Virus record (IMG/VR): IMGVR_UViG_3300020221_000119
Coordinates: 1 to 24,588 of that record
Source of the DNA: a virus
Length of the DNA stretch: 24,588 nucleotides
Direction: 5' to 3' (one strand)
Part shown: piece by piece, positions 1 to 24,588 of the stretch
How positions within the stretch are numbered: the first letter of the stretch is position 1
How the letters are laid out: each line of letters starts with the position of its first letter
Notes under the pieces: generated by a model
The model's database searches: none
Told to the model about the DNA's origin: nothing
Seen by the model: only the letters and a program-made list of their open reading frames with translations
Made by a program: the position numbers and the translations under genes

Positions 1-99
1 ATTCAATGGCAACTCTTTTCCATCCTTTAATGCAAGATCAATTTCTCTTGCAAGTGCTCGCGAAAGGAATATTTCATCATATATTTTGGTGTCAGACAT
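1..99 (-). CDS. Hypothetical protein, N-terminal part (runs off left edge)
   Basis: The frame opens with ATG at 99 and is uninterrupted to base 1, giving 33 residues that begin MSDTKIYDEI; the rest lies outside the window. A GGAG Shine-Dalgarno sits 8 bases upstream of the ATG, inside the end of the preceding gene, and the two genes overlap by 8 bases. The visible part is charged and looks helical. I do not recognise it and assign no function. Confidence 0.6.
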   Translation of the reverse strand, partial: MSDTKIYDEIFLSRALAREIDLALKDGKELPLN

Positions 100-265
100 G
101 CATCGGTCTCCATTCAAGTTTCATACACAACCAGCCCTTACGCTTGGCCTGCCACATTCTATAAACAGCTTTAATTAAACTAGATCCTTTATAAAATTCT
201 ATCCAGCACATTTGCCCATAATTATCATCTCGACCCCAGGCATAGACTTCATATTCATTACCCAT
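92..265 (-). CDS. Small conserved phage protein (57 aa)
   Basis: A 57-residue frame starts at an ATG that shares a base with the stop of the upstream gene (TAATG) and ends 8 bases into the next gene, which points to a translationally coupled operon. The protein is aromatic-rich: it begins MGNEYEVYAWGRDD, has a WIEFYKG stretch in the middle, and ends with KLEWRP. Proteins with this 'YEVYAW ... KGW.C.KLEWR' layout recur in phage genomes (recalled, not searched). Function unknown. The combination of Trp, Tyr and alternating polar residues suggests a small beta-rich fold (inference). Confidence 0.75.
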   Translation of the reverse strand: MGNEYEVYAWGRDDNYGQMCWIEFYKGSSLIKAVYRMWQAKRKGWLCMKLEWRPMHV

Positions 266-786
266 TAATCTAACCTCACAAATTCGCCAAATTCATTTGG
301 AAACTCTTCTGTCGGTCTAAACACATATTCCGACTTTGGTGTGTATGGAAATTCAATCGGAACAAAAGATTCAGAATTCGTAAAATGTGACTTTCTCATA
401 GTACCGTCAGAACCTCTAAACCATTCCCAAAAGATTTTTCCATCTAAGTAATACGGCTGCCCATCGAATCGATCTGCTTGTTTAAACACAGCACTGCACC
501 GCTTATTTTGGTATACAGTTACACTGTTAGGTGCTCTACTGGTCTCATTCCATTCCCAATCTTCACCTGTTAGAGGTACAATTGGTGTAAACATTGCAAG
601 TTTCGAAAACAATCTGACAGCATATGGTGCAGAAGATCCAGAATGACCTTCGTCGTGGAACACCTCAAGCAATTTTAAAATATGCTCACAAACATCCTTT
701 TGCATATCATCTTTAAATGTATCATCATCATTCAACCAACCAGCAGCTTTAAATTCAGTCATTGCATATTGCACATAATTACTCAT
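265..786 (-). CDS. Conserved phage protein of unknown function (173 aa)
   Basis: The ATG at 786 has GGAG 8 bases upstream, and the gene overlaps the 3' end of the previous gene by 8 bases. The protein starts MSNYVQYAMTEFKAAGW and carries a central PLTGEDWEW motif, a YQNKRCSAVFK motif and an IEFPYTP motif near the C-terminus. I recognise this arrangement (helical N-terminus, 'LTGEDDEW', 'YQNKRCS', 'FPYTP') from many unrelated phages, where it is listed as hypothetical. It lacks a signal peptide or membrane segment, so it is probably cytoplasmic. No catalytic motif is evident. Confidence 0.9.
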   Translation of the reverse strand: MSNYVQYAMTEFKAAGWLNDDDTFKDDMQKDVCEHILKLLEVFHDEGHSGSSAPYAVRLFSKLAMFTPIVPLTGEDWEWNETSRAPNSVTVYQNKRCSAVFKQADRFDGQPYYLDGKIFWEWFRGSDGTMRKSHFTNSESFVPIEFPYTPKSEYVFRPTEEFPNEFGEFVRLD

Positions 787-979
787 TTAGTTCTCTCCAC
801 AGATTCATTGCTTGCTTCAACTCATCCATTTGCTTTAATCGAATATCATCCATGATATTCATTCCACCATATTCAGACATCATGTTTCGCTCGGTCATTT
901 TCCAGAGTTTGTCGTGCTTCTCCTGAAGCGTATCCAGCACAACATCATAATAATCCATTGGTCGAATTCGTTCATTCAT
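779..979 (-). CDS. Small helical hypothetical protein (66 aa)
   Basis: This Met-rich, charged, probably all-helical protein begins MNERIRPMDYYDVVLDTL. Its ATG overlaps the stop of the upstream gene in an ATGA junction, so translation is likely coupled. Phage early regions often hold short proteins opening with MNERI; another lies at 21897-22175. No domain is recognised. Confidence 0.8.
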   Translation of the reverse strand: MNERIRPMDYYDVVLDTLQEKHDKLWKMTERNMMSEYGGMNIMDDIRLKQMDELKQAMNLWRELNE

Positions 980-1320
980 TTTTCAAATTTCTTCTTCAAA
1001 CGCTGATACTCTGCTAGTTCTTTTTCTCTTTTAGCTGCCTTAGCCTTTTTCTCTTTAGCTTTAGCTACGGCTTCCTTTGCAATACGCTTCTCAAATTCTT
1101 CGTCAGTTTCCAAACGACGCTCCCACAATTCGAGTTGAATACCACCATCATACCCATAAGGCTCAACCGTGAAATAAACATCTCGTCCTTTATAAGACTC
1201 AATGTAGGATTGCATCACATCAATCACTTCTTCAGGCGTCTTCTGATCCAAAAGTTCGTAAAAGCATTTAACACCCAAATGTTCTCTTACAATTATACGC
1301 TTTTTCATTTCATTACTCAT
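976..1320 (-). CDS. Conserved phage protein with Lys-rich coiled-coil tail (114 aa)
   Basis: Residues 1-75 form a mixed alpha/beta region containing REHLGVKCFYELLD and LWERRLETDEEFEKR. Residues 76-114 are an Ala/Lys/Glu-rich helix, probably a coiled coil. The 'LETDEE.EKR' ending followed by a basic helix is common in phage small proteins (recalled). This is the first gene after the promoter at 1348-1376. The ATG at 1320 has no good ribosome site. ATG at 1308 has GAG 7 bases upstream and may be the real start, which would remove four residues. Function unknown. Confidence 0.85.
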   Translation of the reverse strand: MSNEMKKRIIVREHLGVKCFYELLDQKTPEEVIDVMQSYIESYKGRDVYFTVEPYGYDGGIQLELWERRLETDEEFEKRIAKEAVAKAKEKKAKAAKREKELAEYQRLKKKFEK

Positions 1321-1347
1321 TTTAAATTAATTTTTCATGATATATAC

Positions 1348-1376
1348 ATTTTACACTAATTAAAATTTAATGTCAA
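1348..1376 (-). promoter_or_regulatory. Sigma70-type promoter for 1320 gene
   Basis: Minus strand reads TTGACA (1371-1376), a 17-base spacer and TAAAAT (1348-1353). Predicted transcription starts near 1341, about 20 bases before the ATG at 1320. The -35 is preceded by GC, as in several other promoters here. Confidence 0.8.
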
Positions 1377-1396
1377 GCAATAAAATCAATGAGTTA

Positions 1397-1810
1397 TCAA
1401 TCTTTTACATGATATTCTTCGAAAATGTAGTGACCGCCTCGGCGAGATTGAACCCAATTAAGGTGCCACATCATTCCGTTCTCTTGCATCGCTTGGATCA
1501 GAGACTCATTCCCAGACCAACCAGCTGTCGAAACATCATGTCTATGCACAATGGTATCACCTTTAAATGCATGGGGCTCGTCGATCTCTTTCCACATCAT
1601 GTTACTATACAACCAGTTCTCTTTAACGAATTCAAACCAGCCTTTTGGGTCGTTCCAATGCCATTTTCGAACAATTTCTAAACAAGCCTCAGTTGGATAA
1701 CCATCTTCGTCTAGCATATCATTGTCTCGCCCCAGCTCTTCAATGATAGCTTTAGACTCTGCAATATCCTTTAGCAGTTTTTCATGCAACTCTTTTCTAA
1801 TATCAGACAT
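1397..1810 (-). CDS. Conserved phage protein of unknown function (137 aa)
   Basis: I chose ATG at 1810 because AGAGG lies 5 bases upstream; a GTG six bases further up has no site. The N-terminal 40 residues are helical. They are followed by DNDMLDEDGYPTEACLE, a KWHWNDPKGWFEFVKE motif, STAGWSGNE and a C-terminal SRRGGHYIFE motif. This series of motifs recurs in diverse phages under 'hypothetical protein' (recalled). The conserved Trp, His and Arg residues suggest a defined, possibly ligand-binding fold, but no activity can be assigned. Confidence 0.88.
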   Translation of the reverse strand: MSDIRKELHEKLLKDIAESKAIIEELGRDNDMLDEDGYPTEACLEIVRKWHWNDPKGWFEFVKENWLYSNMMWKEIDEPHAFKGDTIVHRHDVSTAGWSGNESLIQAMQENGMMWHLNWVQSRRGGHYIFEEYHVKD

Positions 1811-1818
1811 ACACACCT

Positions 1819-2124
1819 CTATGATAGATCAATATGTTCAACATTTTTCATCCAATCAATGTAATCATCGATATTTTGAATTGCGCGTTCGTGTTCGTGA
1901 TATCCAACTTCATAGCCTGGTTGCCATTCATACAGAAACCAGAAAATTCCATCAGCAGCATCCCCGAAAATATGATTGATCATCATCGCACAATCATTAC
2001 TCAAAAGATTTGAGTATGTGTTATCAAAAACATAGGTTTGAAGATCATTAGGAATCCGATCAAGGTATGCACTGCGATTTACAGCATTGGCATACAAATT
2101 ACGAAAAATTTGTTCTTTGGTCAT
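1819..2124 (-). CDS. Conserved phage hypothetical protein (101 aa)
   Basis: ATG at 2124 follows AGGA with 7-base spacing. The protein has a helical N-terminus, a central NHIFGDAADGIFWFLYEWQPG stretch, and an acidic C-terminal helix. The 'IFGD ... WFLYEW' signature is familiar from phage genomes without known function. The aromatic centre is amphipathic rather than a clear membrane span. It lies 8 bases upstream of the next gene in one operon with the RNA ligase behind it. Confidence 0.82.
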   Translation of the reverse strand: MTKEQIFRNLYANAVNRSAYLDRIPNDLQTYVFDNTYSNLLSNDCAMMINHIFGDAADGIFWFLYEWQPGYEVGYHEHERAIQNIDDYIDWMKNVEHIDLS

Positions 2125-2133
2125 TTTATATTC

Positions 2134-3177
2134 CTAGTTACCACCTTTAAGCAAAAATCGATTGCTAATTGCCTTAAAGTGAATTTGAGGATTAGTCATG
2201 CACTTGAATACAAGACCTTCACGCTCGGCTTTCGGATTCAACACACTCTTACCCTCTGCAACCATTAGCAGAGTATCCACATCCATTTTGAAAACTACAG
2301 AGTCGGTAAGTACAGGTACATTCTTCAAACCGAATTGTTCACAGAACCGAATACGCTCTTCGCTGCTCAGATAATTGCCAATTGCAACATCATAAACATC
2401 AAACACAAAGAAGTCAACATCTTTCAATTGATATGGATTACCTTGAACAGGTCCAACCAATTCACCTTGAATGGCGAAACCTTTGCGTACAGCAGTCTTT
2501 AGTTTTGTCTCAACATCATATTTTACAGCGGCGCGCCAGAAGCTATTGGTGTCGCTGGGCTTCAAGTCAAGATTCCGACTACACACATGGAATTCCCCTT
2601 CTTGATCCAAGAACATTGTGCAAGATGAACCATCCAGCTTCTCGGTTACTTCGAAACTCAAGTCTCCCCACTCAGCTAGTTCCTCAACGAGATTCTGACA
2701 ACGCTCTTGATCGGTCTTGGGGATTTGAGACGGAAATGCTCCACGAACTTCACCAGCTAGTTGGGCAGGAATTTCTGGTTCCCACTTTTGAATATTCAAA
2801 ATTTCGGTAACATTAGCATCAAAGACATCGTTGGTATCACTAAGTACCGTAAGAACATCTAGCTGAACTTCATCGATAGGTAGCAACAAACCCTGACTGA
2901 CTTGACCACGAAGTTTAATAGTGCGGACACGGTTACCCTTCACACCGTTGTACTCTTTCGGCTCAGAACCCTTAGAGAGAAACGGTGCAATTTCATGAGG
3001 AACCCATGAATCAATTGAGACATAAACAACATGATCACCAACTTTGTATTGGTTGATCTTATCAACAACCCACCAGCCGTTAACTCGATAAGCAACAATC
3101 TGATCGGCATTTTCAATAGGCTTAATCTCGCTAACTTTAGCAACCCAAGCCATCACTCGCTCATTATTAATAATCAT
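2134..3177 (-). CDS. RNA ligase with N-terminal OB-fold domain
   Basis: This is a covalent nucleotidyltransferase of the RNA ligase type, 347 residues from the ATG at 3177 (AAGGA, 6-base spacing). Residues about 1-110 form an OB-like domain with YRVNGWWVVD and GDHVVYVSID. The ligase domain carries motif I EKLDGSS with adenylated Lys180, motif Ia CSRNLDL (about 199-205), a GELVG motif (about 238-242), FFVFDVYD (motif III-type), EGLVFK (motif IV, about 320-325) and HFKAISNRFLLK (motif V). This order, with an OB domain ahead of the ligase domain, matches the Deinococcus Rnl (Rnl5-like) class more than T4 Rnl1. The expected role is sealing nicked RNA, for example repair of cleaved tRNA during infection (inference). 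Confidence 0.93.
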   Translation of the reverse strand: MIINNERVMAWVAKVSEIKPIENADQIVAYRVNGWWVVDKINQYKVGDHVVYVSIDSWVPHEIAPFLSKGSEPKEYNGVKGNRVRTIKLRGQVSQGLLLPIDEVQLDVLTVLSDTNDVFDANVTEILNIQKWEPEIPAQLAGEVRGAFPSQIPKTDQERCQNLVEELAEWGDLSFEVTEKLDGSSCTMFLDQEGEFHVCSRNLDLKPSDTNSFWRAAVKYDVETKLKTAVRKGFAIQGELVGPVQGNPYQLKDVDFFVFDVYDVAIGNYLSSEERIRFCEQFGLKNVPVLTDSVVFKMDVDTLLMVAEGKSVLNPKAEREGLVFKCMTNPQIHFKAISNRFLLKGGN

Positions 3178-3186
3178 TTTCAATCC

Positions 3187-3378
3187 TTATACAAGTTCTT
3201 CAACGATTCCTAGAACTTCTGCAACAATAAGAAAAATACCACCAGCAATCAGCAATGTGCTGACATTAACAGAAAGACCAGCCATAACAAAACTTGCTCC
3301 GGCGCAAATTCGAAGGGCACTCTTAACAAGACTTACATAAAAGTGCCCAACGCTTGTGTCTTTAGGTTGTATATTCAT
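3187..3378 (-). CDS. Small two-helix membrane protein (63 aa)
   Basis: ATG at 3378 follows AAGGA with 8-base spacing. A short polar N-terminus of about 12 residues is followed by two hydrophobic stretches (about 15-35 and 39-60) joined by a tight turn, ending EELV. It is probably an inner-membrane protein with both ends on the same side. It lies between the RNA ligase and a small charged protein, without any clue to role. Confidence 0.8.
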   Translation of the reverse strand: MNIQPKDTSVGHFYVSLVKSALRICAGASFVMAGLSVNVSTLLIAGGIFLIVAEVLGIVEELV

Positions 3379-3379
3379 T

Positions 3380-3556
3380 CTATCGATCCTTAAGGCGTTT
3401 GAATACAGCCTTCACATCTTCATCTGTACTGATAATGGCAAACAACCGTTCCATTGCCATATCTTCCAGCTCTTTTTTCTCATCTTTATCAAGCTTATCT
3501 GCTTTGCGCTTTTGCTGCAATTTGCAGTAGCGATCGATATCCCATTTTTTACTCAT
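3380..3556 (-). CDS. Small charged helical protein (58 aa)
   Basis: The ATG at 3556 has GGGG 6 bases upstream and is preferred over an in-frame TTG at 3568. The protein is Lys/Glu/Asp-rich, beginning MSKKWDIDRYCKLQQKRK, and is probably entirely helical. Its stop codon lies just before the next gene and overlaps that gene's ribosome site. No family recognised. Confidence 0.78.
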   Translation of the reverse strand: MSKKWDIDRYCKLQQKRKADKLDKDEKKELEDMAMERLFAIISTDEDVKAVFKRLKDR

Positions 3557-3558
3557 TA

Positions 3559-3840
3559 TTATCCCCAAGTCCGATGAATTTCTGCAACATGCTCCATTCC
3601 ATCATAATCGTTGATTTCCCACTCTGCATCATCGGGTACGTCAACAATGCGCAATTTGGCACATACACCGTTTGCTTCTTCTCCTAGCTCTTCAATCACC
3701 TGTATCAAGATGGGATCAGTACGAAACCAATCATTATAACCATACTGGTCGTATTCGGTGCCCGTTAAATTTGCATAACGCTTACGTGCTGCATCCGACA
3801 AACCGAAACCACCGTAACATTTATTAATAACAACTTTCAT
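3559..3840 (-). CDS. Conserved phage protein of unknown function (93 aa)
   Basis: ATG at 3840 has GGAG 7 bases upstream. The protein begins MKVVINKCYGGFGLSDAA, followed by a DPILIQVIEELGEEANG helix, a strand IVDVPDD and a C-terminal WEINDYDGMEHVAE motif. I know this signature well from many phage genomes, where it remains hypothetical. It is the first gene after the promoter at 3891-3919, whose start site overlaps a perfect 12-base inverted repeat. Confidence 0.9.
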   Translation of the reverse strand: MKVVINKCYGGFGLSDAARKRYANLTGTEYDQYGYNDWFRTDPILIQVIEELGEEANGVCAKLRIVDVPDDAEWEINDYDGMEHVAEIHRTWG

Positions 3841-3855
3841 ATTCAAACTCCAGTA

Positions 3856-3890
3856 GTCTATGTCTTCTCAATCTCACCGAAGACATAGAC
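3856..3890 (-). repeat. Perfect 12-bp inverted repeat over transcription start
   Basis: GTCTATGTCTTC (3856-3867) and its exact complement (3879-3890) are separated by 11 bases. The dyad abuts the -10 hexamer at 3891-3896, so it could be an operator. Part of it would also form a 5' hairpin in the transcript. Confidence 0.75.
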
Positions 3891-3919
3891 ATTGTAGCAC
3901 AAGTAAACCTCTTTGTAAA
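3891..3919 (-). promoter_or_regulatory. Sigma70-type promoter for 3840 gene
   Basis: Minus strand reads TTTACA (3914-3919), 17 bases, TACAAT (3891-3896). A GCCATAAAAA box lies 4 bases upstream of the -35, as at 13561, 16906 and 17957. Start is predicted near 3884, inside the inverted repeat. Confidence 0.75.
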
Positions 3920-3932
3920 GGGTTTTTTATGG

Positions 3933-4100
3933 CTATGTCAATAGCTGACCTGGATGATTCTCAAAAGTCACTTCCAATGGAAATGCTGCTCGTTTTTGAG
4001 TCTTGGCGTATTGAATTTGTTGTTGTAATTCAATGATATACTTCTCATGGCGCTTGATATCTGCTTCAAGCATAGCAATTTTTTCATCAGGAGTCAGCAT
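3933..4100 (-). CDS. Small coiled-coil protein (55 aa)
   Basis: From ATG at 4100 the protein reads MLTPDEKIAMLEADIKR and continues as an amphipathic helix rich in Glu, Gln and Lys (heptad-like), ending with NHPGQLLT. An in-frame ATG at 4145 would add 15 Cys/Lys-rich residues but would overlap the upstream gene by 59 bases and lacks a ribosome site. The start at 4100 overlaps it by only 14 bases and follows an AAGGA/GAAGAG-rich stretch. Function unknown. Confidence 0.65.
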   Translation of the reverse strand: MLTPDEKIAMLEADIKRHEKYIIELQQQIQYAKTQKRAAFPLEVTFENHPGQLLT

Positions 4101-4263
4101 ACTCTTCTTTTTCCTTTTTAAGCATTCGATACATAGCCTTGTCATTATGTTTAACTTTATAATGATTTAAGACATTTTGGTCTTCATATTCATTATCTCG
4201 TTTTCTAAATTTAGTCTTATCGTTCTTTTTGTTTTTACTGCAACTTCTACCACCACCGATCAT
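4087..4263 (-). CDS. Small basic hypothetical protein (58 aa)
   Basis: ATG at 4263 follows AAGGAG with 8-base spacing. The protein starts MIGGGRSCSKNKKNDK and is strongly basic in its first 25 residues, then mixed charged and helical, ending KKEKEEYADS. The basic start suggests nucleic-acid or ribosome contact (inference). It overlaps the next gene by 14 bases. Confidence 0.72.
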   Translation of the reverse strand: MIGGGRSCSKNKKNDKTKFRKRDNEYEDQNVLNHYKVKHNDKAMYRMLKKEKEEYADS

Positions 4264-4276
4264 TTTGTTTTCTCCT

Positions 4277-4912
4277 TTAGTAAATATGATCCGCTGCTTG
4301 ATACTTCAACAAGTCTTCAACTGTCAACCACACATCTGTAGGTGGCAATAAAGTCTTTTGAATTTTTCTTCTATCTAAACCTGTTGCTTCATGTAGAATG
4401 TTTAACATTCTCGTATTGCAATTATTTGTTTCAACCAAATGCGCTTTAATATCGTGATGCTTACCTTCCAATTCAGTGCTGAATTGATGTGACAAGATAC
4501 CTGTATTTTTACCAATATATCTCTCACCTTTAGTTCCACTTACAAAAATTAGCAAAGCTGCGCTTAACAAATATCCGATACCAATAGTACGAATAGGTAA
4601 CACACTTCGATTCATTACATCGATAAGAGCAAAAGCATCATATAAACTTCCACCAATACTGTTAATATACAATGTTAGTGTTTCTCCTTCTTTTGGATTT
4701 ACATTTTTCAAAATAATCCACTGAACAATTTCCATAATAGATTGTTCATTTACATCTCCGATCAGAAATTTGACACTATTCTCTTCAAGCTGTTCGGTAC
4801 AGCTACCCATAAAAGGCATTTTTTGCATGTCTAATTTTAATTCTTGTGACCTCATATTTTTATTCCGATCTGTTTGTGATTTAGTTATAGTAGATAAGTC
4901 ACTTTTTACCAT
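4277..4912 (-). CDS. clpP: ClpP-like serine protease
   Basis: The ClpP fold motifs are all present. LTLYINSIGGSLYDAF is the oxyanion-hole region. Ser sits in GYLLSAALLI (residue 117 from the ATG at 4912), His in GILSHQ (142) and Asp in PPTDVWLT (193), so the catalytic triad looks intact. The C-terminus LLKYQAADHIY matches the usual ClpP end but stops early. The N-terminal 30-45 residues are unlike the axial loops of bacterial ClpP. ATG at 4912 overlaps the upstream gene by 7 bases; 4945 and 4855 are alternative starts. Without a visible Clp ATPase here, it could work with the host unfoldase or in capsid proteolysis (inference). Confidence 0.88.
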   Translation of the reverse strand: MVKSDLSTITKSQTDRNKNMRSQELKLDMQKMPFMGSCTEQLEENSVKFLIGDVNEQSIMEIVQWIILKNVNPKEGETLTLYINSIGGSLYDAFALIDVMNRSVLPIRTIGIGYLLSAALLIFVSGTKGERYIGKNTGILSHQFSTELEGKHHDIKAHLVETNNCNTRMLNILHEATGLDRRKIQKTLLPPTDVWLTVEDLLKYQAADHIY

Positions 4913-5628
4913 GATATTGTTAGATATTCTTCTTCTTTCTCCCAAGGATAACCATTTGGATATTTTTGATCAACAACTTTATTGCCTTCCTCAAAAAACT
5001 CTTTTGTTACAGAACCTTCGTTGCCATCTAATCGATAACATACAGTGTGCTGTTTCGTACATTCATAATCTTTTCTATATTTCAACAGTGTTGAATAGAA
5101 TTGTCTATCAGCACCCCACTTGCCATACCATCCGTGACTTACACCAAGTAAAGCATCTTTTTTGATAGCATAACAAGATGTGTCAATATGATTATAATTA
5201 GTGTATGGTGCCCATTTACCTAGACTTTCGCATTTATCTTGTAGTAAAAACCCACCACTCTTACTATGAATATCCCTAAATGAATAGCACCAAGGAGCAC
5301 CACTCTTTTCTAAAGTATCAACCATAGTCTCAATATGATTTGGTTTAAACCAATTGTCTTCATCTAAAAAGCAAATAACATCCGCGTTTACGAGATAAGG
5401 GGATGCTGCATATACGCGATGCCCATACCAACCTTTACCAATATTCTCTTCCATTGTAATGGTACGCGTATGTTCATACATCGATATCTTTTCGTTTGCT
5501 GAACGATATTGATTACCGTCAATGACAACATAATGCACTATATCATCATATGTTTGTTGAGCAACAGACGATAGACATTTCGACAAATACTCCGAATTAA
5601 TTGTGGGAGTAATAATAGCAACTTTCAT
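4906..5628 (-). CDS. Glycosyltransferase family 2 (GT-A fold)
   Basis: The 240-residue protein opens with the GT2 nucleotide-binding strand MKVAIITPTINSEYLSKCL, continues with VAQQTYDDIVHYVVIDG, and has the metal-binding DxD-type motif in CFLDEDNWFKPNHIE. A later HGWYGKWGADRQFY region fits the acceptor-side motif with its acidic residue. No membrane helix is seen, so it is probably a soluble enzyme transferring a sugar from a nucleotide-sugar. It is joined by an ATGA overlap to the gene upstream, two genes after a sugar-type nucleotidyltransferase, suggesting a shared role in glycosylating phage DNA, a phage protein or host surface glycan (inference). Confidence 0.9.
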   Translation of the reverse strand: MKVAIITPTINSEYLSKCLSSVAQQTYDDIVHYVVIDGNQYRSANEKISMYEHTRTITMEENIGKGWYGHRVYAASPYLVNADVICFLDEDNWFKPNHIETMVDTLEKSGAPWCYSFRDIHSKSGGFLLQDKCESLGKWAPYTNYNHIDTSCYAIKKDALLGVSHGWYGKWGADRQFYSTLLKYRKDYECTKQHTVCYRLDGNEGSVTKEFFEEGNKVVDQKYPNGYPWEKEEEYLTISW

Positions 5629-5816
5629 AATATATTCTCGTTTTTTAGTTCTTTAAATTGCTTATACAATTCTAGATACTGCTTAAAAATTTTTGGATAA
5701 TGCTCTGAATAACAGTATAATATTTCACCATATCTAGATACCATATCAAGCATTATCTTTTCAGACTGCTCATCAGTCAGCCCGTTCAATGTCTGATTCA
5801 TTGCATTCTGATCCAT
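5625..5816 (-). CDS. Small hypothetical protein overlapping the cupin gene (63 aa)
   Basis: ATG at 5816 gives MDQNAMNQTLNGLTDEQ; a TTG at 5828 is an alternative start. The first 44 bases are also coding in another frame for the C-terminus of the upstream nucleotidyltransferase-cupin protein, an overlap much longer than usual here. The protein is helical, with a Tyr-rich RYGEILYCYSEHYPKIFKQY segment, and ends in an ATGA junction with the glycosyltransferase. Unrecognised; position suggests a partner of its neighbours. Confidence 0.75.
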   Translation of the reverse strand: MDQNAMNQTLNGLTDEQSEKIMLDMVSRYGEILYCYSEHYPKIFKQYLELYKQFKELKNENIL

Positions 5817-6525
5817 ATTGTATTTCAATAATCTTTAGTTCTGTATCAGTTGTGATATTATAAAGTTTATGCCAAGATGATTCCGGAATCAAAAATTCTG
5901 ATTTAGAATACAGCATATGTTTAACATCATTCAAGATAACTTGCCCATATCCAGATGATACAAACCAAAATTCTGATCGATTATTATGTCTTTGAAGACT
6001 CAGAGATTTACCGGGATATACAACAAGTTCCTTAACTTTTATGGATGCATCACCGCTATTCAACTCATGAATAACTTTATAATAACCCCATGATCGATCA
6101 ACTTTACTTGTTTTCCAGGACTCAAGAATCGAAGACGATGAATTTACTTTATTTTCACCACCAATCCCAAAAGCAAATTCAACATTGGGTACAATCATTT
6201 CAGGAATATTATTCCTTGTTCGATCACCACCATTTGCGAAAATAAGTTTACTCGTTGGAAATGCTTTGCAAACTTTATTAATTAAATCGATAGCTGTTCC
6301 ATCATCATCATTAAAACATAGAACTTGATCGACACATTTTAGATTTTTAACAATTTCTGCTCGTTCATTCCATGGCAAAAAAGCTTGCCCTTTTTTTCGG
6401 ATTAGCCAATCATCACTGTTCACACCAACGATTAAAATATCACCAAGCTGTTTGGCAGCATTTAAATAACCAATATGCCCACTATGAATAGGGTCAAATC
6501 CGCCACTGGCGATAACAACTTTCAT
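5773..6525 (-). CDS. Cytidylyltransferase-like / mannose-6-P-isomerase-type cupin fusion
   Basis: Residues 1-140 are a nucleotidyltransferase of the RfaE/HldE-C type: GGFDPIHSGHIGYLNAAKQ carries the HxGH motif, and NSSSSILE matches the ISST-type motif. Residues 148-245 are a type II mannose-6-phosphate isomerase cupin: WGYYKVIHEL, PGKSLSLQRHNNRSEFWFV with metal-ligand His and Glu, then IPESSWHKLYN and IIEIQYG. The usual 'EDDIxRxxDxYGR' ending stops after SDIERAD, about eight residues short, where the next gene already overlaps. It probably activates a sugar or polyol phosphate for the glycosyltransferase two genes downstream; the exact substrate cannot be read. Confidence 0.88.
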   Translation of the reverse strand: MKVVIASGGFDPIHSGHIGYLNAAKQLGDILIVGVNSDDWLIRKKGQAFLPWNERAEIVKNLKCVDQVLCFNDDDGTAIDLINKVCKAFPTSKLIFANGGDRTRNNIPEMIVPNVEFAFGIGGENKVNSSSSILESWKTSKVDRSWGYYKVIHELNSGDASIKVKELVVYPGKSLSLQRHNNRSEFWFVSSGYGQVILNDVKHMLYSKSEFLIPESSWHKLYNITTDTELKIIEIQYGSECNESDIERAD

Positions 6526-6533
6526 TATAGAAC

Positions 6534-6962
6534 TCAGATATTGATTTCAGGATAAACTTCTTTTACAAACTTTGGTGTTAGATAAGGAACATTCAAATCT
6601 TTTTTCAGCATATTAACAAATAATTCAGCTTCACTTTTATGCATAGCTTCTAGAATACCTCTCAAGATTTTTGATTGTTTTTCTTTAGTCAACGAAGATG
6701 GACGCTTTGGGTTTCCAACATGAAACAAATAAAGTCTTTTCAATTCGATATCAATATAAGTATCATTCATACCCGCAGGAAGTTTTGACGGTTTATATTC
6801 TGGAATTTCAACATCAAATTTAATATCTTTATTGAATGCTGCAACAAGAAATTCCATAAACCTAAACGATTTATTGTTTTGAAGGGTCTTTACCCTTCCC
6901 TCTTTAGTTGTTTGATTTTTAAACTCATCAACAATTTCAGAATATAGTTTTTCAGATGGCAT
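6534..6962 (-). CDS. DUF6433-like T4-superfamily protein (142 aa)
   Basis: The protein begins MPSEKLYSEIVDEFKN and holds NKSFRFMEFLVAAFNKDIKF, IPEYKPSKLPAGM, LYLFHVGNPKR and EAELFVNMLKKDL, ending LTPKFVKEVYPEI. This layout (degenerate helical repeat, 'P.YKP...PG', 'EA.L....L.KDL...YP.LT...V...FP') matches the DUF6433 proteins of T4-like phages, which commonly lie near replication genes. Here it directly follows RNase H with 12 bases between them. Function unknown; soluble, helical. Confidence 0.72.
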   Translation of the reverse strand: MPSEKLYSEIVDEFKNQTTKEGRVKTLQNNKSFRFMEFLVAAFNKDIKFDVEIPEYKPSKLPAGMNDTYIDIELKRLYLFHVGNPKRPSSLTKEKQSKILRGILEAMHKSEAELFVNMLKKDLNVPYLTPKFVKEVYPEINI

Positions 6963-6974
6963 TGTGTTCTCTCA

Positions 6975-7808
6975 TTAAAATTCATCAATAACTTCAAGCA
7001 AATTTTTCAATCGCTTTGAAATCATATAATTCATAAATTTCTGCTTTGACGCAGGGTTTGTTGTTTCATAGATATTTATAATTTCAGTTTTTAGATTCTC
7101 TGGAATAAATGACAAGTCGATCAATTCTCTGTTTCGTTGCCAATTCCGTTCCAAATCTCCTGTTGCAAACACGGGATTGAATTCAGCAAGAAACTTTTTA
7201 GTCACAGGTTTTTGCCGAATACCATCAATGATAAAATTATCACCTGAGAGAATATTTGGAACACCATCATCTTTATCACCAGTAACAATCAGTTCTGCCA
7301 ATTGCTGTAGTGGATTATCAGATTTAATCCACTTTTTCATAGAAGGTGAATATTGTTTTACATTGTCATTATGAAGCTGAATAAAATCTTTATCAGACGA
7401 TAAAATCAAAACCTTTTCAGTTTTCGATAGACTTTTGGTTAGTGTTCCAATAATATCATCAGCTTCTGCCGTATCAATGTGAATTACTTTATATGGTGAA
7501 TGTTCTTTTAGTTCTTCACGAACATTACCCAGCGCATCAAAAATGGAACTCCAATCATGCCCACTTTTTTCTCGATTCTTTTTTCGGGAAGCCTTATATG
7601 GCGGAAAAACATCTCTACGCCAGTATTTACGCCCATCACATGCAATAACAATATTCTTTCCATAATCATCGCGAAACTTACGAATATTGGCTCGAATAGT
7701 ATTAAGAATCATGTGACGAACCAATGATTCATCTACAGCATCTTTTGAGGAACCAATTTGATCCATAAGATTCGCAAGTGCAACTTGATTGTAATCAATG
7801 ATAATAAT
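6975..7808 (-). CDS. rnh: T4-type RNase H (5'-3' flap nuclease), apparent ATT start
   Basis: The protein aligns along its length with T4 RNase H (from memory): VRHMILNTIRANIRKFR, the YWRRD motif, DTAEADDIIG, SSDKDFIQLH, KQYSPSMKKW and GDKDDGV. These include most active-site Asp residues of the FEN-1 family. The first metal-binding Asp lies in IIIIDYNQVALANL, upstream of the first in-frame ATG at 7766. The only in-frame codons before it are ATT/ATC after a TGA, and AAGGAG lies 7 bases before the ATT at 7808. I therefore annotate an ATT start. The alternative is a one-base insertion in the A-run after an out-of-frame ATG at 7815. Role: removal of RNA primers from lagging-strand fragments. Confidence 0.9.
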   Translation of the reverse strand: MIIIDYNQVALANLMDQIGSSKDAVDESLVRHMILNTIRANIRKFRDDYGKNIVIACDGRKYWRRDVFPPYKASRKKNREKSGHDWSSIFDALGNVREELKEHSPYKVIHIDTAEADDIIGTLTKSLSKTEKVLILSSDKDFIQLHNDNVKQYSPSMKKWIKSDNPLQQLAELIVTGDKDDGVPNILSGDNFIIDGIRQKPVTKKFLAEFNPVFATGDLERNWQRNRELIDLSFIPENLKTEIINIYETTNPASKQKFMNYMISKRLKNLLEVIDEF

Positions 7809-7822
7809 TTTTCATCTCCTTA

Positions 7823-8920
7823 TCAGCTTACTCGCAAAATGACAGTATCTGCATTCAGACGACCAGTCAACAAGCTTTCTTTGGTTTTTAGTTTACTCAT
7901 AATGTTGCGCAATGCAACTTTACCCGCGCTTAGAACTTCACCAACAGTTTCAGCAGGTTTCCTAGTGGTCTTACTCACAGACTTGATTTGATTCACACCA
8001 ATCAAAGTGGATCCCTTTATAGAGATACCAGTACCATCTTCTGCGAAATAAACACCAAGTTTCTTGGTTTTCGTATTATATACAAAAACCTGACTTGAAC
8101 CAACAATCTTTGAAGGATCAATTGAAACAATTTTAACGTCTTCAGAAAGAGAAAACTCTTTACAATATTTAACCTTACTAGACAATTGCTCAGGTGTTTT
8201 TTGTTTTGTTTTTCGAGGTTTCCTATTCAATTTAGATTGAGAAACAATTTTGGATGCATCAGACAATACTGCATCACAGAATGCAACCAATTTTTTCATT
8301 TGAATTTTAGAATAGATTCCATAAGCTTCTTGAATATACTCATCATCAGAATCTATAGCATTGGAAAATTCAGCGCGATATTTCTTAAAAACCTCGATAA
8401 TGCGAGGTGTATGAACTTGTTTGGTGTTCAAAGTCACCATCAAGCCCATAGCATCATAGGTAGACTTGCACCCACTCATAATGAAGTCATCCAGACTGCC
8501 TTCCAATTCAGCAGTAATTGCATTCGCTTGATCAGCAATTCGATCTTGAATGTTGGGTTTTTTCTTTTCAACACTCTCACCGATCTCACCAGAATCGCTT
8601 GGCGATGCGCTCAATTCTGAAATATGACTGTCAAACCACTTCTGATTCTTTTCGTCCAGTGACGCACCATTCGACAGAATGCGACACACAAAGCCAAATT
8701 GACGAGGAAGAGAATTAAGAGCACTTACAGAGAACTTAATCTTTTGTTTCGTCAAATAGTCTTTTGCATACTTGGCAGAATCCTTGGAATCCTTGTTATT
8801 GGAATACCAGCTTAATGTGCGACCAAGAGTAAGATTATCCAGAGTTTCACCCTTGAGTTTGGGTTCACCACCAACGATCTTATCAAGTTTATCTTGAGTT
8901 TGCTTAACAATAGTGTTCAT
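7823..8920 (-). CDS. Large conserved hypothetical protein (365 aa)
   Basis: ATG at 8920 follows AGGA with 6-base spacing, inside the end of the upstream gene. The N-terminal third is helical with LTLGRTLSWYSNN. The middle holds QDRIADQANAITAELEGSLDDF and a DEYIQEAYG helix. The C-terminal third is beta-rich: VKIVSIDPSKIVGSSQVFVY, KKLGVYFAEDG, GISIKGSTLIG, and it ends with NADTVILRVS. It resembles hypothetical proteins beside RNase H in some T4-superfamily phages, but I cannot name a family. No catalytic or membrane motif is seen. Its position suggests a role tied to replication (inference). Confidence 0.88.
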   Translation of the reverse strand: MNTIVKQTQDKLDKIVGGEPKLKGETLDNLTLGRTLSWYSNNKDSKDSAKYAKDYLTKQKIKFSVSALNSLPRQFGFVCRILSNGASLDEKNQKWFDSHISELSASPSDSGEIGESVEKKKPNIQDRIADQANAITAELEGSLDDFIMSGCKSTYDAMGLMVTLNTKQVHTPRIIEVFKKYRAEFSNAIDSDDEYIQEAYGIYSKIQMKKLVAFCDAVLSDASKIVSQSKLNRKPRKTKQKTPEQLSSKVKYCKEFSLSEDVKIVSIDPSKIVGSSQVFVYNTKTKKLGVYFAEDGTGISIKGSTLIGVNQIKSVSKTTRKPAETVGEVLSAGKVALRNIMSKLKTKESLLTGRLNADTVILRVS

Positions 8921-8923
8921 TAA

Positions 8924-9238
8924 TTATCCTAAAATTATAACCAAAAAAGCTAACACAAAAATCAAAAAAAACAATTTCCCGCTTCCAGAATTTGAATTGG
9001 AACGGGATTTTTTAGACCTTGATGATCCAAGTGTATATGATTTAGAAATTAGATATCCACCACCAGTCTTGGATGATGTGGTGATTTTTGTTTTCCCATT
9101 TGAACGGGAAGATATTGTTCGACGAGTACCATCACCATACTTGGTTGATTCTGATACTGTATTGCCTGCTGGAGAAAGAGTAATAGTCTTTCTTCTGTTA
9201 TCAGCAGTTTTCCGAGAAGTTCTTTTATATGTCGTCAT
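8924..9238 (-). CDS. Basic Ser/Thr-rich tail-anchored protein (104 aa)
   Basis: Residues 1-84 are almost entirely Ser, Thr, Gly, Lys and Arg with low complexity (for example KRTSRKTADNRRK, TRRTISSRSNGKTK), predicted unstructured or beta-rich. Residues 87-104 are one hydrophobic helix ending ILG, so the protein is probably anchored by its C-terminus with the basic part in the cytoplasm. The basic domain could bind nucleic acid at the membrane (inference). The promoter at 9246-9273 would start transcription at or within one base of the ATG, implying a leaderless message. Confidence 0.8.
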   Translation of the reverse strand: MTTYKRTSRKTADNRRKTITLSPAGNTVSESTKYGDGTRRTISSRSNGKTKITTSSKTGGGYLISKSYTLGSSRSKKSRSNSNSGSGKLFFLIFVLAFLVIILG

Positions 9239-9245
9239 AAGTGTT

Positions 9246-9273
9246 ATTATACACCTTTTTAAGAATTAGTCAA
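9246..9273 (-). promoter_or_regulatory. Sigma70-type promoter, apparently leaderless
   Basis: Minus strand reads TTGACT (9268-9273), 16 bases, TATAAT (9246-9251) preceded by TG. Only seven bases separate the -10 from the ATG at 9238. The -35 overlaps the stop region of the metallopeptidase gene. Confidence 0.75.
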
Positions 9274-9688
9274 GTATTTTCCAGGAGTCCAAAACGGTCT
9301 GCTCGATAGTGTGCGCTTCAACTTCCCAAGGTTGATCTCGGTCAGCGATATCTTCAACTTTTTTCCCTCGCCAATAGCGATGATCCATCGACAATTCGCC
9401 CATCAAATACTGCTTAACATGAACAAATTCATGCGCCAAAGTCAAAAAACGCAGTTTTTCACTCAAATTTGCGTCAATTTCGATCAAATAATCAAGGGAA
9501 GTGAAATCCTCATCAAAATCCAGAGCCTCACAGAATCCGTCAGCACCCAAACCATCGACCAGCTTGATTTTCACATTCAGAGAATCAATAAGCTCACTAT
9601 CAGCAATCAAACGCTTGGCAAACGCTTTGGAAGCGTTTTTTAACGCTTTCCGCTGACTCGTCTCACAGTTGTAAACAGAAATTTTCAT
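9266..9688 (-). CDS. HExxH zinc metallopeptidase-like protein (140 aa)
   Basis: From ATG at 9688 (GGAG 11 bases upstream; a GTG at 9700 directly abuts GGA and is unlikely) the protein begins MKISVYNCETSQRKAL. The zinc-binding motif is in LTLAHEFVHVKQYLMGEL, followed by YWRGKK and PWEVEAHTIE, whose Glu is the likely third ligand. This is the SprT/WLM-like arrangement often found in phages. No signal peptide is visible, so it should act inside the cell. It is transcribed from the promoter at 9712-9740, divergent from the only plus-strand gene. Confidence 0.88.
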   Translation of the reverse strand: MKISVYNCETSQRKALKNASKAFAKRLIADSELIDSLNVKIKLVDGLGADGFCEALDFDEDFTSLDYLIEIDANLSEKLRFLTLAHEFVHVKQYLMGELSMDHRYWRGKKVEDIADRDQPWEVEAHTIEQTVLDSWKILD

Positions 9689-9711
9689 GTATTCGGTCAC
9701 TCCACAAACAC

Positions 9712-9740
9712 ATTATACGATAAATAGAGTATGATTGCAA
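9712..9740 (-). promoter_or_regulatory. Sigma70-type promoter for metallopeptidase
   Basis: Minus strand reads TTGCAA (9735-9740), exactly 17 bases, TATAAT (9712-9717). The start is predicted near 9705, 17 bases ahead of the ATG. TTGCAA is self-complementary and may also serve the divergent gene. Confidence 0.75.
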
Positions 9741-9764
9741 GCATTATTTGCATCATATCATATT
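9735..9764 (+). promoter_or_regulatory. Possible divergent promoter for 9784 gene
   Basis: The same TTGCAA (9735-9740) read on the plus strand is followed after 18 bases by CATATT (9759-9764). This is weaker than its minus-strand partner. It is supported by the gene and strong ribosome site just downstream. Confidence 0.45.
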
Positions 9765-9783
9765 AAAAGATTAGGAGATATAG

Positions 9784-10074
9784 ATGTTCTCAATCCCTCT
9801 TATTTTTGTCATAAATATGATGGCTATACCCATGCAAATGATTCAACCTGTGATTGCGCAGACACCATTAGCCAATAATTTTGTATTAAAAGTTAAAAAA
9901 TATGATGTACCTGGGGAAAAATCAATAGTTATTGTATCAACAAAATGCCCAACAGAATATGTTGGAATTCCAACACCATCATCTAAAGCGTTTCATTATC
10001 TAGTCGATAGTGGAATGTCATGCATTAATAAAACTCAGATATTGCCTATTGAATTACGACAAGCTTGTTCTTAA
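9784..10074 (+). CDS. Putative secreted or periplasmic small protein (96 aa), lone plus-strand gene
   Basis: ATG at 9784 has AGGAG 7 bases upstream. The first 25 residues (MFSIPLIFVINMMAIPMQM..) are hydrophobic and end PVIAQ, a plausible signal-peptidase I site, though no basic residue precedes the core. The mature part of about 70 residues is a small beta-type domain with Cys in STKCPTEY, SGMSCINK and RQACS. This is the only convincing gene on the plus strand. It ends sharing TTAA with the converging gene. Its orientation and own promoter suggest a moron-like cargo gene. Unrecognised. Confidence 0.8.
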   Translation: MFSIPLIFVINMMAIPMQMIQPVIAQTPLANNFVLKVKKYDVPGEKSIVIVSTKCPTEYVGIPTPSSKAFHYLVDSGMSCINKTQILPIELRQACS

Positions 10075-10244
10075 TCTTCTTCTTTAAATTGAAACGAACC
10101 CATAAACAAAACAATTCCCAATAGGGTTTGAATAATATATTGCAGACGGATATTCCATGGATCCATGGAATTGAAGCCGTATATTCCGCTTAGGAATAAA
10201 ATAATTCCTAATAGGAAAAAAACAATAGTTACCTTAATCATCAT
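10071..10244 (-). CDS. Two-helix small membrane protein (57 aa)
   Basis: The frame starts ATGATG at 10244 and reads MMIKVTIVFFLLGIILFLSG, then a polar loop with NSMDPWNIRLQ, then a second hydrophobic helix and the acidic tail FKEED. Two membrane spans in a hairpin are likely. No clear ribosome site is seen. A TTGACA at 10280-10285 lies upstream but has no well-spaced -10. It converges with the plus-strand gene, with the two stops overlapping. Confidence 0.65.
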   Translation of the reverse strand: MMIKVTIVFFLLGIILFLSGIYGFNSMDPWNIRLQYIIQTLLGIVLFMGSFQFKEED

Positions 10245-10292
10245 AGTTGAAATAATATGAATAGGGTTATAAAAAGAAATGTCAATGCGATA

Positions 10293-10472
10293 TCACGCAG
10301 AAGATTCGGATTCTTTTGATTCATTAGATTTCTCCAATAAGTCTTCATTTCCAACATTCTCAGTCTTTTGTGTTTTGTTACCAAAAATTCTCTCCCAGCC
10401 GTCAGCATATTTATCTGGTGTGCCGACTTTGGATTTAATTACATCACCAGTAATATCATTTTTTGATGGCAC
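10293..10472 (-). CDS. Conserved phage protein with KNDITGD motif (59 aa), GTG start
   Basis: From GTG at 10472 the protein reads PSKNDITGDVIKSK after its first residue, continues with DKYADGWERIFGNK and ends in a Ser/Glu-rich disordered tail (KESESSA). The pair 'KNDITGD..K ... IFGxK' is a recognisable signature of small proteins found in many phages. Function is unknown. Its GTG lies in the last bases of the upstream gene, whose end provides TTGAG 8 bases away. No ATG is available in frame, and the motif supports this start. Confidence 0.8.
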   Translation of the reverse strand: MPSKNDITGDVIKSKVGTPDKYADGWERIFGNKTQKTENVGNEDLLEKSNESKESESSA

Positions 10473-10474
10473 AA

Positions 10475-10759
10475 TTAATTCTCAAAGAATTCAGCGTCAA
10501 TATAAAATCTAATTATGGAATCCCACCTAAAGGATCGCCACTCTTGCAAATCCACATCAAAAACGGCTTGAACGCTATCATTTTTCACAGGTGCTTTTCG
10601 CTCTGTTTTTCGCTCATATGGAATAACCAAACTCTCAAGCAAAGTGCCATTTAGCAATCGCTCACTACCATCAGCTTTTTTAAATGAAATATGAACAACA
10701 CCTCGATGAAGTGCAGCAATCAAATCATTTTTAGTTTCAAAATCAATAAACTCTGTCAC
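10475..10759 (-). CDS. WYL_2 (SH3-like beta-barrel) family protein (94 aa), GTG start
   Basis: The protein contains VVHISFKKADGSERLLNGTL followed by DVDLQEWRSFRWDSIIRF. This is the pattern of the WYL_2/Sm-like SH3 family (former DUF2693) common in T4-like phages: 'V.FtKkDGteR..k.TL ... W.l....WRsFRwdsi'. The GTG at 10759 has GGAG 7 bases upstream and is the only suitable start. WYL-like barrels bind nucleic acid or nucleotides in other contexts, so a regulatory role is possible (inference). Confidence 0.85.
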   Translation of the reverse strand: MTEFIDFETKNDLIAALHRGVVHISFKKADGSERLLNGTLLESLVIPYERKTERKAPVKNDSVQAVFDVDLQEWRSFRWDSIIRFYIDAEFFEN

Positions 10760-10771
10760 AATAATTCTCCG

Positions 10772-10984
10772 TCATTTTAGTTTTTTAATTTCAGTTTCAG
10801 TAAACTCAGAAACATTTCCAACAGAATCTGTTTTTAGAATCTTACCAATACAGATCCAATCTTCCAAAGACATCTTATATTCAGTTACTGACTCCAAAAA
10901 CAATTTAGCTTCTCGCAGTGTTTTGAATTTCTTGGAACCACTAAAATTAATTAAATTGGGCTTAGCCAAAAACATAGTTTTCAT
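10772..10984 (-). CDS. Small hypothetical protein (70 aa)
   Basis: ATG at 10984 has GGAG 5 bases upstream and is clearly preferred over an upstream in-frame start at 11029 inside the previous gene. The protein begins MKTMFLAKPNLINFSGSKKF and contains FKTLREAKLFLES, a pattern like the 'tl.eAk.fl' helix of several small phage proteins, then a KMSLEDWICIGKIL strand-rich end. Function unknown. Confidence 0.78.
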   Translation of the reverse strand: MKTMFLAKPNLINFSGSKKFKTLREAKLFLESVTEYKMSLEDWICIGKILKTDSVGNVSEFTETEIKKLK

Positions 10985-11004
10985 TAGTACTCCATTATAA
11001 AGTT

Positions 11005-11211
11005 TTAAGATGCGCTTTTGGCGCGCCATTCAATATTTGAATGAAAATAATCAGATTCAGCACATCCCCATTCAAACAACGGACCCTTGTCAGCTTCAAA
11101 AGTGACTTGAACAAATTCATTATGTTTGCGAGAACGCCAAGCTGTGGCAGCTTTTTGTGACGCACAAACCTTCTGAATTGCTTTGGTTGCTTTGCTATAG
11201 ACATACCACAT
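11005..11211 (-). CDS. Small conserved T4-superfamily-like protein (68 aa)
   Basis: ATG at 11211 has GAGGG 7 bases upstream. The protein reads MWYVYSKATKAIQKVCASQK, then AATAWRSRKHNEF, and ends with ESDYFHSNIEWRAK. This compact layout (short strand pair, basic helix, 'D..YF..NIE..') resembles small proteins repeated in T4-like phage genomes (recalled). It is the first gene behind the promoter at 11240-11268. The frame at 10995-11228 over the same bases is a shadow. Confidence 0.8.
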   Translation of the reverse strand: MWYVYSKATKAIQKVCASQKAATAWRSRKHNEFVQVTFEADKGPLFEWGCAESDYFHSNIEWRAKSAS

Positions 11212-11239
11212 GATTTACCCTCATTCACGATACAATACG

Positions 11240-11268
11240 ATTATATCAAATCTCCAAGATTATGTCAA
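11240..11268 (-). promoter_or_regulatory. Strong sigma70-type promoter inside ligase 3' end
   Basis: Minus strand reads TTGACA (11263-11268), 17 bases, TATAAT (11240-11245). The -35 overlaps the end of the DNA ligase gene. Transcription should start near 11233, 22 bases before the ATG at 11211. Confidence 0.85.
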
Positions 11269-12528
11269 CTCACCAAACTCATTAGCCTTGCTTTTTTCAG
11301 CATCACGAAATCTTATAGCTCTAGGCAAGTATAATGAGGGTTTCTTATCAGTTTTAGATTTAATGATCTGATTATATTGAACCTCTAAAATACGATTAAT
11401 TGTATTTTCGGCGGTTAAGTTATTTCTATCATCATCACTAAAACCAGAACCAACAGAAACTTCTAATATTCCGTCTTCCGTTTGACAAATCAAATTACCT
11501 AATCTTCCAGCATTTCTGCCAGTTCCTTCTTCCCATCGAACAACGCGCAAATCAGCAGTATTCTCTGCCTTCATTTTACATAAATTCTTGGATCGTTTAC
11601 CTTCCCATTTACCATTTAAGTTTTTGAGAATAATACCCTCTTCACCATTTTCAAGGGCTTTTGTAAATTCTAATTGCGCAGATTCAATATCATCAACAAT
11701 AATGGAATGTACTAATCTAAACTTATTTTGGGAGATATTAAATCTTTCTTGAAGTTCTCGAAATCTAGAACCGTAATCTCGATCAGATATAATATCCCAC
11801 GCCGTAAAAGTAATTGTGGAAGCTTCTTCAATACTAATTGTACCACTAATTGCTTTATTTAGGATGCCATTTGATTTTTGACGGTTCATAATCTTGTCGT
11901 TATCAAAACAAACAAGCTCCCCATCCCAAGTCTCACCATCAAGCATCATGGCTTGCGCCACATGATCTAGCGCACCCAAAGTCTCAATGAGTTTACCAGC
12001 TCGGGAAAACGCTGTAATAGCGTCACCAGTTCGGGTGATGTGGCACCGGATCCCATCCATCTTAGTCTGACAAATAGCCGGAAATTTAATGTTGGAGATT
12101 CTATTATCAGCTAACATGACTTTAAACTCTGGAATCAAACCTTTCCAGATTTTATTTACGGTAGCTTCACTAACACCACATCGCAAATCTCTTTTAATAA
12201 TGCGCTCAAGTACAATCGCATCATCGGATGATAATTTATTGAGTATAAGAGTTAATTGAGCAATTGCAGCATTACCAGTTACATCTCTGTTCATTATTGG
12301 ATGTAATTGATTAAGCCCTTCATCCAATGACAATACCTCATCTATTTTTTCATAGTGAGGTATTTGTTTAATCCAAAAATTGAAATTGGGATTTAAAGCA
12401 TATTCAAAGATTCTTTTCAATAAAGGATTATTGAATTCTCTTTTAAGAATAGATTCTTTAAAAAGACGAGAATTATCACTTGAAATTTCATTTAGAATTT
12501 CAAGTGATTTAATTAATTGATCACTCAC
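11260..12528 (-). CDS. 30: ATP-dependent DNA ligase, T4 gp30-like (422 aa), GTG start
   Basis: This enzyme seals DNA nicks in replication and repair. The N-terminal 150 residues are helical, with RDLRCGVSEATVNKIW as in T4 gp30. The adenylation site is Lys156 in CQTKMDGIRCHI. It is followed by FSRAGK (motif Ia), LDGETWDGELVC (motif III), FTAWDII (motif IIIa), EEGIILKNLNGKW (motif IV) and KMKAENTADLRVV (motif V). The OB domain follows with GRLGNLICQTEDG and VSVGSGFSDDDR. The length of 422 is shorter than T4 (487). The GTG at 12528 overlaps the upstream gene by 8 bases with GGA 8 bases ahead; no nearby ATG exists. Confidence 0.96.
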   Translation of the reverse strand: MSDQLIKSLEILNEISSDNSRLFKESILKREFNNPLLKRIFEYALNPNFNFWIKQIPHYEKIDEVLSLDEGLNQLHPIMNRDVTGNAAIAQLTLILNKLSSDDAIVLERIIKRDLRCGVSEATVNKIWKGLIPEFKVMLADNRISNIKFPAICQTKMDGIRCHITRTGDAITAFSRAGKLIETLGALDHVAQAMMLDGETWDGELVCFDNDKIMNRQKSNGILNKAISGTISIEEASTITFTAWDIISDRDYGSRFRELQERFNISQNKFRLVHSIIVDDIESAQLEFTKALENGEEGIILKNLNGKWEGKRSKNLCKMKAENTADLRVVRWEEGTGRNAGRLGNLICQTEDGILEVSVGSGFSDDDRNNLTAENTINRILEVQYNQIIKSKTDKKPSLYLPRAIRFRDAEKSKANEFGELT

Positions 12529-12757
12529 TAACTACATCCAATTGAATTGGAATTTCTTCCCAAATACCAGAAATGCCAAGATATTTTCCACCAGTTCTGG
12601 TGTATTCAAGAGCATCTAAGGCTTTTTGAGTTGCAGCATTAAACTTGTACGAAGTGCCAACACCATCTCTAATCTCATATGCTAGTGCGTAAAAACTAAC
12701 AGAACCAGATTGGATCAGAAATTTTTGTTTTTTAGAAAAGCGTTCCATCTTAATCAT
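12521..12757 (-). CDS. Small hypothetical protein (78 aa)
   Basis: ATG at 12757 follows AGGA with 8-base spacing; a second ATG at 12748 is too far from that site. The protein opens MIKMERFSKKQKFLIQSGS, then has a strand-rich middle (YALAYEIRDGVGTSYKFN), a helix AATQKALDALEYTRTGG and a C-terminal YLGISGIWEEIPI strand. It precedes the ligase and overlaps it by 8 bases. Not recognised. Confidence 0.8.
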   Translation of the reverse strand: MIKMERFSKKQKFLIQSGSVSFYALAYEIRDGVGTSYKFNAATQKALDALEYTRTGGKYLGISGIWEEIPIQLDVVSE

Positions 12758-12798
12758 ATTTAGTTTCCTAACATGAAACAGAATAAAATATCAGGTCG

Positions 12799-13086
12799 TT
12801 ACTTCACACCAGAAACAAATTCAGCAAAGACTTTCGATTCGATATCGCGAATCCAAGAAATACCATCATCAACTTCGCCAGTCAAATCAGACAACGACAA
12901 TGCAGCTTTAAATGCACATTCCTTATCTGTATAAACGGGACTTTTATTATAAAATTGATAAACAACCGATGGATCAAGAATGAATTTACCATCAGAATCG
13001 AATTCAGAATACATATTGGTGATATCACCAACGAAAATTCGATATTCACCTACTGTGGAAAGAATATAGATCCCTTTATATTTCAT
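12799..13086 (-). CDS. Conserved phage hypothetical protein (95 aa)
   Basis: The ATG at 13086 overlaps the stop of the upstream gene in an ATGA-type junction. The protein begins MKYKGIYILSTVGEYRIF, with a GDITNMYSEFDSDGKFILDP stretch, and then a helical second half KECAFKAALSLSDLTGEVDDG. This pattern (tyrosine-rich start, 'F.LDP..V..F...PV...ke.A...A..l') is known to me from other phages without function. Probably cytoplasmic. Confidence 0.82.
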   Translation of the reverse strand: MKYKGIYILSTVGEYRIFVGDITNMYSEFDSDGKFILDPSVVYQFYNKSPVYTDKECAFKAALSLSDLTGEVDDGISWIRDIESKVFAEFVSGVK

Positions 13087-13496
13087 TTAACAACCTCATA
13101 AGGTTTATTCCACCGACCAATGTTAACATCAACATACCAACCAACATCAAAATAATCCGACTGAATATCAGAACGATCATGATTACCGTCATTAGCGGCA
13201 GAAAACAATTCAGTCAAAAAGTTCTTAGCGGTACCAGTGAAGTGTTCCTTAAACCAATAGGGATTCACATCAATACTCTTGCTGTTTTTAACACTTTCAA
13301 CAGCACCGGCATAATTGGTGCGATCTGCCAGAGTTTTGGCGTAGTTATCAATAAAATCAATGGCACCACTCTTAATATTAATCACGAGAGTGGAATGATT
13401 CCGAACAGCAATACTAGCTTTAATACCATACTTTGCACAAGCTTTTTTAATGGCGGGAGCCAATTTAGCTTTTTTGGTTTGGTTCATGTAAGCCAC
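13083..13496 (-). CDS. Conserved phage protein with WYVDVNIGRWNKPY motif (137 aa)
   Basis: I chose the GTG at 13496 because GGAG is 7 bases upstream; ATG at 13487 and a GTG/ATG pair at 13517/13514 are less well placed. The protein holds APAIKKACAKYGIKASIAVR, NHSTLVINIKSGAIDF, VNPYWFKEHFTG, GNHDRSDIQSDYFDVGWYV and WNKPYEV. This very characteristic set recurs in phages infecting many hosts, where the function is unknown. It is first behind the promoter at 13529-13557, whose conserved start element lies just upstream. Confidence 0.9.
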   Translation of the reverse strand: MAYMNQTKKAKLAPAIKKACAKYGIKASIAVRNHSTLVINIKSGAIDFIDNYAKTLADRTNYAGAVESVKNSKSIDVNPYWFKEHFTGTAKNFLTELFSAANDGNHDRSDIQSDYFDVGWYVDVNIGRWNKPYEVVK

Positions 13497-13528
13497 AGTT
13501 TTTCTCCAAAGCATCACTCAACAGAAAC

Positions 13529-13557
13529 ATTATATTACAACCGCGCCCAAATGTCAA
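13529..13557 (-). promoter_or_regulatory. Consensus sigma70 promoter cassette with GTTGAGTGA start element
   Basis: Minus strand reads TTGACA (13552-13557), 17 bases, TATAAT (13529-13534), then six bases and GTTGAGTGA (13514-13522) at the predicted start. A GCCATAAAAA box (13561-13570) lies upstream of the -35. Confidence 0.9.
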
Positions 13558-13587
13558 CAGTTTTTATGGCTAAAACGACATCTAAAT

Positions 13588-14286
13588 TCAGTCCCACAAG
13601 TTCTGATAATACTTTCCGAACAGCATCAAACCCTTGCTGATTCGCTCCTGATGCTTCTGGCGACCATCCCAGTCACATTTTCCCTCAACAGCCCAACGAA
13701 CAGGAACAATCTCTTTTCCCTCATCTTCGGGATAGCACGATAGATCAATCTCAGGTCTCTGAATCCAATATTGACTTTCCCAGTCATTATCAGGTTGAAG
13801 TTGTTCAAAAGCCCAGATCATTTCATCGAGAACCCAATTCCAACGGTCATGAATGTTATAAGACATACCCTCTTCATTATCAATTCGATAAAAATTAAAT
13901 GTGTCTTGCGCATCATATTCTTCGGTGTTAATCGTTCGCATATATTCAGGAACATCATCAAAATCAACAAAACCAGAACCGTGCTTTACTTCTTTCAGTT
14001 TCTTTAGCATCGGCAAAATAATCGGTGATAGTGTGCTGTCCATGCTCCATACATCATAACCATCAATGCGAATTTTCATTTTGCGTTGCCCACGAATTTC
14101 GTGAACTTTTTCACAAAAATCGTTAAGAAAACTCTTCGACAACCGATCACCTAGGCGTGAACTGATTTTATAATCCCACCGATTACATAATTCTTCAGAT
14201 GGATATTTTTTCTGCCAAAAGAACAGCGCATCAACGATTTGATACGGTCCGATCCAATTCTTATAAGGTCCAAGATAAACTTTCAT
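13588..14286 (-). CDS. Conserved phage protein with DVWSMDSTL motif (232 aa)
   Basis: ATG at 14286 has AAGGAG 7 bases upstream. The protein begins MKVYLGPYKNWIGPYQIVDA, followed by RKMKIRIDGYDVWSMDSTLS, IILPMLKKLKEVKHG, FVDFDDVPEYMR, WNWVLDEMIWAFEQLQ and ends LMLFGKYYQNLWD. I recognise this family from many phages as a large conserved hypothetical; the 'YDTWSMD.TLa.Ii.PmLkqLK..KHG' block is its hallmark. The Trp/Asp-rich conserved motifs suggest an enzyme or ligand-binding protein, but none is proven. Confidence 0.93.
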   Translation of the reverse strand: MKVYLGPYKNWIGPYQIVDALFFWQKKYPSEELCNRWDYKISSRLGDRLSKSFLNDFCEKVHEIRGQRKMKIRIDGYDVWSMDSTLSPIILPMLKKLKEVKHGSGFVDFDDVPEYMRTINTEEYDAQDTFNFYRIDNEEGMSYNIHDRWNWVLDEMIWAFEQLQPDNDWESQYWIQRPEIDLSCYPEDEGKEIVPVRWAVEGKCDWDGRQKHQERISKGLMLFGKYYQNLWD

Positions 14287-14297
14287 TAATATACTCC

Positions 14298-14531
14298 TTA
14301 AGAATGTTCGATCCAATCAAAATTTAAAATTAGCTTCATCATCTTTTTATGAAACCAGTTAGGCTTCGAATATGCAGCAATGACAAATTTATTTTGAGTG
14401 CTTGCATTAGGAAAGACCCAAACACCATAAGTTTTTGGCGGAATAATGAGACGCTTTTCTAGTTCTTCTGCCGGCAGTTCAAACGGCTTTAAACTTACAG
14501 GTTCAGCAAATATTTTCACTTCTTCATTCAT
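14298..14531 (-). CDS. Small hypothetical protein (77 aa)
   Basis: The ATG at 14531 shares a base with the stop of the upstream membrane protein (TAATG), arguing for this start over a GTG at 14543. The protein begins MNEEVKIFAEPVSLKPFEL, has AEELEKRLIIPPKTYGVWV and a basic C-terminal half with SKPNWFHKKMMKL. No domain is recognised. Confidence 0.78.
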   Translation of the reverse strand: MNEEVKIFAEPVSLKPFELPAEELEKRLIIPPKTYGVWVFPNASTQNKFVIAAYSKPNWFHKKMMKLILNFDWIEHS

Positions 14532-14707
14532 TACACCACCCACCCGATTAGTTTTAAAATATGTTCAACAACCAGATACACTGCTGTTGGGGGAAAAATA
14601 ATAGAGAAAAAGGTTAACCAAAACCCCTTTGCTAATGCAATTCCCATAGGCCAGATTATAAAAACCAAAAACAGTAGGAATATGTATTCAAATAATTTCA
14701 CATTCAT
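14531..14707 (-). CDS. Small membrane protein (58 aa)
   Basis: ATG at 14707 begins MNVKLFEYIFLLFLVFIIWP, then GIALAKGFWLTFFSIIF, PPTAVYLVVEHIL and ends KLIGWVV. Two closely spaced hydrophobic helices cover nearly the entire length, so it is an integral membrane protein. The ribosome site is weak (AAAGA). Its stop forms a TAATG junction with the next gene. It resembles the many very short membrane proteins of phage early regions; role unknown. Confidence 0.75.
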   Translation of the reverse strand: MNVKLFEYIFLLFLVFIIWPMGIALAKGFWLTFFSIIFPPTAVYLVVEHILKLIGWVV

Positions 14708-14735
14708 AATGATCTTTTAGCTATAGCGATAAAAT

Positions 14736-14996
14736 CTACCATCCAACCTTTGCAATAACGATTTTATCTGAATCTGATTCATTACCAAATTTTCGCTTTA
14801 GCCACGAGGTAAACGGACCATCCTTAGCTACAGCCATACAAATGTTCTCGTTGAGAAATTGTTCTGCATCTTCTTTACTAATCAAGCCGCGATGCCCCAG
14901 TGTATGAACCGTGGCACTCATTGCACCCATGAGCAGCTGATTAATTGCATCTTCCCCCTCAATCATTCGATTCAGACATCTCTGGTTAATTTTCAT
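14736..14996 (-). CDS. Hypothetical helical protein (86 aa)
   Basis: ATG at 14996 follows GAGG with 6-base spacing inside the upstream gene, with an 11-base overlap. It starts MKINQRCLNRMIEGEDAINQ and contains a hydrophobic helix LLMGAMSATVHTLGHRGLI, then KEDAEQFLNENICMAV and the C-terminal SDKIVIAKVGW. It seems soluble with a helical core; no family recognised. Confidence 0.8.
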   Translation of the reverse strand: MKINQRCLNRMIEGEDAINQLLMGAMSATVHTLGHRGLISKEDAEQFLNENICMAVAKDGPFTSWLKRKFGNESDSDKIVIAKVGW

Positions 14997-15234
14997 GTTC
15001 TTCCTCTTTATATGTATTTGGTTCTGACAAAATAAATGTCAAAGGATTTGGTTCTGCACCAGACAATATGCGAATCTTCTCAAGAAGCTCGCCTAAAGGT
15101 TCTAGCATCATAGCCCGACAGCAGCTAATGCATATCGGGTTAAATGGTCGGTCACTATCGCTATATTCTACACGATTTAAATATGTCGTGAATAGCTCAT
15201 GAACGGCTTCTTTTAGTTCATCTTTTTCATTCAT
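14986..15234 (-). CDS. Hypothetical protein with CxxCC motif (82 aa)
   Basis: The ATG at 15234 directly follows the stop of the upstream gene (TAAATG), suggesting re-initiation. The N-terminus is an acidic helix (MNEKDELKEAVHELFTTYL). The middle carries RPFNPICISCCRAMMLEPLG, where Cys residues could bind metal, though too few are visible for a full zinc site. The C-terminus ends acidic (KEEEHEN). Unrecognised. Confidence 0.78.
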   Translation of the reverse strand: MNEKDELKEAVHELFTTYLNRVEYSDSDRPFNPICISCCRAMMLEPLGELLEKIRILSGAEPNPLTFILSEPNTYKEEEHEN

Positions 15235-15432
15235 TTAAGATTCATCATCAACAATTTCAACAAATTCCAAGCAGAGATCATACATCTCTTTGAAACCAAG
15301 GCGTTCATCGCGAGTCATATCAGCAGTAAACTCTTCAATGGAACCAGCTTCACGCATAGCTTCAATAACCTGACGCAATGCACCAGCAGTGTTTTCACAC
15401 ATGCAGTAAGACATGTTAGGACCACGACTCAT
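15235..15432 (-). CDS. Conserved phage protein with MSYCxxENT motif (65 aa)
   Basis: ATG at 15432 has AAGGA 7 bases upstream. Residues 7-15 read MSYCMCENT, a signature seen at the very start of a small protein family in many phages (commonly MSYCMFENT). A start at 15414 would match the usual N-terminus but lacks a ribosome site. The rest is helical: LRQVIEAMREAGSIEEF, then DERLGFKEMYDLCLEFVEIV. Function unknown. It is first behind the promoter at 15466-15493. Confidence 0.88.
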   Translation of the reverse strand: MSRGPNMSYCMCENTAGALRQVIEAMREAGSIEEFTADMTRDERLGFKEMYDLCLEFVEIVDDES

Positions 15433-15465
15433 CTCAATTTCCTTTAATTCTCACTCAACAAGCAT

Positions 15466-15493
15466 ATTATACACTATCCACAGGAAATGTCAA
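15466..15493 (-). promoter_or_regulatory. Consensus sigma70 promoter cassette with GTTGAGTGA start element
   Basis: Minus strand reads TTGACA (15488-15493), 16 bases, TGTATAAT (-10 at 15466-15471), then six bases and GTTGAGTGA (15451-15459). The cassette overlaps the 3' end of the preceding gene. Confidence 0.9.
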
Positions 15494-16106
15494 CAAAATT
15501 ATCAAGTGTCTTCTTCACAGCAAAACTACCAAGTCTATCCGTAATGAGAATCAGTTTCTTATTCTCACCAGTGGGTTGTACATATTTTTCTTTAATGGTA
15601 TCAGCACTATCCCACTTCATCGATACAGACTTTCTATTAGCCGGTAAACCGGCAGTCTCCCCAACCTTCTTCCAATTATCAGCCAAGTACACAGCACCTG
15701 ACTTATTACCACCTATAGTAGTAACGATAGCAATCAAATCATCCCCATAATTATCATACCAATCTTGTCTCGCACGATTTCTAATACTCCTTAAGATCCG
15801 CGATCCTAAATTCGGTATGCGGTCTATCATACAGAATCGCTTATTATCGGCTACATTATTAAAGATATCGTCAAATTGCTTCTGGCTAACATTAAAATAA
15901 TTTAATATCGCCTTCGGCGTGGGCTTAAACCCGGAACCGATCCAGAAAGTACCGACATCTTTTCCCTCATAATTAATGATATACTTTAAACATCTTCCGA
16001 CAGTTCTACTGCTACCAACATATGAGTGGTAATCGATAACCATCTGATCAGCTAATCGTTTATCCTGAATGCTTCTGGCGATCCTGATGTTTAACGAATC
16101 GCTCAC
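15474..16106 (-). CDS. Putative Mom/DUF4338-type protein, possible DNA modification (210 aa)
   Basis: The middle and C-terminal parts hold NKRFCMIDRIPNLGSRILRS, RARQDWYDNYGDDLIAIVTT and SGAVYLADNWKKVGETAGL. The sequence 'N.RF.... .IpNLgSriL ... DW...yGd....vtt.....GavY.A.NW..vGeTaG' resembles DUF4338 (also in Druantia DruA) and Mom-like GNAT-fold DNA-modification proteins. I infer this from motif memory, not alignment. The N-terminal KYIINYEGKDVGTFWIGSGF fits a GNAT-like strand order. GTG at 16106 overlaps the upstream stop as GTGA; TTG at 16109 is nearer the GGAG site. If correct, it could modify phage DNA against host defences. Confidence 0.6.
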   Translation of the reverse strand: MSDSLNIRIARSIQDKRLADQMVIDYHSYVGSSRTVGRCLKYIINYEGKDVGTFWIGSGFKPTPKAILNYFNVSQKQFDDIFNNVADNKRFCMIDRIPNLGSRILRSIRNRARQDWYDNYGDDLIAIVTTIGGNKSGAVYLADNWKKVGETAGLPANRKSVSMKWDSADTIKEKYVQPTGENKKLILITDRLGSFAVKKTLDNFVDISCG

Positions 16107-16270
16107 CAATGTCTAATCACTCCAGCGACAATGAATAGATTAGTTATCAAGTATGTCAGAACAATTACAGACCTGATCAGAGCAATTCGATCAGACTCTG
16201 AATTAGTCTTCCCAGACTTTTCACCTAAAGCTTTAGCCCATAATCTCCATATATTTTCTAATCCACGCAT
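16103..16270 (-). CDS. Small tail-anchored membrane protein (55 aa)
   Basis: ATG at 16270 gives MRGLENIWRLWAKALGEKSG, a basic loop, then a single hydrophobic helix (VIVLTYLITNLFIVAGVI) ending RHW. A short helical cytoplasmic part plus a C-terminal membrane helix is likely. GAG lies 6 bases upstream. It ends in a GTGA overlap with the Mom-like gene. The plus-strand frame over 16131-16331 is judged a shadow of this gene. Confidence 0.75.
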   Translation of the reverse strand: MRGLENIWRLWAKALGEKSGKTNSESDRIALIRSVIVLTYLITNLFIVAGVIRHW

Positions 16271-16490
16271 ATGGTACTCGATAAAATTACTAAGAAAAAA
16301 AGATCAAAAAAAAGTTGTGTTTTTTAGCTAAAAAAGAGCATTTTTTCCGAAAAGCCAATGAAAAAACACTATTTTTTAAGGGAAAACACAACTTTTTAAA
16401 TGCTGTTTTTGAAAACATCAGGAAACAGCATAAAATAATGGTTTATTGCAGTGGTGTATGGTTACCCATTATCCACTAAAGAAAAACCAA
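16271..16490. other. Gene-free A/T-tract island with nested inverted repeats
   Basis: No convincing gene is seen in these 220 bases. Runs of A and T dominate 16295-16398. A perfect 15-base inverted repeat (16309-16323 with 16383-16397) has AAAAAGTTGTGTTTT as its left arm; on the minus strand its distal arm is followed by T8, like a weak terminator. A 9-base repeat ATGCTGTTT (16400-16408 with 16423-16431) adjoins it. The stretch could be a terminator, a small RNA or a replication site. Confidence 0.65.
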
Positions 16491-16622
16491 TTAATCACTA
16501 ATTCGGCGTTCCTCTACAGAAACGAATACTTTGGTTTTCTTATAAATCAATTCAGCAGCAGCCATGGCTTTTTGCAAAGTATCGTAAACCTTCTTCCCAT
16601 TTACAATGTAAACCATTTTCAT
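16491..16622 (-). CDS. Very small hypothetical protein (43 aa)
   Basis: ATG at 16622 has GAGG 7 bases upstream. The protein reads MKMVYIVNGKKVYDTLQKAM and continues with AAAELIYKKTKVFVSVEERR, a strand-helix-strand pattern ending ISD. It is too short for most annotation cut-offs, but its ribosome site and amphipathic helix support it. It resembles the 'MyvV.GKvf.tL.kAm..A..' type of small phage protein. The plus frame 16446-16646 opposite it is a shadow. Confidence 0.75.
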   Translation of the reverse strand: MKMVYIVNGKKVYDTLQKAMAAAELIYKKTKVFVSVEERRISD

Positions 16623-16642
16623 GTCAATACCTCGAGTACCTA

Positions 16643-16840
16643 TTAAAGAGTTACAATACGGAAGTTACTGAATTTCTTATACTTACCGCGCTTGGCAGCT
16701 AATTTATTAATAAAGACCAGAGCGGATTCTTGTGTTGCAAAGTGGACAGAATCTTCCAGTGCAAAAGCCTCTTTACCGATCTTAATATTGGCAGTAAAGA
16801 GAACTTTAACTTTATAACCAGCAGCTTTCCAGTCGATCAT
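16643..16840 (-). CDS. Small hypothetical protein (65 aa)
   Basis: I chose ATG at 16840 because GAGG lies 6 bases upstream; ATG at 16852 has no such site. The protein starts MIDWKAAGYKVKVLFTANIK, then EAFALEDSVHFATQESALVF and a basic C-terminus AAKRGKYKKFSNFRIVTL. A helix (ATQESALVFINKLAAKRGK) between strands is likely. It is the first gene after the promoter at 16875-16902. Function unknown. Confidence 0.8.
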   Translation of the reverse strand: MIDWKAAGYKVKVLFTANIKIGKEAFALEDSVHFATQESALVFINKLAAKRGKYKKFSNFRIVTL

Positions 16841-16874
16841 CTCAAACCTCATCTATCACTCACTCAACGATTAC

Positions 16875-16902
16875 ATTATACATCATTGGTGCTAGATGTC
16901 AA
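16875..16902 (-). promoter_or_regulatory. Consensus sigma70 promoter cassette with GTTGAGTGA start element
   Basis: Minus strand reads GCTTGACA (-35 at 16897-16902), 16 bases, TGTATAAT (-10 at 16875-16880), then six bases and GTTGAGTGA (16860-16868). CCATAAAAA (16906-16914) lies upstream of the -35. Confidence 0.9.
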
Positions 16903-16919
16903 GCTTTTTTATGGTCCGA

Positions 16920-17399
16920 TCAATAGTTTGTGAAATTGTGCCACTTCGGATCTTGAATATAAGCCTTGGCGTACTCAGAGTGTAGATCAAGCAATTCACG
17001 AGTATCATCCAGATGAATCTTCCAAGTACCATCTTTGGTCATCAGATAATTGAATTCCTCCACAGGAGAAAATTCTAGATAATCTTCGATAGAGTCAAAG
17101 CCCAAAACCCTATGCTCTTTAAGATTTTTTTTGTTATAATGATCTCTTCCGAAGAACTCACAAATAAACTTGTCATCATCTTTATTTACGGTCTCGATAA
17201 ACTCTTCATCTTCATCACCAATGGTCTTACCTAGAGCAGAGAGATTACCAAGCTCCAAGAGAGAAGCGACACGAACCGGAGTGGTATAGTAGCCCAGAAG
17301 CAATCGCCCGTTATGCATAATATAACCACTCCAGTGGCAGTAAATTTGCCCAACCATTCCGTTGGGAAACTCCAAAGCGATAGTAGACCTAGTAGCCAT
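16920..17399 (-). CDS. Conserved phage protein, MATRSTIA family (159 aa)
   Basis: ATG at 17399 has GGAG 5 bases upstream. The protein begins MATRSTIALEFPNGMVGQIY, followed by CHWSGYIMHNGRLLLGYY and a VASLLELGNLSALG motif. Its C-terminal half is acidic and ends DPKWHNFTNY. The MATRSTIA start with 'vyCHWDGY..hnG..L...Y......v..Li.lGdlS.LG' is a well-known widespread phage family without assigned function. Likely cytoplasmic, with a beta-rich N-terminal half. Confidence 0.92.
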   Translation of the reverse strand: MATRSTIALEFPNGMVGQIYCHWSGYIMHNGRLLLGYYTTPVRVASLLELGNLSALGKTIGDEDEEFIETVNKDDDKFICEFFGRDHYNKKNLKEHRVLGFDSIEDYLEFSPVEEFNYLMTKDGTWKIHLDDTRELLDLHSEYAKAYIQDPKWHNFTNY

Positions 17400-17413
17400 T
17401 TGTTCTCCAAATA

Positions 17414-17617
17414 TCAGTAAATAACAACACTCAACTCATTATGCTTTAAGACAACGACATCTCTAATACTGCCATAAACAGTAATAGGCTCATCCAAAGC
17501 AACCGTATGATTCACATTCCCACCAAAAGTAACGCGACTTTCCTTTACGATACCAGACACTAGAAACTCGCCTAGATATTCACCCTTTACTCGCAAACCT
17601 TCCAGAATCCAGCTCAT
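17414..17617 (-). CDS. Small conserved phage beta-rich protein (67 aa)
   Basis: ATG at 17617 overlaps the upstream stop in an ATGA junction. The protein reads MSWILEGLRVKGEYLGEFL, then GIVKESRVTFGGNVNHTVAL and EPITVYGSIRDVVVLKHNEL, nearly all short strands, consistent with a small barrel. I know this type from phage genomes ('GlrVkG.YlG.fpvtG.V..SRv.fGG...ht V.Ld.PI.vyG..Rd'); function unknown. Confidence 0.87.
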   Translation of the reverse strand: MSWILEGLRVKGEYLGEFLVSGIVKESRVTFGGNVNHTVALDEPITVYGSIRDVVVLKHNELSVVIY

Positions 17618-17895
17618 ACAACAGCCTCTTCAATCTTACGGTAATAATCATAGGACCGAATCTTGCTCCGCCGATTGGTCACATTATCGCGATACTCAAC
17701 CTTGATACCAGCAGCTTTCAGACTCACAACGAAAGTGTGCAGATCACAATCCTCTTCCAAGTAAACAAAAGCACCACGCTGGTAAGAGTATGAGGAAATC
17801 TTCTGAATCAAGTCATGAGCGATTAACATTACTCGAGGAACCTTCAGCCAACCATGCCCAGGATCCGCGTAAAAGTTAAAAGTCATCGTTTTCAT
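17614..17895 (-). CDS. Conserved phage protein, ADPGHGWLKVP family (93 aa)
   Basis: The protein reads MKTMTFNFYADPGHGWLKVP, then SYSYQRGAFVYLEEDCDLHT and a C-terminal RSKIRSYDYYRK. The sequence 'aDpGHGWl.Vp ... iS.fSYqrg..vYLEEDcD...F' is a strongly conserved phage motif of unknown function; an Asp, His and Glu set could form a metal site (inference). ATG at 17895 is the first start; a Met at residue 4 is the alternative. The ribosome site is weak, and it is first behind the promoter at 17926-17953. Confidence 0.92.
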   Translation of the reverse strand: MKTMTFNFYADPGHGWLKVPRVMLIAHDLIQKISSYSYQRGAFVYLEEDCDLHTFVVSLKAAGIKVEYRDNVTNRRSKIRSYDYYRKIEEAVV

Positions 17896-17925
17896 CTCAA
17901 TATCTTATCATCACTCAACGATTAC

Positions 17926-17953
17926 ATTATACAGACATCCTAGGTAATGTCAA
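17926..17953 (-). promoter_or_regulatory. Consensus sigma70 promoter cassette with GTTGAGTGA start element
   Basis: Minus strand reads GCTTGACA (-35 at 17948-17953), 16 bases, TGTATAAT (-10 at 17926-17931), then six bases and GTTGAGTGA (17911-17919). Positions -10 to +10 match the 16875 promoter base for base (TATAATGTAATCGTTGAGTGA). A CCATAATAA box is upstream. Confidence 0.9.
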
Positions 17954-18003
17954 GCATTATTATGGCTTAAACGGAAAGTAACACTTACTGTAACATATTG
18001 TAC

Positions 18004-18183
18004 TCAAAAGTCATAGTTCTCATTAAGCTTCCGATCAATATAGTCACTACAAACTCCCTCTAGAGGTAATGCCCTAGGTTCAGGATTCTTGCGACACTCT
18101 GGAATGTATCCCTTACCGTTATAAGTATAATCCCACCGCCAGAAGATATGCTGACAAGTCTTGCAAGTCTTTTCTGTCAACAT
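18004..18183 (-). CDS. Small Cys-rich, possibly zinc-binding protein (59 aa)
   Basis: ATG at 18183 overlaps the upstream stop by 7 bases. The protein reads MLTEKTCKTCQHIFWRWDYT, then PECRKNPEPRALPLEGVCSD and ends with NENYDF. CxxC plus two later Cys could bind one metal ion. Similar 'CktC.hy...g..C..np......gvCsdY' proteins occur in phages. Another CxxC protein lies immediately upstream. Confidence 0.78.
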   Translation of the reverse strand: MLTEKTCKTCQHIFWRWDYTYNGKGYIPECRKNPEPRALPLEGVCSDYIDRKLNENYDF

Positions 18184-18380
18184 TGGTACGATTCAACCTT
18201 ATATGATGCAAAACCACATTTAGGGCACCTGACCAGTTTCTTCGGAGGCAAGCTTGTTAACACTGAACCAGAATCGTCATAGACCATTTCTGTATGACAA
18301 TTGTCACATAATACATTAGCTTTCACGATAACATTCATCGCAAAGTAAGCATCGTTGTTATGTTCATTAAGCGTCTTCAT
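18177..18380 (-). CDS. Zinc-ribbon phage protein, MKTLNEHN type (67 aa)
   Basis: The protein begins MKTLNEHNNDAYFAMNVIVK and carries two zinc knuckles, VLCDNCHTEM and VRCPKCGFAS, separated by a PPKK loop, giving a classic four-Cys zinc ribbon. The opening MKTL.EHN followed by two CxxC pairs is a recognisable small phage family. It may bind nucleic acid or RNA polymerase (inference). The ribosome site is weak (AAAGA). Confidence 0.88.
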   Translation of the reverse strand: MKTLNEHNNDAYFAMNVIVKANVLCDNCHTEMVYDDSGSVLTSLPPKKLVRCPKCGFASYKVESYQC

Positions 18381-18391
18381 TTCATTAATCT

Positions 18392-18688
18392 TTACTTAAA
18401 ATCACCTCTACGCACCAGAACTTCAAACATCTCAAATAGCTTTTCAAACTTCATTTGGTACAAGGTCTCAATACCGATAAGAGCATTATGCAGAGTATCA
18501 TTCGATAGTTTACCACTATCTATAGCACTACCGATAGTCTTAACATCTTCTACTACATTCCAGCAAGTCATAATTTGCTGTTCAAAATCGAAACGATCCA
18601 TTATTATACTCACTCCGTAATCAGATTTAAAATAGGTATCACTGGTACCAATACCTACATTACCATCAGCATCAATTCTAATACTCAT
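18392..18688 (-). CDS. Hypothetical protein: tail-fibre-like prefix joined to MDRFDFEQ family (98 aa)
   Basis: Residues 1-29 begin MSIRIDADGNVGIGTSDTYF, matching the 'mRIdssGNVGIGT' motif typical of phage tail-fibre repeats. Residues 30-98 begin MDRFDFEQQIMTCWNVVEDV and end QMKFEKLFEMFEVLVRRGDF, a small helical phage family that normally starts at MxRFDFE. ATG at 18688 has GGGA 5 bases upstream, so the fused form is probably made. ATG at 18601 has GAG 7 bases upstream and could give the short form. Function unknown. Confidence 0.82.
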   Translation of the reverse strand: MSIRIDADGNVGIGTSDTYFKSDYGVSIIMDRFDFEQQIMTCWNVVEDVKTIGSAIDSGKLSNDTLHNALIGIETLYQMKFEKLFEMFEVLVRRGDFK

Positions 18689-18805
18689 TCATTTCCCATT
18701 TGCTATAGACCGTACACGATCCTCGATAGACCTGTTGGCTAACATAAGACATAATTAATCCATATTAAATTTGATTATAATTAATGCAACACTTAGTATA
18801 GGTCA

Positions 18806-18955
18806 CTAACAAATAGAAATTTTATAATCTTCTTTGGAAGCCTCAAGTATCTCAACAAGATCACTACAAAGCTTATTATAGCAGGTACTCCGCAGTTGGT
18901 CGATCAATTCATCACACTCACTTACTGACAAATCAACTTCGATCATCTTTTCCAT
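18806..18955 (-). CDS. Very small acidic hypothetical protein (49 aa)
   Basis: ATG at 18955 has AGAG 9 bases upstream. The protein is MEKMIEVDLSVSECDELIDQ then LRSTCYNKLCSDLVEILEAS, ending EDYKISIC. It reads as a strand followed by two helices, with four Cys not arranged as a zinc site. It lies between the two genes that carry tail-fibre-like motifs. The 117 bases after it (18689-18805) hold no supported gene. Confidence 0.65.
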   Translation of the reverse strand: MEKMIEVDLSVSECDELIDQLRSTCYNKLCSDLVEILEASKEDYKISIC

Positions 18956-18961
18956 ACTAGC

Positions 18962-19300
18962 TTACTCTTTTGATGGGCTGATACCGATATTATAATTAGC
19001 ATCAATCCGCATTCTCTCATTCACTTCAGGTGCTTCCGTGTCAATAGATTGTGTTTTCGTGTCAATAGGTGATGATTCCGTGTCAATAGGTTCTAATTCA
19101 TCAAAGTCATCTTCGCTACCATTCTCCTGCTTCTGTCTAATCATTACAGGAGCAGCAGCACCACAAACCGGGCAATAGTTTACTTGACTACCATACTCGT
19201 AATTAGTAACCCAAAACTCACCATCTGAATTCTCATAACAGACTTCTACAGCAGGTCCATAAGCACCATCGGGTGATCTCAGTACACACTCATGCGACAT
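18962..19300 (-). CDS. CPVCG zinc-finger-like protein with IDT repeats and tail-fibre-like C-terminus (112 aa)
   Basis: ATG at 19300 has GGAG 7 bases upstream. Residues 1-50 hold MSHECVLRSPDGAYGPAVEV, a WVTNYEYG stretch and YCPVCGAAAP, a Cys set that could bind metal. Residues 60-92 are acidic and contain three 7-residue units (PIDTESS, PIDTKTQ, SIDTEAP). Residues 93-112 read NERMRIDANYNIGISPSKE, like the tail-fibre motif 'ERMRIDSSGNVGIGT'. The overall design suggests a small N-terminal domain with grafted low-complexity and fibre-derived tails (inference). Confidence 0.82.
   Translation of the reverse strand: MSHECVLRSPDGAYGPAVEVCYENSDGEFWVTNYEYGSQVNYCPVCGAAAPVMIRQKQENGSEDDFDELEPIDTESSPIDTKTQSIDTEAPEVNERMRIDANYNIGISPSKE
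19034..19096 (-). repeat. Three 21-base in-frame repeats (IDT heptapeptides)
   Basis: The plus-strand core CGTGTCAATAG occurs three times at 21-base intervals within the 18962-19300 gene, encoding PIDTESS, PIDTKTQ and SIDTEAP. The cores are nearly identical while the bases between them differ. Confidence 0.75.
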
Positions 19301-19529
19301 TCTTCTTCTCCAATTCTAATCCATCTAGATCATAGAAATCACCACCGGGTGCGTATAGTGCCTCGAACTCTCCATCCCATGGCAAAAAGGATCTGGTAGG
19401 GTCATGCATAGCCCAACTTCTCTTACACCTGGTGCAAGAGACCTTCCGCGCCCTATAATTCAATACTCTCTCGACAACATACTTGTGCCCAAAGATGGCG
19501 CAAATGATCCGGTTAAACATGTTACTCAT
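19290..19529 (-). CDS. Small zinc-binding phage protein (79 aa)
   Basis: From ATG at 19529 the protein reads MSNMFNRIICAIFGHKYVVE, then RKVSCTRCKRSWAMHDPTRS and LPWDGEFEALY. The pattern 'lF GH.y......RkvkC.RC.k.W.MnD..r.flPWD.Ef..mY' is a family I know from phages. One CxxC and His residues may bind zinc. A start at 19520 (MFNRII) is equally possible; the longer frame to 19577 overlaps the upstream gene too much. It overlaps the next gene by 11 bases. Confidence 0.83.
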   Translation of the reverse strand: MSNMFNRIICAIFGHKYVVERVLNYRARKVSCTRCKRSWAMHDPTRSFLPWDGEFEALYAPGGDFYDLDGLELEKKNVA

Positions 19530-19896
19530 TGAGATCGATACGGTCAAATGCATCGAAATATTCAGTTTCGAATGCATCTAGATAATCATTCAATGGCATC
19601 CAGAACCAATCGTGGTTCGCCTCATAACCATCAACAATAATCATAAGTCTATAGGTTATATTTTCATTTGAAACTTCGTCAAGTATTGATTCAGGTGCTA
19701 CTGGATTAGCAGGATCGTACTTGATTGCCCTACCAGTATAATCACCATTAATAAATTCTGCCCATTCAATATTAACGGTGGCTTCGTGTGGTGTAAACGC
19801 CTCTAATCCAAAAGGATTCTCGCGCTTCAAGTACACGATAGTCTCACCCTGATTAGGCTTCTTCTCAGCAAACGAATAAAAGTTCAAGTGTAACAT
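19522..19896 (-). CDS. Conserved phage hypothetical protein (124 aa)
   Basis: ATG at 19896 has AAGGAG 5 bases upstream. The protein starts MLHLNFYSFAEKKPNQGETI, followed by VYLKRENPFGLEAFTPHEAT, an acidic middle and WMPLNDYLDAFETEYFDAFD near the end. The 'f.ekkP.dGEtIvYLk..n.fG....eP.ea.v.y.W' pattern is widespread in phages. Probably beta-rich at the N-terminus and soluble; function unknown. Confidence 0.87.
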   Translation of the reverse strand: MLHLNFYSFAEKKPNQGETIVYLKRENPFGLEAFTPHEATVNIEWAEFINGDYTGRAIKYDPANPVAPESILDEVSNENITYRLMIIVDGYEANHDWFWMPLNDYLDAFETEYFDAFDRIDLNE

Positions 19897-20069
19897 TATT
19901 TCTCCTTACCAATTCTTGCAATAAAGCACTCTTCTGATACCATAAACTGACCACGCCGGAATTCAAAATAGCAATCTTCCTCTTCTTCAAATCGCTTTAC
20001 AGTATCTTCACCAGAAGCCACTTTAATTATCTCACAGGCTTGCTCGAAAGTCAACCCATAACCAGGCAC
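19896..20069 (-). CDS. Small hypothetical protein, start uncertain (57 aa from GTG)
   Basis: A protein-like frame reads PGYGLTFEQACEIIKVASGE, then EEEEDCYFEFRRGQFMVSEE and ends IARIGKEK, with a TAATG junction to the next gene. No ATG lies in frame; GTG at 20069 is the only normal start. The frame remains open upstream (NRWGYRGV) to a TGA that overlaps an out-of-frame ATG at 20097 with a plausible ribosome site. Deleting one A there would give MSNRWGYRGVPGYG. Either a GTG start or a frameshift is therefore possible. Unrecognised. Confidence 0.6.
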   Translation of the reverse strand: MPGYGLTFEQACEIIKVASGEDTVKRFEEEEDCYFEFRRGQFMVSEECFIARIGKEK

Positions 20070-20106
20070 ACCTCTATAACCCCAACGGTTTACTCATTCC
20101 AAATCT

Positions 20107-20307
20107 CTACTTATTCACAGCAGGAATACCAACCACTATACAGGATTGGTTCCTCGGTAGATTCTTCTCACACTCTGCAATAGCTTCATCATACAAATTA
20201 ATCTTTGATCTCGGATAAAGTTTTGATCCCATAACAATTAATGCCATACCAAGGACCATACCCAAGAGAATCAACGAGAATGTGTCAACACTTTCGCTTC
20301 TAATCAT
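20107..20307 (-). CDS. Small membrane-anchored phage protein with LPRNQ motif (66 aa)
   Basis: ATG at 20307 has GGAG 8 bases upstream and is preferred over a GTG at 20316. An N-terminal polar segment (MIRSESVDTFS) precedes one membrane helix LILLGMVLGMALIVMGSKLY. The soluble part carries YDEAIAECEKNLPRNQSCIV and ends VGIPAVNK. The 'D.A...CE..LPRNq.C......PV' motif after a single helix is common in small phage membrane proteins. It probably faces the periplasm or the cytoplasm next to the inner membrane; role unknown. Confidence 0.85.
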   Translation of the reverse strand: MIRSESVDTFSLILLGMVLGMALIVMGSKLYPRSKINLYDEAIAECEKNLPRNQSCIVVGIPAVNK

Positions 20308-20342
20308 TTTTGGCACTCCACTTTATCAGTAATCCGAGTCAT

Positions 20343-20588
20343 TTACTTCTCAATGCTAACAAACACTTTCTTTTTCCTGAAAATACCTTCTTCTTCCATC
20401 CTACCAATCAAGCCTCTAACTTTCTCAGTAAAAGTATCTGCATAGATCCATTCAGCATAAGGTGAGCCTTCAATCTTGACAAGAAGGGCTTGAGCAGAGT
20501 TGGATACGCTAAGAATCTCAACTTCCCTCAATCGACCAAGAAATTCACAGAGGTATACTTCGTTCTTCTTGTACTTAATCTTTTCCAT
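20343..20588 (-). CDS. Small hypothetical protein (81 aa)
   Basis: ATG at 20588 has AGG 6 bases upstream. The protein is MEKIKYKKNEVYLCEFLGRL then REVEILSVSNSAQALLVKIE with a WIYADTFTEKV segment and a basic end FRKKKVFVSIEK. The early part is strand-rich, resembling a small SH3-like barrel (inference). Not assigned to a family. Confidence 0.8.
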   Translation of the reverse strand: MEKIKYKKNEVYLCEFLGRLREVEILSVSNSAQALLVKIEGSPYAEWIYADTFTEKVRGLIGRMEEEGIFRKKKVFVSIEK

Positions 20589-20595
20589 AATAAAC

Positions 20596-20877
20596 CTAAT
20601 CTATAGCTTTAAACTTATTTTTTATAGCTTTATGAATCATGTAAGATCGTTCGGCTTCTTCCAGATTATGGAACCTAGCGATACTAGCACACTCATTAAC
20701 AAGTAACTCGATTAGCTCATCCATCTCTTTAAGAGACAAAGTGTACTTTTTAGAGGATACCAGATATCCCTGGTGATCACGGTAATCTCCGTTATCAACC
20801 AGGAATTGTTTCAAGTAAGTTTTAATCTTCTCGTTCATAAGAGATAATGAATCATCAATAGAAGTGATTTCAATCAA
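20596..20877 (-). CDS. Hypothetical helical protein (93 aa), TTG or ATG start
   Basis: TTG at 20877 overlaps the upstream stop in a TTGA junction, giving IEITSIDDSLSLMNEKIK after the first residue. ATG at 20838 (MNEKIKTYLKQF) is the alternative, but neither has a strong ribosome site. The rest is helical with SLKEMDELIELLVNECASIA and ERSYMIHKAIKNKFKAID. No family recognised; probably soluble. Confidence 0.75.
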   Translation of the reverse strand: MIEITSIDDSLSLMNEKIKTYLKQFLVDNGDYRDHQGYLVSSKKYTLSLKEMDELIELLVNECASIARFHNLEEAERSYMIHKAIKNKFKAID

Positions 20878-21074
20878 ACAATATCGTCTTCGTGGATGTA
20901 CCTAGTCAATAGTACATAGCTCTTACCGATAAAGAACGGACCATACTCTTTTCGATACTCACTATAGGCTTTAACGGCTTCTTCTTCTGTCTCAAAGCCG
21001 TCATAGTTGTTAATACCCGATTGCATCAACAATCCACCATCAGTAATCGTATACCACTCGTATCTCTTTATCAT
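20874..21074 (-). CDS. Small conserved phage protein, YEWYxI type (66 aa)
   Basis: ATG at 21074 overlaps the upstream stop as ATGA. The protein reads MIKRYEWYTITDGGLLMQSG, then NYDGFETEEEAVKAYSEYRK and ends SYVLLTRYIHEDDIV. 'YeWY.i.D......gYDGfeteeeAi.af......f..g.YvLLt.y' is a pattern I recognise from phages. The fold is likely a small alpha/beta unit with a central helix; function unknown. Confidence 0.85.
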   Translation of the reverse strand: MIKRYEWYTITDGGLLMQSGINNYDGFETEEEAVKAYSEYRKEYGPFFIGKSYVLLTRYIHEDDIV

Positions 21075-21364
21075 AGTAATTTCATTGTGCCTTCCATGCT
21101 AACCAATTCTAGAACAATCAACTGTTCTTCACTCAATGAAACATCTTCATCAATGATAACTCTATCAAACTTTAATCCCCTAAGGGCAACATCATCAATA
21201 TCATTTTGCGTGATGAACCGATATTTGGTATCAACTGTTTCTATAGTCATAGAAGGATTACTTAATCGGATAACAGATTGACTACCCTCTAGTACAGCAG
21301 AGAGCCACCTGAACCGTTTATTGGCTCTCTTCTGATTGTCAAAGACTAAGAGAACAAACTTCAT
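21071..21364 (-). CDS. Conserved phage protein with RGLKFDRVIIDE motif (97 aa)
   Basis: The protein begins MKFVLLVFDNQKRANKRFRW, with SNPSMTIETVDTKYRFITQN in the middle and ALRGLKFDRVIIDEDVSLSE near the end. The last motif resembles a Walker B strand (hhhhDE) as seen in terminases and helicases, but no P-loop is present and the protein is too short for an ATPase. It could be a remnant or a mimic of such a domain (inference). It follows a 10-base tandem duplication. Confidence 0.82.
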   Translation of the reverse strand: MKFVLLVFDNQKRANKRFRWLSAVLEGSQSVIRLSNPSMTIETVDTKYRFITQNDIDDVALRGLKFDRVIIDEDVSLSEEQLIVLELVSMEGTMKLL

Positions 21365-21384
21365 CCGTTATTGACCGTTATTGA
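21365..21384 (-). repeat. Perfect 10-base tandem duplication at a gene junction
   Basis: CCGTTATTGA occurs twice without a gap (21365-21374, 21375-21384). It spans the stop codon of the 21378 gene and ends exactly at the ATG of the 21364 gene. Confidence 0.85.
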
Positions 21385-21584
21385 TCTTTAGATTGGTCTT
21401 TAAGCTTTTGCAATGTAATATTATACAATAGGTAAAACATAACACCAAGAAGACCTAGTAGCATAGCACCAACTAGAATCTCTGGTGTAACAAGATTGGT
21501 GATAACAACTAATGCACCAAATGAAATAAAGGCAATTGCAAAATATGCAACTGTCTTAATAAAAGCCATCTGTTTAAGCGTCAT
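21378..21584 (-). CDS. Two-helix small membrane protein (68 aa)
   Basis: ATG at 21584 has GGAG 7 bases upstream. The protein starts MTLKQMAFIKTVAYFAIAFI and has two hydrophobic spans (about 9-30 and 34-55), then a charged cytoplasmic tail LQKLKDQSKDQ. The topology is probably both ends inside. Overlaps the upstream gene as an ATGA junction. Role unknown. Confidence 0.83.
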   Translation of the reverse strand: MTLKQMAFIKTVAYFAIAFISFGALVVITNLVTPEILVGAMLLGLLGVMFYLLYNITLQKLKDQSKDQ

Positions 21585-21814
21585 TCTTTTACTCCAAATC
21601 CATCTCTAATTACTAACATAGTATCCAATACAGCGGTACTGACAATGCACTCAATCAATCGTTGAGCCTTCTGGTCAGTTGCAATGTCGGAAATGTTTAA
21701 CAACTGACTCAAGATGCCTTTGGCTTCTAACCGCAACTTGTCAGCTTCTTCTTGTACCTTGATAGACAACTCTTGTCTCTCAGCTTCTGCTTCAATCTTA
21801 GCCATATCCGCCAT
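21581..21814 (-). CDS. Small helical hypothetical protein (77 aa)
   Basis: ATG at 21814 has AAGGAG 6 bases upstream. The first 35 residues, MADMAKIEAEAERQELSIKV onward, are an Ala/Glu-rich helix with coiled-coil character. The second half (QKAQRLIECIVSTAVLDTML) is a hydrophobic helix. It may oligomerise. No family recognised. Confidence 0.82.
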   Translation of the reverse strand: MADMAKIEAEAERQELSIKVQEEADKLRLEAKGILSQLLNISDIATDQKAQRLIECIVSTAVLDTMLVIRDGFGVKE

Positions 21815-21828
21815 TTGTTTCTCCTTGT

Positions 21829-21897
21829 TTAAGCAATGTTGTCTTTTGAAGATTCTGCGGCAATATTTAATGTCTTCACTAGCTCTTCGTTAGTCAT
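21829..21897 (-). CDS. Putative 22-residue peptide
   Basis: A short frame reads MTNEELVKTLNIAAESSKDN and ends IA. Its ATG shares a base with the upstream stop (TAATG), and it ends just before the ribosome site of the next gene, filling an otherwise empty gap. No separate Shine-Dalgarno is evident, so translation would depend on coupling. It may be a real micropeptide or spacer. Confidence 0.45.
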   Translation of the reverse strand: MTNEELVKTLNIAAESSKDNIA

Positions 21898-22175
21898 TAT
21901 TCAATACCGAAATGCTCTTGAATTTCCTGGTAACACAGCAATGCTCCGTCCTTGAATCCACCTTGATAGTCACTCAATTCAACATCATTTTCAACTTTGA
22001 TACATTGAAGCATACATTCCTTTGCAGCAAGTTCTACACCCTCTTGGAAAGTTTGCCAATGATCTTCGAGTACATCGCTAACATATTCCCCATTATATTT
22101 TTTGTTTAAATTATGCTTGTCTCCAAAATTAGGATATACATGGGTTTCAAACAATTGTCGAATTCGTTCGTTCAT
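21897..22175 (-). CDS. Small conserved phage protein, MNERIRxL type (92 aa)
   Basis: ATG at 22175 has AGGAG 6 bases upstream. The protein opens MNERIRQLFETHVYPNFGDK, with EDHWQTFQEGVELAAKECML and a GGFKDGALLCYQEIQEHFG end. Proteins with 'MNERI.eLaeqa ... f...iv.eCa..c' are recurrent in phage early regions; this looks like a diverged member. Helical, soluble, unknown role. Confidence 0.82.
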   Translation of the reverse strand: MNERIRQLFETHVYPNFGDKHNLNKKYNGEYVSDVLEDHWQTFQEGVELAAKECMLQCIKVENDVELSDYQGGFKDGALLCYQEIQEHFGIE

Positions 22176-22184
22176 TCTCTGCTC

Positions 22185-22379
22185 CTACCAATCAAAGTCT
22201 TCTGGTGATGCCTCAATCAACCCATCATGATAGGCTTCATTAACATCGGCTTCATACTGAGTCTCGATCTCTGCCATCAACAACTCTACAAACTGGTACC
22301 TGGTGAACTTGTCACCCTTCTTCACCGATTCCAGCATAGCCCGTTGCCATAGCTGGTCGATCTTGGCTTTCGATAACAT
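22185..22379 (-). CDS. Small helical phage protein (64 aa)
   Basis: I prefer ATG at 22379 (MLSKAKIDQLWQRAMLESVK) because related phage proteins start with 'M.tk.eIdeLW..am..s'; ATG at 22397 would add six Cys/Val-rich residues and overlap the upstream gene. It continues FTRYQFVELLMAEIETQYE and ends in an acidic tail with DFDW. No ribosome site stands out, so coupling to the gene just upstream is likely. Confidence 0.77.
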   Translation of the reverse strand: MLSKAKIDQLWQRAMLESVKKGDKFTRYQFVELLMAEIETQYEADVNEAYHDGLIEASPEDFDW

Positions 22380-22381
22380 CT

Positions 22382-22564
22382 TCACACAGCACACCATTCC
22401 AGTAGAATCATACCAGCCTTTTTGATCTTGTCAAAGTCAGTTTCACACTCACTCATCTGGTACCAGACATTATTTTGGCATGCAAACACATGCCCGTCGG
22501 GACTCACCTTGTAGTCCAAGCCATTATAGGAGATTTCAGCGTTCTTTACTTGCAACGGTTTCAT
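22382..22564 (-). CDS. Small hypothetical protein (60 aa)
   Basis: ATG at 22564 has GAGG 6 bases upstream. The protein reads MKPLQVKNAEISYNGLDYKV then DGHVFACQNNVWYQMSECET and a C-terminal helix DKIKKAGMILLEWCAV. The N-terminal half looks like a small beta meander. No family known to me. Confidence 0.78.
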   Translation of the reverse strand: MKPLQVKNAEISYNGLDYKVSPDGHVFACQNNVWYQMSECETDFDKIKKAGMILLEWCAV

Positions 22565-22572
22565 AGGAGACC

Positions 22573-22692
22573 TCAGCGGATCCGCTTGTAAGCTGCATCG
22601 ACTTCAATGAGCTTCATCATCTTCCGACAAGCCATGATGCAAATCTCTTTACGGGAAACCTTCTTACCCTTAATAACGAACGGTTTGGTCAT
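22573..22692 (-). CDS. Very small basic protein (39 aa)
   Basis: ATG at 22692 has a perfect GGAG 7 bases upstream and follows the promoter at 22728-22755. The protein reads MTKPFVIKGKKVSRKEICIM, then ACRKMMKLIEVDAAYKRIR, strongly basic and helical. Its stop codon overlaps the ribosome site of the next gene. A short basic first gene in an operon could bind nucleic acid or a host protein (inference). Confidence 0.8.
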   Translation of the reverse strand: MTKPFVIKGKKVSRKEICIMACRKMMKLIEVDAAYKRIR

Positions 22693-22727
22693 CACTTTTC
22701 TCCATGCAAGATCACTCAACAGTTCAT

Positions 22728-22755
22728 ATTATACACGAACCGAACCAGATGTCAA
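22728..22755 (-). promoter_or_regulatory. Consensus sigma70 promoter cassette with GTTGAGTGA start element
   Basis: Minus strand reads GCTTGACA (-35 at 22750-22755), 16 bases, TGTATAAT (-10 at 22728-22733), then seven bases and GTTGAGTGA (22712-22720). An A-rich ACCAAAAATAG tract lies just upstream of the -35. Confidence 0.9.
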
Positions 22756-22797
22756 GCACTATTTTTGGTTTTTTGGTCTATTAACTGATCACAAGCA

Positions 22798-23022
22798 CTA
22801 AAATGACTCATTATTAGACTTGGCAATCTCTGCTCGAATCTTGATTAAAGTCAACAACTTCTCCTTCTGGTTAGCACTCAGACCCAAATCAGAAACCAAT
22901 GTAACTACAAATGAATTCAGATAACCAGCAGCGTATGCATATCCACCATAACCAGACAACACAGCAGTAAGATTCGTCATAGCATCATACAACTCGACAT
23001 CAATATTAGCATTCACACTCAT
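22798..23022 (-). CDS. Small hypothetical protein (74 aa)
   Basis: ATG at 23022 shares a base with the stop of the 25-codon gene upstream (TGATG) and has AAGG 6-7 bases upstream. The protein reads MSVNANIDVELYDAMTNLTA, then GYGGYAYAAGYLNSFVVTLV and SANQKEKLLTLIKIRAEIAK. The Gly/Tyr/Ala-rich centre and helical ends do not match a family I can name. Confidence 0.8.
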   Translation of the reverse strand: MSVNANIDVELYDAMTNLTAVLSGYGGYAYAAGYLNSFVVTLVSDLGLSANQKEKLLTLIKIRAEIAKSNNESF

Positions 23023-23099
23023 CACAAACCTTTCTTGGTATCCATCTTACGGTTCAATGCAGCCTGGTCTTCCTCAAGATATTTCTTAAACGTGATCAT
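23022..23099 (-). CDS. 25-residue peptide gene sharing sequence with its neighbour
   Basis: ATG at 23099 has GAGG 8 bases upstream. The product is MITFKKYLEEDQAALNRKMD followed by TKKGL. QAALNRKMDTKKG is identical to residues inside the next upstream gene, from a 38-base exact DNA repeat. Its stop forms a TGATG junction with the next gene. The good ribosome site and coupling support translation. Confidence 0.65.
   Translation of the reverse strand: MITFKKYLEEDQAALNRKMDTKKGL
23029..23066. repeat. 38-base direct repeat, copy 1
   Basis: The stretch beginning CCTTTCTTGGTATCCATC and ending GCAGCCTG is identical to 23374-23411. It is coding in both places and in the same frame (QAALNRKMDTKKG). 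Confidence 0.95.
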
Positions 23100-23117
23100 T
23101 TCTTAGTCCTCATTGTG

Positions 23118-23567
23118 TCATGCGAATATATCCGATCCATCATGATCAAGGTGAAAACCATGTTTTTTACAGTACGCTTCCCATTCCTTAATATGTTTGT
23201 TGCGAAGCCAAGAACGATGATCGTCATAACGCATTCGCAACTCTGACCCCCGCCAACTATGAACTGAACCACCTCGGCTCACATGACTACCAATAGACTT
23301 CCATGTTTTTTCCAATATACGAACCGCTGAAGATGGTGTCATATTTTTCGGCATACCATCCTCTGCAATAGACCCTTTCTTGGTATCCATCTTACGGTTC
23401 AATGCAGCCTGCTTAGAGGCTTCACACTTAGCACACCTCTCTTCGACAGGCACTTGTTTATATTCGGACCATTCAGCAGACATCGGTGTACGGAGAATGT
23501 TACGACCACATGCGGTCATAGAACTCCAACCGGAACCAGACTTGCTTAAATGGATTTGGTGGCTCAT
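23118..23567 (-). CDS. CxxC protein with two-domain layout (149 aa)
   Basis: ATG at 23567 is chosen because it lies 25 bases after the start predicted for the 23599 promoter; an upstream TTG frame to 23669 crosses that promoter. Residues 1-55 form a small zinc-finger-like unit: MSHQIHLSKSGSGWSSMTAC, then GRN and RCAKCEASKQAALNRKM. Residues 70-149 hold MTPSSAVRILEKTWKSIGSH, a WRGSELRMRYDDHRSWLRN motif and HGFHLDHDGSD. The first unit resembles small phage 'H.s......TaCGr ... RCakCe' proteins; the second is unrecognised. Confidence 0.83.
   Translation of the reverse strand: MSHQIHLSKSGSGWSSMTACGRNILRTPMSAEWSEYKQVPVEERCAKCEASKQAALNRKMDTKKGSIAEDGMPKNMTPSSAVRILEKTWKSIGSHVSRGGSVHSWRGSELRMRYDDHRSWLRNKHIKEWEAYCKKHGFHLDHDGSDIFA
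23374..23411. repeat. 38-base direct repeat, copy 2
   Basis: Exact copy of 23029-23066, located 345 bases away within the CxxC protein gene. The two differ immediately outside this stretch on both sides. Confidence 0.95.
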
Positions 23568-23598
23568 AGAAGTATCTCTGTCTCGTTTCTCAGATGAT

Positions 23599-23626
23599 AT
23601 TATACAGCACCTAGGTATATTGTCAA
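23599..23626 (-). promoter_or_regulatory. Sigma70-type promoter
   Basis: Minus strand reads TTGACA (23621-23626), 16 bases, TGTATAAT (-10 at 23599-23604). It is preceded by ACCAAATAGTTG. The GTTGAGTGA element is absent here. Confidence 0.85.
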
Positions 23627-23804
23627 CAACTATTTGGTGGATATTAACTGTTAACCAGTACCAAATCAATCACTCACTTCGTTCGTGATTACTTCGTTAT
23701 CTCTTGTGGTTATAACTCAATAAACACAGTAACAGTACAGTACCAGTAACCAGTAACCAATCAGATCAGTAATTAGTAATATACATTATCTACCCAACAC
23801 ACTT
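23627..23804. other. Gene-free repetitive leader region
   Basis: No supported gene lies in these 178 bases. The plus strand has degenerate units of AGTAAC, AGTACAG and CCAGTAA (about 23727-23773), a small inverted repeat AATCAC/GTGATT (23668-23673, 23685-23690) and a TTAACTGTTAA palindrome near 23644. It would be transcribed from the promoter at 23805-23833. Confidence 0.6.
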
Positions 23805-23833
23805 ATTTTATACTCTTGTCAAGGGTTTGTCAA
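23805..23833 (-). promoter_or_regulatory. Sigma70-type promoter with doubled TTGACA
   Basis: Minus strand reads TTGACA (23828-23833), 17 bases, TAAAAT (23805-23810). A second TTGACA lies at 23818-23823, from a tandem CCCTTGACAA repeat. Only the first is well spaced. Confidence 0.75.
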
Positions 23834-23858
23834 GGGTTTTTGCAAATATATTTTGTGG

Positions 23859-24002
23859 CTATTTGCTATTCCATATACCGATAAACATCATTACCAACCC
23901 AATAACGGCTATAGCAGAGAGATTCAGCAGTGGTGCTGTTTCATTCTCAATGCCACCTAGGGCTAACATGACGACCAGTAAACCAAGGAATGTGGTAATC
24001 AT
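23859..24002 (-). CDS. Two-helix small membrane protein (47 aa)
   Basis: ATG at 24002 has GGAGG 7 bases upstream, one of the best ribosome sites in the window. The protein reads MITTFLGLLVVMLALGGIEN, then ETAPLLNLSAIAVIGLVMMF and ends IGIWNSK. Two hydrophobic helices flank a short acidic loop, so it is a hairpin membrane protein. It is alone between two promoters (24032 upstream, 23805 downstream). No family known. Confidence 0.82.
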   Translation of the reverse strand: MITTFLGLLVVMLALGGIENETAPLLNLSAIAVIGLVMMFIGIWNSK

Positions 24003-24031
24003 CAGAGATCCTCCATATCATTAACGGAACT

Positions 24032-24060
24032 ATTATACTATAGGACCACCGGTAGGTCAA
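24032..24060 (-). promoter_or_regulatory. Sigma70-type promoter for 24002 gene
   Basis: Minus strand reads TTGACC (24055-24060), 17 bases, TATAAT (24032-24037). It is preceded by CACCAAATATTTG, similar to the tract before the 23599 promoter. Start is near 24025. Confidence 0.8.
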
Positions 24061-24082
24061 CAAATATTTGGTGGCACCGGTG

Positions 24083-24382
24083 TCACTCGAATTCGTTGAG
24101 GTAATAACCGTCTGGTAGCTCTGGGAAGTCTGGTATCTCCACCGAATAATCCTCCGCTTGGAGACTCTGGTGCGTGGTACCTAACCGGGATATCTGTTGG
24201 GCTGCCTCTACGGATTTCTGGTAATTGGTACCCATGGTGGAACCGTGGATGCGGAGCTTTTCCATGCGCTCCTCCGTATATACCTGGGCTTTGGTGGCAC
24301 ATGACTGGCAGCAGTATGGACCCCTTTTCCGGTGGATCTTTTGGCAGGTGGGGCAGGTCTTCTTTCTATAGACTCCTGGCAT
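24083..24382 (-). CDS. Zinc-binding phage protein, CPTCxKxHRKRG type (99 aa)
   Basis: The protein reads MPGVYRKKTCPTCQKIHRKR, then GPYCCQSCATKAQVYTEERM; two CxxC pairs make a zinc ribbon, with a basic linker. Residues 40-75 are helical, and the C-terminus is acidic with IPDFPELPDGYYLNEFE. Short phage proteins with this 'kkTCp.Cg..HrkRG.fCs.sCa' start are familiar. The ATG at 24382 lacks a Shine-Dalgarno, and no promoter is visible immediately upstream. A nucleic-acid-binding role is plausible. Confidence 0.82.
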   Translation of the reverse strand: MPGVYRKKTCPTCQKIHRKRGPYCCQSCATKAQVYTEERMEKLRIHGSTMGTNYQKSVEAAQQISRLGTTHQSLQAEDYSVEIPDFPELPDGYYLNEFE

Positions 24383-24588
24383 GGTATATCAGAGAATGTT
24401 GGTATCTACCTATAGTGTTTCTCTTATTTATTGGCACTATTGGTATGCAGTACACTAATGGGTGCAGAGCACACTATTGGTAGTGTTTTGGTTAATAAGA
24501 GGACACTATTGGTGTATAGTTCTACCTATAGTTTAATGTTATCTATTTACTACTAGCCTTAGTGTTTGGTTTAACTGACTTGTTACTT
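24383..24588. other. Gene-free end region with CACTATTGG repeats
   Basis: CACTATTGG occurs at 24435-24443, 24472-24480 and 24504-24512, with a variant CACTAATGG at 24453-24461. CTACCTATAGT occurs twice (24408-24418 and 24522-24532), and AGTGTTT several times. No gene or consensus promoter is supported. It may be a regulatory or end-of-genome region; the window ends inside it. Confidence 0.65.

Follow-up and report, generated by a model that had tools for sequence, protein, structure and literature searches.

Where does translation of the RNase H gene begin in this phage? The window, as we call the whole stretch of DNA that was analyzed, is a virus record of 24,588 bases (IMGVR_UViG_3300020221_000119), with the rnh gene on its minus strand. 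Its gene content places it among the T4-like phages: It codes for a T4-type RNase H, an RNA ligase, an ATP-dependent DNA ligase, and a ClpP-like protease. A preliminary description of the sequence had proposed that rnh starts at an ATT codon. To our knowledge, very few bacterial starts beyond AUG, GUG, and UUG have been documented, and fewer still in phages. The proposal of an ATT start is strongly supported by sequence comparison: The codon is aligned with the ATG of related genes, it lies at the usual distance from a Shine-Dalgarno sequence (SD), and the same combination of SD and ATT is found in dozens of divergent genes and in a sequenced isolate.

The RNase H gene and its start region

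Read from ATT 7808, the gene (6975..7808, minus strand) has 277 codons and a stop codon, and codes for a T4-type RNase H (5'-3' exonuclease / flap endonuclease). By all its sequence features the product is an ordinary T4 RNase H as a protein. It matches Pfam PF02739 (5_3_exonuc_N, 3.2e-20) and PF09293 (T4 RNase H C-terminal, 6.6e-13), both above the curated cut-offs, and a PHROG 107 exonuclease match covers residues 1-277. A profile of its relatives matches T4 RNase H (1tfr/3h8j) with 1.2e-66. The window protein belongs to the same family as T4 RNase H (rnh, PDB 1tfr) and has the same site I aspartates: D5, D58, D117, and D139 align with T4 D19, D71, D132, and D155 (PMC3012046). The T4 protein differs in its longer N terminus, which has 14 residues more before the first Asp.

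In T4, D19 is a site I metal ligand, and the D19N mutation eliminates nuclease activity (PMC3012046). The codon for the corresponding Asp5 in the window is GAT (7794..7796, minus strand), as placed by alignment to 1tfr and 3h8s; the sequence of the T4 structure 3h8s has Asn at this position. The N-terminal strand and the Asp are conserved among relatives, and Asp5 is present only when translation starts at or before ATT.

The gene upstream of rnh (7823..8920, minus strand) belongs to PHROG 11903, of unknown function, and ends with TGA 7825-7823, 14 nt 5' of ATT. It is not frameshifted: The profile is matched from position 15 through the end. A homologue of this gene also precedes rnh in L001, L003-L007, L076, L092, and L096-L099, a synteny which suggests that PHROG 11903 is linked with RNase H.

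After the TGA of the upstream gene, the minus strand reads TA-AGGAG, an out-of-frame ATG, AAAA, and then ATT. In the frame of RNase H there is a TGA (7814-7812), then AAA (7811-7809), then the putative start codon ATT (7806..7808), with which the N terminus begins: ATT ATT ATC ATT GAT TAC AAT CAA, or IIIIDYNQ. No ATG, GTG, or TTG is found from the in-frame TGA to the catalytic Asp, so the conserved N terminus is preceded by no usable canonical in-frame start. The first canonical one is ATG 7764..7766, 10 codons past the Asp codon. It has no SD and opens a 263-aa ORF which lacks Asp5, and it is the start that gene callers would be expected to choose. All this agrees with the preliminary description, which had noted a frame free of canonical starts before the first Asp, a TGA before the start (AAA lies between them), AAGGAG 7 bases from ATT, and the loss of the catalytic Asp if translation began at ATG 7766.

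The SD, AAGGAG (7816..7821), lies 7 nt 5' of ATT and directly adjoins the out-of-frame ATG (7813..7815). The clear SDs of the window are found 5-8 nt from their starts, for example AAGGAG 7 nt before ATG 14286. Therefore, the SD serves the ATT position. The out-of-frame ATG is rejected as a start, with an SD spacing of 0 and a reading frame that stops after 6 codons (ATG AAA AAT TAT TAT CAT TGA). The AAGGAG hexamer is not enriched across the window (9 found, 10.4 expected), and we estimate the chance of finding it at a working distance from one given codon at about 1e-3. The RNA around this site shows no notable predicted structure (z -1.3 and -0.4).

Start codons in related phages

We gathered relatives by tblastn of the RNase H frame against IMG/VR and cultured phages, a comparison which the preliminary description had recommended. 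Their start is either the codon that aligns with ATT 7808, as in S-CAM3 (ATG ATT ATT ATT GAT), or the one preceding it (ATG GCN ...). Among 253 such relatives, with 170 distinct 5' ends, all but one have a canonical ATG, GTG, or TTG about 3-9 codons before the Asp. In most of them it occupies the position of ATT, where GTG and TTG also occur. The closest relatives of the window (58-66% identity) mostly have ATG. The sole exception among the 253, L095, comes from a metagenome-assembled genome; this contig has ATC at the site, with AGGAG 7 nt upstream.

The earlier description had held that relatives with MKIIIIDYNQ from an ATG would count against ATT. One relative, L076, comes close to this, as it reads MKKGIIIIDYNQ from its ATG (2989-3001), but its identity is 46% and its junction differs: ATG AAA AAA GGC ATA ATA ATT ATT GAT. 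In L076, and in L132 (MEAKIIIID), ATG lies four codons 5' of the homologous Ile. The Ile at the start site can thus be read as internal in these two genes, an arrangement which is a possible alternative path into or out of the ATT state.

The case of L095 prompted a scan of IMG/VR with a DNA pattern, GGAG N4-10 ATH and then the conserved N terminus. At least 119 stretches were found; tblastn identified RNase H in 62 of 80 loci among the matches listed. At least 95 loci lack a canonical start 3-9 codons before the Asp; they comprise 58 distinct 5' ends and, after dereplication at the protein level, 45 representatives. From the in-frame stop to the Asp, a canonical start is entirely absent in at least 71 of them, 41 of which are distinct. 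A few of the cases found by the pattern have ATG, GTG, or TTG 1-2 codons before the Asp, and another few have an in-frame GTG, ATG, or TTG 10-11 codons before it. The nearest kin of the window in the non-canonical set are L328 and L291 (62-63% identity) and L341 (58%), which share its ATT.

The 45 representatives have ATT in 41 cases, ATC in two, and ATA in two. Ile codons elsewhere in the same genes are ATT (51%), ATC (27%), and ATA (22%), so that ATT is in clear excess at the start site (binomial p = 1e-8); the next Ile codon is also more mixed than that at the start site (Fisher p = 4e-4). The search did not create this excess, because the scan treated ATT, ATC, and ATA alike. It did select for GGAG: Most ATT cases come from the GGAG + ATH pattern, which biases their SD content from the outset, and it is with this bias that the GGAG 6-10 nt upstream in 44 of the 45 should be read. 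Its spacing is 7 nt in 27 representatives, 8 nt in 8, 6 nt in 5, and 9-10 nt in 4. The same junction is repeated in independent contigs of several clades, at least eight with GGAGAAAACAAA-ATT and at least eight with GGAGGCTACA-ATT, and near-identical ATT copies recur in several metagenomes. Most other ATT loci lack the out-of-frame ATG behind the SD, while they keep the SD, about 7 nt, and ATT.

Elsewhere on the same contigs, ORFs other than rnh show no enrichment of SD + ATT (21 seen, 18 expected), while rnh accounts for 52. Behind GGAG outside rnh, ATG and GTG are strongly enriched and ATT is at chance. At the available resolution, therefore, rnh alone shows the effect, and the idea that these phages commonly use ATT starts is rejected.

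A second conserved phage protein, of the NIFYLD(N/D)P type, seemingly has an ATC start, which is clear only in L296 (4356). At the homologous site L308 has ATT (5190), but an in-frame GTG lies upstream.

A scan for ATN which does not depend on the SD, limited to genes with the DY(N/S)Q(V/I)A motif, gave ATG in 117 of 118 cases and ATT in one. From these comparisons, ATT is an uncommon state (about 1% overall) which has recurred and which some lineages retain. A tree of 155 RNase H proteins requires 27 changes to account for the non-canonical state, and starred branches force at least 14 of them. Non-canonical starts are clustered on this tree: None of 500 shuffles gave a value as low. Some well-supported groups have nothing but ATT across long protein distances, and others are mixed ATT/ATG. 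The near-cognate codon is thus kept in relatives, both as the majority ATT of the representatives and in these uniform clades, while the nearest relatives of the window on the tree mostly have ATG.

Most of the closest relatives of the window (L100, L101, L103, L104, L105, and L423) have no SD but a Sigma70-like -10 sequence, TATAAT, with 5-10 nt between its end and the ATG. Their rnh transcripts are probably leaderless. TATAAT close to ATG is found in 15 of 136 ATG representatives, with 2.6 expected by shuffling. Leaderless mRNAs require AUG (PMC4611024). An SD which overlaps or is near a stop triplet is found in 25 of the 45 ATT representatives, a set selected for its SD, versus 15 of the 136 with ATG. 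These data suggest that ATT starts may be open to genes which lie behind an upstream gene and have an SD.

Translation from AUU and its alternatives

The strong, well-spaced SD behind the stop codon of the preceding gene would recruit initiation to AUU 7808. The initiator tRNA would place fMet at this codon, so the protein would begin MIIIDYNQ and retain its catalytic Asp. This is very probably how the RNase H of the window starts. The initiator tRNA reads near-cognate start codons whose third base is not G, but IF3 discriminates against them (PMC4611024; PMC5472188). Because of this discrimination RNase H would be scarce, its level depending on how strong the SD is and on IF3. Coupling to the upstream gene may also be involved, as may selection for a low dosage of a nuclease which is dispensable in T4.

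Several known systems are similar in part. Escherichia coli infC, which codes for IF3, has an AUU start which is read by the initiator tRNA and discriminated against by IF3 (PMC5472188, PMC4611024), as we propose for rnh. The preliminary description had compared both genes: The comparison holds for the codon and probably for IF3 discrimination, but not for autoregulation, the use that infC makes of AUU, because RNase H has no role in initiation. In T4, Nivinskas et al. reportedly described in 1992 an internal AUU start in gene 26 (26*). This is also AUU initiation in a T4 gene, but it gives an internal second product of a baseplate gene, while AUU would be the sole start of a replication enzyme in rnh. 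In E. coli pcnB, which codes for poly(A) polymerase I, AUU holds a nucleic-acid enzyme at a low level, according to Binns and Masters 2002 as cited in PMC9764084; pcnB is a cellular gene with a poor ribosome-binding site, unlike the viral rnh with its strong SD. Staphylococcus aureus cvfC1 (AUU) and ccpN (AUA) combine, as rnh does, a near-cognate start with a strong, properly spaced SD (PMC13009471). In these Gram-positive cellular genes, ribosome profiling and reporters have demonstrated the start. When S. aureus is in poor medium, AUU and AUA with an extended SD reach about 10% of the expression obtained with AUG (PMC13009471).

A wider reading, tentative but almost as likely as not, is that T4-like phages have repeatedly swapped the AUG of rnh for AUU behind a strong SD. 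This change, in a dozen lineages or more, would have been selected because it keeps the dosage of a replication nuclease low or makes it responsive to IF3. Several of the nearest relatives of the window would represent the opposite solution, leaderless and dependent on AUG.

The main rival to this reading concerns the purpose of ATT, not the start itself. ATT might be a tolerated weak mutation which drifts through near-cognate states and has no regulatory purpose. It is the main rival because T4 without rnh is viable, host Pol I substituting for the enzyme (PMC3012046). The many scattered changes on the tree and the presence of GTG and TTG at the site would also fit drift. We nevertheless consider it somewhat unlikely. 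There is a strong preference for ATT, even though ATA would arise from ATG by G-to-A, usually the commonest of the mutations that lead to ATT, ATC, or ATA, and some well-supported clades have remained wholly ATT.

The other alternatives deny the ATT start. An error in base calling or assembly, with ATG as the true codon at 7808, is improbable. A single substitution would suffice, relatives have ATG at the aligned codon, and a second contig of the window's population was not found in IMG/VR with exact and degenerate patterns. However, SD and ATT are found together in dozens of distinct relatives, as well as in several metagenomes as near-identical copies and in the isolate BUCT-ZZ01, and random errors would neither favor ATT 41:2:2 nor cluster on the tree. 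Judging from these loci, sequencing error no longer explains the pattern as a whole.

An extra A in the A5 run, as an error, or +1 frameshifting at that point, which the preliminary description had offered as alternatives, would give MKIIIIDYNQ from ATG 7815. Such a protein is very improbable. ATG 7815 is only one base out of frame, and L076 does have an ATG a few codons before the homologous Ile, but AAGGAG would abut this ATG, at odds with the spacing of other SDs in the window, and other ATT lineages do not share the ATG. A start at ATG 7766, the first canonical one in frame, is hardly credible: It lacks an SD, it would discard a conserved strand and an Asp whose replacement inactivates T4 RNase H, and an SD-like 4-mer precedes the first downstream canonical start in none of the 41 distinct comparable loci among the matches listed.

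Isolates and gene annotation

The non-canonical set includes two sequenced isolates, Synechococcus phage BUCT-ZZ01 and Caulobacter phage Cr30. BUCT-ZZ01 (ON615601; L381 401-430) reads AAGGAGaatcaaa ATT ATA CTC TTA GAC, with AAGGAG, 7 nt, and ATT. Its GenBank CDS, labelled as a hypothetical protein, starts 9 codons past the homologous N terminus and omits the catalytic Asp. Cr30 (KF301602; L385 401-454) reads taaGGAtcgttagtc ATA ATT CTC TTG GAC, with taaGGA and ATA at the site. Its GenBank CDS starts 17 codons past the homologous N terminus and also omits the Asp. The TTG directly before the Asp is a conceivable start in Cr30, but GGA is 18 nt away from it.

Gene callers limited to ATG, GTG, and TTG cut these RNases H past the catalytic Asp: This is a systematic annotation fault. 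In the truncated records, nucleases which are probably active look dead. Two other annotations may be mentioned here. The RNase H of S-CAM3 (KU686198; L084 1501-1591) is annotated 30 codons short, despite an ATG at the conserved site. Sinorhizobium phage phiM12 (KF381361; L387 401-412) has TTG at the homologous start site, and its annotated start is an ATG three codons later.

We found no prior report of an AUU start in a phage RNase H in the literature searched, whose coverage was partial. AUU starts themselves are known, as in infC and pcnB; what appears to be new is that they recur within a single family of viral genes, and that this affects how the genes are annotated. A near-cognate start which has arisen repeatedly offers a natural series on how SD strength, spacing, and IF3 set output.

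Elsewhere in the window, the region 5773-6525 codes for a cytidylyltransferase-like domain fused to a cupin domain of the mannose-6-phosphate isomerase type, a combination which looks unusual for a phage.

Follow-up and report, generated by a model that had tools for sequence, protein, structure and literature searches.

A 25-codon open reading frame in this viral sequence, which is part of the genome of a T4-like phage, is most likely a chimeric scar, a capsid-targeting tag without cargo, rather than a working decoy. We favor, with a probability of about 0.47, a history in which the insertion of a 307-nt cassette would have left this frame behind. The window, by which we mean the whole stretch of DNA that was analyzed, is one virus record of 24,588 bases. 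From the repeat, the reading frames, the determinants of the capsid-targeting sequence (CTS), and the autonomy of a 78-aa domain elsewhere, all of which are observed, we infer the order of events. The 25-residue peptide is a by-product under this history, and it is equally a by-product if a tagged gene was split or if the payload of a tagged gene was replaced.

An exact 38-nt repeat and the genes around it

The minus strand of the window carries an exact 38-nt direct repeat, with copies R1 (23374–23411) and R2 (23029–23066) whose starts lie 345 nt apart. No other exact repeat in the window is as long (the maximum was 13–19 nt in 30 dinucleotide shuffles). The flanks of the two copies are unrelated: an ungapped comparison gave 2–8 identities out of 20 per block, which is the background level. 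Both copies begin at a codon boundary on the minus strand, are in the same frame, and translate as QAALNRKMDTKKG. The first-pass annotation had reported an exact 38-base duplication with differing flanks, and had described the resulting peptide as carrying a segment identical to part of a CxxC protein; both statements hold. It had also proposed a recent origin, and the codons agree: all 11 informative codons are identical between R1 and R2, while 4.95 identities would be expected from the window's codon usage (P ~ 1e-4). This excess indicates that the copy was a recent event at the level of DNA. We found no match to the 38-mer in the viral_contigs collection, and no near relatives of the window in the phages collection.

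The window is a single contig with no near relative to check it against, which leaves room for an assembly artefact as the source of the second copy, but we consider this highly improbable. Each copy has its own, unrelated flanks. Also, the arrangement of left flank, repeat, middle, repeat, and right flank should allow only one linear path through all of the pieces, and misrouting at such a short repeat could not give a different linear order. The region may contain additional tandem units of 345 nt.

R1 corresponds to codons 53–65 of a 149-aa ORF (23118–23567, minus strand), which is the CxxC protein of the first-pass annotation. The shared segment is exact, as claimed. That annotation did not recognize that the ORF includes a 78-aa gene, which occurs on its own in other phages. 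Judging from its sequence, the ORF looks like two units: a zinc-ribbon-like N-terminus (residues 1–52) and, beyond R1, a 78-aa domain (residues 72–149). The 78-aa gene (23118–23354, minus strand) has its own ATG (M72), with AGGA 4 nt upstream. Residues 80–149 are similar to gp281 of CcrRogue (pairwise E = 1e-11, 36% identity), and the C-termini coincide. An alignment of six sequences of this domain has 17 invariant columns. In Caulobacter and Brevundimonas phages, the domain is encoded by stand-alone genes of 76–80 codons, and of the five records with gp281-like proteins whose annotation was consulted, four are from Dolichocephalovirinae (the fifth is listed just as Viruses). The domain is apparently also alone in a contig of 578 kb; the frame listed there is longer, with an internal Met that matches. 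In the window, M72 with its ribosome site is a possible internal start, yet no stop codon separates it from the upstream part of the 149-aa ORF.

Several of the relevant database hits were weak. Matches to Caulobacter phages at E = 2–8 proved real on pairwise comparison, while matches to Erwinia and Salmonella phages in the same range were judged to be due to chance after we inspected the proteins. Streptomyces phages also gave matches with such E values. We did not confirm any relative of the 149-aa protein in viral_contigs. Residues 1–52 have an H-C-CxxC pattern that we take to be that of small phage zinc ribbons; profile matches to this part have E values of just 0.1–0.2. Among these is an HNH family (phrog_30443), and because this match is weak and there was no match in Pfam, we dropped the idea that the N-terminus is an HNH nuclease. 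A pattern search for the zinc-ribbon part in genome_contigs gave 57 matches, of which none was confirmed, and we disregarded matches in two of 30 records as low-grade similarity. A single-sequence AlphaFold model of the 149-aa ORF was too poor for use (mean pLDDT of 50).

On the other side of the repeat, R2 is followed by a 74-aa or 75-aa ORF (22798–23025, minus strand), which starts with GTG at 23025 or ATG at 23022 and overlaps the 25-codon ORF by TGATG. The final four bases of R2, AAGG, form the ribosome site of this ORF, at a distance of 6 nt. We found one relative of the 74-aa protein in 30 records, a protein of 69 aa (E = 6.7e-5 for that record). This relative is distant (29% identity, pairwise E of 0.004); it lacks the tag, starts at the equivalent Met, and shares the core YGxYxYxAGYLxS. 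With the 69-aa relative as the query, no further relative was found in 26 more records. The phages collection contained no relative of the 74-aa protein, and none was confirmed in viral_contigs.

Each copy looks native on just one side: R1 carries on the zinc-ribbon-like ORF on its left (with equal G+C, 0.474), and to the right of R2 lies the 74-aa gene, for which R2 provides both ribosome site and TGATG. This fits the suggestion, made when the duplication was noticed, that the peptide is a by-product of recombination.

A σ70-type promoter-like site (TTGACA-N16-TATAAT, 23599–23626, minus strand) precedes the 149-aa ORF; it matches 12 of 12 consensus bases, and this is a consensus match only. 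A second such site, also a consensus match only, lies beyond the 74-aa ORF (22728–22755). Given the positions of these two sites, the 149-aa, 25-aa, and 74-aa ORFs look like one transcription unit.

Elsewhere in the window, we noticed another promoter-like element, TGTATAATGTNNNNNTTGAGTGA, which occurs five times on the minus strand (9697–9719, 13514–13536, 15451–15473, 16860–16882, and 17911–17933) with at most 3 mismatches, as compared to 0.09 copies expected from shuffles. The ORFs at 9700 and 13517 start with GTG inside this element, which would imply very short leaders. Also, the ORF at 18962–19300 (minus strand) contains three 20-nt units with 21-nt spacing (19031–19092), which code for a heptad repeat around IDTE/IDTK. 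Finally, 5773–6525 (minus strand) encodes a cytidylyltransferase-like domain (PF01467) followed by a cupin of the mannose-6-phosphate-isomerase type (PF01050).

A probable T4-type targeting tag in the 25-codon frame

The 25-codon ORF (23022–23099, minus strand) translates as MITFKKYLEEDQAALNRKMDTKKGL. As had been noted, it has its own ribosome site (AGGA, 7 nt before the ATG) and a TGATG junction to the next gene. R2 accounts for codons 12–24, or 38 of the 75 coding nucleotides. The frame was originally described as mostly formed by the copy, whereas the share is close to one half. Much of the rest is a separate module: codons 1–10 (23070–23099, minus strand) encode a CTS-like tag, MITFKKYLEE, with an L-x-E cleavage site. 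The copied segment was correctly recognized in the first-pass annotation, which missed that residues 1–10 are a CTS of the T4 type.

According to a review of work on the T4 head (PMC9026906), the first ten residues of IPIII are enough for packaging, and targeting is mainly via residues 4 and 7, while processing is via residues 8 and 10. Cleavage by the gp21 protease is reported there to occur after the E of an L/I-x-E motif. MITFKKYLEE has aromatic residues at positions 4 and 7 (F4 and Y7) and the gp21-type site at positions 8–10 (L8-E9-E10); read residue by residue, it carries every published CTS determinant of T4. As a control, we searched T4 itself (NC_000866, 64000–78000), where 2 of 25 coding sequences, ipII and ipIII, have the determinant pattern. 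T4 ipI has the MKT start in common but fails at residue 8. Among the window's ORFs of at least 20 codons, just one has the pattern. In shuffles of the window, 13 of 600 had one ORF with the pattern, and 1 of 600 had the pattern along with a ribosome site.

The same tag precedes unrelated proteins in other phages. A tblastn search with the 25-mer against the phages collection gave one record (E = 6), phage C48C1 of the Kyanoviridae, in which 10 of 10 tag residues are identical and the tag is followed by a DUF5824-type protein. When we scanned viral_contigs for DNA that could encode MITFKKYLEE, we found three stretches, each at the start of an ORF: two are copies of a 291-aa ORF, which presumably has a P-loop-like motif, and one is an ORF that is open at the end of the stretch. 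Outside the window, MITFKKYLEE is thus found at the start of three other payloads. A looser scan of viral_contigs, with M-x-T-F-K-[KQE]-[FY]-[LF]-x-E, hit at least 120 stretches. Among the matches listed, there were at least 127 sites and at least 113 closed ORFs, which ranged from 13 to 486 aa (median 188), or from 49 to 486 aa without one 13-mer. Of ten tagged ORFs drawn from these closed ORFs, seven had PHROGs matches, including a head-and-packaging family, a cytidyltransferase, and a polynucleotide kinase.

When ORFs were selected by the four T4 determinants, we obtained 136 closed ORFs from 126 loci; these loci were mostly picked by the stricter motif, so the count is informative about ORF lengths and not about frequency. 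Just two of these ORFs have under 45 codons, 11 have 45–99 codons, and 123 have at least 100 codons. Ten first-order Markov controls, combined, gave 10, 4, and 1 ORFs in the same classes. Because 134 of 136 tagged ORFs have at least 45 codons, and the two shorter ones are at the level of chance, a tagged ORF of 25 codons is abnormal.

The phages that carry the tag also appear to have the machinery to cleave it. Ten CTS-bearing records had 48 tag-pattern sites, as compared to 0 for the reversed pattern; these records were chosen for the tag, and some of the 48 sites are due to chance (for instance, one has an in-frame stop). The T4 prohead protease family (PF03420) was found in 10 of 11 records that are CTS-bearing or T4 and in none of 14 control genomes. 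The remaining record of the 11 is 98.8 kb and may be a fragment. In the window, PHROGs identified a ClpP-type protein at about 4277–4945 (minus strand), whose best matches are head maturation proteases and not, by name, the gp21 family. The window's DNA ligase has matches in 3 of these 11 records (one at 50% identity), and its RNA ligase has a match in 1 of 11, another record (48% identity), so at least for these genes the window is related to phages that use the tag. Genes with the CTS are common among the related contigs. No relative of the DNA ligase was confirmed in viral_contigs.

Two arrangements of tagged genes caught our attention. In one CTS-bearing record (G017:C1:42256-63898), 13 sites with the tag pattern lie within 22 kb, all on one strand, and may form an island of head-cargo genes. 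The contig that bears the DNA ligase that is 50% identical to the window's (L030) has three successive ORFs, at 2357, 2818, and 3099 on the plus strand, which share the start MKTFKEYLEE and then differ wholly. Among CTS paralogues, DNA identity ends at the tag. We considered whether copies of the CTS spread as short patches of DNA but largely dropped this idea, as codon usage accounts for most of the similarity (five pairs, P = 0.01–0.27). Five tag strings were not found in the literature that we searched.

If the 25-mer is translated, the precedent of T4 predicts that it is taken into the prohead core and cleaved after E10, to give a 10-mer and the basic 15-mer DQAALNRKMDTKKGL, which could remain in place or leak out. 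Could it be a working gene, with a tag that delivers the 15-residue peptide to the head and then to the host, or with a peptide that acts as a decoy for the 149-aa protein? The tag is complete, with a cleavage site; the frame is open, with a ribosome site 7 nt before the ATG; a promoter-like site lies upstream; and ten tag residues suffice for packaging in T4, according to PMC9026906. We nevertheless consider a working gene quite improbable. No other tagged ORF of under 45 codons was seen above chance in the 126 loci. Instead of a protein-sized payload, as in T4-like internal head proteins, the tag is followed by 15 residues, of which 13 are an exact copy from the neighboring gene; this cargo is recent and shows no sign of selection. 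The second half of the peptide had no relatives in tblastn of the phages collection, and a scan for DNA patterns encoding NRKMDTKKG gave 0 matches. The earlier proposal, in which the peptide would act as a decoy and compete with a contact segment of the larger protein, also finds no support: the duplicated segment lies between the two units of the 149-aa ORF, and nothing points to a role in contacts.

Possible histories of the frame

In the history that we favor, there would at the start have been a 66-codon zinc-ribbon-like gene whose end overlapped the 74-aa gene by TGATG. If the left side of R1 is joined to the right side of R2, without the 307-nt block between the copies (23067–23373, minus strand), the result is a 66-codon ORF with a TGATG overlap to the 74-aa gene. 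The proposed cassette, with the extent of this block, would have brought a complete 78-aa gene with its ribosome site, as well as the start of a CTS-tagged gene that is cut off one codon past the cleavage site. Its entry would have left 38 nt duplicated on its two sides. As a result, the zinc ribbon would have become joined in frame to the 78-aa gene, and translation of the CTS stub would continue into what was once the end of the zinc-ribbon gene. A plausible route would be template switching, with a return 38 nt upstream of the point of departure. Since R1 fits on the left, R2 fits on the right, and the block lies between them, this is the pattern of an insertion that duplicates 38 nt at its site.

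There are also arguments against insertion. We identified no known process for a 38-nt duplication at an insertion. The 74-aa protein has a single, distant relative, and the zinc-ribbon label stems from a residue pattern, with profile matches at E values of just 0.1–0.2. Searches that included phages, viral_contigs, and genome_contigs yielded neither a relative with an empty site nor an intact CTS gene beside the 78-aa gene. And the CTS frame and the 74-aa frame agree if the 38 nt are discounted, which would occur by chance in one case in three.

This last observation is what a different history predicts: the 74-aa protein was once CTS-tagged, and tag and payload were then separated by a templated insertion of 38 nt, with its source 345 nt upstream, which shifted the frame. 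The tag would then end after 25 codons, and the payload would be made untagged from its own ATG by reinitiation at TGATG. One short event would explain why a tag without cargo lies directly upstream of a possible cargo, and the combined length of about 87 codons is within the range of tagged ORFs (49–486 aa among the matches listed, one 13-mer aside). We took this to be a strong candidate until the relative of the 74-aa protein proved to be untagged. That relative, the sole one found, begins at the same Met; furthermore, the ribosome site and the TGATG junction, both of which are made by R2, become coincidences, and a one-in-three agreement of frames is weak evidence. We now view a split gene as unlikely.

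Alternatively, 38 nt may have been copied by templated repair from an intact 149-aa gene into a downstream CTS gene, in place of its payload, with the rest of that gene being lost. The identical codons do indicate recent copying of DNA, and the absence of a payload is suggested by the usual length of tagged ORFs, 45 codons or more. This scenario requires a deletion besides the copy. In it, the ribosome site and TGATG at the right junction would be coincidences, as would the autonomy of the 78-aa gene. We consider it rather unlikely.

Returning to the insertion history, we expect little function for the 25-mer beyond ribosome run-on into the 74-aa gene. Its main effect may perhaps be on translation, with TGATG allowing ribosomes that finish the 25-codon frame to restart on the 74-aa gene.

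Tagged head cargo and comparison with known systems

The tag is the sole feature that the internal head proteins of T4 have in common. To our knowledge, the origin of new tagged cargo is not well documented. An exact and fresh duplication beside a stub tag offers a snapshot of the joining or separation of tag and payload. It is a long shot that the 25-codon ORF represents the birth of a head-cargo gene, with a tag in front of a short patch from a neighboring gene. The 15-residue peptide would then be packaged, trimmed to size, and injected. If this were true, then short-patch duplication would be a way for such phages to try out new injected cargo. More broadly, our scans suggest that a large set of head-cargo genes bears this tag in metagenomic T4-like phages, and the tag could be used to list such genes. 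Annotators should treat the 149-aa ORF as containing the sequence of two genes and should not label the 25-mer a decoy.

The 78-aa domain of the window and the CcrRogue gp281-like proteins are homologous, and their ends agree to within one residue. The difference is that those proteins stand alone, whereas in the window a zinc-ribbon-like N-terminus precedes the domain in one continuous frame that crosses R1. The 25-mer resembles IPII and IPIII of T4 in its ten N-terminal residues (positions 4 and 7 are aromatic, position 8 is L or I, and position 10 is E), in its L/I-x-E cleavage motif, and in having unrelated sequence after the tag. It differs from IPII, IPIII, and other CTS cargo in that just 15 residues follow the tag, 13 of them copied from the gene next door.
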